DNA of 64,000 bases from Capitulum mitella (lineage: Eukaryota > Arthropoda > Thecostraca > Pollicipedomorpha > Pollicipedidae). How positions within the stretch are numbered: position 1 is the stretch's first letter; every line of letters starts with the position of its first letter. The notes beneath the pieces are model-generated. The model worked only from the letters and a program-made list of their open reading frames with translations, searched no databases and was not told where the DNA came from. The stretch covers positions 28,789,201-28,853,200 of the forward strand of contig CP099846.1 in assembly GCA_030062745.1 (NCBI GenBank), in the 5' to 3' direction. This document shows positions 1 to 64,000 of the stretch, piece after piece. The position numbers and the translations under genes are program-made.

Positions 1-1331
1 AAATCCGTCCCTTTCCGGGAATCGGCCATACAGTCTAGCCCCCCGGGAATACGGTTAAGGAATAAGAGCCAGTTCAAACGGCACAATGAGACGTTTCCTG
101 AGTCGCGAGGAATAAGCCGTTCTTTAATCGCTCATTTATATGTGTCGCGCACCACTCCAGCTTTCTGCTCCATTTCTTGTGCAATAGACACCGGGTGTGC
201 CTCCCGGTACACAATGCCTCTTTTCTTGGCTGAGGCACCGATCTAGTTCCCGCTTCTTACTTTACTTTTTTACTTCTTTACTTTACTTCTCACTTTTTCT
301 CCGACGTTTTACGTGGAGAACCAGTAAACTGTTCGTCGTTCCCTTCCAACCGGTACTTTTGTACACGTCCCTCCAGAAATCTCTTTCCATCACATACATC
401 ATAGGAATCATACAAATGCTTCAAAAACAGTTTCTTTCGTCTATTAGAAGCAGACAACTTTCCGATCATGTAACTGAATGTTATCAAATCTGTATACTTG
501 TGGGCTTGTGCGGAAGGATTTTTACGCCTTTTAATGCCTACAGCATGACGTTTCATTTCAGAGGGAAATCATAACTCTTCAGCGGACAAAACTGAACGAA
601 GGATCTCGCAGCCGGGCGTCTTCGAAAAGGCGATTGACGGTAACGGTAACAGAGCAGCAAACTATCAGCTTCCAGTTCTGGTTCGGTCGGTTTATTGTCA
701 GCGCGATGACGAGGGACATGAGTAGCGGCGCAGCAGAACTCCAGACGTTCTCCGTCGGGACCATAAGGGGCCATACAGGCATGATAGCTAACTGTTGTGA
801 CTCTTCGTGACGATAAGTCGTTTCGCAAAAAGGAAACAATAATGTCAGATTCATAGGGTAGCATTTGTTTCCGTGCAAGTTCAGAAAAGCATCGTCCACG
901 GTGGAAAATCTTCAGTGGCGACATAAATCGAACAAAGAAATATCTCTCATTTCGCTTCGAACATTTCTATTCATTGGAAAATCTTGGAACCATCGCATTG
1001 GGCAAACTACTTTGTATTCATTGTCCCATACAAAATGATGTCTTTACTGCGACTTTTTGCGATGCAACGAACAGTTCTCGAAAACGGTGTGGCGAGCGTA
1101 ATACGTTCGAAACCTGTTCAAACATCGGAACCAATATGGCGACCGGGTGGAACCTACGCAGTCAAGCGATTTCCATCTCGCTATTTTGCGACTGCATGTT
1201 GCCGGTTTGCGCTCACTGTACGAATTCACTTTCTCGCAATACTCAAACTGTGGCAAATGCAGTTTGCAAAACCGAAAGTTATATATTGCGTGAGATTAAA
1301 ATCGTCGAGGATCTCGTATAACCACATGACG
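1..1331. other. Intergenic, no gene recognised
   Basis: No coding similarity, RNA gene or complete mobile element is recognised here. An open frame of 183 codons at 984-1535 (+) runs into the repeat copy that follows, has no recognisable domain and is probably chance or repeat-derived. Confidence 0.5.
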
Positions 1332-2695
1332 AAAATAGCAGAACGCATTAGCGCGTGCCGTGTAGCTAAACCTTGGTTAAGATTTTCGTCGCAATGCTTT
1401 ATCCATTGGGTGATGAAAAAAGCCCACTGTCAGAACGTTAATCAAAAAATGTTGAACAAAACCTCCAGAGAGTTCAGTGACATTCATTTGCTATGGATAA
1501 TGATTCTGATGCCGATTATTTCATTTCAAGTTTGATGTCCGTATTCGGGAATGGTGTAGTCGCAATGCGGACGCATAGTTTGGCCCTTGGTCGTTGCATT
1601 TTTGATTGAAATAAAAAGTGTTTCTGGAAGAAGGAATGCGATGCATTGGCACAAACGTCAATTTTCTTTGCGGTCAGAAAATATTGAACAGATGGCAGGT
1701 GATGGCCAGCACTAACAGTTGTCAATAGCGACGTAGTGGCAGCCGTTGATGTTCAGCATGAGTAGTAAAGACAGTGATGACTCAACTGGTGACGACTCAG
1801 GGTGCATGTTTGATGGTCTCAGCAAACTGGACTCTCCAAGCCACCCTACACGCACACATCTTAACGGAATCCCAGCTGTAACGACATGCGGTAAAACTCA
1901 TATTACATTCGGCCGGCAGTAATTCGTCAGAAACCTCTGTGTTGTCTTGAATTCTGACCTCGCACTCGAGTTCTGACCTCGCGATTTTGTGACTGAGCGC
2001 CATCGCGCTCAGTCACAAAATCAAGCCATCACCTCCGTTTATTTAACCCGGCCTCATGCATTATTTTAAAACACCAGGAGCTGTAGAGTTTTGGGATTTA
2101 CCACAAGCCGAAAATAACAAAACGCATTTGCACGTGTACGTTTAGTTAACCCTAGATAAAGATTTCGCCGTAATGCTTTGTTCATTGGGTGAAGCAAAAG
2201 CCTTCTGTCGAATGGTTTATCTACAAATGATGAACCACACCCCCTTGAATTCAATGACCTTTCGCTGTGGATAATGACTTTGACGTTGATAGCTTCATTT
2301 CGAGTTTGGTGCGCGTAATCGAGGGCAGTTGGTGCGTAATCGAATTCTGAAGTATGGCTTGATATTTGTCCGTTGTATTTTTCATTGAAAGGAAAGACAT
2401 GGCTGGCAGAAAGAATGCAATGTATTGGCACAAACTGCAATAACCTTTGTGGTCAGGCAACAAAGAACAAATGACCGGTGATGGCTAGCACCAGAAACTG
2501 TCATTGGTGACCAAGTGGCAGCCGCTGATGTTAAACACGATTGGTGAAGACAGTGATGAATCGACTGATGGCGACTCAGGATGCATGTAGGATGGTTCCA
2601 GCAAGCTGGACTTTCCATGTCACCTGTGTCATGCAAGTATCTTACCAGGATCGCAATTGCAACGGGATGTGGTAAAACTCATATACACTCGGCCC
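1332..2695. repeat. Two diverged copies of a ~590-bp repeat in tandem
   Basis: Copy 1 (about 1332-1917) and copy 2 (about 2110-2695) align along their full length in the same orientation. Shared blocks include the GCATTGGCACAAAC core (near 1638 and 2423), the TGGCAGCCG...GATGTT block and the GGTAAAACTCATAT block near each right end. A right-end fragment (CGGCCGGCA...AACTC, about 3262-3400) recurs further on. Copies differ by many substitutions and small indels, so the duplication is old. No TIR or coding domain was recognised. It may be a tandemly inserted dispersed repeat or a local duplication. Confidence 0.75.
1983..2022. repeat. Perfect palindrome, 18-bp arms, 4-nt loop
   Basis: The arms at 1983-2000 and 2005-2022 are exact reverse complements around the loop CATC. 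The hairpin lies between the two tandem repeat copies, just after the right end of copy 1. It could be a replication template-switch product or a terminal hairpin of the repeat. Confidence 0.85.
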
Positions 2696-3889
2696 ATGGA
2701 AATGGGGTCAGGCTGGATCAAAATGATTCCGGGTCAGCTGATGACTGGTCCTCCATTCCAGAGGTGTTCAAGAAACACGTGAAGAACCAGGCATGGTTAT
2801 AGTTCACACTGGGATGATATTACGATCTTTAAAAAGCGAACGTTACGATGTTTAAAACTTAATGGTAAGATTGCGTAATCCTAACTAAGACCAGAATATA
2901 CATTGCACGAGGAATAGCGCAGAAAAAGTTGACAAGTTGCAGCGTTAGCATTTCGTCTATCATGCGCCAGGTTTTACACCAAAAAGCTCTTATTCCTCAA
3001 GCATTGCAGCCAGGTCTCCGCGAATCCCATAGCGATACATTGTCATCAACTTTTTTGAATCTGAGAAAGTGAATGATGCATAAACTTTTCCTGACACTGA
3101 AATTGTTGTTTGTTTTTCTTACTACTCCAGTGGAGGATAATATTTCTTTTTAAACCATTTTGTGTCTTAAAGATCACATTTTATCCAGGTGACACACTGG
3201 GTACCCATTGCTCTGTGTTAGAGGGCCGGGACCGGCTTACCTAGTTAATGAGTTACATTGATTCGGCCGGCAATAACTCTTTAAAAACTTTGGTGTGTTC
3301 TTGAATTTTGACGTCGCGTTACCGCGCTTGGCAAAAAAATCAGTCCACCACATCGCTTTTTTAAAGAATTGTTTAACCAGGCGTCATGCAGCATTTTACA
3401 GTACTACACAGGGGTGTAACTTTGTATGTCCTTGGCATGGAGTTTTCCATACCAAACAAAATTATTGGTTTGGAATTTCATACCAGTATTTTGACCTATT
3501 TAGGTGTTTTCTTGTTTTCTGAAGTAGAGTTCTTTGAATACGTTATGAATGCCGCATTTTAGGATCCACTGAAATTATTTTTCCATACCAAAATTTGTCT
3601 CAGTTCTACACCCATGATGCGTCATATTTCGGGGGATGAATGGGATGAAGATAGAGCACATACCTAATACCCCAGTTTCACAGAAAACTAGCTTTACGCT
3701 GTTGGCGTTCCGAGAGAAGAACAGCGCTCAAAAGGTAGGTAAGTTGCTAGGAATTTTGGGTACGCTCCCCAGTTATAAGCTGATTCTTTCTCCAAGTTCT
3801 CCATCTTGGATATCTTGGTGGTGGACGTCCACTACTAGCGTTCAAGCTAGTTATGCGAACATGTGACTTACGTAACTGTGGGAAGCCAC
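2696..3889. other. Intergenic, AT-rich, repeat fragments only
   Basis: Apart from a short right-end fragment of the preceding repeat (about 3262-3400) nothing is recognised. No open frame here has protein-like features. Confidence 0.5.
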
Positions 3890-4245
3890 TGTATAGTGAT
3901 ACCATATCAGGAGCGGTGGAACCTCTGTGAAGACTGGTGGCAGAAGACTGGTGGCAGGGAGTGGCAAACGTGATTTTGACCTCATTTCTTTACATGCACC
4001 GCCATAACGTGAATGTTAAATGTTGCCCAAAGCTGGGGGCAGCTGCCCCCCTGACCCCCCGTTCCAACGCCCCTGTACCATATTGAGGGGCGTGAGAACT
4101 GGAAGCAGGGGGGCAGCTGCCCCCCAACCTTGGGGGACGTTTAACATTAACGCTATGGCGGTGCATGGGAAAAAACGAGGTAAAATTACGTTTGCCCCTC
4201 TATCTCCACAAAGGTTCCTGTGTTACTCACCATACTGTTGCTTTG
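3890..4245. repeat. Foldback-like element with ~90-bp or longer imperfect arms
   Basis: The left arm (core 3963-4052) and right arm (core 4108-4195) are imperfect reverse complements. Both contain GCACCGCCATA, a TTAA-containing stretch and the palindromic GGGGGCAGCTGCCCCC block. Weaker pairing continues outwards to about 3890 and 4245. A related right-half sequence occurs at about 42596-42720 and weakly near 19670-19790, so this is a dispersed family. No coding sequence lies inside; it looks like a non-autonomous foldback element. Confidence 0.7.
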
Positions 4246-5399
4246 TATTACAACTGGTGCTTACCAACATCTCGAATGTCATTAAAGTACGTGTCGGTTA
4301 AATGGTCTTCATTTCGTAACAACTAAATCAAGACATATTTTCCTCATTTCCTCCAAACAGATTCAGTCAGGGTTCAATTACGCTCAGTATATTTATCACT
4401 CCATGCCAGTCAGTTTGCATGTAATTCTTATCATGAAATGTATGACGATCAGAGGCTATGGCAAAATAAATCACACCTTTATATAGATGTTGTAACATAA
4501 GTGTATCTTAACGTTTACTTTCATCCATACCACATTTCAACATATTCATGTGATATATCCGTAGACGGCGTGCGTTAGGCATGCCTATATAACATTCATC
4601 CATGAATAATGTGCATCAGAATTCAATAACGTATTACACATCGATGACATAGCATGCGCCAATGAAGTCTGGATCGTGGGCTTTTTTATACTGAAAAAGA
4701 ACTGAGGTTAGATTTATCTGAGAGAACATGTCATCTCCTTACACAAATCTCCTGGATCCGCCACTTAGTGAGCGTGAAACGAAAATGGTACGTTGTTTAA
4801 TCACTGACCTCCCTGTGAAAGCTGTTGTTAGTTCCGTGCTCTGGTACTGCTATTGCCGACTGCCAACCTCGGGGTTTCGAGGCGACCTTTTATGGTCCGA
4901 AATAGCGAGTGCGTGCTGCGTTTCCATGGCGATACCAGGCAGCTACAAATGTTTACTTTTGTAAAAAGCTGCTTCGTTCTGGCAAGGCCAGCTTTGCTAG
5001 ATGAGCGATATGAAAGGTAAAACACTTCTTTCCGGCATTCGGATCATTTTGCAGATGGTACCTTTAGGCGCAGTGGGACTGTATGAAAGAAGTGGCGCTC
5101 AGGTATTGAGCATTGAACGTACGGTTAAAACTTTGCCACTCACATCAAGTGGCAGCTTTTATCGGGACGCAGACACAAGAAAAAATAATAGCCTTCAGGT
5201 TTACTCCGGCATCTTTGAGCATATGAATATATAATGTTCAGAGATAAAATATAAAAGGAATTAAGTGCTTTGCATGCCTGCATATGGAACTGGTAGTTGG
5301 TTTTCGAGTAACACTTCCAAGAAATCGCATATTACGTGGTGCAACCAAAAACTGACAAGCTTTGTTTTCTTTCATTGCGGACAAACTATAAATCAAACA

Positions 5400-5400
<1 letters not shown>
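4246..5400. other. Intergenic, nothing recognised
   Basis: The sequence is AT-rich with only short open frames and no recognised repeat family or RNA gene. Confidence 0.45.

Positions 5401-5486
<86 letters not shown>
5401..5486. repeat. Compound (AC)n(AT)n microsatellite
   Basis: An AC tract (5401-5430) passes directly into an AT tract ending at 5486. It abuts the left arm of the inverted repeat at 5497. Confidence 0.95.
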
Positions 5487-5487
<1 letters not shown>

Positions 5488-5496
5488 GTGCATATA

Positions 5497-5550
5497 GTGA
5501 TGCACGTATTTCAGGCAGTGTGCGCACTACATTTCAAGGATATATTTTCC

Positions 5551-5618
<68 letters not shown>

Positions 5619-5674
5619 GCAGAAAATATATCCTTGAAATGTAGTGCGCACACTGCCTGAAATACGTGCATCAC
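5497..5674. repeat. Perfect 53-bp inverted repeat around an AT tract
   Basis: 5497-5549 and 5622-5674 are exact reverse complements over 53 bp. The spacer (5550-5621) is almost pure alternating AT and so self-complementary, meaning the whole 178 bp can extrude as a cruciform. Perfect arms imply a very recent origin or ongoing homogenisation. No coding potential. It may be a hairpin MITE, a template-switch product or an assembly foldback. Confidence 0.93.
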
Positions 5675-5754
5675 ATGCCTACCATGATTTGGTGCAGGGG
5701 CGGTAGAAGCTATTTCAGGATGGGGGCGGAGGTGCAAACCATTCTCGGAATAAA

Positions 5755-6155
5755 TCACGTCAGGTCATGTCATAGCTAGATACCAAAACGAAATGAAATT
5801 CAGCATTGTCTGTGGAAGATCGTTCAGTAGCAGCAGAGAGTAATTGTCGTTCCTAGTCAGAAGAAAAAAAATGTTTATCTCTCCAGACCTGGCTTGACCT
5901 TCACCCGATAATGAGCAGACGCGGCAGATTTAATTATCACGTGCCATTTCAGTTGTGTACTTGACGCAGTTAAGAATCTCAGCCAATAATTATCGTCCTT
6001 TGTCAGGAAGAATAATGCAGCCTTACCTACTTTGACATAGACTAACCTGACTGGATGCAAAGCAATTAAAGCATATTTGATCATCAGGATGTTGTACTAC
6101 CGTCCTCTTTGCCACATGGATCGAAACGGCTGCGAGTAAGTATCGATATTTGGCA
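5755..6155 (+). repeat. Dispersed repeat family D, copy 1
   Basis: This copy aligns base for base with 45165-45570 in the same orientation. Shared blocks include TCAGTAGCAGCAGAGAG, CCTGGCTTGA and CTTTGTCAGGAA. It carries about fourteen CpG sites, whereas the copy at 45 kb has none. No TIR or protein-coding content was recognised. Confidence 0.8.
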
Positions 6156-6210
6156 TGTAAATTAAAACCAATGTTTCACCTGACCTAGGTTTGCCGTGAC
6201 CCGGTGTTCT

Positions 6211-7436
6211 TTAACCCGTCCACAACCGGGGGGGAGGCAGTTGACCGCCCTCCCTGGGGTTTTTCTAGGACTGCGAGAGAACGAACAAACACAGAGCCAC
6301 GAATTTTTCTGTACCTTTTGCTCAATCATTTTTACACCTTGTGTCAACGTTTTGACCTCAGGCCAGATCAGGTGCCTGACCTAGGTCAGGTCAAACGGAC
6401 CTATGTCCAAAAATGTTTAGCGCCCTGAAACGTTTTTGGAAAACAACATATCACATTAATACTTTCAGGTATTAGTCATCTTGATAGATGCAATAAATCT
6501 GCTGAGATTTTGCGGAATTCTCCGGGGCATTGGCGTACGGTCAAGCCCATTTTTAAGACATGACGTCGCTTTTTCGGAAAATGACGGAATATTTTATAGC
6601 ATTTTTAGTGTGGAGTGAAGCAGACATCTGGTTACCGTCATTGGGCAAAGTATCAATGATTTCCGGCCATTGACCTGAGGTCAGGTCACGAATAACTGTA
6701 GTGAGCCAAAATGCATCACCGTCAAAATCAGCGATGAATTACTCAAAATGGGTAGGAAATGGCAGAACTGGCTTGCACAGACGTAAGTAATAGCAAGAAC
6801 CTCAAAAAGTTCCAAAAAAATTCATATTTTGGGAAACAGATAGGCTCTCGCGAATAAAGCTCCGCCAATTGTGTACATTAGTAACTAATGAATTTTTCCA
6901 AAACTTAAGCATGAAACACCATCACAAGAACCACTAAGATCAATAAAATTTACATGGATAGGCTTTTTCGCGAAAATAAAGGAACGCTAAAATTAGTTAC
7001 CGTTAACTTCTTACTGCGTACGACTGCGGCGCACGACGGCAGCCGGCGCGAAAATTCCTGTGTCCTTAAACTCAATGTTTCGACGTATATATTGAACAAA
7101 TCCGAGAAATTAGACGTGTATCGGTATTTGCGGACTTTTACTTGTGCGCTGTTGCCTTTACCTATCCGTTATTAGTCACAGTCCTTGAGATTCAGGCCGT
7201 TTCTCGGTCTCACGTAGTCGGCTATGAGAAAACATATATAGGCTGTAAATTGCTTACATATTACGTAAACCAAAAATTAAGACCAGTTTTGAGTTCTACT
7301 CGTCACAAGCTTTCCAAAGGTGTGCTTATTTTTACCGTGCGAGAAACCGTTCGTGAGTTAGAGGGGGGGAGGCGGCCAACTGCCCTACCCCCAGTCGGGC
7401 GTGATCGTCGCCAACCGACGGTCGTGCGCGGGTTAA
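6211..7436 (+). mobile_element. TTAA-flanked MITE, family A copy 1 (piggyBac-like ends)
   Basis: The element begins TTAACCCG (6211) and ends CGGGTTAA (ending 7436), i.e. inverted ends inside TTAA sites. TTAA target duplication and a terminal CCC are the hallmark of piggyBac elements, so a piggyBac-mobilised non-autonomous element is inferred. Subterminal GC-rich inverted blocks follow (GGCAGTTGACCGCC left, GGCGGCCAACTGCC right). The interior is non-coding, AT-rich and contains several AGGTCA half-sites, including TGACCTGAGGTCAGGTCA near 6672. Copies in the same window lie at 22173-23380 (reverse) and 24257-24900 (truncated). No transposase is encoded. Confidence 0.8.
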
Positions 7437-8426
7437 AACACTTAAGCAACCATATGCTTTTTAGAGACTTTATGTTTGATACACTCATTTTCCACGGTCC
7501 TTATGCCTGATCCGGAGTTCCTTTCAAACCAAAGGCCCTCTTCACATATTGCTATGACAGAACAGATAGCAGAATGAGCGATTCCTACAGTTTTCGTAGA
7601 GATACCAACGCCGAGTTGATGCGTTAGACTGAGGAATTTGCCCTGCATCCTGGCACGAGATCGTCCATCCTGATACTGTAAAGTTAAGGCGACTTCACGC
7701 TAGCTCACGTCACGCCAGGTCACACGCAAAAGAAGGTCGTTGTCGGCCGCCACGCGACGTTATGCTCAACTCTCGTCGTCGAAGCCTGCGAGCCTCACTT
7801 TTTCTCGATTATTTTAACGATTATGGTCCACGTTGACATACGCAGGATAGGTGAGAGCGGAATAAGATGAGCCACTTTTTTCATCGCAGACATTATGGGC
7901 AGGAATGGTCAAGAAAACGATGTTTTTAACATTTGTGCTAACGGAAAAAATGGCGCGGAAAATTAGGTTACATTTGGCTCAGCGCACCCGATGGGTAGGG
8001 TAAATTGGGCCACATAGTGGGGCAAGCCGAGCATGAAGGGTGAAATTGGCATGAAAAGAAAGGAACTCTACTTTGAAAGCAGTAAATTTTTCCCACCTCC
8101 CACTCCCCTGGTGGGTTCGAGGAACCCAACAGTGACCTCGAACCCTGCAGTCGAGGCTCACCTTGACGAATCCCGTCTACGTTCCAGCGCAGATTTAGCA
8201 AATACCTATCAGAAATCCAACAGTTTCCTTCAGAACCTATCAACAATCCAGCAGTCTCCGTGCACCGAAGATTTATTCCTATGAAATTTCATGTCTTGAA
8301 GAATGTTGAGTTTCTACCCATTGAGTGGTAAATTAGTATAAGATGATCCTGCTTTTAAGAAATCACTCATTACCGTTTTTCCCGTTGTTTTCTCTTCTTT
8401 CAGATGCCGGTGGGACTGATCGTATC
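7437..8426. other. Intergenic, nothing recognised
   Basis: No gene or repeat family is identified. A 10-bp inverted pair (GGGTTCGAGG / CCTCGAACCC) sits at about 8112-8151. It does not fold as a tRNA. Confidence 0.45.
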
Positions 8427-10508
8427 TTATCCAGGCGCTCTTACGATTCGTTTATCTTTCGCTCTGAACAGTCGGAACAAAGGCTGGTTGTTTACCTGTA
8501 TTTGTATTCCACGCAAACAGTTGGACATCACAAGTAGCGAAGCGTTTACAACGCAGAACAAATTGAGCATTTGTTTAAAAAAAGCTAGGCTACCTTCGGA
8601 ATACGACCCGTTTAAACAAGTTTGGACAAAGAGGCTATCTTTCGGGTTGGTCAGTTTCTGTACAATGGAATCATTACGACTCACAGTTGAACATCTATAA
8701 GCATAAGCCTCCGTCCGGAGTTTGACCACATTCTGCATGTAGCACTGGACCCACGTTTCTCCCGGTTTGCTGCTATAAAATGGTTTCATACAAACCAAAG
8801 AGAATACCTCGTCTTTTTTGTCATCAGAGAACAATCCTCGACCTCGTTCCCTTTCATTTCGCTTTTTCGGCGATATCCGTTTCCCGTGCTTTGCCTTTTT
8901 CTTTGCCTCAAGCTTTCTTTTTTCTGGGGTGTCGGTTAAAATTCTCATTGTTCCACGGTTTCGTTCCCTTGTCGTTTTTCTCGACAAAGCCTTAAGAAAA
9001 TGTGAAATGGCTGTGATCGGGATATGCCCATCTGTAGCAATGGCCGATGGACGCACACTTTGGCCATCTGCAGTCGTCGTTGATTGGTCGACAAATGTAG
9101 CAGCGACGGCGGCCGACTGGCAGGCGGCCAGACCGCCTGTAGTGCTGGCACCTGAGGGCCGGCAGACGTCGCAGCGGTGACCAAACCATAGACAGACAGA
9201 AAGACAGGCGATATTTATTAATTTGAAGGAAATGTTCCTCATGCAAGCTAACGATTGGTGCACAAGTGAGAAACTTAAATCAAGGCACCTTTCGGTAATA
9301 TTAGTGGCCGATAATGAAATAACCACACTAAAGGCCACCGCACCCGACAGGCCCGCGTACCCGTAACAGCCGATACCTCGCCGCCACACCCCGTCCTCCA
9401 CCCCCGCTCCGTCGCCTTGTCCCCCGGATTTCAGGAGGCACTTTTGAAACGTTCTGACTATTCGCACCACCTGCAGCGGCGGCGCCTGACGGGCCGGCGG
9501 CCGCAGGGCATGCGGCTGTGACGCTGCCAAGGTGCATAGGTTCAGGCTCCTGAGACCCGGCGACGGGGTCTCACCTGTCGGTCGCGTAGAAGGCGCAAAT
9601 TCTTCGTCAGGGAACAAATCCCTGTTGAAGGGGTAGATCTCAGTCGCACGGAACCCAGATTCATTGTTCCGTTTTGACAATGCCATGGAGCAAGCTGCAT
9701 CTACTAGGTGCGGTATGTCGTATATCGTCACAGTTTTGCCGGGGTTCGGCCTCATCCAACCGTCAATTGCCCGGTTGCCGAAAACCTCGAGCGGGCCGTA
9801 CGCCGCGACATCTAACGGCTGCAACTTATGGCTCGTATGTGGTGGAATGGTCAGGATGGCGATTCCGTGAGTCCTAGCAAAGTCCCCGGCCTTCAGAGAC
9901 ACGTGCGATTCGTGGTTGTCTCTGACGAGACTGACGGGACGTTCAGGAGAACATCTGGCGTGCTTTGCGACGTGCCGCAAGAAAAGAAAATTTGTTTTCA
10001 CCAGTTCATCCAGATCTGGTGCAGCATCCAGCTGAACCTATCGGGCTACCTCTGATGAAGTACTCCTCATACTTCATTCGCGGAAAAACGACCATTGGAG
10101 GGATGAAGATTCCCACGGCATTTACGGCGCAGACGAAGGTCACAAGCTGTTTCCACTCCCCAGAGGTCACTGCAGACATCTTCTTCTTGTCTTTTCAGCG
10201 TTAACTTGCTTCGGGGATTGCACTTTGGTAACCCCATTTTCGTCTCTATTTTAGATATCTTCCGGCGCAAATTTATGGCGCTGCATGACCTCGTCAAGGC
10301 TGTCGTAAGATTGAGCCACCGTATGCCTACTGAAAACGCTGGATCTGGTAAGAGATGCAGCTTCTGGTGTTCGGCTGTTGAGGTGGTGCCTTTTTTGAAC
10401 CCCTTGAGTCATCCTACTGCCGCTTTTCCGTTTCTCGTCCAGCCGTCCGGGAAGCTGACGTTGTTTTGGACCACAGATTGGAGCACCAACTGACAACACT
10501 TGTCGCAA
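8427..10508 (-). pseudogene. Pogo/Tigger (jerky-type) DDE transposase, frame-broken
   Basis: DNA transposase of the pogo branch of the Tc1/mariner superfamily. Reading leftwards: 10508-10251 carries the pre-catalytic region (RTPEAASLTRSSVF, then HKFAPEDI and, after a stop, NRDENG with the first catalytic Asp); 10204-10067 carries the FIPPMVVFPR block; 10001-8427 is an uninterrupted 524-codon frame with DNH (second Asp, residue 28), PPHTSHKLQPLD (53-64), a long linker, LTDTPEKRKLEAKKKAK (about 355) and a degraded cysteine finger (CMKPFYSSKPGETWVQC, from 404), homologous up to about 8687. At least two frame breaks and one stop separate the parts, and the CENP-B/HTH N-terminus was not found. TIRs were not located. 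A domesticated gene is unlikely given the breaks. Confidence 0.85.
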
Positions 10509-11812
10509 GACAGTCCGTTGAACTTCTGCCGGTGAGAGAGCTGGTCAGACGAATGCGATGACCGACTCAAACGCTGGCCGATTTGCTAAGAACGAAGTGC
10601 AAATGCACGTGACTTCTTCATGTCCGCTCCTTCATGACAACAGTACTAGTGCTTGTGAACCTGCCCTCCCGGCTGGTCGGCTCCCGTGACCTGAGGCTGT
10701 TCGCCTCCCCAGAGGGGCCGAAGTCGGCAGCGAGGGCGATCAGACAACACCGGGAACGGGAAACGGGACGGGAACGGGAACACCGGCCCGGCCGAACGGC
10801 CGTTACGTGCTCAAACCGGGTGCAGACAGCTGTTAACGAATGGCCCGTTCGATGAATACAGCCGGGATTCCTGAGCAGATGTACGCATTTGAAAGTCGCC
10901 CTCTTTGCCCTCCGACGAAGCGGACTTAAAAGTGTCATACTTAAAAGTGTTCCACAGGAATGAAGGCTGAGTGCTATCACGCATCTTTACAAAGAGCCCA
11001 GCCTTGCAGACTCAGGATCGGGGGTTCAGCCGAGCCTCACCCCTCTTTCCCATCCGCGTGCACACGGCACGGCGTCGCCTGGCTGCGGCTGCCAGGGTTC
11101 CACGCCTGCCACGCACCGTGAGGACCGCGCACCAGGACCGGTGACGCCGCGGACCGTCTCCGCACTCTGTCGGAGTCGTCACCAGCGCTGGCACCATCAG
11201 GCCCGGTCACCAGCACCGGCTGACTCCGGCCGGTCTGAGCGGCGGGGAGCGGCGAGGCACAGGCGGTACTCGAAGGGAGGCGGGCGGAGAGGCGGGCGAC
11301 GGAGAGCTCTCCGGCGGGCGGGAGCGCTGCTCGGGAGGCGCGCGCACGCTGTCGCCATGCTGTACGGCGGGAACTGAGGCGCGAGGGAGCGCTGGTCGCT
11401 TCCATCTTACGCCGAACCAGAGCCCTGGGGCAGAATGCTCTCGTCTGGTCACGTCTGGTCTGGCTCACGTCTCCTCACAGCAAGGAGCCCTGCGAGTGTC
11501 CCTGACTATCCATCTCCGGTACACCTACGTCTTGGTCCCACTAGTACGATCTTCGTCAAGCAAAGAAATCTGTCAGGACGGGAACCACAATTTACTGGGC
11601 GGAAAAAGACGAGCTTTCCTTTCCACTTTTGCGCATCATTTCGTAAGTACGCTTCAAAACTTGGATAATCATGACCTACATCATTAGAAAGATCATCGAT
11701 GCTGACCTTCATCTGAATAACTCTCAATGAATGACGACATTTCTGCTTGACTGAGACGATTGGCCCCCACAATTCGAATCAAAGCCAACGTGCTGCCTAT
11801 GCAGTCAGTATA
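10509..11812. other. Intergenic, GC-rich and CpG-dense block
   Basis: From about 10660 to 11470 the sequence is GC-rich with dense CpG, giving long open frames on both strands (for example 143 codons, minus, 11468-11037) of low-complexity Arg/Ala/Pro/Ser composition. No domain or splice-supported exon is recognised, so these frames are treated as composition artefacts. A CpG-island promoter is possible but unsupported. Confidence 0.4.
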
Positions 11813-13121
11813 TACTGGGTGTCCCACTGAAGGTATCACATTTCTCTCCTTAATAAAAGTTATCTGCACAAAGCGTGACCTACATTTTATACGTCATGTG
11901 AGGGAAAATTCATGGGAGATTGTAATTCTAGGTAACTAAAAAACTGTCGGCATTCTGCATCATGTTCTGGATGGACAGGGAACAGAAAAGCGAAACTGTT
12001 CAAATTTATCCCCAAATGAAACCTATCATCTTCATTCTGAGAAAATTGGAAGAGCACTTTTCAAGCCGCGTTGCACCAACTACAAAAGCAGTGCTCAAGT
12101 TAACGGAGACGTTTCTTGCTCATGGGACTGTGGCGAGCAGCCGTAAAGGTCAGCCTGGCGGTCCTGTCACCGTGTCGAGCCGGAAGGGGTCGAACAGGTC
12201 TCACATGTGGTCTCAAAAAAGAAAAGGTCACACGCACTCGCCAGTGAGCTTAAAACGTCGGTTCGCCGTATCGGACAACGCGTGTACGTCTTCAAGTCCG
12301 CAAATCTCATCCCCTTCAAGATATAAACTCACCAAACACTAAATTCATCTGACCAAGACGAAAGACTGAAGCTGTGCGCCTTGCTGAAGACGAAGGCTGC
12401 TGCCTCCGACATCTTCATCAATACCGCCAAAGCCACTGCCACTGGGGCCAGCAGCCATCAGCGGAGATGCGCACAACTTCCTTGCACTCACCCAAAATGG
12501 CTGGTGCGCGATCAGCAGTCAGGGGGTCATCGGGCCCTTTTCTTCCACGACCGCAAGGGAAACACAACAATCGCTGCGGACCGCTACGTGCTAGCGCTCA
12601 ATCGGTTCTGGGAGGAGCTAAACCGGAAGTGCGTCAACACTATCTACCTCCAATGGCTGCAGCCGGACGGGAGGCCTCCCCACACGTCTCGAGTGGCTTT
12701 GGGATGGCTTCAGGACCACTTCGGGGGTCGTGTTGTCTCCAAGGAGACGGCGATTCCCTGGCCTGCGCACTATCCGGTTCTAACACCCCATGTCTTTTTT
12801 CTTTTGGGGTGTCTGTGCGATCAAGTCTACCAGGAGTCGCCCACAAGTATTAAGGACCTGAGGCCGGAAATCCGAGCGGCCAGCCTGACATGTGCGCCCG
12901 AGCCGCGAGACAGGTCCTGCGGTGGCCGTAGCTCCTTGAAGCGTTTGAAGGGAGACAGTTCAACCATGCGTCGTGCCTCGTCATGTGCGCACTGACCGTG
13001 ACCTTTTTTGGGGGGAAAAATTCCCCGGAACGAAGTTTCGTTTGACACCAGGTTCCGTGCTCGATACCGATGATTACCGGATGTACTTTCAAAATGTGGT
13101 ACTTTTTTGGACATCCTGTAT
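11813..13121 (+). mobile_element. Mariner-like DNA transposon with imperfect TIRs
   Basis: The left end (11813-11843: TACTGGGTGTCCC... GTATCACATTT) and right end (13092-13121; reverse complement TACAGGATGTCC... GTACCACATTT) are imperfect terminal inverted repeats of about 30 bp. The 1.3-kb length, one internal transposase and CTGGGTGTCC-type ends fit the IS630/Tc1/mariner superfamily. No clear TA target duplication was verified beyond the AT-rich flanks. Confidence 0.85.
11962..12995 (+). pseudogene. Mariner-like transposase (DUF4817-type N-terminus), degraded
   Basis: A cut-and-paste transposase that once moved the surrounding element. The N-terminal frame (11962-12342, 126 codons) has the helix-turn-helix type seen in arthropod mariner-like proteins: a PTTKAVLKLTETF helix followed by a RKGQPGGPVTV turn. 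After a stop the catalytic half continues at 12381-12995: TTIAADRYVLALNRFWEEL, then QWLQPDGRPPHTS (second Asp retained) and PVLTPHVFFLLGCLCDQVY, where the family has an Asp in place of the His. With that Asp replaced, a frame break and no first-Asp block recognised, it is dead. The identification rests on motif order; the exact family name is less sure. Confidence 0.8.
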
Positions 13122-13841
13122 TTTATGCACGTTTTTCAGTTCCTCCATATCCTCGTTTTGTTCGCATGATATGTGCACAATACAAAGACGAACAATGCCA
13201 TAATTTGCGAGTAGCATTAGGTACCCGTCTCAGATTAACCTTATTCCGTCCTGCTTGGTTAATCCCATTCCATGCTGGGGAAGGGGTAGATTACGCCCCC
13301 TCCCTGTGATCTAGAAAAATGTTGTACGATATCCTAGCAGAAAACGGTGCTCGATAGCATGTAGCAAGATGCACATGTCCGAAATTGGCAAATTTTGAAA
13401 AGGGGATCGGGGTCAAAATGCGCGTGAAAACAGGGTTTTATTTTTACGAGTTGTCTGACTGCATTTTCTTTCCGATTTCGTTCTACTTCATGCCATTCTA
13501 TCAACAACTGGTAGATGTATCACATATGTTTGAAAGAGGTCGATTTTCATAATTTATACATAGTCATATACATACATAGACATAAAAATACAACACACAG
13601 GCGTATCCAGGACACATAAAAGGCATATTCGTTTTTGAGTAATCTTAGGTATTTCGAGTGTGGCGAGCTTATTTATGTTCGGAAAACATTTTCATTATGT
13701 TATATGTCATATCATACACGTATGGCAAATGCCTCTAGACGAATCCAGTTACCAGGAAAGTGGAATAACATTGTACATGATTAACTATTGGAATTTGGTA
13801 ATCATTTTTAAAAATATTGTGAACACTATTTCATATTGTGC
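13122..13841. other. Intergenic, possible MITE fragment
   Basis: A TTAATCCC start followed by a G-run/C-run block (about 13258-13310) resembles the ends of the TTAA-flanked families here, but no matching right end was found. Otherwise nothing is recognised. Confidence 0.35.
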
Positions 13842-14928
13842 TTAACCCACACCCGGACGGGGCTCACCATGCCATTCGCCCAAAAATGAAATGCCAACAA
13901 AGAGAACCCATCAGGCTGAGTCGAATGAGCACGGTTTTTTAACAGGGATCAGTAATGAGGTTATCGGAGGTCATGACAGGTCAGGCTTGATTGGATTGGA
14001 ATTGAGATAAAAAATGGAAATCGACGTTGTGATTTTCATTTTGGTGGAATACTTAGATGATTATGAACATGTCGAGCACATTCATAGTACAAATGGCCCA
14101 ATTAATCAATGAGGTCAGGTCAGTCCACGACCTAATTTCATGCATATCTACAGCGCTATTATGATGTATCGCGCTTCGACTTACCCTGTGGATTTGGTAA
14201 CAGATTGGATGGCAGATGGTGCCCATAGCATAGTAAAACACTTCATAAGCACTTGTCACTGCCCTGAAGACCAACCTGGGTCAAGTGGGGTCATCAGAAG
14301 TCATTGGACTTCATTAGATAGGCGTATTTTTACGCTTAAGTTGATATCGTCGTCTGTTTCTGTCCTAGAAAAAAGCAGATTACCATTTCTAGGCCGGCAG
14401 TTTTGATTTTATGGAAATCTTATGTTGCATGTAACAGATACCCATATCGGGGGCCATGGCCTGAGCAAAGGCCACGTGTATTCTGGCAGTATGATGACAG
14501 CATATGTCATTGGCCATGTTCTCGGCAATATCTGAGCATGAAAAATCCGTAAAAAGTCGTCAAAATTTTCCTAAAATCTCAAAAAGTGCCCAAAAGTGAC
14601 CTGACATGAGGTCACTGACCTTCGATTTTCCAGATAATAGACAAATACAAACTGTTACATCTATTACATTCCGTTATTCTTGCAAGTTTGGTGCAAATCT
14701 GTCCGCCCCTAAAAATGTTATTAGGACTTTTCTGGAGGTTGGCCCCTTTGACCTGATCTCGGTCAGTAACCTGACCTCCTTGGAAGTTGAAATTTTTGCA
14801 CAGGGTGCAGAATCGATGAGAAGAAAGGTTCTGAAAATTTCGCGGCGCTTCACGGCGCCGTTTTTCGCTGCGCTTGGAAAATCTGGGGGGGGGGGTGGAT
14901 TTCCGCCTTCCTGCCGGGCGAGGGTCAA
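13842..14928. mobile_element. Possible TTAA-type MITE (family H)
   Basis: The left end TTAACCCACACCCGGACGG (13842) is an imperfect inverted match to the right end (reverse complement TTGACCCTCGCCCGGCAGG, ending 14928). The right TTAA is mutated. The length of 1.09 kb and AGGTCA-rich interior (for example CCTGACATGAGGTCACTGACC near 14599, written in two runs: CCTGACATGA, GGTCACTGACC) match families A and B. No coding sequence. Confidence 0.5.
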
Positions 14929-15332
14929 AGGTTGCATTTTGAGGTCATATGTGCATTACCTTTTCAAATAATAAAATCATAGAAGTAACCAGGGCACGTG
15001 GAAGGAAATGTTAAGTTTTTTGTCAGATATTCTGGATCTGGTAGGCTTATGTGACAAGAAAACCTTTCCGTATGTGTTACATGCCATATTATGTAAAGTG
15101 CGTATAGGCGGATCCAGGGATGAGGAAAAGAGAGGTCAGGAACAACATAGTTTACATTATCCGAAAGCTACCTCCGACTTTTTATTTTTGACTGAAATGT
15201 ATGGTATTTGACCATAATTATATCGGGAACTAGCAAAAACAATCACGCAGGCGCATATGTCTGTTGGGCCCACAGAACATGCGATTGAACAAAATATACA
15301 CCCCAGAATTGATGCATGGAAACGCTCTTGTA

Positions 15333-15333
<1 letters not shown>
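14929..15333. other. Intergenic, nothing recognised
   Basis: No gene, RNA or repeat family is identified up to the AT microsatellite. Confidence 0.4.

Positions 15334-15379
<46 letters not shown>
15334..15379. repeat. (AT)n microsatellite
   Basis: A 46-bp uninterrupted alternating AT tract. Confidence 0.95.
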
Positions 15380-15381
<2 letters not shown>

Positions 15382-15838
15382 TATATTATACGCGTAAATT
15401 AGCGTAAACAGTGTATATGACAAGTAAGCCCTGTTTTATTCATACTGTGAGTCATAGATTCCTAGGTTTAAGACAAAGTAAATACCCCTTTTTACATGCC
15501 CCTAGATCCACTGTTAACCAACATCACTCTGAAAAAAACTTTAAAGCGTGAAGGTTGCAATTTCAATCATCTCAGCTATCCGTGACATCATAAAAGATTT
15601 CAGGATAATACATGACCACGTCAATGTGCGCGATCTCCAGAAAGCGCGATATTCTCCAACATGCCTCCCGAAAATGCACCCTAGAACCGTCCCTGGGGAG
15701 GTTTTCAGATTTTTGTCGCAACGTTTAAAAACATGTTTAGGAAAGGCAACAAGTTTTGTAAAGCAGCTCCTTAAAGCCCGGGGATGGTGAACGAAAAACC
15801 GGGGGCGGGGGGGGGGGGCAGAATCTGCCGTCCCCCCA

Positions 15839-15862
15839 GGAACAGGGTTTCAACCCTGTTCC
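15839..15862. repeat. Short perfect hairpin followed by a direct copy of its arm
   Basis: GGAACAGGGTT and AACCCTGTTCC form an 11-bp stem with a 2-nt loop; GGAACAGGGTTTCAAC recurs directly at 15869. It lies after a G-run. It resembles a template-switch scar and is too isolated to be a terminator. Confidence 0.75.
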
Positions 15863-17600
15863 TACCCAGGAACAGGGTTTCAACACAGCAGATCGATGGG
15901 AAATGAAAGCAGCTTAGTTTCGAAAACTCGCAGTTGACCAACGTTCGTTGCTTGAAAATCGTTTTTCATCATGTAGCCGACCGATAAAACAGGCAACCAT
16001 CGACAACCATTGTTCCAAACACGCGGCATGTGCAGGTAGTTTGACACGTCTCTTTCCGGAACAAGAACAACTACTGATGTTTCTAATCCTGCGTTTCTGA
16101 TGTTCCTGTTTTTGTTACGTCGGAGACGCTTGTCGCGGTATGAGACGAATAGACCGTGACTGAATGATCTGAACAGTCTGTTCCGAATGATTCCGTGTGC
16201 ATGTACGCGCGTTCTTTGTCGCCCTAATGGACCTTTCAGCGAACTACCGGTGTACATTGCATGGTGTTTTGCAATAAATAAGAACGAGGTGTATATGCTC
16301 TTCACCGACATGCTGTCACTCAGCTGGGGCTCTGCTCAGGGAGAGTCCAGGAAAGCGCAATTTAAAAGCATCACCTGGCGTTTCGCGTCCAGTTTTCCGA
16401 GGTTCAGGTCCAAGGAGAACGCCATTGTTTTAACCACATTGATTTCCGGCGAATCTAGATCACCTGGATGTCCGATGCATTGCCTTTCCTCAACGGCGTT
16501 CACGCAGACGCCGGAACAGTGCCATCGACTCACAGCAGCCGGCAGCTGGTTCACGTCCCAGATGGCGCACGTGCAAAGCCGGCGGTTCCGCTCCGCTATC
16601 GTCCTCCCTCGCAGCGTGGCGCTCCGCCTGTGGCGGCGACCGCAGCCAGGTCGAGTCGAGGCGTGTCGCAGACTGGCGTGACCCCTGTGGCCGTGACATG
16701 GGTGCCAGGCATCAGTGCCAGACATGGGCTGGGGTTCAGTCGTCCCACGGCTGCGAGCCTCTAGACCACGGCACCGGCCGGGTTGCGCGACAGAGCGCAC
16801 CATTAGCTAACAGAGGATGCGCGCGCCACCTCTCTCGACAGGCATTCAGGGCTGTCTGGCGAACCGTGTGCCTGCCTTGTGTAGCAAAGGCATTGCTTGA
16901 TGGTTCGTCTGCATGTTGTAATGTAATTATTAGTGAGACTGGTCCATGTTTTCTGGTCAAGTTTCGTCTGAGTTGTCTCATGTCAAGTCGTCGTGTTCTC
17001 TGTCACGAAGTGCGTGAAGCATTCTCACGAAAGACCAACCTCTTCTTAAAATCCAGCTTGGCATTGTGATGTTGCCGATCTGATCTGAGCGAGCTGAGCC
17101 GTAATTCTGTGTACGGGTAGTACCCACGGCTCGATGTGCGCCACGTGCCTGAATTTGCTCCTGCTAGATCACACCAATTACATCCAGCTGGTCTCCTCTG
17201 TAGGCTTGCAAATGGACCGCAGCAGGACGCAAACAACGATAAGAACAGTGAGGTTTATTTGATGGCAGATAAGATACTGACTGCTTCCCTTGTCTCTATC
17301 ACCACATTTCGTTGCGTTCCTCCAAGCTTTACATCATCCAAGGAAAAGAAATTCCTATGTTCGTGATCGAATTGGACCGTAAGGATCTGTCGGAACTTGC
17401 CATGATTTTACCTTGAAGCTCAAATACGTCCTGAACAAACCACATCTTTTCCCTTTGGTTGGTGCTTTGCCTTGTGCAGGCTGCACGTTTCTGCAGCAGT
17501 GTCCCGCAGTGTCGTAACCAAAACACGCCATTTTCTTCTGTTGCTTCTTTCCGATCCTTCGCCCTGCGTCCTCACCATGTCCGTCACAGGCTGATGCACT

Positions 17601-17691
17601 ACCGCCTGCTCCTACTGGTGGACTTGATACTACCAGTAGGAGCAGGCGGTAACCTACTCCTATCAAGTCCCTACTGGTGGACTTGATACTA
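17601..17691. repeat. Perfect 19-bp stem-loop plus direct repeat
   Basis: Arms 17601-17619 and 17632-17650 are exact reverse complements around a 12-nt loop. The block CTACTGGTGGACTTGATACT (stem end plus loop) recurs directly from about 17672, and a reverse-complement fragment (TATCAAGTCC) lies between. The mixture of inverted and direct copies fits repeated template switching. Confidence 0.85.
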
Positions 17692-18093
17692 TCAGGCCGT
17701 CAGCAACCAAAGCCAGTGCATCCGTGATAAGCCACGATCTATTACATGTTAAATCTCGACTCAGCTCGACAATCAGCCTTTGTGCCAGTTTCCGCACCTA
17801 GCAGTCTCCTACGATTAGGTAGATCATGGGCCATCCGTTCCTCCAGTTTCCCAATCCTGCGACGATTATTTTCAACGTCGCACGTTCGGAACGTACAGCA
17901 CACCACTTTTAACTCAGCTGCCCAGCCCCCGACTCCTCCCCCCCCCCGCCGACCCGGGCTGAGAAGAATGAGGGTGGATTTCACACAGTGTGTTCCGCCG
18001 GCACGCATACCATGGGGACCTTGACATTCCGCAGTTCATGATGAACATCAGGTATACGGGAGCCTGCAAAAGCGTGTAAGACGAGTTGACGGG

Positions 18094-18534
18094 CTAATGC
18101 ACACGCCTGGCAAACATGGATTTCATGGCTTCCAGCAATTCCGTATTGGTGCAAAATGTCCAGCCGTCAGCAATGTGATACATTGTCCGCGCAAAGCCTA
18201 GTGATTCTATCACAGCTTTTGGGACAATGGAACCCACACCGTGTAGCAGCATAGATATTTTATACGGCATGGAACAGACGAGAAAAAGACAAGCAAACTT
18301 GAATGTAAATATGAACAATTTGATGTGCTTTCGCAGGTGTGCCCTTTCGCTGCCAACGTCGTTGCTGGGGTGCACGACCGGGTCTTTCTTTACCTGAAAA
18401 AAATGACACAATTATTAAACAAATCAGAATTGCTCTGACAAAAATTCGTTTGCACAGAAATGTTCTTATATGTTGTCGATGCTGCAGTGCTCAAATTTCG
18501 AGTACATCACACATATATGTATATATACATATAT

Positions 18535-18596
<62 letters not shown>

Positions 18597-20827
18597 TAGC
18601 GTAGCCAAGGAGGATACAGCTTTAGGATACAGGTGTTCCTGGAAAAATTCTTAGAGGGGCCCATTGCAAAGGGGAACGGTACCAGGATCTGCCTTATCAA
18701 AACTAAAGAAATCAGAGATGTGAGGAAAACTGGTTCATTTGACGCGCACGGCTGTCTGCGGGTTCCTCGTGATTCGCCCATGGGGAACCCATTGTCTGCG
18801 CCAGGGACTTTCTCTGCGTGATTCTGGGTCCAGTGCTCATTGCACGGGCTCGCTTTCTGTGCCAGGGACTCGATGCTCATCATAGGGGCCAAACGTTCGT
18901 GTCAAGGTATCGGCACCAGTGATGGTGGGCCTGATGTCCTTGCCAGGGGCCCGAAATCCCTGCCAGGGTCCTGTTGTTTGTGGTGCTAGGGGCACGGTAT
19001 TCGTGTCAGGTTTGCCTCGACCGCGATAATAGCGGCCCGGCGCTCGTGGGAGGGGCACAATGTTCATGACAGGTAAAAGTGTTCGTGCCAGGAGCAAGGC
19101 CCAGTGCCAGCTGGACATAGCGTTTGCGTCAGGAGCCCAGTGGACGTGCAGAAGGGCCCTGTGTTTGTCGTGCTAAGGGCCCGTTGTTCGTTTCTGGATC
19201 GCCACGTCCACGGTACTGAGGGGCCCCGATTTCGTGCCAGGAGCGCGGTGTTCGCTACAGCAGCCCGGCACTTAGCAATGGACCCGGTGTTCGAGTCGCT
19301 AGGGGCCCGGTGTTCCTGACGAAAGTCGTCGTTCCATTGGCTGGACTTTCGTGGTGTTTGGAGTTCGGTGTCCGTGGCAGCGGCCAGGGTTCGTACCAGG
19401 GCGCAGTGTTCGTGCAGGAGTAAGCCCACCGAGGGAAGGGGGCATAGGCTCCGCCCCACTTAGGATTCGAGTTTTTTAGAGGCCCAAAGATGTTTTTTGG
19501 AGCTCCCGGGAACTGAAAATAATAATCGGATCATTTTGTGTGCGCATCTTCATTGCTCTTTTAACGTTTTCAACAAAAAATGCGCTGTTTTACGCAAATA
19601 GTCGGGGAGGGGGTACATCCTATATTATATATATATACATATATATATATATACACATACATACCGGAGGGTAGGGGCGATTGCCCCCCCCCTCCCCACT
19701 TTGAGCAACATTCAGCACTAACCCCTCGGAGGAAAGAAACAAGGTAAAAATCACGTAGGCCCCCCAGCTCCCCAGAGGCTCCGGCGCTACTGTTTATGTG
19801 CTAAGGACTTTCACGCATCGATTGTTCACCAGCTGTCTCTGCCGCCGACCTCGGAGAATGACTCGAGACTATCGTACAACAGATCCGCTGCGCATTGAGG
19901 CCACTACCGTTCACGGCACCAGAGCTGCGCGCTTTCGACCGCCGCAGTACAAAGCACACGTATAGCTCCGAGGCTCACCTTCCAAGCGCAGCGCATGACC
20001 TTCGCGTTGTAGAAGACTGTGCCGAAGTCCAGCAGAATGTTGCTGGCCACCATCAGGACGGCGATCGCTCGGAATTCCGGGGCCAACAGCACCTCTAAAG
20101 TGTCACAAAGCTGCACGTCTGACAGAGGTTCTCTGTAGTAGATCCTGGCGCCGGTGAAGGCGGCGCCGTGCAGGCCGCCGTACAGCAGCGCAATCTTAAG
20201 GTGGCGCCACACCACTGACGGTGTCACCATCAACGGGTACTTGAGAGGATCGCGCACGGACAGGTACCGGTCCCTGCCGAGCGTCAGCATCAGCAGGTTG
20301 ATGGCGTTCATGCAGCCGTTGATGACCACCTCGAAACCGCAACAGAGGAAGCCAGGGGTTTCGCCGATGAGGACTACTGCTGCCAGGCTCACGGCGAGCA
20401 TGACGGCGATGGTCAGGCCGAGCGCACAGTCCAACAGGCAGAGCACCATGATGTAGTAGTAGGAGGTTCGGTGCAGGTGGGCGTTGCGCCAGATGGTGGC
20501 GGCGGGAGGAGCTGAGAACACCAGAATGCTCAGCGACAGGAGACTTGCGCTGCTGGCCCTAGCGACGTTCTTCTTCGTCGTCGGGTACACCCAGCTAGAC
20601 CTGGCTTCCATCAAGTTATCTGATGACATGGGCAAGAATGGTACTCCGTCCGTTCCGTTGGCGTTCGCGAGAGACAAGTTTTCTGTTCCACCTTCGGACA
20701 TCGTCAACGCTGTCGGCGTGATGAGGTCAATGACACCTGACAGGATAGTGGCGGCGGCTGCTGTTGCTGATGCATTATCTCGTTCAAAACTACTCTCGCT
20801 ACTGGAAGTAGTGTTTAAGATGTCCAT
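18094..20827 (-). CDS. Class A (rhodopsin-like) G-protein-coupled receptor, two exons
   Basis: Seven-helix plasma-membrane receptor; ligand unknown. Exon 1 is 20827-19979 (283 codons; ATG in a good ACCATGG context), exon 2 is 18393-18094 (99 codons plus stop). The donor GGAAG|GTGAGC and acceptor TTTTTTTCAG|GTAAAG join in phase 0, giving about 382 aa. The long N-terminus has four N-glycosylation sequons (NTT, NAS, NLS, NGT). Helices 1-5 lie in exon 1: TM2 from YIMVLCLLDCALGL, TM3 ending in GRDRYLSV (DRY box intact), TM5 at IAVLMVASNILLDF. Exon 2 holds a very short third loop, TM6 FIFTFKFACLFLVCSMPYKI (CWxP has become CSMP) and TM7, where NPxxY is not recognisable. The 1.6-kb intron is filled with AT repeats and a GC minisatellite. 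It is related to amine/lipid/adenosine-type receptors only in general pattern; a specific family cannot be assigned. Confidence 0.85.
18511..18594. repeat. (AT)n microsatellite in the GPCR intron
   Basis: Imperfect ATATGT units pass into a pure AT tract from about 18536 to 18592. It lies within the intron, about 120 bp upstream (in gene orientation) of exon 2. Confidence 0.95.
18770..19430. repeat. Degenerate GC-rich minisatellite in the GPCR intron
   Basis: Roughly 30-bp units around the core GGGCCCGGTGTTCGTGCCAG recur more than fifteen times with heavy divergence (clear units near 19170, 19240, 19290). Copies drift in length, so it is an old array. No protein meaning: it is intronic to the receptor gene. 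Confidence 0.75.
19622..19665. repeat. Interrupted (AT)n microsatellite
   Basis: AT tract with ATAC interruptions. It is followed by a C-rich block weakly like the foldback family of 4 kb. Confidence 0.85.
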
Positions 20828-22172
20828 GGTAACTGCAACAACAGAAGATTTAGTAGTACAGGGTTAAAACGACACCGTGGCAGGCTAACTTGATGCTAAA
20901 CATGGCTAAAAAAGAAGAAAAAAACATAAAAAACGCTCACTGTGTCTTCAAGCTATCTCGCCCAGAGCCAAGTGTGTCTCCGAAAAATTCTTTGCGTCCT
21001 TAATTTTTTGCCAGATATGAAGATATCTGCACTGCCATCACTTTTTGGCAAGTCAGTGCAGTCAGTGCAGTCAGTGCAGTGCTAAATGAAGTTTTCGCCA
21101 CTCTGACGTCCAGTCGCCTGGCTCTGGTCTGGCTCTGGTCTGGCTGCTTCACCTTCGTGTGTGAACTTCCTCTGAGACTGTGAAGTCCAGTGGTCGCCAA
21201 GAGGAAAGAGGATATTTGAATAGGTTGGACCTGTGTCCCCCGCATGAATTCCCATTCGAAAGTCCGTGGCGGCCGTTACTCTCTCTCACAGACGTGAAAG
21301 CTCGTCTTCCGCAACGGCGAACCACCAGTGGTGCAGCGGCCTTGTAAACCGCTCGGTACAGACTCGCTTTTTGTCGGTCCGCAAAGTCCAGTCCTTGGTA
21401 CTCCACGGGTTTCCGAGTGGGAGACGATATTGTCTCATTTTGCCATTCATTTGGTTTACGTGGCCAATTTTATTGCGACTGCGAAAATGGGGTATGAATG
21501 GCAGTATTTAATTGGAATAAAAATCCCCAACAGTTATAAGTTAAATGCTTGCACTCCATCATCGCTGAAAACAAAACTCCGCCTTGCCTAATTGGTGTGA
21601 GGGTATGAAGATTCTTACTCTTGTTTTTCTTCGTAATCTACACCTAGCCGTAGGAACGGGGAATGCCGGGTGCCATTGACCCTACTTTTCAGGCAGGGTT
21701 ATAAGCGCTATGGAAACAACTATTCGCCCCCTTCCCGCCCCATTTTTTGGGCGCTTCTGCGGTGCTGGTTTTAAGGTTCCTATTCATATTCCATTTTCGC
21801 TAATAATTTTCTGATCATGGCCGAGGAAAACTGTAATGCTTAATGTAAAATACAAACAAATGACACGTAGTATAAATAGATACGTAACATGTAAGATCAT
21901 CATAATAATAAATAATACAAAAACAAATGGGAAGAAATCTACTACGTAATAAAAATGACTGCCTGCATAAAAATATAAATAAAAATGGCGTAGATATGAA
22001 AACGAGAACATAATAGCGACGTCAGTGCCAGGCTGTAAGCCAGGAACAAAGCAGAAACGTGCAACCTTGCTCGAGCTACAATTGGCAGTAACTGCGGCGC
22101 CATAGCAAGACGGATTCGAGTCGCCCCGGTGCCCGATATTTGACCCCAGGGTCAGCTGGCAACTGGCCACGT
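20828..22172. other. Intergenic upstream of the GPCR
   Basis: This is the 5' flank of the receptor gene. A short 9-bp tandem repeat (GCAGTCAGT, just over three units) lies at about 21051-21082, and CTGGCTCTGGT units at about 21118-21147. No TATA box or other promoter element can be assigned with confidence, and no other gene is seen. Confidence 0.45.
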
Positions 22173-23380
22173 TTAACCCCGTTCGACATGCACGTCCGAC
22201 CGGGGGCGGTTGACCGCCCCCCTCTAACTCCCGAACGGTTGGTTGCACGATAAAAACAAACACACCGTTGGAAAGCTCGTGGTTAGTTGAGCTCGAAACT
22301 GACCTCGTTTTTAGTTTTGGATAATACGGAAGCCATTTACGCCTTACATATGTTTTCTCATAGTTATCTGGATCAGACCGAGAAACAGCCTGGATCTCAA
22401 GGGCTGTGACTAATAAAGTCTGAATGTAGGTACCAGCGGACAGGTAAAAGTCTGCAGATGCCGATACGCGTTAATTTCTCTGATTTGTTTAATATGCACG
22501 CGGAAACGCTGAGTTAAAAGCACGTCGATCTCCGCAACGCTGCACGGCGGGCGCTGCAGACGGACGCGGGATAGAATTATCGGGAACTAATTTTACGTCC
22601 TTTTATTTTCGCGAAATTTGTCTTTCCAAGTGTTTTTTTTTTCATCCTAGTGATTCCTGCGATGGTTTCTCGCGCTTAAATGTCAAAAAATTCAGTAGTT
22701 ATCAGTCTACACAATGGTGGAGCTTTATTCGCGAGAGACTGTTTATTTCCAAAATTTTCAGTTCTTTCAGACTTTTCCAACTTCTTGGTATAATTCACAA
22801 TTGTGCGAGCCAGCTCTGCCATTTTCTACCCGATCTGAGCCATTCATCACGGATTTTGGTGGCATTGCATATTGACTCATAATAGTTATTCGTGACCTGA
22901 CCTCGGGTTAGTGGTCGGAGGCCACTGAAACTTTGCCCATCGATGGCAAATGTGCGCCCGGATTTCCCAATACTTCAACTGTTGCAAAAAATCCGTCCAA
23001 TCCAATCCAATCCAAAAATGGAAAAAATGGCATGTGTTGAAACCGGACTTGGCCTTTGGTCAATGACCCGAACATACGTGAAAAATCCGAGGTAGCAGAT
23101 TATTGCATTTATCTAAACCTCCAACTCTTGAAAGTTTTATTGTGATATCATGTTTTGGGGGAAACTTGCAGGGAGCTAAACTTTTTTGAACATGGTTCTA
23201 TTTGACCTCACCTAAGCCAGACATCTTACTTGACCTGAGGTCAAGAATTTGCTACACGGTGCAAAGTAATCAAGCAAAAGGTACACAAAGTTTCGTGGCT
23301 CTGCCTTTTTTCGTTTTCTCGCAATCCCGAAAAAAAACTCAAGGGGCGGTCAACCGCCCTCCCAGTCGGGGCAGGGTTAA
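22173..23380 (-). mobile_element. TTAA-flanked MITE, family A copy 2 (reverse)
   Basis: This is a full-length inverted copy of the 6211-7436 element: TTAACCCC at 22173, GGGTTAA ending at 23380, 1.21 kb. Matching blocks in reverse order include the GGGGCGGTCAACCGCC subterminal palindrome (about 23343), the GACCTGACCTC half-site cluster (about 22897) and the TTCGCGAGAG block (about 22729). It carries no open reading frame of note. Confidence 0.85.
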
Positions 23381-24256
23381 CTTTCGCCTCGCAGTCGGCT
23401 GTTACCTGGCATTGCGCGACTGGGTGTAGGGGTCGGAGTATGTGCAACAAGACCTGCTTAGCACGGGCTCCGGTCCCTAACATCACCCCAACAAACCATT
23501 CGGATCACAATGTGGAAATGTGATATGGGCTTGACCGACGTAGCCTTCGCAATTAGTTTAACGTATCTAACAGAGTTATCCAGAACTGGTCAGATGGGTA
23601 GCTCTGCCTGTCTGTTGACGCACTCGTTTCAGATCGATAGACGCAGTATTTCTGGCTTATTTTTGTGCTGCGGGCTTGTAATATTTCAACCATTATATGA
23701 CATGATAACAGTGAGAGGTACGGTCACACGCGAAGTGTTTGCCACGTCTGTTTCATACTATGCGCCTCTCAGCCATTACATTGATTAATTTCAGTATACG
23801 TTTACTCATTTATTACGAAACTGAAATAACGGGCCGACCCTCGAGGGTCGTTAAGAATCTGTAGGTAAGTTAGACCTAGATCTGCCAATGCACCACTCCC
23901 TCCAAACATCTGTCGCTTAGTGCTTGCTTCATGTGGACACGAAGTGTCGCTACGTGAATGCGAATGCGTTTTCACCTTTTCACTCACCTCTGGGACAGTC
24001 GGCTTCGGTTCCTGCTCCGGCGGTCTCGATATCGAACAAGGATCTTGAGACGCGACGTGATATCTTTAAAAGAGACCAGGCAAACTTTTTGCGATGCGTT
24101 TCCATAGTGATCGCATATGGACACAATCCGTAATCGTGCCGCAGGATACGTTCCGCTGCTTAATAGCTCGAAACTGGAAACCCAGCTTTTCTGCTGGTCA
24201 AGATGAGAGTGCTCCGTCTGTCATCCGGGACATTCTGTAGATGAAGCCAATATCTA
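23381..24256. other. Intergenic between two MITE copies
   Basis: No gene or repeat recognised; open frames are short and without domains. Confidence 0.45.
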
Positions 24257-24900
24257 TTAACCCATCTCCGACTGGAGGGTCGCTTGACCGCCCCCTTGAG
24301 GTTTTTCCAAGATTGCGAGAGAATGAACGGACGCAGCGCCATAGAATTTCGTATATTTTTTGCTTCATAACTTTACGCCTTGTGTCAAAGTTTTGATTTC
24401 AGGTCATGTCGGATGTCTGACCTAGACCAGGTTAAATGGACCTATGTTTAAAAAAAGTTTAGCGCCCTTTAACTTTATTGGAAAACGTAACAATGAAATG
24501 TTCAGAGATTAAAGATCTTAATAGATGCAACAAATCTGCTATCTCCGATTTTTCGGAATTTTTGAGGTCGTTGACCTCAGGCGAACCCCATTTTCAAGAC
24601 AGGTCGTCGTTTTTTCGGAAATTGGCGGGATTTTCTTCATAGTGTTTTTAGTGTGGGGTGATCCAGGTATCCAGTTAACGCCAGTGAACAAAATACCAAT
24701 GACTTCCAGCCACTGACCTGAGGTCAGGTCGCGAATAACTGTCGAGCCCAAATGGACCGCCGTCAAAATCAGCGATGAGTTACTCACAACGGAGAGAAAA
24801 TGGCAGAACCGGCTCGCTCAGTAGCGAGTAATACGAAGAAGTTCAAGAAGTCCAAATGTATATAAATGCGATACATAAAATTTATTTCTGCAGCTCAGTA
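24257..24900 (+). mobile_element. TTAA-flanked MITE, family A copy 3 (right-truncated)
   Basis: Starts TTAACCCA and follows family A copy 1 closely for about 640 bp, including the TTGCGAGAGAA..., TTTAGCGCCC, TTTTTAGTGTGG and TGACCTGAGGTCAGGTC blocks. The right half and right terminus are missing. Confidence 0.8.
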
Positions 24901-25344
24901 TGGGTTCGTATCAGAAACATCATAAGAAACATCACAAACGTAAATAAATGGCTGAATAAATGAATAAATAGATACATAAATATCTTTATGACATGATGGC
25001 AGCACCAACAGGATTGCATGCATCTTGTGTTCAAGGATGGAATTTTTCGGAAATTAAGGGGGGGGGCCAATCACTAGTGGACCCAGGGCGAGTCATTCCG
25101 GCCATGGGCTCCCTTTTGGCTCGTTAGAGCGGGCATATCTTTTGGTCCTCCCTTTGCGATAGGAACTCTGGCTTTTTTGCTTGTTGTGACGTTGATTCAT
25201 GAATAATTTTTGCAACACAAAAATTCCTCATTGCAAAAAGATGCTTCCATAATTACTGGACCGAAGAAAGCACAAATGTGCCCAGGTGGGACGTCCTGTC
25301 GGCCGCGCCAAAAAATAAGCTATGCTCATGTCGCGTTATGCTGC
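24901..25344. other. Intergenic, nothing recognised
   Basis: AT-rich stretch with an AAATAAATG-type tandem (about 24940-24975) and a G-run near 25060. No gene. Confidence 0.45.
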
Positions 25345-26430
25345 TTAACCCTTTTCCCGGAAGGCTAAACGGTATGGTCGATTCCCGGCAGGAGGATGAC
25401 CGATTCGCACCCCCCCCCCGAGATCTCGAGAACTACACAGCCGATTTTATCGCAACAAACGGCAGTCGATTCGCCATGACGTAAACTACACTTAAAAAAA
25501 AGTCTTGAAAATGTTGAAGAGGTTGGATACAGGGAGGCAAAAATATCAAAATTGGGGATACATTTTAACTTCTTATAACTCCGTTGTTTATCGACCGATT
25601 TCGATAAAATTGGCATGAATCGAGAGACTATAGATGAGGCTTTTCCCATTGATACACACATTTTAAATTCTGAGAAAATTCATAGGCGTTCACATGGTTT
25701 AAAAAATAGGAGGATTAATTTTTTCAATAAATGAATGAACAAAAAAGATAAAAGCACTTTTTTGACCTTGGAGTGACTTGGAGTGACCTCCAGTTATGTT
25801 GGAGTCACTTGGAATGATCTTGTGTACATTTAATATTGTCTGTAAACGTGTTCAATCATTTGAATTCACTCTATTTCAAAAACTCCATTTCATGGCTATT
25901 GTGACATAGGGTACGCGTACTGACATTTTAGGTCATAGCTCCGTGAACCGACCTGATATCAAGCTGAAACTTGATACACAAGTAGAGGGCACCTTTCTAC
26001 GTCATATATACTCTGGGTTTGTTATTCAAAAAATGGCGCCGAAATTGTCATTATAAAACCAAATTTCGACTTTCGACTTTGACCTGACCTTGTAAAGTGA
26101 CCTCAGACATACAAAATTGCATTTCCATGTTGCCCAATTACTTAGCTATACACCCGTGCAAAGTTTTAACTTTTATCCTAAAAACGCGATTTTTGGCAGT
26201 CATTTTCCTTTTACCTTTCACAGGACCAAAAATGGCCTGAGGTGACTCCCAAAAACGTTGCCTAGCTTTGCCCCTGAGCAAAATAAAATTTCGAAATTTT
26301 GTCACAGTGCGTAGAAAGAATATCTAGGAAAAGTCACGAAGTTTCGTAAAGCTGCGTTAAAAACCCTGGAAATGGCAAACAAAAAACCTGAGTGGGAGGC
26401 CGATTCGGCCACCCGCCGGGAATAGGGTAA
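25345..26430 (-). mobile_element. TTAA-type MITE, family B copy 1 (reverse)
   Basis: The left end TTAACCCTTTTCCCGG (25345) pairs with the right end CCGGGAATAGGGTAA (ending 26430), so the termini are inverted; the right TTAA has lost one T. The interior matches, in reverse, the sequences at 29236-29735 and 63327-64000: the CAACGTTTTTGGGAG..., TTTTTGGCAG and GACCTGACCTT blocks. About 1.09 kb, no transposase, and several AGGTCA half-sites. Confidence 0.8.
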
Positions 26431-26889
26431 GCTGGTCCCCGTTGCTAAACGCTGTTTTGGCGAATCAAATATTATTTGTGGTTCTAGATCCTGCTAGGAG
26501 CGATGTAGAGCATCACAGAGGGGAAGTCGGCCCTTGGACGCTTCTTTAAACCGAAGGAAGGTGAGAAGTGGGAGGTATCCTAGGTACTGTATGCCGTCGA
26601 TTTGATGATATTGTTCCTACATTGCGAAAAGAAAGAAGGGAAGTTAAACATTGTTTTCACAGGCAACTGAGGCACATTTTGTATACGCAGCCCCACACCA
26701 TTCAGTGCATAGGTACATGAATATTCCGAAGTTTCACAGTGGAAGTTGCTAATTGAGGTGGACTGCGGGAGAAATGTTCCAGGAAGGATTGGACAATAGT
26801 ACAGAAAGAAATAACTTCAGCAGTTTGTGGCGGACGGCGCGAAGCGCGAAGAACTCCTTCGTCGTGCCCAGACCGCGCACGTGGAGGAA
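26431..26889. other. Intergenic, nothing recognised
   Basis: Short flank between a MITE and a hAT remnant; no features. Confidence 0.4.
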
Positions 26890-27890
26890 GAGAAGCGTCG
26901 CAGCTGGTAAAGCTCGTAAAGCTGTGCCAAACGCGGTCTGTGGAGCGTTGTATGTTGTATGGCGGTCGAACGCTTTAGGGAACAGCTGCCGGCCATCTTG
27001 CTCTCCGTTCAGCTGATGACAGCGGCATGCTCGCCGCACGGACTCCAGCGCCGCCATGCTCCTGAAAGCCGTTGCACGAGCGGGGTTTTTGGCGGACATC
27101 GTCATCGCGAAGCGCCTTGTCGGGATCCTGCGACCTCTAGCCCTGTCCTTCTAGGAGGAGGGTGCAGACCTGATCCAGTGTTTGCACCTGGCCGACGCAG
27201 TGACAAAGGTCCTGAAAAAGCTCCGCCAACGCGGTGACACTGAGTTCGCCACACTGATGACGGAGGTGACGGCGACTGCCGATAAGCCGGGAATGGAAGT
27301 CTGCGCCCCGCGCCAGGTGGGCAGGTCCGTCCAGAGACCGCACGCTGGTCAAGGTCTGGAAGGAGCTCTCCACCGACAGCCATTACCGCGACAACACGCT
27401 CATTCCCGCTGTGGACGCCGTGGTGCACAATGCCACCTTGCAATCTGGCGCATATCAGAGGCACACCTCGCCGGGCCAGTCCCTACCGAAACCCCCGCCT
27501 GGAGACCGCACAGAGGGCTGACCGGGAACTTCGCCGAGACTCGGCTGAAGGCTGAATTTGAGGTGTGATCAGCTGCGTAGGCCAGGCGCGACGGCAGTGT
27601 GCCAGTAACAGACATCGGTGCCGTCAACGAGTGACAAACCAATATCTTCCCGAGAGTCCACGGGCCGCTGCGGGTGTTGGCGGTTCTACCGGTCTCAGTC
27701 GCAGAGGTGGGGCACGTCTTCTCAAAGGTAGCCCGCGCACTCACTGCACTGCGGACGATGACGCAGGACCGTCTGGAGGCCGTCATCCTCCTGCAGTGAT
27801 CGACTACTTCGCAGCGTCTGGTGTCCGCCGCCTCCAGGGCCCCTTTGAGAGACTGTGACGTAGATAGTCTATCAAGGTAGTCTTGGTACC
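26890..27890 (+). pseudogene. hAT-superfamily transposase remnant
   Basis: Fragments of a hAT-type (ZMYM1/THAP9-relative) transposase in the expected order but in changing frames. The series is a KLVKLCQTRSVERC block near 26905 (family TRWVER motif with Trp changed to Ser), GFLADIVIAKRLVGILRPL near 27085, LADAVTKVLKKLRQRGDTEF near 27190, EVCAPRQVGR near 27297, and KELSTDSHYRDNTLIPAVD near 27360. A C-terminal dimerisation domain closes it: NIFPRVHGPLRVLAVLPVSV... FSKVARALTALRTMTQDRLE, open from about 27640 to a stop at 27798. The family's conserved S/V-ERSFS here reads GHVFS. Multiple frameshifts and stops make it non-functional. Terminal repeats were not identified. Confidence 0.8.
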
Positions 27891-29235
27891 AGCAGGACAC
27901 CCATTCTTGGACGGCTGCTATAGCTGCCCTTGACTTGGGAGGGACGAAGGTCTGCTCCTCTTATCCGGAGCATTTTGCATTGGCTAGGGCTGGGAGCAAG
28001 ATGAGGATCTGTGATTCTGAGACGGCCTGAAAACGGGACAGGAATAATTTGTGCTGCACACGGACCGTATGGATCGTGTGCAGATTGAGTGCTATAGGCG
28101 GAGGGGAGTGGAAGTCTGCCCGTTTTGGTGCAGTAACGAGTAAACAGGAAGCGGGGAAATTGACAAATGACTAGTGGCGTTAAAAAACACCATAAGCACC
28201 TGATCTGCTGCCTCTTTTCCCCGTTTTTTTTCTTTTTACGTAATATCATGCATTCCTTTTCACAGCGACTCCACGTACTTTCGGAGCAACGACTGACGAG
28301 TTCAAGAAACGTTTCGAAATCCTCCCACGAAGCCTGGACACTCGAGTTTACGCATGACTTGTTGACAAGAGGCCACCAAGCAAACAAACCGCAGCTGTCC
28401 AGCCGGTCGCGCTAGGCAACGTTTGCACAAAAAGACGTGTGCCACCGATCGCGACAGCAACCAATCGGTACATCTGAATGCAGTCCATTTGAATACAGCG
28501 GTGCGATAAAGAACCTCATAATGAGACACATTCGTGATCCCGTCCTTTGTAGGGTGGATTCCACAAATCATTGAACTATACCATTTTGTCGGTGGCACGC
28601 GCGGTGTGCAGTTCAGTGTTGTGATACACGTGAATACGTTGTTTGTTTAAACACACCTTTCACTTTTACTCAGCACCAAAACAGATGGGCTATAGTTTCG
28701 ATTCCATCTGTACAAAACGTGCACGCGTCTGAATCTGTGACTCCATATGGAGTGAGAAATCTTTTTGCTGGTAGAATTCCATGCATAATTTGGGGCTGAA
28801 GCCATTCCAGTTTGTAATCGCCTGTCAATTTGTAGAATGGAACATAACCTGTTCCCAGTCACTTGCCTGAAAATAACAAAACCCCAACTCGTTTTCCCAC
28901 TTACCATGAGACCTTTGTGTTGTTGTGGTTTTTGTACATTGTTACAATAAATAACAAACCCTACCTTTTATTATGATATTGCGAACACTGGAAAACTTAC
29001 CACATTGTAACTCATCCTTCGAATAAAAAGCCAACAGTCAGATCAAGCGCCACAAAAATATTTAAAAACCAGAAATGGCAAATTATAATGATTCAAAGCC
29101 GGGTTTTTCTCCTCGAGGAAGGTGGAGTGCAGTCTGGCAGTATGACTTCGTCCCCCTCGTGAGCCGGGTGGATCCGACAGTGGGGGCAATAATGTTTCGA
29201 GGTCATTCTTCCCAGTCAACGCCCACAGGACCCAT
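27891..29235. other. Intergenic, nothing recognised
   Basis: Open frames up to 171 codons (minus, 28387-27872) have no domain. No RNA gene or known repeat family. Confidence 0.4.
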
Positions 29236-29735
29236 GTTATCTCTATTCCCAGCAGGGGAGCTGAATCCGCCCCTTCAGGTTTTTTGTTTGCCAATTTCCG
29301 GCTTTTTTGACGACTCCACGAAACCTGATCACTTTTCCACCTATTCCATCTATATGCCTTAGCAAAATTTTGTAATTCTGTTTTGCTCAGGGACGGAGCC
29401 AGGCAACGTTTTTGGGAGGCACCTCAGGCCATTTTTGGCCCTGTTGAAGGTAAAACGAAAATGACTGCTAAAAATAGTGTTTTTAAGATAGAATTTAAAA
29501 CTTTATGTTGGTCTAAAGGCAGATAATCGGACAAGCATAAAAATATGATTTTGTTAATCTGAGATAACTTTGCAAGGTCAGGTCAAGGTCAAAAGCCTGA
29601 ATTTGGTTTTACGGTAATAATTTTCGCGCTATTTCTTCAAATGACGAACCCAAAAAATATACGACTTAAAAGTATACTCCCTACTTGTCTACCAAGTTTC
29701 AGACTGATATCAGGTCGGGTCACTTAACGCGGTGG
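29236..29735 (+). mobile_element. MITE family B, copy 2 (truncated)
   Basis: Aligns with the left ~500 bp of the element at 63327, starting near TTCCCAGCAGGGG and ending at GGTCGGGTCAC. It contains the cluster AGGTCAGGTCAAGGTCA (29575-29591), i.e. three overlapping half-sites. Confidence 0.75.
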
Positions 29736-30409
29736 ACCTTCCCTCAGATGCATCGTGAAACGTCCAGGTTGTTTAGTGGTGGTGGCGCTAGTGTAGTCCG
29801 CGGGACTAGGCCTTCATTCCATTGACCGTCAAACCTTAAAAAAGCTTCTGCGACACTGCATTTGGCCTCTTCCGCGGGGCAGATAGTAAGCTCTTTCGCC
29901 AGGTAGAAGGGAAGAACTGGAAGAACTGGCTGGAAGAATTGGCTGGAAGAACATGCTCCCAGGGATGATTGTCTGCGGCCACATCTGTGTTGCCGATACG
30001 TCGATGACATTCCTGTACTTGTGACGTGTGACGTTGATGACGAGCGGCAATGTGACGAGGAACATCTAAAAAAGCCCAAGACAAGAGTGGGAAACAATCC
30101 AGCTTTGAGCTTTTCTCGTGAACGGAATGTGGATACAAAAATGTTCTTTCTAGACGTTCAGATCCGAGCTCTTGACAAAGCCTGAGACCGCCTCACCAAA
30201 AGCCCACTGACCTTGAACGTGCGTGAACGCTGCTAGTGATTGTCCGGTAAAAGCAAAAAGCAAAGGAGTGAAGGTAAAAGTCATCTTGGTAAACACGAGC
30301 TGTCATTTTGTCTCTTACCAGCTTTCTTTTCGTTTTCCCGGTAAAAAGAGCTGTTGTCCGCCCCCTCCGAGCAGTTTCGCGGTCGGAGGGGGAAACAAAA
30401 GTGCCCCCT
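29736..30409. other. Intergenic with a GC hairpin
   Basis: A stem CCCCCTCCGA / TCGGAGGGGG lies at about 30361-30392, resembling MITE subterminal blocks. No gene. Confidence 0.4.
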
Positions 30410-31520
30410 TCCGATCTCGGAAACGGAAAGAGCTAAAGACAAGAAATTTTATGGACAGGGTGGGGCTATATTGATTTACATTATGTGAAATGTCTAAGAC
30501 CCTAGGTCAATATCGTCTAGGTCAAATTGGGTGAAAAAGGTCAACTTTGGACATTTTCTCGCCCCGTACAGACCATTTCATACGATTTTTCGAACGAAAC
30601 GGGAAAAGGGTGTTTGTTTGAGCGTTAAAACGTGGAATAGGACAATTTCCATCCATATGGCGTCTTGAAAAAATATGTCGGGTCAAGGTCATGTCAGGTC
30701 ATTGACCTATGGCGTCATTTTCTCATCTTTTGCAGATCAGATGTTGAACACGGGGTAGCTTGGATGTAAATAAGGACGCTACACGCATCTTTTGGCACAT
30801 TTTCAGTGAAGGTAGCCAACATCGGTACATCTGGTCACTTCCTGCGTTCTCGTTTATGTATGTATGTATATGCATATATGTATATACATGTAAGTATCAA
30901 GGTGCCAAACGTGTTTTTGGTAGGGTCTTTGAATACGTATTTCATACAGATCGACGTATTGCGAAGCAAATCTGGTCCAGGTCACAGAAAAGTTGCCCTT
31001 GACCTTTAATGGCCTTGACCTGAAATGACTGTGGTATATACAAGCGTAGTCATGTGCGCACACGTTTTTTTTTATTAGGGTCTTTGAATCCATATTTCAT
31101 ACAAATCGACATGTCGTAAAACAGATCTGGGCCAGGCCACAAGATATTTGACCTTGACCTTTGATGACTTTGGCCCTTATTGATCCTGGCTTTGGTCTTA
31201 GTACATCCATCACGTATGCCCGAATGACGTTGCGTGATTGTGTTCAGACGATAATCTTCAGCAGAACGGTGGTTCTGTCACAAAGTTCCAATTTGTCAGC
31301 GACAACCGTCGTCTTGTTATGTTTGCCTAGCATCAAATGCTTGAAACTTGAAAAATTTTCGGACGATTTTCGATTTTTATGCGTCAATCGGCGAGTTATT
31401 CATTTGCCATAAACGTTGCAAAGAAGCAGCAACCAGCTCTGATACTTTCTCGAGGTATTAAAGAAAAAACAGGTGGGGGCACAAAAAGACCTCCTTCCAT
31501 TGCGCGTGTTAACACTGTTT
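30410..31520 (+). repeat. Dispersed repeat family C, copy 1
   Basis: Aligns with 39250-40200 in the same orientation. Shared blocks: CCTAGGTCAATATC, GGGAAAAGGG, GTCATGTCAGGTCATTG, GTAAATAAGG and GGCTTTGGTCTTAGT. It contains AGGTCA-type half-sites (for example GTCAAGGTCATGTCAGGTCA near 30673). Non-coding. Ends were not defined precisely. Confidence 0.75.
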
Positions 31521-33179
31521 GCTAATCTTGAAATCAGGGTCACAAAAACACATTTATAAACGTTTGAAAACCTTCATTTTTCACCTTCAGAATACAACCA
31601 GACAGCTATCGCGACGGTATTCATTGTGTTTGACCAATTACATGGAAGGCCATGCATAGTTCGAAATCGAAGTAGTTGAAAGCGTGCATTGCATGCTCTT
31701 AGCGAGAAAGATTTCATACACGGCGGTCGTTCGGAAAAGTTCAGGTCGAGGTGCTTGTGTGTGAGTTTATGTCAGGCACGTAGCCAAGGGGGACATTGGG
31801 GTCATGTCTCCTCAAGTCAAGCTGTCTGCACTAGATATTTAACAATTCCACGGGAATGCGGAATAGCGATCATATATATGATGGGAAAGGAGACATTATG
31901 TTTTTCTTGTGTCTTAAACTTGGGTTCACTTGCATAAAATTACTGCTTTTTATGTAAATATTGTCATATGCCAATGACACTGAAACGCGCCAACCGAGCG
32001 CGACACAACTGGCAATGTCGGGTGCGCCGATTCGGTGGACAGATTGTGGTGCAGGTTTCGAATCGATTCGTGGCGTGTGGCACGTGCCACGTGGCGCGGG
32101 CCGGACCTCTACAGAATCCAATTAATCACGGGTGCAAGTCAAACAGCGGGTGCTGGTGACTAAGACTTCGTGACAATATGGGCCCACTTACATGTACGTG
32201 CTTTTGTGGTCAGCACCCACGTGCGATCCATTGGCACGTTTATCGATTTGGACTCTGGGACCTCCGAGTGCCGGAAACCGTGACCTATTCGGCTGAAATT
32301 TGGTCGGTAGATAGATTAGCACCAAGGCTATCCAACGGTATCCCATATGATAGGCAGGGTGTAACGGGTCACTGCTGTGCGCGTGTGCCTTTTTTACGCC
32401 CCTGTGTTTCTTCTGGGCCAGTTTTCGGGACGCAGGGCGCAGTTTGGTGCGATGATGATAGGGAAAGGCGGACGGGCAGTTGGATGATGAATTTCGATGG
32501 GTTCAGACCGAAACCAAGGTGCTGTACGCACGTGAAGCGCGTGGTGCCCACGATTAGCACCCCTCTTTCATTGCCGCAAAACTACTACCGCTGGGTAGCT
32601 GAAAACTGGCGATCAGGAGCGCGTGATACGTGGCAGTCGATACATGTGGCTGTTTTGCATGTCAATAGCTTCAGCCTGGTGTGTGCCAGACGCACGTGCT
32701 GAGCCACCGGGGCGGCCAAAGGAGGACCCGGAGGCCCGCCCTCTAGGCCCGCATTTTTGTGAAAACCATTGCACATCGCCTTCCCCGCAGACGGTTTTCG
32801 TATGATTTCAGTTCACACTGATCTCCCCCTTAAGAAAATCCTGGCTGCGCCCGTGTGCTGACCTGTGCCCCTTTGCCATGCCAGTCTGGCGACATATGCA
32901 GCCCGGCGATATTCGCAGATTACTAAGTCATCTGATTTCAGACAGCCTCCGATCGCTGGTGGTCGTGACTTTAACGTTTCTTTCCTGCATCGCTTCACCG
33001 TTCCTGTTTCGTCGGATTTTGTGACTTTACTAGGAAACAGGATCCAAGTATGGGTACATTTAGACGATTCGGGAGTTCTTAAACGAAGGGAAGAACGTAC
33101 ACTAAGTCGTGCTAGTTTTGCTTATCATTCGATCACACCGTGCATGTTCGCTCACCATGTTATCGCTAGTTTCATCCTC
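31521..33179. other. Intergenic, nothing recognised
   Basis: A 174-codon open frame (32178-32702, +) has no known domain and lies in CpG-rich repeat-like DNA with the palindrome GTGGCACGTGCCAC near 32079. It is not called as a gene. The segment before 33180 has no recognised family. Confidence 0.4.
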
Positions 33180-33590
33180 TAAGATTTGTTCTCTATTATT
33201 TTAGTCTTCTTGGGTTTTCTCTTGTTTCGCCCTTCGGGCAGAAGGTTAATTTCGTCCCCCTTTCCTTCCCTTCACCCTTCGTTCCTCTTTTCCATTCTTC
33301 TTCTTCTCTCCCTCACGATAGGAAAAAGGGGGATCGAAAAAAAGAATGGAAATTCGGACACTGACCCGGGCACCAATCGGCCACGAATTTGAATTCGCCT
33401 CGCACGACGCCTTGATTGCACCCACCCACGCTGAGCCACGTTCCATCACCGTACCGCTCCAGGATGCCATTGTCCAACTTTGCTCCTCGTCAGCGCACGC
33501 TTCAGTAGAATCTGATCGCTCACTGACCGCGAATACCACCACACACGCTGCTGACTTTGCACGCCATCTGACCACACCCCTGCTCGCGAC

Positions 33591-34490
33591 ATGGATGCTA
33601 CGCCGAACACGCCCAATGCTGACTCTCGCCCGACCTTCATCCCTCTTTCCGCCACTGACCGCCGCACGAACCCGACCAGCGATAGCTCGACACCCTCTGA
33701 CGCTGACATGGATTCGCCTGGATCATTCGTCGTTATTCAACCAAAATCAGCCGATGTCTCCGTCCGCAAAGTCAATGTGTTCTGGCCCGCAAAACAGCTG
33801 GCAGCTATCTGCGGATCCTCGGCTGCCAACCTGAAAAATGAAGCACTGGTAGATGGTTCTCTCACTTTCAAAACCTTGAACGAATTGCAAACAAAAAACA
33901 CTTCTCGAAACATCCACATTCTGAGGCCTAAGCGCCACCGTGAAACTTCATGCGTCCCGGAACACCAGTCAAGGCATTGTGTTTACTCCTGAGTTAAGGT
34001 TCATGACAGAGGCTGGAATCCAGAAAGAACTGCAACCACAGGGTCTGGTACACGTCCGTCGACTGACAACATTCAAAGACGGCCAGCGACGTGACACCAA
34101 CCTCTTGGTGCTGACGTTTAACACCCAGAAACCCCCTCTACTCTTGTCGCGGGATGCCTGCGCTACGATGTGCACGTCATTATCCCCAACCTTCTGAGTT
34201 GTTTTAAATGTCATCGGTTCGGCCACGGCTCCAGAAACTGCCCGCAAGAAGCCAGATGCCCGAAGTGTGGAGAGGCTCCGCACGAGGGAGCCCTCTGCAC
34301 CTCGCCTCAAAAGTGCCTCAGCCGTGGGAGCACTGACCACACCACCAGCTCCACTCAGTGTCCCAAAAGAGAAAAGGAAATAAAAGCAAAAACAGGGGTG
34401 TCTTTCCCGAGGCACGAAGAGCTGTCATGGCGAACAAAACATCATCTGGCAAAACGTTTGCTCAGCCAGCCAAAACGAAAACAACGCTAA
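33591..34490 (+). pseudogene. LINE ORF1: Gag-like protein with zinc knuckles, frame-broken
   Basis: RNA-binding ORF1 protein of the LINE. It starts at ATG 33591 (MDATPNTPNAD) and shifts frame near 33925 (to VKLHASRNTSQGI... VHVRRLTTFKDGQRRDTNLL) and again near 34165 to the zinc-knuckle part. The first knuckle CFKCHRFGHGSRNC and second CPKCGEAPHEGALC are intact CX2CX4HX4C motifs; in the third the second Cys is Arg (CLSRGSTDH). The block order and the upstream VRR...GQRRDTN segment are typical of I/Jockey ORF1. Confidence 0.85.
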
Positions 34491-34492
34491 AG

Positions 34493-35235
34493 CTACGACG
34501 CCATTAGCGTCGTAGTCGGAAGCCGGTCTTGAGTCAAGTCGTGTGTCTCGTCAGGCGTCAGTCGGTCGTCTGACAGGGCTTCTGGCCTGACGGCCCGACG
34601 GCCGTCACCCGTCCGAGGGGGGATCAGCCGGCCGACCACCGGCCGGCCAGTCACCCGGCCCTCGGGCGGGACCGTCCACACGGGCGGACCCAGCTGGCCG
34701 ACCACCGGCCGGCCAGTCACCCAGCCCCCGGGCGGGACTGTCCACACGGGCGGACACAGCCGGCCTCAGCCTGGGCGGCCGCTCGGCACCGGCCCGGGTG
34801 CAGGACGGCAAAAGCCGGGCAGTTTCGGCGAACGCAGACCCTGGGCCCGGCCCAATCAGGGGGTGATCGGGGCTCGGGCGCGCTCCCACGGCCGACCATG
34901 GGCACTTATAGGTGTTGGTGGCGGTCGCTGTTAAGCACATTTTATGTCTGTTTTACTGCAATGGGACTATGGGGGACAAAGGGGGCCGAGATCAAACCTT
35001 TTTTTATTTATTTTTTTAGGCACTTGTTATCATTGTCATACAAGAAACGTGGTCTCACCCACACGGCGAATGCAATTTCTCACTTTTCAGTTACAGTTTA
35101 CATCGTTCTGACAATTTAGGTTGACTAAAACTGGATTGGAGTAACAAAACTAGACCCGTTGACAACAGGGGCCGAGTCATGGCAGATTTTACTGATATGA
35201 AAGGCCTCCTTTTATTAAAAATGATGCCAATGCTC
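34493..35235. other. Foreign block replacing the LINE endonuclease, with 66-bp tandem repeat
   Basis: It begins with a perfect 9-bp stem (34493-34501 / 34507-34515), then an extremely GC-rich block (about 34530-34905) with two 66-bp tandem units (34631-34696 and 34697-34762) built on CCGGCCGGCC palindromes, then AT-rich sequence to about 35235. LINE homology stops before it and resumes after it near the endonuclease's last motif. The origin of the block is unknown. Confidence 0.7.
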
Positions 35236-38200
35236 ATTCCTCACTTTGCCAGAAACGGAATCTGCCATAGACCATACACTGAGCTCGCCGGCGCTAGGAA
35301 CATGGTCTGAATGGGCAGTAGACAGTGATGTATATGACTGTGACCATTATCGCATTCATAAAGACAACTTTTCCCACTACCAGCGGTACTTTACCACAAG
35401 GCTTACCAAGATGGAATTTAAAAAGAGCGAACTGGGACGTTTTTACCCAGTTGCGCGACGCAGAACCAGCTGAGGTCGGCTCCCTGGTTGAAGGTGTCGT
35501 ATTTACCACCGAGCATGTTCTACAAGCGGCATCTTCGACAGTTCCCCTCACATCGTCATCATCCAAACGCCAAGTGCCATGGTGGTCCTACGCTGTCGCC
35601 CAAGCAGTGGCGCTAAGAAAGCGAGCTTTTCTCGCCTTTCTTAGACACAGAGACGAGGCACACAGCATTGAACGCAATCGCGACCGTGCTAGAACTCGTT
35701 CAATCTTTCGCACCGCAAAAGGGGACTCATGGAATTCTTTCGTCTCGCATTTTACACAGGAAACTCCATTAGGACCAATCTGGAACTTAGTCCGGACACA
35801 GTCAGGAAAACAAAAGTCTTTTTTATTTCGGTTTTACGTACCAAGGACACTTTTACATCCGAACCATCGATGGTCATAAACGCAACAAGTCGAACTACAG
35901 CCCACTGTAGTTCCTCCGAGAACTACGGCCTCGAGTACTGCACCTTTGCACGCTGCTCATTTATTTCGCCATCTGACCCCTTGTCATCGGATAACCAGGA
36001 AATTCACAACATGCTCCTCTCTTCGTCGAAACCTAAGGACGCCATAACAAGTACTGGAAACACGTCTGTTAGTTCCCACAAACCACACTGTGCTTCCTTC
36101 AAGCACCTACCCGACACTGTGCTCCAACTCATTCTACAATCATTCACCGGTCTTTGGGCAACACATGCTCTCTCGGACTCATGGAAAACATCCACCGTGA
36201 TTCCATCGCCAAAACCTGGAAAAGATCATAGACACATGGCTCTCAATAGTTCCTTGAAAAAGATTCTCGAACAAATGATTGTGAAGCGGTTGGCCTGGTT
36301 TTTAGAAGAGGAACACGTTTTATCACAGTTTCAGTGGGGATTTCGGGAAAACCAGTGCCATAACGTGATACGGTTGAAAACGGACATTCGCAAAGAAAAC
36401 ACACAACTGCAGTTTTTCTTGACATACGTCGTGCATACAGCATAGACATAGACATACAGCAACCCGTTTTAATCGAAAAGATACAACGTATAGGCAAAAA
36501 AGTACACGTGGCAAACTCCTTGGTGGGATTTTTATCGGGAAAGAATACTTTTAGAGTTCGTTGCCGTACCGGTCATTCCGCCAGTTTTACCTTGGAGAAT
36601 GGTCTTCCCCAGGGTAGGTGCCTTCCACCGGTACTTTTTAACATCATGGTCGACGATATCTTTAATCAAGTCCCATCGAACGTATCACATTCCATATATG
36701 CAGATTATGCTGCCCTCTGGTGCACACACGGTGGCCTGGACGTGCGCCTAACCAGGATCCAAAAAGCTCTGCAACGAACTGAAATTTGGTCCAGAAATAA
36801 CGGCTTATTTTTCTCACCTCAAAAATCAGCAGTCACGGTCTTTTCCAAACGCAAAACATGATTAGATTCGGATTATGGATTATGGACGTGGACTGCAGTT
36901 AGACGGCCATAGTATCACACTGGTTAGATCTTTTAAACTTTTTAGGCGTCGTACTCGACCCATTGCTCTTGATACGACGACAGCTCGAACACATACAAAC
37001 CAAGTGCAGGAAAAAACTCAGCCGTTTCAAGTGCACTGCGAGCATTCGTTTTGGCGCCGACCGCACTACCCTTCTACATCTATACAAAGCTCTTGTTTTA
37101 CGTACCATGGATTTCGGATGCATAGTATATGTAGGAAGCAGCGATGCCACACTCAACAAATTCGACGCTATACAAAACAATTTCATACGACTGGCCGTGG
37201 GAGCAATGAAAACATCACCTATCATTGCCCTGCAAATGGACACCACGATACCACCATTATACATACGCAAATATGAGCTCACTTTGGGATATTGATGCAA
37301 GATGAATTTTACCAATAATCCCGAAACACCTGTTTTTAAACACAACCCAATACACATCACAAATATGTCGGACCAATGGCTAGGCGAACTGGTCTTCCCA
37401 TAGGATCACGCATCAAAGTTGTTTTCTCAAACCATTCATTTTAACAAACCGCGCACAGCTCGTTCACCGGCTCTGACCTTGGCACCACGGCAACTAGCTG
37501 AAAGGAAAGCTCTAAAGCTTATGCAGGAAAACAGAGATCTATTTACAACAACAAGAACAAGAAATACAACAACGCTTTAAGAGCTTTAAGGCCTGACATC
37601 AAAATTATCATTTCGTTTTTACTGATGGATCCAAAGATGATAATCACACGGCAAACCCAGTGATACGCTGAGAGAGTACCATGAAAAAGATTATCAGACA
37701 ACACTTCCATTTTCATAGCTGAGCTAAACGCCATTCTTTTAGCACTGAATTTTATCAAAGTTAGCGAGGTACGAAAGGCAGTCGTCTGTAGTGACTTACT
37801 CTCCGCTGTGCAGTTTATCATCTTTTATCCATCATCCTTTGTAAACATTCATGTGGTACAACTTCACCAGACACTGGCAGAGACCGGGATAACAGTGAGA
37901 TTTTTTTTTGCATTTCCGGTGACAGCGACATTGCAAGAAATGAACCAGGCCGAGAGGCAAAACATGCACTGACACTGACAGACATAACTGCCATTCCACC
38001 AGACTTTTCACCCATGAAGATGTCCATTCACAGAACGGGCATGGCGCACTGGTACCAGCAATAGGTCAACACCACTAGACACACACAAATGCACGATATT
38101 AAACACGATGTAGTCAAATGGGTTTCTGCGTCCAGGAAGAACAGACAGGAAGAAGTTGTTTTAGCTCGCCTCCGTATTGGCCATACATAATTTTATATTC

Positions 38201-38460
38201 TCTCATGAGCCTCGCTCAGTCTGACGAAATTGTGAGGCGCATCTCACAGTCGCCCATTTTCTCATCAGTTGTGCGCTGTATGACGTTCATCGTCGTGCTC
38301 TCATTCGCTATTGCCAAAGGCATAGTGTTACCCTTCCGCTTGTGGTTTTGCTTGGTGACAACCATCCAGAACTCCTCCAGTTTTAAGTTACTTTCTTAAG
38401 CAATACTGGCCTGATGCAACAGCTTTTATCCATGACGCAGACGACATTTAAGTCCGTGGC
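35236..38460 (+). pseudogene. LINE ORF2: endonuclease tail, reverse transcriptase and RNase H, degraded
   Basis: It begins with the end of the endonuclease (AIDHTLSSPAL ... DCDHYRI, near 35252-35350, where the family ends in SDHxPI). A linker follows (PRWNLKRANWDVFTQL; VPWWSYAVAQAVALRKRAF, 35400-35650). RT blocks come next: IPSPKPGKDH (near 36205), FQWGFRENQ (near 36330), GLPQGRCLPPVLFNIMVDDI (36602-36660) and the active site as YADYAALW (near 36700), where the second catalytic Asp is Tyr. RNase H blocks are FTDGSKDD (near 37618), AELNAILLAL (near 37722) and CSDLLSAVQF (near 37791). A LARLRIGHT motif (near 38160) marks the C-terminal part. Several frameshifts and stops intervene. Confidence 0.85.
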
Positions 38461-38530
38461 GTAAGATAACACATCTGCAGGTCATGGAATGGTCCCAGTG
38501 GGACGAAATGCCCTTAAAAACCTCAAAAAA

Positions 38531-39249
38531 AAAACGAAAAATGCAAATGCTTGCTATAAAGTTATGTTTCACGTCTCATGTCTCTCATACCTCGCAGAGA
38601 CTTTCGATAAGGTTTTATCTCGTTATTCCAAAATTTGGGTATTTTGTTACTGAGGCATTGGGCATGGGTTGTTAAGTATCATCGGGAAGAAGGCTGATTG
38701 AGATACACCAAGTAATCTGTCGCTTTCACTGCTCAAGTGCGCCATTGCATAAATGGCGTTGCGTAGTCTAGTTCCAGGTTACGAAAATTCTGTGAAAGGT
38801 TTCATCGGTAGGCTTAGTAAAAGTCAACGCCGTTTCTGGAATGCATGCCATTTTTCCTGTGCTGAAAGGGTACTCGAACCCCTTTTTGGCTGTCTGATAG
38901 TAAGACTTTTCCTACATAAGCTTTTTACACATTTCACGTCGATTTGAACGCCCTGCAGGGAGCAAGGGAAGCTCCATGAGACGTTTTTGGGACACATGGC
39001 AGACCATTTCTCGGCCGTTTCACACGCGTGATACTCCTTCGTTCAGATGTCGGCACTGTAAGCCAATATTTAGCAGTGTTTAGCAGTGCTGTGATTTCGC
39101 TGAGTGACATTTACAGTAACTGATCATCCTCATAGTGCAGTAAATGTTTCGAGACTGCTAAGGGCGGACGCGGGGAACGTTATGCGGGGTAATGCGACGT
39201 CGTGTGCAAGAAGGCTTTGCGGGCTCGCAACTGCAACTGCTCCTTTTTA
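38531..39249. other. Intergenic, nothing recognised
   Basis: No gene or repeat family identified. Confidence 0.4.
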
Positions 39250-39706
39250 GAGAGGAGGAGACTCAAAATTTTAAGAGCAGGAAAGGGTCATGAAGAGTTA
39301 CATTGCGTGCAGTTTTCATGATCCTAGGTCAATATCTCCACAGCTGAAGGGGGATCGAAAAGGTCAGCTCTGGACATTTTCTCAGTCCATACAGACCATT
39401 TCGTATGGCTTTTGGAACAAAACGGGAAAAGGGCGCGTATTAGAGCATTAAAACGTGGAATACGACAATATCCATTCATCTGACGTCGTGAGTGAGAATT
39501 TCGGATCAAAGTCATGTCAGGTCATTGGCCTATGACGTCATATTTTTATTTTTTCCAAATCAGGTTTCCAGCAACACGGAATGCTGGTGTAGTCTGGGTG
39601 TAAATAAGGGCTCTAAACGCATCAGTAAATCTGTTCACTTCCAGATATCACTGATCTCCGCAGGGTCAAAACAAGCGAAGCAAGGTCACTGACCTTGGCT
39701 GGAGTT

Positions 39707-39768
<62 letters not shown>

Positions 39769-40200
39769 AAGCGTATCAATAAGCGCAGACGTGTTTTTAT
39801 TAGGCTCTCTGAATGCATGATGCAAAGCAAATCTGGATCAGCTCAAAAGCCACTTGACTATAACCTCTGATGGCCTTGATATTCACTGACCCCGGCTTTG
39901 GTCTTAGTGCATCCATCAGTTATTCCCGAACAATGTCGGCTGATAATGCTCAAACGGTAATCGTTACGTACAACCCCAGTCCTCTCGCAAAGTTCCCATT
40001 TGCCTGCGACAACCGTTCTTGTCGTGAAGTTTTTTTTTTACTTCGAGTGTTTCGAACTCGAAAAATTGTTTTCTTTGCGTCAGTCGACGAGTTAGTAAAA
40101 TATCATAAATGTTACAAAGGTATCAGCGACCAGCTCAAATCCGTTCTCCAGATTTTCAAGAAAAACAGATGGCCTTCCACGTGGTGTGTTAAGGAAGAGC
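39250..40200 (+). repeat. Dispersed repeat family C, copy 2
   Basis: Aligns with 30410-31520 through the CCTAGGTCAATATC, GTCATGTCAGGTCATTG and GGCTTTGGTCTTAGT blocks. It is interrupted by an AT microsatellite at 39711-39769 where copy 1 has a short ATATGT run, so the microsatellite grew inside the repeat. Confidence 0.75.
39711..39769. repeat. (AT)n microsatellite inside repeat family C
   Basis: Pure alternating AT to about 39755, then ATATGT units. Confidence 0.95.
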
Positions 40201-40324
40201 AAATTTTTGTCTTCAGAAAGGGGGTGTCAAGATGAAGGGGGCTCGCAATATTTCTGCCTTCCAGAGGCGTCGATTTCTGTAAATGGTTGGAGGGGTCCGA
40301 GCCGAGGGCCTTATCTCGCCCAAG

Positions 40325-40660
40325 TGTGGGTTTGTCAACGGATTTAGCCCACTTTATTTTGACCAACGGAAAGCTATGGGTTGTTTTGTTACTGTTTATC
40401 GAATAAAAAATTGCATTTATTCCCCTGTTTATAGATAGCTATATATAGATGAGAGATAAAAAGACAGAGAGATACATTGCTTTAGACTTTATTCTTTACT
40501 TTCTGCCTGTCTCTTATCTAGTGCAGCCGTTCTTTTCGTTATTATTACTCATTTCCCTATAAAACCGGCAGAAAATATTGGAGGGGGGAACCAACTTTAG
40601 GGAGCTCAAATCAACATTGGGTGGACCAGGACCCTCTCAAAAGAATACAAATCAACACCC
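40325..40660 (+). repeat. Dispersed repeat family F, copy 1
   Basis: Aligns with 62530-62720 in the same orientation: CCACTTTATTTT-type block, AAATATTGGAGGGG-type block and ATCAACACCCCTG block. The middle carries a 120-bp AT-rich segment absent from the other copy. Non-coding. Confidence 0.65.
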
Positions 40661-43300
40661 CTGTTGTCTTTCTGTACGAGCTGCGATCCGTCTTTACTGT
40701 CCAGAACACCCTGCAAGTGTTCCCCGTCCCAGATGTGGAAAGACAGCTCACTTCATACCGTTGCCTGCGGTAGCGCTCTTAAATGACGTCATGTATTACC
40801 AGGTCCTTGAAACACGGATATACATTCGATGCGCTGTTTTGGTCCCCCAAAAGTGGGCGTCGCACCGAACGTATTTTGCTCGCCGCCCACGACAACCCCT
40901 ACGCTCTTTCGTACCGTTCAGTTCTCGATATGCATCGCTAGCGACGGTGACGCCGCCGATGGCGCCTCGTAAAACTACAATGAGGTCCGTTCGTTAGTGA
41001 AAGAGTGACCTATTAGCCGCGTATCCGAGCGCATTGACAGCATGTCTGTCTGAACCAGGATAATCAGAATTTGAGGTTCCTTCAATGGCCGTCTCTCACG
41101 AATATAGTTCGATCTCAGTTCGATTTCATGCTCCCGTCACACCAGTCACGGACCCGACGAGCCAACTGCTGCCACTTTGTTACATGTCAGCAAGTGGTGG
41201 TGAACAGACGCGGATTCGGCGAGCGCACAACAGCGATTGCCTTCTGTTCCCCGCGCGGTGGGGGGAGGGGGGGCGGCAGCGGTTCTTATTAGGACCACTG
41301 CTTGAACACCGGCCGATGCGCTGACGGGTGCCGGCCACATTTTTCGGTGCCCTGACGCCCGGGGCACATTGAGACGTGACCGAAATGAGGAGAGCCGATT
41401 ACAAGCGTGTCTGGCCGAGGCGTCCGCAGATGCGTCCGGCGTGTAAGGGCCGTATAAGGGCCCTCGCGTTCCCATGGGAGTGCGTTTGATCGATTAAACA
41501 TTTTGATTCGCCCAGTCACGCTGGTCCCACGTATACATAGAGAGAGTGGTAGTGGGGAGAGGTAAGAAAAGTTTCCAAATCAAATCTCCTCCTGTCAAAC
41601 CTCGCCTAACGAGCTGGGGGGAGTTAAACGACACGTTCTTAGGCAGTTTTTTTGGGGGGGAGGGGGACTGCGGCAATACAGCGTGAAATTTGGCATGGCT
41701 GACAATGCGTTTAATGTGCATGTTTAGAAGAAATATTGATCCAAGGTTTTCTCTGGTCAGCTACCAATAACGTCATCACTAAAGGTTTGCGGAAAGATTT
41801 TTCGCTAAGTGTCATTTTCTACTGTTTTAGGGCAAGGGGCATTCATAAACGTCACATGATGGATTTATGGAATTGGTTCAGAATGGTAGTCCATATACGA
41901 AAAGGTCACTTTAGATCGGCCAATGGGTTTTTCAAGCTCAAACAAAATGAACAACTTAAAATAGCCGTTTTTATTTAAGAACGTCTTTATATTAATTTTT
42001 GGCACTGAGCATGATAAAGGAGGATATTTTAGGCCTGCTTGGCCGCAAATGTGTCGTTTTCCCGGAAGATCGTCTTATTATAGCTCCAAGTATAAGGCTG
42101 ATCTAACTTAGGAGGTCACTGGTTGATCCGACGGGGTCGAACGGCATACCATTGGATTCCTTGGGCACCAAGCTATCGATTGCTTTTTGGACCCGTGGCG
42201 TTAGCTCAGTTAGGGGCCAAATGGCAGGGATGGGGGTGCCTACACCATCCACCTTGTCATCGGCTCGAATGAAAAGCCATTCCTTCCGGCAAGGGATAAA
42301 ACATGAACCGTTTTATATTGGGGCAGCCGAGGCGAAATCCCAATATGTGCCTCATTTTTTTCGGATCTCCACGATTAATGATGACAAAACGCTAAGTCTG
42401 CACCCGCCAACTCACTAGTGTGGAACCGCCAGCGTGTCGTCATACACCAGCTGAGAATAGGTCAAGGACGAATAGGGCATGTAAAATTCGCGGGGAATAG
42501 TTCCGGAACTCAGGCAGACGTAGAGTGTGTTCATCTGTTTAACTTCTAAAGGCCTTTATGAAATACTACAACGCAGGGGGCTTGGAATTGGAGGGGGCAG
42601 AGGGGTAGCTGCCCCTAACTCTAGGCAACGTCTATTAACCTTATAGTGGCGCATGGGGAGAAACGAGATAAAAATCATGTTTCCCTCTCATCTACACACA
42701 GGCTCTGTCTCTGCTGTTGCCACCAGCAATAGCAACACCGTTATTACATACAGCCGTATGACACAATTATTTGGGGTTGAATAGGGCATAGAAAAGAAAT
42801 TGAGTAAAATAAGGAGGCCATACCAGTATTATCAAATCATGCAAATATCACCGCCCAATCCGTCCGTACCTCTGAATCAGAATGACGGACTAGCTTGAAT
42901 GGCAATGAAAAACGAGTCTACACCTAGTGGATTTTAGTTCACAGTGCACCACTGGTGACGCTATCGTCGCCACATCTAGACTCATGAGTTGACGCTACCG
43001 ATACGTGAGTGGTCTGTGAGAGTGCGTGGGCGGCCGTGTCAGTTTAGTGAATCACTGAGGTAAATTTAACGCATTTTTTCGCTGAGAACATTTAGACCAT
43101 GTACGGCTAGAAAGCACTAGACGTGAGGTGTTTATGTCTACCGACAAGTTTCAAGGTTACAATGTGGCAATGGACAATGGACTTGTCCATTCACTGCAGA
43201 TTTTTTGAAGATTGTTGGAACAAAAGTGCCACTCGTCAGCATGGATCTTAACAGTACCATGGACCTAATACTTTTGTTTGTTGTGTTCGGCTTGTGTCCG
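40661..43300. other. Intergenic with a family G fragment
   Basis: 42596-42720 matches the right half of the foldback element at 4 kb (TAGCTGCCCC..., GGCGCATGGG, CACACAGG blocks). The GC-rich part near 41146-41475 gives long open frames on both strands without domains. No gene recognised. Confidence 0.45.
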
Positions 43301-45666
43301 AAATCTGGTATGATACTGGTCATATATTTTAAAACTCCATTTAAAATCCAGTTGTTTCACTCTTGGTGCCACACCCATCTTATGTTTCACCTTTTGGCTG
43401 ATGCTTTGGTTTTTCAACATTTGTGTGCTTGGCTGTTGAATCTTGTTCATCATGTCCACTGCACTGTTGAGAATATGTCCCATTTTGAAAATGTGGCAAC
43501 AGAATACAACAGTCAACAAAATGCACCTGCTTGGGATAAGCAGGTGTATGAGAGTGGCCATCCATGCATCTAGGTGCAGCAGTCATGTGCCTATGTAATC
43601 TGAATAAAGCCTACCCAAGTATTGGGCCTCAAACCCGCAAGTGAGCGATGCACGTACAAGGTTTGGTCCAAAGGTGCCAGGTTTTCTATTGAAATATAAA
43701 CACAATGATCTGTTATATAATAGAGTTAAGTAAAGTGCTTTACATTGCATTCATGTTTGGGTTACTCATTTTGCTTATAATCACATTTATATCATATCAC
43801 ATTCATACTTTCAAGAATGTGAGAAATACTAAAAAAATAAAATAAAAGAAGCATTAATCTTGGCATCATTTTTTTTTTTATAAAACTGATTTCTTCTTGT
43901 ACAGTGAATCCATTTTCATGGCTGAAACTGTGTGGTCAGTTTAAAAAATATGAAATTTGCTTCCACTTGTATATTTTTCATCCAAAGAGTGACAATGATG
44001 ACACACATTCCTGAAAATTGCCATTAGCCAGAACTGATCTTTTCTAGATATCTAAGGACTCCTTGATAACATAATTTGGCTCATATTTTCCAAACCTGCC
44101 ATTAGAAATATCAGGCCAAACTAAATTGCCTGGTGTATAGAAGGTTTTCCCAACATTGTCAAAATGATATTGTAAATACTGTTCCAAGATAATTTGTATA
44201 ATGTCTTTTGTCTTAGCTAGAAGAAAACCTATATTTTTGGTTCAATGTACATTTGTCTCTGGTGCATTCCCATCCCCTGGCATGTCCCTTACTACTTTTT
44301 TCCACTGGGATGTACTAACTTGGCATTTGCCCAAGTTTTTGCAAAATTGTTTTCTTTTCATTTTGCTTATACATGAGTTTGAATGCTGCAAAAAAGCACA
44401 TGATGCATCAGGATATTTATGACATTTCTTGTCCATTATCTTAAGGTATTTTGGATGCATATTTCATACATTCCATTTCCATTTCATACATACATACAAG
44501 TGCATGATGACATTCAGATGAGGAGTAGGGATCATCAGAATTTAAACTGCAGGATTTGCAATCATAGATTGCAGTCCTTTTTTAAGGATTGTGGGTGGGA
44601 TGAAATGTTTTTCAGATGATTGCATTGCAGATTGGATTGCACTTTTTCTGCAGTCCTTTTTGCAGTCCTTGCTCACTGCCATTTACTTACTATTTACTTT
44701 AACCTGGCACCACCTGAGGATGTCAAATAGGGCACCCCCAGTTTTTGTGAATAACTTCAGAACTGTTGGAGCCAGCCCATCCAGACTTTCAGTATCTGTT
44801 TCTCAATCAGTTTGACATCAAAACTATTTCCATGCTAGGTCAGGCCATGGAAATGTGATACCAGAAGTGAGCCCTTGCATGCATATTTTCACCTCTGGGT
44901 GGTGGGGTGAACATGTTTTGTTTTTTTTAATAATATTCACAAATATAATGTGTGAATTATTTGGATTTATGTAGAACACAGTATCCAAAAGGATATATGG
45001 CCATGAAACATCAACATTAGAGGTCATGCTAGGTCACATACATGATGACAGTTGGACTGATTTGCATTTTGGATGATAGATGTGGTTGCACTGACCTTCC
45101 CCATCTTTCAAGACAGCCAAACAAATCTATATACACCTCTTAGGAAGGCTCATCAAATGCATCACAAGGTCATGTCAGGGCACATCACAGATAGATGTGA
45201 AACAAAATTAAATATTGCATTTTGTATGGAAGATTATTCAGTAGCAGCAGAGAGCAATTAATGTTCCTAGTCAAAAAAAGGAAAATGATTATTTATCCTG
45301 ACCTGGCTTGAACTTGACCTAATGAAGAGCAGACAGAGCAAATTTGATTATCATGAGATGTCAGTTCAGTTATGTACTAAGTGCAGGCAAGCATCCCAGC
45401 AAGTAATTATCACACTTTGTCAGGAAAAGTAAGTGACCTTATCTGACCTGACTTATATGGACCTTGGCTGGATGAAAAGCAGGTAATGCAAAACCAATCA
45501 TCTGAAGGTTTCACTTCCATCTTTTGTTGCCACTTGGACCAAAATGGCTGCACATAAGGATGGATCTTTGTCAGGTAAAGTAAGACCAGTATTTTGTGTA
45601 ACTTGGGTTGATCTTGCCCCAACATTTTAATATATGTTGGCATACTTCTGATGCAGAAGATCATGA
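43300..45666. other. CpG-free block (three CpGs in 2.37 kb, none in 43655-45666)
   Basis: Reading every line, CG occurs at about 43636, 43646 and 43653 and then not at all until 45667. Flanking DNA has CpG in nearly every 60-base line. TG and CA are abundant inside. The block has no recognised gene. It includes a copy of repeat family D (45165-45570) whose CpG sites, visible in the copy at 5.8 kb, are mostly TG or CA here. This is the expected footprint of 5-methylcytosine deamination, but the completeness and sharp edges are unusual. Confidence 0.9.
45165..45570 (+). repeat. Dispersed repeat family D, copy 2 (CpG-free)
   Basis: Aligns with 5755-6155. Compared with that copy, ATCACGTG reads ATCATGAG, TATCGTCC reads TATCACAC, and AACGGCTGCGAG reads AATGGCTGCACA, i.e. 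CG has become TG or CA at most aligned sites. Confidence 0.8.
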
Positions 45667-47926
45667 CGTTTCATTTGATACCCACTTGAAGGCTGTAATA
45701 CCAGCATTGCCAATGATATAATGTACGAATTGATGTTAGTTTTTATGTGTTTTGCGTTTTTCGTGAGCTGTGAGGTCATCAGGCACGTGACCAGGATTAA
45801 CATAGCATTGCCTTAATCGCAAGACTGAGGGCTGTCGATTGGTGATAGGCCGGTTCAGATCCGAGTGTTAGATCCTAGATCCTGAGATAACTGGGGTGCC
45901 TTTTTGACACCCAGAGACGGTTGGGGTACAAAAAAGTGGACCTGCTGTGGATCTGTGTGTGTACAGTAGCTGTATGATGTTGGAAGAGTTCCTTCTCCCC
46001 CTACGTGTCAAAGAGTAGCCTTTATCGGACGCGCACAAGAGCGAATCCGAGTCAGCAGGCCGTTTGCCCAACACTCGCCGACCTGTTGCGGAGGTTAGGC
46101 CAGGGTCATCCTGCCAAAATTTGGCAATTTGACAAATACTGATCGATTTCATGCTTTTCGTTTGTCAGATTGTTGTACAATTTGGTTTGCACAATGTCCT
46201 ACGTGCGTGATATACGTAAGCGTAGTTTTAAATTTCTCGATACGGAAGATCAAAGGTCATGGCGCCACACCAGCAGTCGACCCTGCCATCCGGATCTGAC
46301 TTGCCCGTTCTTCGCATTTGCACGAAAGTGAGTCTGTCTGGTGTTCGTAAGCCTTTAAGCCAACTGAGACAATCTTAGTCGAGCATAGGGGGATTGGTGC
46401 ATAGGGGCCACATACGAGCAAAGATCAGCCTATCAGTGAAAGAGAAGAAGATGGGCACAACTTAAAAATCTCACAGAAGTGGTAACAAAACCCGATTCAG
46501 CGATCGGGAATCGGAACAAGTCTGCTTGTAAGACGAACGAGAATCCCGTCAATAACGCAACGTAGGGGCCTTTTCAAGGCCAGGCGAGTACATTAACCCC
46601 GACTGGCCTTGGATAACCTGTTTGCCTCGGACCATTTTTTTAGGGCGCTGATTCTGAATTTCACATGTGTTGTTAACGTAACGTAGCTTTTGTTCGTATC
46701 TCATTCACCACCTTGTAACTATTCAACATTCAGGGAATGCCGTCATGACCAAAATATCAACGTCCTCAAGCTGGCATTGAATAAACATGTGATGCTCGCG
46801 AATTCCGAGACGTGAACAATATATATGAAATTCGTGACCATTGCCCTAGAAAATGAATGGCCCGAGGCCATCACGTTATCCAAAATCAATTTAGGTCATT
46901 GACCTCAGTCGACCTTCAAAGGGCCCAATGCTCGACTACGATTGTCCCAGTTTGCTTACAGGCCTAAGAACACCCGAAAGGCCCACTTCCGTCCAAATGT
47001 GAAGAACGGGCATGCCACCTCTGAATGGCAGGGGTCGATTGGTAGTGGTATGTCATGACATCTGACCTTCCGTGCCAAGAAATTTAAAAGTGTAGCAGGC
47101 ATGCAGGACATCGTGCACACCAAATTGCAGAACAATCGAACAAACGGAATGCACGAAATCAGTCAGTATTCGTCGTATAGCCTCAGGGAATATTTCTCAA
47201 ACGCCTCTGGGCAACACTTCGTTCAGTATATCTGACACAGTTTCAGTTTGTCCAGAAACGTTTTTTGTCACGCTTATTTAAATACTTGGGGACATATTGT
47301 GGTACATTTTCGCGAAGATCACGATGAGCAGATATGGTTAAAGCTGAAAATGTAAATGTGATGTAGTCAGGTTTAAGGTCATCCCAAGGTCACAAATTAA
47401 AATGAACTTATTTGTGGAGGCTGGAATATTTCTCTTTCGAATGGCGCCAGTCGCACCTTCCTGTGACGGTGTGACACCGAGTTATGAGCTTTTGAATCAT
47501 GCTGTGTATGTATAAACCAGTGGCCTTTCACGATCCGTGACTTTGACCTCAGAGGTTATCTTGCACAAAATAATTCATGGCTAGGCATTTCTTGATCGGT
47601 ACTAGGAGCATACCAAATTTCATCAAAATCTAAACGGGTTCGATCAGTTCTTGTGCGATTCGACTTGGAATGCCTAAGATGTTAATTTCGAGGTTATTTA
47701 CACACCTCACTAGTTAAGTAAAATCTCGTCATGGGCGCAAAAGAACCTCTGCAGTCCGCACACCCTAAAACACCAATAAATAACAAAAATGGCTACGGCG
47801 TTGCGTCTAACACGTGTGCGGTTACCTGCTGACTGACGGTACCACTGTGTGCTGCCGTTGCAGCGCCTGCGGCCGTTCGGCCTGTGCTGACGGCGGACAG
47901 CGAGACGGGAGACAGCTCCGCCCACC
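45667..47926. other. Intergenic and 5' flank of the Shisa-like gene
   Basis: CpG returns to normal density at 45667. AGGTCA-type half-sites occur (for example GGTCATTGACCTCAGTCGACC near 46892: GGTCATTGACCT, then CAGTCGACC). A pyrimidine-AG acceptor-like site (GCCGTTGCAG, ending 47863) precedes the Shisa-like start, so a non-coding first exon may lie upstream. No other gene is seen. Confidence 0.45.
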
Positions 47927-50900
47927 ATGACCACGTGCACGCGCGAGAACATATTCGGCGTGACCAGCCGGTTCCGCTGTCCAGAGGCCGGCAGCCGGCC
48001 GGAGGACCGCTACTGCTGCGGCACCAAGACCGAGCGCCACTGCTGCAGCCAGGACCCGCTCGACGCCCTCTCGGGCGGCGGCGGCGGCTACGGCGGCGGC
48101 GGCGGGAGCCGTGGCACCTACGGAGGAGGAGGAGGAGGCGGGACTTATGGGGGAGGAGGAGGAGGCGGGACTTACGGGGGAGGAGGAAGCAGCGGCGGTG
48201 GGTCGAGAGGCGGTTATGGCGGAGGCGGCAGCGGCGGAAGAGGAACCGCCAGACATGATCCACAGCAGGTGTAAGTAACTCCGAGGCGGCACACATTACT
48301 CTGCTGGAAGTCTTTTTGCTTGATCTGTGTTGTAGTTTTGTTTCCGATTTTCGTGTCGCGTACGATGTATGGTGTGTCAGTGGCTTTGCATTCTTATCTC
48401 GCTTCGTTTATATTATAAAAGTGATGGAGAGGTTGACCCAGCCACGTTATACCTTTCCTGATGTATGTAAAATGAGGTATTCTCCAATACATGTAGGTCA
48501 TTTTATGATGTCACAGATGGTGATGGTCATTACAGGCACTCATTTACTTTTGCACGTGTTGTTTTCCTTCCCAAGTGTAATGGAAGCCTTTTTCCCTCAC
48601 ACCTCCGTATTTAAGCCCAAACCATCATTTGTCGTTGATAGCAGTTCCTAAACACCGTTGTTTTTCTCGTTTCTTAGTAGGGAGTGGCATTGCGTGCAAT
48701 TATATTATTGCCTCTCAAATGAGGACATTAACATAAGGTTCTGCGCCCCGCGGTGGATCGGGGCAGGAGCACTCCTGGTTACCCGCTCGGGAGGGAGGGG
48801 GAGGTAGATAGTTCAGTGACGGGCCGGAAAATCGCGAATGAATGGTGAACGCATTGCCATACAGTGTATTGTAGTATTACCTGTCACTTTCCGTTGGTGG
48901 TTTCTGTCCGTGATCCTCAGTATAATGGGCTTTCTTGTGTCGTCCTTGTCGTGATGCATTTCGCTCTGTGGGCCTTGCCACTCGTGAGCGTGTGTTCGTG
49001 TCTCACCTTCTCCGCGGTTCGTATTTAGTGTGGTGACTTTCGCGTGACGCGGCGCGGGCCGTGCGCGGCGCTGTTATGATAAATGTGGCGCGCGCCGGGG
49101 CAGGACGGAGCTGGCCTCCGGTCTGGCCAGCGGTCTGCTCTTCCTGACGCTGGTCGTCTGCTGCCTCTGCTGCGTCTGCTGCCCGTTCTGCCCGGTCAAC
49201 AAGCGACGGAAGAGGCGAGGTAATGGGTAATGGGTGACGCACGGCGCGGGGTGGGCCGAGTGGTGTGGGCTGCATCTGCGCCCGTCTCTGCAACTGGGGA
49301 GAACTGCGCGCGACAAACAAGAACGGTGGGTGGGACGCTAGAAGATTTTTGCTGTTGAATGTTTTATTTTCATCAGATTACTGTTTCCTTCACATGGCTT
49401 ACGTCTTGGCAGGCGAACAGTCCTACGTGTGCAAGTTCTTTGGGTAGTAGCATTGTGAATTTGACTCGGACGAAGATTGAGGTGCCGTGTAAGCATATCA
49501 ACTCCAGAATGTGATGCGCCGCCAGCTGGTGGAGGCGGAGGCGGAGGAGGCGGTGGCGGTATGCCGATGGGCCGCGTGGAGCCGCCGCCTCCGCAGCCGT
49601 CGCCGCAGCCGCCACCGAGCTACCCCCAAGCCAGGAGGAGGAGGCTATCCCCAGCCAGGAGGAGGAGGCTATCCCCAGCCAGGAGGAGGAGGCTATCCCC
49701 AGCCAGGAGGAGGAGGCTATCCTCAACCGGGCGGAGGTGGTTACCCCCAGCCAGGAGGAGGAGGATATCCTCAGCCTGGTGAGCCGACAGCGGGGTGAAT
49801 ATGTTCGGTGGAATCTAATCCGTCTTTTTTGTGCCTTTTGCACAATCTTGCTTCAGTTGGACGGCGGCCTGCTCTGTTTTCTGGAAGTTTGATGTTTGTC
49901 AGTCTTCTTGTGTCTTGCATTGTTTTTGCCGTTTTCATGTTGTAGGACTGTACGTGGCCTTGCCCCTATCGTTCTTCCACCGCGATGCCGGGCCCCAACA
50001 GCTGGGGTGGCGCACGGCGAAAGGCCGTGCATTTCCGGCCGCCCGACCGTCGTTTAGTCGTGTGCCCGGGCGACCGGCGGGTCCTGCGCGTGAGCTCCTG
50101 CCGACATATCTGACCGCCGGCCGTCCGCTGCAGGCGGCGGCTACCCGTCCTCTCCGCAGCCGCCCGGCTGGGCCCCCCCCGGCTCGCCCTCCGCCCCGCC
50201 CCCCTCCAGCGGCGGCGGCTGGGCCCCGCCCCCCTCCAGCGGCGGCTGGGCGCCCCCCGTGTCTGGCAGCGGCGGCGGCGGCGGCAGCAGCAATGGAGGA
50301 GGAGGCTGGTCGGCGCCCGCGGCGCCGCCTGCGGCGCCCTCCAGCGGCGGTGGCGGTGACTGGAGGAGCGACATCGACAAGATGATGGGGTGAGTGGGCC
50401 GCGCGCCTCGAGCGTTCGTGTCGGCGCGGTCCGGCTGTGGTGGCTCGTGTCTGCGGGGTTGGACTGGGATGGCTCGTGTCTGCGGGATTGGACTGGGATG
50501 GCTGGTGTCTGCGGGATTGGACTGGGATGGCTCGTGTCGGCGGGGTCGGGCTGCGGTGGCTCGTGTCGGCGGGATTGGACTGGGGTGGCTCGTGTCGGCG
50601 GGGTCGGGCTGCGGTGGCTCGTGTCGGCGGGGTTGGGCTGCGGTGGCTCGTGTCGGCGGGATTGGACTGGGGTGGCTCGTGTCGGCGGGGTTGGGCTGCG
50701 GTGGCTCGTGTCGGCGGGGTTGGGCTGCGGTGGCTCGTGTCGGCGGGGTTGGGCTGCGGTGGCTCGTGTCGGCGGGGTCGGGCTGCGGTGGCTCGTGTCG
50801 GCGGGGTTGGGCTGCGGTGGCTCGTGTCGGCGGGATTGGACTGGGGTTCGGCGGGGTCGGGCTGCGGTGGCTCGTGTCGGCGGGGTTGGGCTGCGGTGGC

Positions 50901-51915
50901 TCGTGTCGGCGGGGTTGGGCTGCGGTGGGGGGTGGGCTGTGGTGGCTCGTGTCGGCGGGGTCGGGCTGTGGTGGCTCGTGTCTGCGGGGTCGGGCTGTGG
51001 TGGCTCGTGTCGGCGGGGTTGGGCTGCGGTGGCTCGTGTCGGCGACGGAGGGCACGTCGGGATACCGCCGGCGAAGGGTGCGAGGTTAGCGAGGAACATG
51101 TTGACGTAAACTGATGCCGTGATCGTATGGTTCGGCCGGGGCTGTGCTGCGGGGGAGGGAGAGCTGGGCCTTCCGATGACTGGCATTGTCCTGCTCCCGG
51201 GATCATAGCATATTGTGTTTTTGCCCCTCCCATCAACGATGATGCTCGTCTCTCACGTCGAAGGTTAAGGCGTTTTGAGTTAGAGCTCTTGACGCTTTTT
51301 TGCATTTGTCAATTGAATTTGTCAGATTTAAGAGAAATTTGCGTTCTGATTCGACAAAGTTCACCGAGGAAGCTTTTACACAGACTTCCAGTTGTGTGTG
51401 TGTGCATCCATAAACTACACGATGTGAGTGTGATGAAAGTCTTTTTTTACTTTCAGTTTCGGTGACCCGGGGCAGAAGAAAGGAGGTGTGTGTTAGTGCT
51501 GCACTTGACAGTGAAGTAAAAACCTCGATACGGTCAAACGCGCAAATTAATCTGCGTCTGATGCGAATGCAGGATTCTTCAGTGACGCGTCCAACCTTTA
51601 TCTGTCGAAGACCTTGACGCATCCTTTGAGTGGTTGCCCGATTACCATACGTATATGTATTGGTATTTGATGCATACAGTGCTGTTGATTTCAAACAAAT
51701 TTGGGTATTTCGTTATCGCTTTGGGGTCGCTGGGAACTTTCAGGTTGACCTCCGGTCCCTGATTGTCTTTGACTTTGACAGTATCTCCCGTGGTTTTGCA
51801 AGGTATTTTCCTGGAGTGGGCGGCAGTGGGCAGAAAGGCAGTTTTGTGCACGAAACGGTCTAATTCTTCCTTTTGTCTTGCAGACCACCCGCCGCCGTAC
51901 AATCCCAACTTCTAG
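47927..51915 (+). CDS. Shisa-like single-pass membrane protein with PPPY tail, six exons
   Basis: Exons: 47927-48270, 49104-49219, 49508-49778, 50134-50389, 51457-51485, 51884-51915; all junctions are GT...AG and in phase. The start has a strong CCCACCATGA context with an in-frame stop upstream, so there is no signal peptide, as in the SHISAL2/FAM159 subgroup. Domains: Cys-rich N-terminus (CTRENIFG...FRCPEAG...YCCG...HCCSQ), Gly-rich linker, transmembrane segment (LASGLLFLTLVVCCLCCVCC) with a basic stop-transfer (NKRRKRR), GGGGYPQP repeats, Pro/Gly/Trp-rich region, and the C-terminus DHPPPYNPNF. The PPPY motif is a WW-domain ligand; Shisa-family proteins act in receptor trafficking, but the role here is not known. 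About 348 aa if one extra C in the run at 49623-49627 is discounted; otherwise exon 3 shifts frame. Alternatively a 76-nt intron (49559-49634) restores the frame. Confidence 0.85.
49632..49778 (+). repeat. In-exon 24-bp tandem repeat encoding GGGGYPQP
   Basis: About six 24-bp units encode Gly4-Tyr-Pro-Gln-Pro in exon 3 of the Shisa-like gene. Units differ mainly at synonymous positions (TAT/TAC, CCC/CCT), which supports selection on the protein and this reading frame. Confidence 0.85.
50430..51050. repeat. 29-bp GC-rich minisatellite in an intron of the Shisa-like gene
   Basis: About 21 units of a 29-bp repeat (GGCGGGGTTGGGCTGCGGTG followed by GCTCGTGTC) with TT/TC and CT/GG variants; the first few units differ most. 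It lies in the intron between exons 4 and 5. The unit has no stop codon in any frame on either strand, and 29 is not a multiple of three, so all six frames stay open across the array and any predicted proteins here are artefacts. Confidence 0.95.
51457..51485 (+). CDS. 29-nt micro-exon of the Shisa-like gene
   Basis: TTTACTTTCAG precedes 51457 and GTGTGT follows 51485. Joining exon 4 directly to the last exon gives the wrong frame. Inserting this exon contributes GFGDPGQKKG and restores the frame to DHPPPYNPNF-stop. Phase in 2, phase out 1, both matched exactly. Confidence 0.8.
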
Positions 51916-54365
51916 CGACGCTAGCGACGCCACTTCGGGGGCTTGCGAAGCTGCGGTGCCGTTCCCCCCGAGCGGGTTCGCCCGTGCGGCGCCGGCGCCG
52001 GCCGGCTCGCCCCTCCATCAGGTCACCGTGTGTTTCGAGGTCACCGGCGCCGAGCAGACGGCAGGCTCGGCCGCGGAGCCGTGCGGTGGCCGTCCGTGTG
52101 TCGTGCGGTCACCGGTCGTCTGAGCCGCTCCGTGTTGAAAGGTTCATCAGATGGGCGGTGCGCGCGTGGCTGGCGGCCAGCGCTGCGGCTGTGCCGCGGG
52201 GCTGAGGCAGCTGGAGGGCGTGGCGCTCGTATCGGCGGACCCTGCCGGTCCCGCTTGGTCGCAGGCGACTCTTCCGTTGTGAGATTGGTCGCGGTGTGCG
52301 GGTTAGCTCTGGTCTGGGTTGGATGGACGGTGTTCCTGGCGTCACTGGGGTGGGGGTGGGGATGTTGTTTTGCGCGCGTTGCCGGTCGGCTGGCGGGCCG
52401 AAAGCTGCGTTTCGGTGGCTTTGTCGTCATAGGTAACGGTGCCATTGTGAAGATATTTTTTGTCGTTCCATTCGATGTGCAACAGGTTCTCAAGTTCGTG
52501 TAGGATCCGGTACCTGAATGACGATTTTCTTTATTTCAGTTTGTAGATTCTCATGAAGATCTGTTCAGTTTTTGCAGTGAGTATATTGTAGCCCAGGCTC
52601 AAATTTGATCTGTTGGTCATAACTGCGATTTAGATGTGACGTGCGTTTTGGCGTTTTAATACTCACTGACGATACGCACAATGAGCAAAGCTATGTTATG
52701 TCGTAGGTTTGCGATACAAGTCATAATGCACTGCAGGTACTGTGAAGACATCGCGTCGTCATTTTCTGGCATGTCTTGGCCCGTTTTATGTATTAGGAAA
52801 CGTAAAGTTTATTTGCGATGAAGATTTGGTTAGGTTATTTTTTTTGGTTTTTTTTTAGGTTATTTAGGAACACCTTTAATGCTTTACTTGTGTCAGACTA
52901 ATGGAGCGGTTTGCTAGCTCTAACATTGTTCCTCAAGAACCGTGTTGCTGACTGTCTTGTCGTTGTCTGTTATTTCCCCGCGTTTCGTCCGGAGCGGTCA
53001 CATAGTGCAATGTGCCTGTCTTCAGTTCTGTGTGCTGAACGGCCTGTATTTCCGATCGCTTCCCCGACATAGCTGCGGCGAACACTGCTTTCTTAGGTGT
53101 GGTCGCCGGCCGGACTTGTGGATAGAGCACCGATGCTGTACATGCATTTACGTGCGGCACGTGGCGTAGGTTAGTGCCGCTGCTGCCTTGTGCGGCGGAC
53201 CGGCTCGACGGTGCCTTGTATTGGGTCTCCTGCTGCAGACACCGCGGTTAGTGGCGGCGCTATTTTTACACGTTTTTGGAGCCTGTTGCTGGAAGGTCTC
53301 TTTTGGATTTTAGTTGTGCACATTTGGAACTCGGCTGCCGTTTCGATCTAACACCCGCTTTCTGGTTATACTGCGTAACCAGAGAATCAAATACATTGGA
53401 ATCTCCCCACTGCGACTGAGTGACGTGTAGTTGTTACCATGTTTAGCGCGGGGTCCCCAGTCTGCGAACTACGTGATGAAATCGTCACAAGGAATGGCGT
53501 CCCACGGAATCCCTGGAAGGAGAGGATTAAGGCAGGATTACAAAATCACGAGAATGATTCCCTACGATGACCTTTAAAAACTCGTTTCGGTTTTTCCGTA
53601 GCTGGATAGCATACACGTGGCTTGATCGCTTCAAATGGCAGTGAGGGAAAAAAGTGGAAGCGTTACCCGCCATTAGGCCGTAACAACAGTAACCAGGCAC
53701 TGTCCAGCCATCACAAACGACGGTAGGCGTCCGGAAGCAGCGCTGGATGACGCACTTCACGCGGAGTACGCGGCAGGATCGCCTCAGCTTGCCTGCTATC
53801 CGCGGGACTGTGGTCGGAAACACAGCTCGCCTCCCGTGCGGCCAATCAATACAATGCGCCCCGCCCGGATTCGCCACTGTCATTGTTACAGCTGATGAGC
53901 GTCCTGAAGTGACGTTGAAGGTCGACATCGACATGAAGCACGTCTTCTACCACTGGCTATGACTAACTTTTTAATGGCCTAACATTTTTAGCTGACTTCG
54001 CCTGCTCCTAAACTCTGCACGAAATGTGGTTGTGCGTGTGTGTGTTTCACCCGTTGTGCATGTTCCCATTGTCTGACTTCGGGCACAAGAATAGCCCTGT
54101 TGGCCTTGGCCATGCATCGGGGATGGGCCCACGACGTAAAATAAATCAAATACTGCACTTGCACTGATTGCACCACATTCGTCCACGACTGGGGCCTTTC
54201 GTTACCGTGGCAATATTGGACGACTGGAATTCTTGTTTGGTATTGTTTGGAACAGTGCAAGGTTACATTTCAGACGCATGTCAGACGTTTCTGACCTGCC
54301 ACAACAACGGGGAACAGCTGACAGGTTAGTCGCACGTATGATCTGTGTGTGAATTTACGCTGACC
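51916..54365. other. 3' flank of Shisa-like gene and intergenic
   Basis: The first part is GC-rich and probably 3' UTR; no clear AATAAA signal was located near the stop. From about 52500 the sequence is less GC-rich with no recognised gene. The 135-codon minus-strand frame at 53934-53527 has no domain. Confidence 0.45.
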
Positions 54366-55831
54366 GCCTACATTGTAGGACTGATTACCTGTGATAGTCT
54401 GTGATTTTGCATTGGAGCAAATGGCTTCTGTAAGGGGGCTTTTGCAGATATTAATATTTTTATCTGGATTTGCCATTAAGTCGCCAACATGCTCCTGAGC
54501 CATTTTCAGGGATAGTACTTAACCTTTATATCATTCTCAGGGACCTTTAAATGGAGCTCTTTTGGCAGTTTATGCTGCAATGCATCCTGGTTCATGTGTT
54601 AGTGACAAAAGAGTTTTCTTGGAACATATCATTAGCACCATGCATGACCTACAGGATGAAAGCTGTAGACCAAAGCATTATTACTATTTTCACTTGTGTT
54701 TTTATGCATATTTTTTATCTGAGGTAGGGGGTGAGGTAATCTGAGTATAATTTTGGTTTCAAGTGCATTTTTCCTCACTCAGGCCTGACTTCAGAGTGGG
54801 TTAGTGGTGACAACAGCACATATGGGTATCCCTTAAGTTGGATCAAATTGGTTTCTGGTGATATGTTTTGGTGTTAAGATCAAACCTACATTTTTCATAC
54901 AGTCTATGTGTGCTGATTTTACCCAGTTTAGGGGTAAAATGAGTATATCAGCTTCATTGTTGAGTTCTTTGAAAGCTATGCACAGCCTGCTTTTCCTGAT
55001 AATATTGAAAATGGATAAAGTACCTTCATTAAACAGAAACTAAATATGGCTTCAAGACCCATTTTTTATTCAGCCAAGTTTCATTATGGAAATATGCAAG
55101 GAATGCAGTACTCTTCACCATCCAAGTTCCAACTGAAAACACAGCTGAGCTTCTTTTTCTTTTGAGCTTCACCTGTGGCTGTTTATTCACAACTATGGGA
55201 TGAGGAATCTTGATTATGTTAATATAATAAATCATATGTGAATACAACAGTGTAAAATGAGCCCATTCTACCCTAGTGCATTGTATCACATTCCACTATG
55301 GTAAACAAGTTTTGGGTTGAGTACATTCACTTGCACAAAAAGGAGCTCATTAACTAACATTTCATTTTTTTTATCAGCTTTTAAAAGTGCAGAAGAGTGT
55401 ACATACACAAATTTTATGGCCCTTTTTGCATTTGTGCAAATGCATGACAAGGTCAAGATCAAATTTAGCAAAGAGCACAGCCAGTGAATACAAACAAGCT
55501 TGTGGGATGTTATTGTCCTTTAACAGTTGTGTATGTACACAAAAAAACATGAAGCTTTTAAGTAAAAATGTTTTGATCAAATTTGATTCATATCCCTTGC
55601 ACTCATTTTGCCCCCTATACTCATAGTATCCCATCTTACCCTGTTTGTTTGTGAGAAAACCAGTGTGAGTTATGTTGACAGGTACATTTGTGCTTGCAGG
55701 GACTATTTGGAACCAGGAGTCCCTGCATTCCTGAGGTATTTGACCCAGTTGGTTGGCTTTCCAAAACAAAGCAAGAGGTTTCTGACAATGTTACAGCAGG
55801 CTACCTTGCCAGGCACAGTGACAGTGAACCA
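54366..55831. other. Second CpG-free block, running into PDE12 exon 1
   Basis: Only one CG (54482) occurs between 54366 and 55831; 54484-55831 (1.35 kb) has none. The block covers the likely promoter and first 44 coding bases of PDE12; CpG reappears at 55832 within the exon and is dense from about 56015 onward. It is AT-rich and full of TG/CA steps. No separate gene is recognised inside. Confidence 0.9.
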
Positions 55832-58800
55832 CGAGGATGGTGATGCCCAGGTGCAGCTTTCTTTCACCTACGCAGAGCCAGTGCTAAACTTTGAGCGGGT
55901 GTTCCACTTCAATCGCCCACCTCTGGAGGACGTAGGGGCCCTGTCGTCCAAGATCACCTCAAACCTAGAAAAATTCCTCAGCAAAAAGGTTCCAAAGAAG
56001 AAGAGGAAAAGCCCCTGATGGTGGGGAGGTGGAGGAGTTCGTCCTGCGGCCGCTGGTGCAGGTGCTGGTGGACGGCGAGCCGGCCTCGCCAGAGATGACC
56101 TGCCGCGAGGCGCTGGTGACGCGCGGCCGGCACGCTGCGCTGCGGGTCGGCCGCCGGCTGTACCGGCTCTGCGTGAACCCGCCGGCCGTGGTCGCGCTCG
56201 AGCTGCCCGCCCACCCGATGGCCGGCTTCCCGGTGTACCCGAGCCGGCTGCGGCTGTTGTTCGCCGCGCCGGCCGACAGCCGGCTGCGCTGGGAGCGAGA
56301 GCCGGCCGACGGCGCCGCCTGGCGGCCGGTCGGCGAGGACGCGACCTACGTGCCGACGGCTGCGGATGTCGGCCGCCGGCTGCGGCTCATCTGTGAGCCG
56401 GGCCGCGGCGAGGCGCGCGGCCGGCCGGTAGCGGTGCTCTCCGAGCCGGTGCAGGCCGGGCCCGGCCCCTGCCCGTTCGAGCAGCGGCACGCGTTTACCG
56501 GCGGGGTCGCCGAACCGGACAGGTGAGGCCCGTGCTCCGGCTGTCCGGATCTGCTGCCGCGGTCCGGCTGCCGTTGTTTCCGCCGTGATCTGCTGCGTGG
56601 ATCGGTGAGGTTTGTGCCTCATCTGCATGTGTTCCTGTTAGGGGTTGTCGTATTTTTGTTTACAATTTTTTATTTTGTGGCAGCCTGACATTTCTTGCAA
56701 GAACTTGCTTCTGATTCATCTGCTAGCTATTTGGCCACTTTCTGCACAGAGTGGCCGAAACTTTGTGTGTAGTTTATCTCGTAATGGCGTCTTTGGTTCG
56801 CCAGTTACCGGGTGGTGAGCTACAACATCCTGGCTGACCTTTACGCCGACTCGGACTACACCAGGACCGTGCTGCATCCGTACTGTCCGCCGTACGCGCT
56901 GCACATCGACTATCGCAAGCAGCTCATACTGAAGGAGCTCCTGGGTGAGAATCTGCTGTCGTCCGTCGGTATTAGTGCACACTGTGATAGTGCATCCTTT
57001 CTGATGACGTTCTGCCGTCCACAGGAGGAAACTGTATGTTGCCTGGATAAGCTGTATGGGGGATCAGTTTTCCTTTTTATCCACATACCCCGTGAACGAT
57101 ACGTGCAATCACGTGTGTCTTCGGGATTCACTTGCCCAGCCTGCATTGATGAGCTGCATATAGAACAAAAATCGGAACACGCTAAGTATAGCTTGGCAGA
57201 GCTTTTCTTCCATTGCACTTCGTCCCCTAAATACCCGTGATCTATATATCGTGGAACTCTGTTGTGAAAAAACGTGCGTTATCTCAGTAAGCAGGGAAAG
57301 GCTTTCATAAGTTCTTTTTCCTTCCCGACTATGAAACAGTGTGTTGCAAATAACTGTTTGCGATGTTACTTCGGTGATTGCCGATTGTTTCGTAATTTTG
57401 TCAGAAAAAGTGAAGCGTTTCCTTCTTTTGTTTTTAGGAAAGCGAGCTGCATTTAAGATTACCTTGTTCCGGTTCGATTTAGCGACGTTGTTGAGAGCAG
57501 TCGGATATTATACGCATTTGCAAGATCGCAGAATATGTAAAAGGCTGATTTTCTTCCTCTTACGAACGGTATTGCCGCCCTGCAAACATTTTCCTCTTCT
57601 GCAAATGGTGCATGTCACCTTTCGGTACTTCTGTTTATGAAAAAATATTGCTTTTGTTGTCAGTAGTCCGTTTGTTCGGTTTGTTCAGTCATTGGTTTGT
57701 TTTGGAAATGGATACCTCATTCTCAGATTGTGTGCGACAGGCTATAACGGCGACATCATTTGTCTGCAAGAAGTGGACAAGAAGGTGTTTGATGGCGATT
57801 TAGTCCCAAATCTGCGACCTACTGGTCTAGAAGGTGTCTTCACCAACAAAGGTGGTCAGGTTACAGAGGGCCTGGTGTGCTTCTACCGAAGTGATAAACT
57901 AAGGTGAGCCTTGTTACAGTGTTGCGAAGTGAGGAAGTTCACTTTAAGGGGAAGCTGGAAAGCCAGTGGTGGAATTATTTTTGTTCTTGAGGTTAGCGTG
58001 AGGTATTTATGGTAAGGAAGTTGTGGATTTCGATGCGTCTTGTGTGCAGGAGCATATTCAGGATTTTGCCAAGGAGGGGCCAGGACAGTCCTATCCCCCC
58101 ACTCCTCAGGACTGAAAACTTTTCGGATTTTGGCCACCCAAATCAAAGAAACTCTTATTTATTTTCATTTTTTGGTGCGTAAAGAAGTGCTAAACTTGGG
58201 ACTTCCAAGGGGGGGGGCATGACCTTGGTACCCTCGTCCCGCTGGCTGCGCCCCTGCTTGTGTGTTCTTCATATAGGTGATGTATCTTTAAAGGTAATTG
58301 TGCTCACATAAACGATGCCCTGGTTTGTCTTCTCTTTCAAGAGATGGACACTTATTTGGAAACCATTTGCTTGAAACACCCATGCTCGTCCTGCATCGCC
58401 GTTTCGGTGACATTTGCCAGGCATGCTCGGCGCCGCTAACTATTTATGAGCCCCCATTTTGGTTGCGTGGATTCCTCCGTTTTTTTTTTATGTGCACGTC
58501 TCTGACCGTGCCGGTTGCGTTTCGGCAGACTCGTGGAATCGGAGCGCGTCGTTCTGGGCGAGGTTTTCTCCCAAGATCCGCTGTTTGACGACATCGAACA
58601 GGCGTGCGCTGAGAACCCCCAGCTGCGGGAACGGCTGACGAAGCGGACTCAGGCGCTGCAGGTATGTCGCTGGATGCACGGCACGTGAACCGCGCCAGTG
58701 TGTGCAGGAGGGGAGAGATGGGGTAATTTGCGTAGGAGCAGGACGGTGGAGCTGCCGCCGTGGTGACTGAAATCATCAACGTTCGCCTTTTGTCGATACC

Positions 58801-60023
58801 AGTGGGAGTTTGGTTTTTCGGTGGAATGATCTCAATGCAGTCGTGACGTGTTGCGATGGCCCTGCTGTCAACAGGACCTTGAGACATGTCGCTAGCATAT
58901 CCGCCGTGTCTCTGACGGATTTCTTGGTGCAGGGTAGGGTTGATCCGGCGCCGCCATTACAATCGCATCAGAAAATCGCTTTTTGTTACCGGTGGTACCG
59001 AACCACAGCCAGAGTCTGAAATCGAACCAATGAGCCTGCAGGCGAATGCTTACCTTAAGCAGTCGTGTTGTGTTTTGTTTTACGCGCCAGATGACCGTGC
59101 TGGAGTCGACGGTGGCGCCGTCCGACGGCCGGGCGCCGCGACTGCTGGTGGTGGCCAACACGCACCTCTACTTCCACCCGGACGCCGACCACATCCGCGC
59201 CCTGCAGGCCGGCATGTGCATGCGGCTGCTGCAGCGGCTGATGGAGCGGCTGGGGGCTGAGGTGAGACGCTCCTGACAGTCGGCTCCGCCTCCCCGCAAA
59301 TAGGCGTCCGGGCCGTGGTCTGACGTCAGAGTCAAGGGCATCAGCGCAACACCCGGCATTTGTTTCATCTGGCATCATAAATGGCAGGATAGGACGCGGC
59401 GCTGTTTGCTTTTTTGTTCGAATTCCATTCATTGTGATGGGAAGTAGTGCTTGTCGTGCTATTCGTCCGTCGCCAGGCTGCGCACGCACGCGTCCGTCTG
59501 TGACACCGCTTCATTCTCGTGGCGCTACTGCCGGCCTGGCCGCTTCCCCTCCGTGGCGGCCTCTCGAGCGGGCGCTGACGGCCACCCGCCGGCGGCGTGT
59601 TTCAGGAGCCGGGCCGAGAGATGGCGCTGCTGTTCTGCGGCGACTTCAACAGCTGTCCGCAGTTCTCCGTAGTCCGCCTGCTGACGGCCGGCCGGCTGGA
59701 CCGGGACTTCCCCGACTTCTGCAGCAGTAAGGCGGCGATAAGAGCTCTGCGATGGGCACAGTTTCGGGCGCTGGTGTTGGATGAAAACGCCTGGGGCGCT
59801 GTGGTGTTTGGAGACGTGGACGGTGTGCCGTTCGGTCGCTGCAGGAGTCCTCGCGGATGGCGAGTGCGCCCATTTTGCCACACTGTTCCTGCCACGTTCC
59901 TTTTCTGAGCGCGGCCTTTTTTGTTGGTTTGGGCGTGCAGGCAATGCCTTGTCCTGTATAAACCAGTCGTCTTTTTTATTAATTCTATATAGTGTTATAT
60001 ATGTATATTATATATATATATAT

Positions 60024-60057
<34 letters not shown>

Positions 60058-60900
60058 AAAAAAATAACTTCATGGCTGGTCTTTGCAGCTGGAAGTCGCG
60101 ATCCTGGATCCGACCTGAGTCTGACCTTCACACCATTCCTCCAGCGGTAATGCCCTCCGCTGGGGCCGGCGTGCAGGCGGCCCTACGAGCCTCACTCGCG
60201 CCGCCGTCTGCCGCAGAGTCGGGCGAGGAAGTGCGCGGCGTCTCCTTCAGCCACCCGTACAGCATGGCGAGCGCCTGCGGCCTGCCGGCGTACACCAACC
60301 ACGTGGACAGGTTCGTCGGCTGCCTGGACTACATCTTCTACATGTCGGACCGGATGGAAGTGCGCCAGGTGAGCGCGGCGGGTGGCGGCAGGCGCGAAAC
60401 CTCGCCGCTCCCGTTCGGATCACGCGCCCGACCCTCGCCGGCGGCGCCGAGCCGGGCTGGTCGGCGCCGCTGGCCGCTGGTGCGGCTGAGACGGCTGGGG
60501 TCCGTGCTGGTGTGAACGGTTCAGTGCTCGCGTTGGCTGCCGGTGACCGGATGGCGGATGGCAGCGTTCGGAGACGGCCCGTATCGGGCGATGTTCGATC
60601 ATGATTTCGGACCTGTTCTCTTGAGAGCAGGCCTTGATGTGGGCGGTAAGAATGGAACTTGCGTGACCGGCGCCCTGGCGCCTCGAGCGGGAGCCGCGAG
60701 CATCCTCCCCCGGCGGACCAGGGCGGGCCGAGAGCCGCTCTCGCCCCGCCTGGGTCTGACCCACAACTCGGGCCCTCTGTCGTCAGATGGTGCCGCTGCC
60801 GTCACACGAGGAGGTGACGCGGCACACGGCACTGCCCAGCGTCGTGTTCCCCTCCGACCATCTGGCGCTGGTGGCCGACCTTGCGTGGCGCGGCTCGTGA
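55788..60900 (+). CDS. PDE12: 2',5'-phosphodiesterase 12 (PDE12), nine exons
   Basis: Endonuclease/exonuclease/phosphatase-fold enzyme; in vertebrates a mitochondrial matrix deadenylase that also cleaves 2',5'-oligoadenylate. Exons: 55788-56522, 56805-56944, 57741-57903, 58529-58661, 59091-59261, 59606-59726, 60089-60146, 60217-60368, 60787-60900. N-terminal region with HPMAGFPVYP; then catalytic blocks VSYNILADLYA, ICLQEVD, VANTHLYFHP, FCGDFNS, AYTNHV...GCLDYIF and PSDHLALV: the full active-site set. About 594 aa, close to the vertebrate length. An acceptor at 55699 opens the same frame upstream (RDYLEPGVPAFLRYL), so the start and any mitochondrial presequence may lie further 5' in an unseen exon. 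Two one-base breaks remain: an extra C at 56012-56015 and an extra G just after 60217, both in C/G runs, otherwise the gene is intact. Confidence 0.93.
59995..60054. repeat. (AT)n(GT)n microsatellite in PDE12 intron 6
   Basis: Imperfect AT tract then about 14 GT units, ending 35 bp before the acceptor of exon 7. Confidence 0.95.
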
Positions 60901-63326
60901 CGTCAGCCCGGCGTAGACCAATCGGGGACGACCTCGCGGCTGGCTGCTGCGTGATGTTGCCGCCAGACCAGCAGCTGTTGTTCTTGTTATTGTACTTTGC
61001 CGATAGAGGTGGTCCCACCCGCATTTTACACCAAGCGATGTGAAATACAACGTAAGACTGTTAGCATTTTTCTCTATTCATCGACATGGTTTCTAACATG
61101 TTGCATTCACTGACGGCCATCGAATTCGTGTCACTTCCACCAACGACGCACTCGAAGTAAAATCAGTTTGTGAGCGGGTGTCATGCGTTTTCCCGCGAAA
61201 CCTCCCTCAATGTCGGTCCGTGCGACCCTCGATATCACATTACGCTGTCCGTGATGTGCTTTTACATCGTAGTTCGATGCTCACAAGGAGCCAGTAGAAG
61301 TTTTCGACAAAAAGCAAAGACGTTCACTAGAATTATGGGTGATTATGTAACATAGACGAAACATGCATGAGAATGATTATCTCACGAACGTCCGATTCGA
61401 TTTCTGGGTTGAAATCACACCACTGCTTAAAGAAACATGTGCCTAGCTAGATCCAAAATGGACCACAAGATCCAGTGACAGATCCAGGTCTCTTTCATGT
61501 CCCCGATCCCAAACCCACGCAGTATCCTGCCCAAATTGATCCCAAGGTCCCGTGGGATCCGGGATCTACTAGTACTTCCATCGGCACACCGCATTCACGA
61601 CCGAGTGAGTCTCTCTCACCTGCAGCACTGCAGTCTCGACGAGGTCTGTCTCGAGCCCAAAGAGCGATTTCCAGTAGACACACATAACCCGATTCGCAAG
61701 CAGCGCCCCTGGTGGCGAAACATGCGATGGCTGCTCATCGCACCGATAATGCCTCTGCGTACAAATGAATTACGTGTGACTGAAAGTTTTCTTCTCCTCA
61801 CCCGCATGACATGGCTCGTGCGACCAGCATTAATGGGTGCGGTCTGTGCATCACGGGTCAGTTCATCTGCAATCAGTCAGAGCCAAAATGCCCAACCCAG
61901 TATGCCTGAGTCACCGTGAAATGGTTTTCTCACATCAGTCCAAGCATCACTCTAGAATGAGCATGGCATGATGCATATTCGCAACACCCATGGTACAGCA
62001 CCCATCTTTCTGAAACACACAGACGTTCGAAGTCAATGAGACTACAACAGAACTACCACCACATGTCCACGAATAAATAAAGTTTTAGTTGTAGGACGCA
62101 CCCAGGCTGATCGTCAGTAGCTGTACATAACCTTCCGTGAGGCGTGCCCTGGTGGCCATCTACAGAACCTTCTTCCGTGTACCATCGCAACCATTTTATT
62201 TATTTGTTTATTTGTATGTTTACCTTTAGGTTGTTTCCGGCCAAGGTCTGAAGGCATAAGGACAAGGGCTACTTCTAAGGCTTTCGCCACCCGCCAACGG
62301 CGCGCTCAGCATTTTCCAAGAATTAGTTAGGTCTTCGGCCGGGGGGCTACCAATTTCAGGGAGCTTCCTCGTTCGGCAGCTTGCATTGCGTTTGCTTCGC
62401 AATCAGCGGCGAAACTCGGGATTTTGTTAACTGGAAGGGCTTAGGCCAGGGGTGCTGTTTTGACTGAATAATTGGGGGAGGGGGCGAGACGCCGGCCGGA
62501 CAAGCTATCCACCCTCGAAATGTAAGTTCCTTAATAGATTAAGTCCACTTTATTTTAACCGACGGCAATTTTTTTTTTGCTATCATTTATCAAGTATCAG
62601 ACTATGATTGCCTTGTGAAAACTGGGAGAAAATGTTGAGGGGCCAAAATCACCTCTAGAGAGGTCAAGACCCACATGGAAGGGGGCACGGCCCGCGCCCA
62701 AAGATACAGATCAACACCCCTGGCTAAGGCCAGGGCCAAGGTGCTAGGTTTTCGGCTAGGGAAGGGCTCCGATTTCACTGGAGCGACACCTGCACTTCGT
62801 CTGGTTTGGTAACCGCGAGTTACGAAGTGAGATTCGAATGTGGCTGCTTGCTGAGTTTCGCCTTTCCCGTGACGACCAATGGGAGAGATGGGGTTGGTGT
62901 GGACTCGCAAGTCGCTGTTACGTGCGTTCGTGGGCTCTGCCAAAGGAGGGTGGAGGATGCTTCCCCTCCCACCGTATATTTTGGGGATTATACTTCCAAT
63001 AACTGCCGAATGTAGGCTCCAGTATTTATACCCGAATAGTTTGTGCTGTGGTTGCTGGATATTGCAAGAAAAGGCATATACTTCGTTTGGCGCTTTTCCT
63101 TCCTGCTGTTGAATCTGGAAGTAAATGGCAACCATACTGATGTTCAAAAATGATGCAATCCGAGGCTGGGGTATGCACGGGCACCTGCATAATGGCGTTT
63201 GTACAACGGCTTCAGAATCGGGATAAATATAAGAGATGTCTTCAATAAAAACGTATTCGTATTTTGTATGTTATCGCATACTAGTAAACTGAAATGCCGG
63301 AAAACACGGAAACTTGTGTTCTTATT
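60901..63326. other. Intergenic downstream of PDE12, repeat family F copy 2
   Basis: 62530-62720 aligns with family F at 40325-40660. Open frames of 140 codons (61497-61919, +) and 181 codons (63147-62602, -) overlap repeat DNA and have no domain. No RNA gene seen. Confidence 0.45.
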
Positions 63327-64000
63327 TTAACCGTATTCCCGGCAGGGGGGGCTGAATCCGCCCCCCCTCGGGTTTTTTGCTTGTCAATTCCAGGCTTTCT
63401 AACGCAGCTTCACGAAACTTGGTCACTTTTCCTAGCTATTCTTTCTACGCGCTGTGACAAAATTTAACAATTCTACATTGCTCAGGGGCGGAGCCAGGCA
63501 ACGTTTTTGGGAGGCACCTCAGGCAATTTTTGGCCCTGTTGAGGGTAAAAGAAAAATGTCTGCCAAAAACAGAGTTTTTAAGATAGAACTTAAAACCTTA
63601 TATCGATGTATAGATAAATAGTTGGGCAATGTGCACACAAAATTTTGTTTGTCTGAGGTCACTTAACAAGGTCGGGTCAAGGTCAAAAGTCAAAATTTGT
63701 TTTTTTGCAATCATTTCGACGCCGTCCTTTCAAATGCCAAACCCGGAAAATATGTGACGAAAAAAGGTGCCCTCTACTTTTGTACCACGTTTCAGCTTGA
63801 CATCAGGTCGGGTCACGGAGCTATGACCTAAAATATCAGTGCGCGTATCCTATTTCGCAATAGCAATAAAATGAAATTTTTGGAATAGAGTGAATTCAAA
63901 TGATTGAAAACGTTTACAGATAATATTAAATGCACACGAGATCATTCCAAATGACCCCAAGGTCACTGGAGGCCATTTAAGGTCAAAGGTCACAAGTTGA
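63327..64000 (+). mobile_element. TTAA-type MITE, family B copy 3 (cut by the window end)
   Basis: Starts TTAACCGTATTCCCGG, followed by a GC-rich palindromic block around 63346-63370 and the same interior as 29236-29735 and, reversed, 25345-26430. AGGTCA-type half-sites: AAGGTCGGGTCAAGGTCA near 63670 and CATCAGGTCGGGTCAC near 63801. The right end lies beyond the window. Confidence 0.8.

Follow-up and report, generated by a model that had tools for sequence, protein, structure and literature searches.

Two blocks of near-total CpG loss lie in the window, the 64,000-nucleotide stretch of Capitulum mitella DNA analyzed here. We read them, with a probability of roughly 80%, as traces that mutation has left of two germline methylation domains with sharp limits, in an invertebrate whose genome is methylated in mosaic fashion. 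The phenomenon is known in kind; the completeness of the loss and the tightness of its edges are unusual.

Results

Two CpG-Empty Blocks

The window contains 3584 CpGs, with an observed/expected ratio (O/E) of 0.96. By its genes it is animal DNA, with a PDE12-like domain and a Shisa_N domain, and its CpG content suggests an invertebrate; it also holds a 7tm_1 piece (E 1.4e-8), reverse-transcriptase pieces (best E 5.5e-14) and a DDE_1 piece scoring under its curated cut-off. There are 820 stop-free pieces of 45 amino acids or more in the window. The Pfam searches covered all 117 listed pieces of 85 amino acids or more before 36 kb and, from 36 kb on, 135 of the 177 listed that reach 62 amino acids; with these length limits they address the longer exons.

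It had been claimed that positions 43655 to 45666 hold not one CpG where dozens would be expected, and the counts agree. This core of block A (2012 bp) has 0 CpG against 64.6 expected from its own C and G content, and the minimum in 5000 mononucleotide shuffles was 43. The neighboring CpGs, at 43653 and 45667, leave a gap of 2014 bp. The core has a counterpart in the second empty block, B (Table 1). Outside both blocks, CpG O/E is 0.99 and GC content 0.49. When gaps of all 16 dinucleotides in the window were ranked by length scaled by local expectation, CG took the first two places (66.7 for block A and 48.3 for 54482-55832). The third-ranked CG gap (13.9) lies at 43299-43636, and the top gaps of other dinucleotides were CC with 27.9 (a 29-bp tandem array), AA with 20.1 (microsatellites) and TT with 14.5. 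Tandem repeats as a cause of the emptiness found no support, none with a score of 50 or more being reported in block A or B.

Table 1. Coordinates of the depleted domains, the repeat pair and the candidate exons (positions in the window).
Feature	Position	Strand	Remarks
CpG-depleted domain A	43300..45666	.	3 CpGs in 2367 bp, all at 43636-43653
Three-CpG cluster within domain A	43636..43654	.	CpGs at 43636, 43646, 43653
CpG-free domain B	54483..55831	.	0 CpG in 1349 bp; 47.8 expected
Repeat copy in domain A	45170..45594	+	0 CpG; 15.1 expected
Control repeat copy, outside any depleted domain	5755..6176	+	73% identical; 15 CpG, 17.3 expected
Candidate coding exon 1 (putative Shisa-like gene)	43259..43307	+	Donor CTG/GTATGA at 43308; tentative
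Exon with Shisa_N domain	47901..48274	+	Shisa_N E 9.2e-6; 3' end provisional; tentative
Candidate coding exon 1, PDE12-like gene	54278..54324	+	ATG at 54278; donor CAG/GTTAGT at 54325
Exon 2, PDE12-like gene	55700..56522	+	PDE12-like_N E 1.8e-14; PDB 4z0v E 3.1e-22

Edges of the Blocks

The edges are sharp, as first described, except that 43655 lies too far right as the left limit of block A: 43300-43635 is likewise without CpG, and the real edge is at about 43300. Domain A thus includes a cluster of three CpGs inside 18 bp (P 1.6e-4 that three points placed at random in 2367 bp would lie so close). This surviving cluster may be a site under protection, a recent insertion, or the place where two domains meet. 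An AATAAA motif (43603) and the inverted repeat CCCAAgtaTTGGG (43614) stand shortly before these CpGs, and 43603-43654 is possibly a protected site.

A two-state HMM of CpG relative to expectation was fitted to locate the empty segments. It gained about 90 log units over one state, its low state holding 0.003 of the expected CpG and the other 0.98. Empty segments were placed at 43318-43616 (0 CpG, 12.5 expected), 43677-45650 (0, 65.2 expected) and 54491-55820 (0, 47.3 expected). A further stretch, beginning at 55958 and reaching at least to 56000, the limit of the scan, is uncertain. The 5-95% posterior spans of the edges were 43301-43391 (left) and 45589-45666 (right) for block A, and 54369-54553 (left) and 55780-55831 (right) for block B, an uncertainty of about 50-90 bp at three edges and 185 bp at the left edge of B. 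CpGs had been said to occur on either side of block A, and its 300-bp flanks do contain 11 and 10 of them (13.8 and 14.8 expected); those of block B contain 15 and 20 (18.2 and 27.1 expected).

A rival origin would be a chimeric assembly, or the insertion of DNA from a foreign genome poor in CpG. The blocks are indeed AT-richer than their surroundings (GC 0.37-0.38 against 0.49). However, the repeat in block A has a second copy elsewhere in the window, and the right edge of B is crossed by an open reading frame that leads into the PDE12-like gene. The longest words shared between edges, sought as terminal repeats or target-site duplications, were 6-8 bases, inside the 95% limits of 8-9 in shuffled sequence. 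Comparisons of block A with phages and of block B with plasmids gave no match. We rate a foreign or chimeric origin as extremely improbable.

CpG Loss to TG and CA

CG is the sole strongly depleted dinucleotide in both blocks; the next most depleted, TC, has an O/E of 0.90 in A and 0.77 in B against 0.98 outside. The excess of TG and CA that decay of methylated CpG would leave is present. TG reaches 1.48 in A and 1.34 in B (1.09 outside), and CA reaches 1.64 and 1.66 (1.14 outside). When just enough TG and CA were turned back into CG to match outside levels, CG O/E became 1.14 in A and 1.01 in B, compared with 0.99 in the rest of the window. CA reversions slightly exceeded TG reversions (102 against 72 pooled, P 0.028; A alone, P 0.30; B alone, P 0.027).

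The original prediction also raised a process comparable in outcome to RIP. Classical RIP acts on repeats or duplicated DNA and converts CpA to TpA. Fungal RIP and the blocks are alike in C-to-T loss confined to bounded blocks. They differ in that here only CpG is hit, unique DNA is affected too and CA is enriched. The classical form is contradicted by this enrichment and by TA, which at 0.65-0.70 in the blocks shows no rise over the 0.73 found outside. Restriction to repeats does not fit either, since the 1588 bp of block A outside its repeat are as empty as the repeat part (0 CpG against 49.5 expected).

A Repeat Pair as Internal Control

A repeat present once inside block A and once elsewhere in the window (Table 1) offers an internal control. 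At the 15 CpG sites of the outside copy, the block copy reads TG five times, CA six times, TA twice, GA once, GG once and CG never, so that 11 of the 15 are TG or CA. GC pairs were unchanged between the copies at 13 of 20 sites (CG versus GC, Fisher 5.9e-5), and other pairs were also often unchanged (CA 23/33, TG 15/29, TA 15/28, AC 9/21). The contrast of 15 CpGs with none makes loss inside the block far likelier than gain outside it; with two copies, the direction of single changes is unproven. Because 11 of the 15 outside-copy CpGs appear as TG or CA in the block copy, it is most likely that CpGs decayed in place, a reading that the pair strongly supports.

The copies also differ at many non-CpG sites, as old copies would, and the end of the repeat does not coincide with the end of block A. 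No further copy of this repeat with E below 0.5 was found in the window beyond the pair, and a BLAST search of block B against the window (E 0.05) gave no match outside the two blocks. The stretches 6211-7403 and 22191-24856 hold several diverged members of one repeat family (69-75% identity), one of them directly adjoining the control copy.

The repeat pair bears on a further alternative, that the sequence itself was generated wrongly by miscalls at methylated CpGs during sequencing or basecalling. A one-base frame break near 56013 in the PDE12-like exon, maybe an assembly error, would agree with it. The two copies differ at many sites other than CpG, however (73% identity), both TG and CA are present, and two lower-GC blocks with sharp edges would not be expected from miscalls. 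An old repeat common to the block and the window, together with an open frame across the right edge of B, makes the artefact considered in the original prediction very improbable.

Block B and the PDE12-Like Gene

Block B appears to lie inside a gene, as supported by homology and reading phase. It takes up the larger part of intron 1 in the PDE12-like gene and ends 132 bp inside exon 2. Among GT sites in 54150-54520, the donor at 54325 scores highest, and its phase matches exon 2; the acceptor before 55700 is equaled or beaten by 9% of AG sites (splice matrices were built from textbook frequencies). Homology of the PDE12-like gene starts downstream of the right edge of B, the start of exon 2 being given by the open frame. 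In this model the edge falls within what is probably an exon, in a gene that continues across it. The predicted intron 1 has 5 CpGs against 46.8 expected, all at its start, and the first 132 bases of exon 2 have none against 7.8 expected. After base 132, exon 2 has 6 CpGs against 12.1 expected, followed by a domain-coding part with 86 against 75.8.

This distribution is informative on whether selection against CpG, for example in RNA, could take the place of mutation. Selection would likewise favor changes of CG to TG or CA and could reach zero. Yet most of the block sequence falls in probable introns, which are absent from mature RNA, and the CpG-rich exon part adjoining B was spared. We therefore regard selection as improbable.

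The PDE12-like exon contains a one-base frame shift near 56013 (55969-56015) with no obvious splice site, which may reflect an intron, an assembly error or a broken gene. Downstream in the same gene, the 300 bp at 57821-58120 have a CpG O/E of 0.32, a possible weaker depleted patch.

Block A and a Putative Shisa-Like Gene

Block A perhaps starts at the donor of a candidate first exon of a Shisa-like gene, a tentative model. The exon candidate encodes a hydrophobic sequence, signal-peptide-like by eye. Its donor at 43308, where domain A begins, is the top-scoring GT in 43100-43450, and the candidate joins the Shisa exon at 47901 in phase. The acceptor at 47901 is weak (score -5.4, with 39% of AG sites as good). 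Because donors were sought after the edges were known, the match between donor and edge is no more than suggestive. CpG is normal in the remainder of the putative intron (45667-47900; 112 found, 117.5 expected). Four single pieces in or at block A (43127-43570, 43268-43582, 45413-45670 and 44168-44419) gave no match in Pfam. A candidate alternative exon for the gene at block A, from about 45655, was noticed on reading the sequence. Between block A and the Shisa exon, 46123-47182 forms an inverted repeat whose arms, each about 260 bp long, are 76% identical, possibly a foldback element.

Completeness of the Loss

Simulations were run against the pooled blocks (3 CpGs in 3716 bp, O/E 0.023, TG 1.43, CA 1.65), assuming neutral evolution. 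With a vertebrate-like CpG hypermutability of 8-15, long evolution left an O/E of 0.21, about nine times that seen, in agreement with the earlier remark that even heavily methylated vertebrate DNA keeps a fraction of its CpGs. Under the first priors, matches appeared only at a CpG ratio of 39 or more (292 of 9000 runs accepted, 5% quantile 66), and under wider priors at 17 or more (437 of 14000 runs accepted, 5% quantile about 60). The prior on this ratio ends at 300, so medians are uninformative, and the blocks were picked for their emptiness, which pushes the estimated ratio upward. Strong AT bias combined with a ratio of 8-15 still left a 5% quantile of 4 simulated CpGs and a median of 9, and for this reason an ordinary CpG ratio is disfavored in these models. 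Near-total loss by passive decay alone seems to need either an unusually high ratio or strong AT bias.

The near-complete loss and the ratio that the simulations call for could point to active CpG-directed mutation, by a deaminase or by a CpG-targeting system akin to RIP, with or without methylation, and sharp edges would fit as well. On the other hand, unique DNA is hit and CA is enriched, unlike in classical RIP, and ordinary methylation decay yields identical products. The two processes cannot be distinguished from sequence alone. We know of no CpG-directed mutation process in animal germlines, and consider an active process unlikely. A related possibility, doubtful as it stands but deserving some weight, is that some genes of this animal have 5' domains in which hypermutation is directed at CpG in the germline and, relative to background, exceeds the vertebrate strength several-fold (a ratio of about 50 or more), through near-absent repair of methylated CpG or active deamination. 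It would include near-complete erasure, edges that can be placed to about 50-190 bases, and one small protected CpG cluster, a combination that we hold as tentatively as the hypermutation itself.

Discussion

Germline methylation limited to the 5' part of genes explains why only CpG is strongly hit, why both strands and both unique and repeat DNA are affected, and why the DNA on either side is CpG-normal. Of the origins first proposed, a long-lived bounded germline methylation domain is the best explanation, in view of the TG/CA route, the loss in unique and repeat DNA, and one gene supported by homology. From these patterns we infer methylation as the agent, the gene models, and 5' targeting through elongation-linked chromatin marks. 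Each domain would probably start at or just past exon 1 of an expressed gene and cover the first 1.4-2.4 kb of the gene body, chiefly intron 1. Its CpGs would be methylated in the germline across generations under the guidance of such marks, and deamination of 5-methylcytosine to T would turn CG into TG or CA until nearly none remained. CpGs outside the domains would be unmethylated and hence kept. Counting against this explanation, and unlike the pattern in Daphnia and most arthropods studied, the loss is heaviest in intron 1 and leaves exon 2 untouched beyond its first 132 bp.

The blocks resemble the methylated genes of low CpG O/E in invertebrates with mosaic methylation. Both cover part of the genome, show the TG/CA signature, lie in genes (probably so for block B) and leave their surroundings unaffected. 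In contrast to such genes, the loss here is near-complete, falls mostly in intron 1 and forms tight blocks. The following comparisons draw on partial texts of the papers cited. The nearest parallel in them is Eurytemora carolleeae, in which historical gene-body methylation is associated with coding sequences whose CpG o/e falls as low as 0.09 in a set of 80 candidate genes and, for some genes, with depletion worded as “complete or nearly complete” (PMC11706791). The Eurytemora depletion is genome-wide (mean 0.5, GC 33.0%; PMC11706791), whereas the present window is CpG-normal outside the blocks, at 49% GC. Among the literature matches listed, likewise partial texts, there was no report of multi-kb, wholly CpG-free intron-1 blocks in an otherwise CpG-normal genome.

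Regarding position, excerpts on Daphnia describe methylation rising sharply from exon 1, peaking in exons 2-3 and dropping from exon 4, with introns near zero and exons 2-4 high (PMC6097596). The blocks resemble Daphnia methylation in their probable position in the 5' part of genes; they differ in that intron 1 is covered, with exon 2 reached for no more than its first 132 bp. Honeybee mCpG is concentrated at the 5' end (cited in an excerpt of PMC8857917), and germline remethylation in Nematostella is described in part of PMC13345969 as quicker at the 5' end, with H3K79me2/3. As for introns, the available portion of PMC7343188 gives exon methylation above intron methylation in most arthropods studied and little exon-intron difference in two crustaceans, and that of PMC8857917 gives intron methylation above exon methylation in three cnidarians.

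If such blocks are general in the genome, they would amount to a map of germline methylation obtained from sequence only, in which limits could be placed to within tens or a few hundred bases. A map of this kind would make the start and stop of invertebrate 5' methylation testable, and also their cause, be it the exon-1 junction, H3K79 or H3K36 methylation, or nucleosomes. The completeness of the loss is also relevant to the mutation rate of methylated CpG in invertebrates. In this regard, locus-resolved CpG values are wanted, because the CpG excess in an amphioxus pedigree study was only about twofold genome-wide, probably owing to low methylation (PMC12862219, partial text).

Other Features of the Window

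No RNA families or tRNAs were found in the window (ARAGORN with the bacterial code). The 29-bp tandem array comprises about 22 copies at 50416-51044. Within 50431-51049 (619 bases, + strand) there are 16 A and one CC, and neither CA nor AG occurs.
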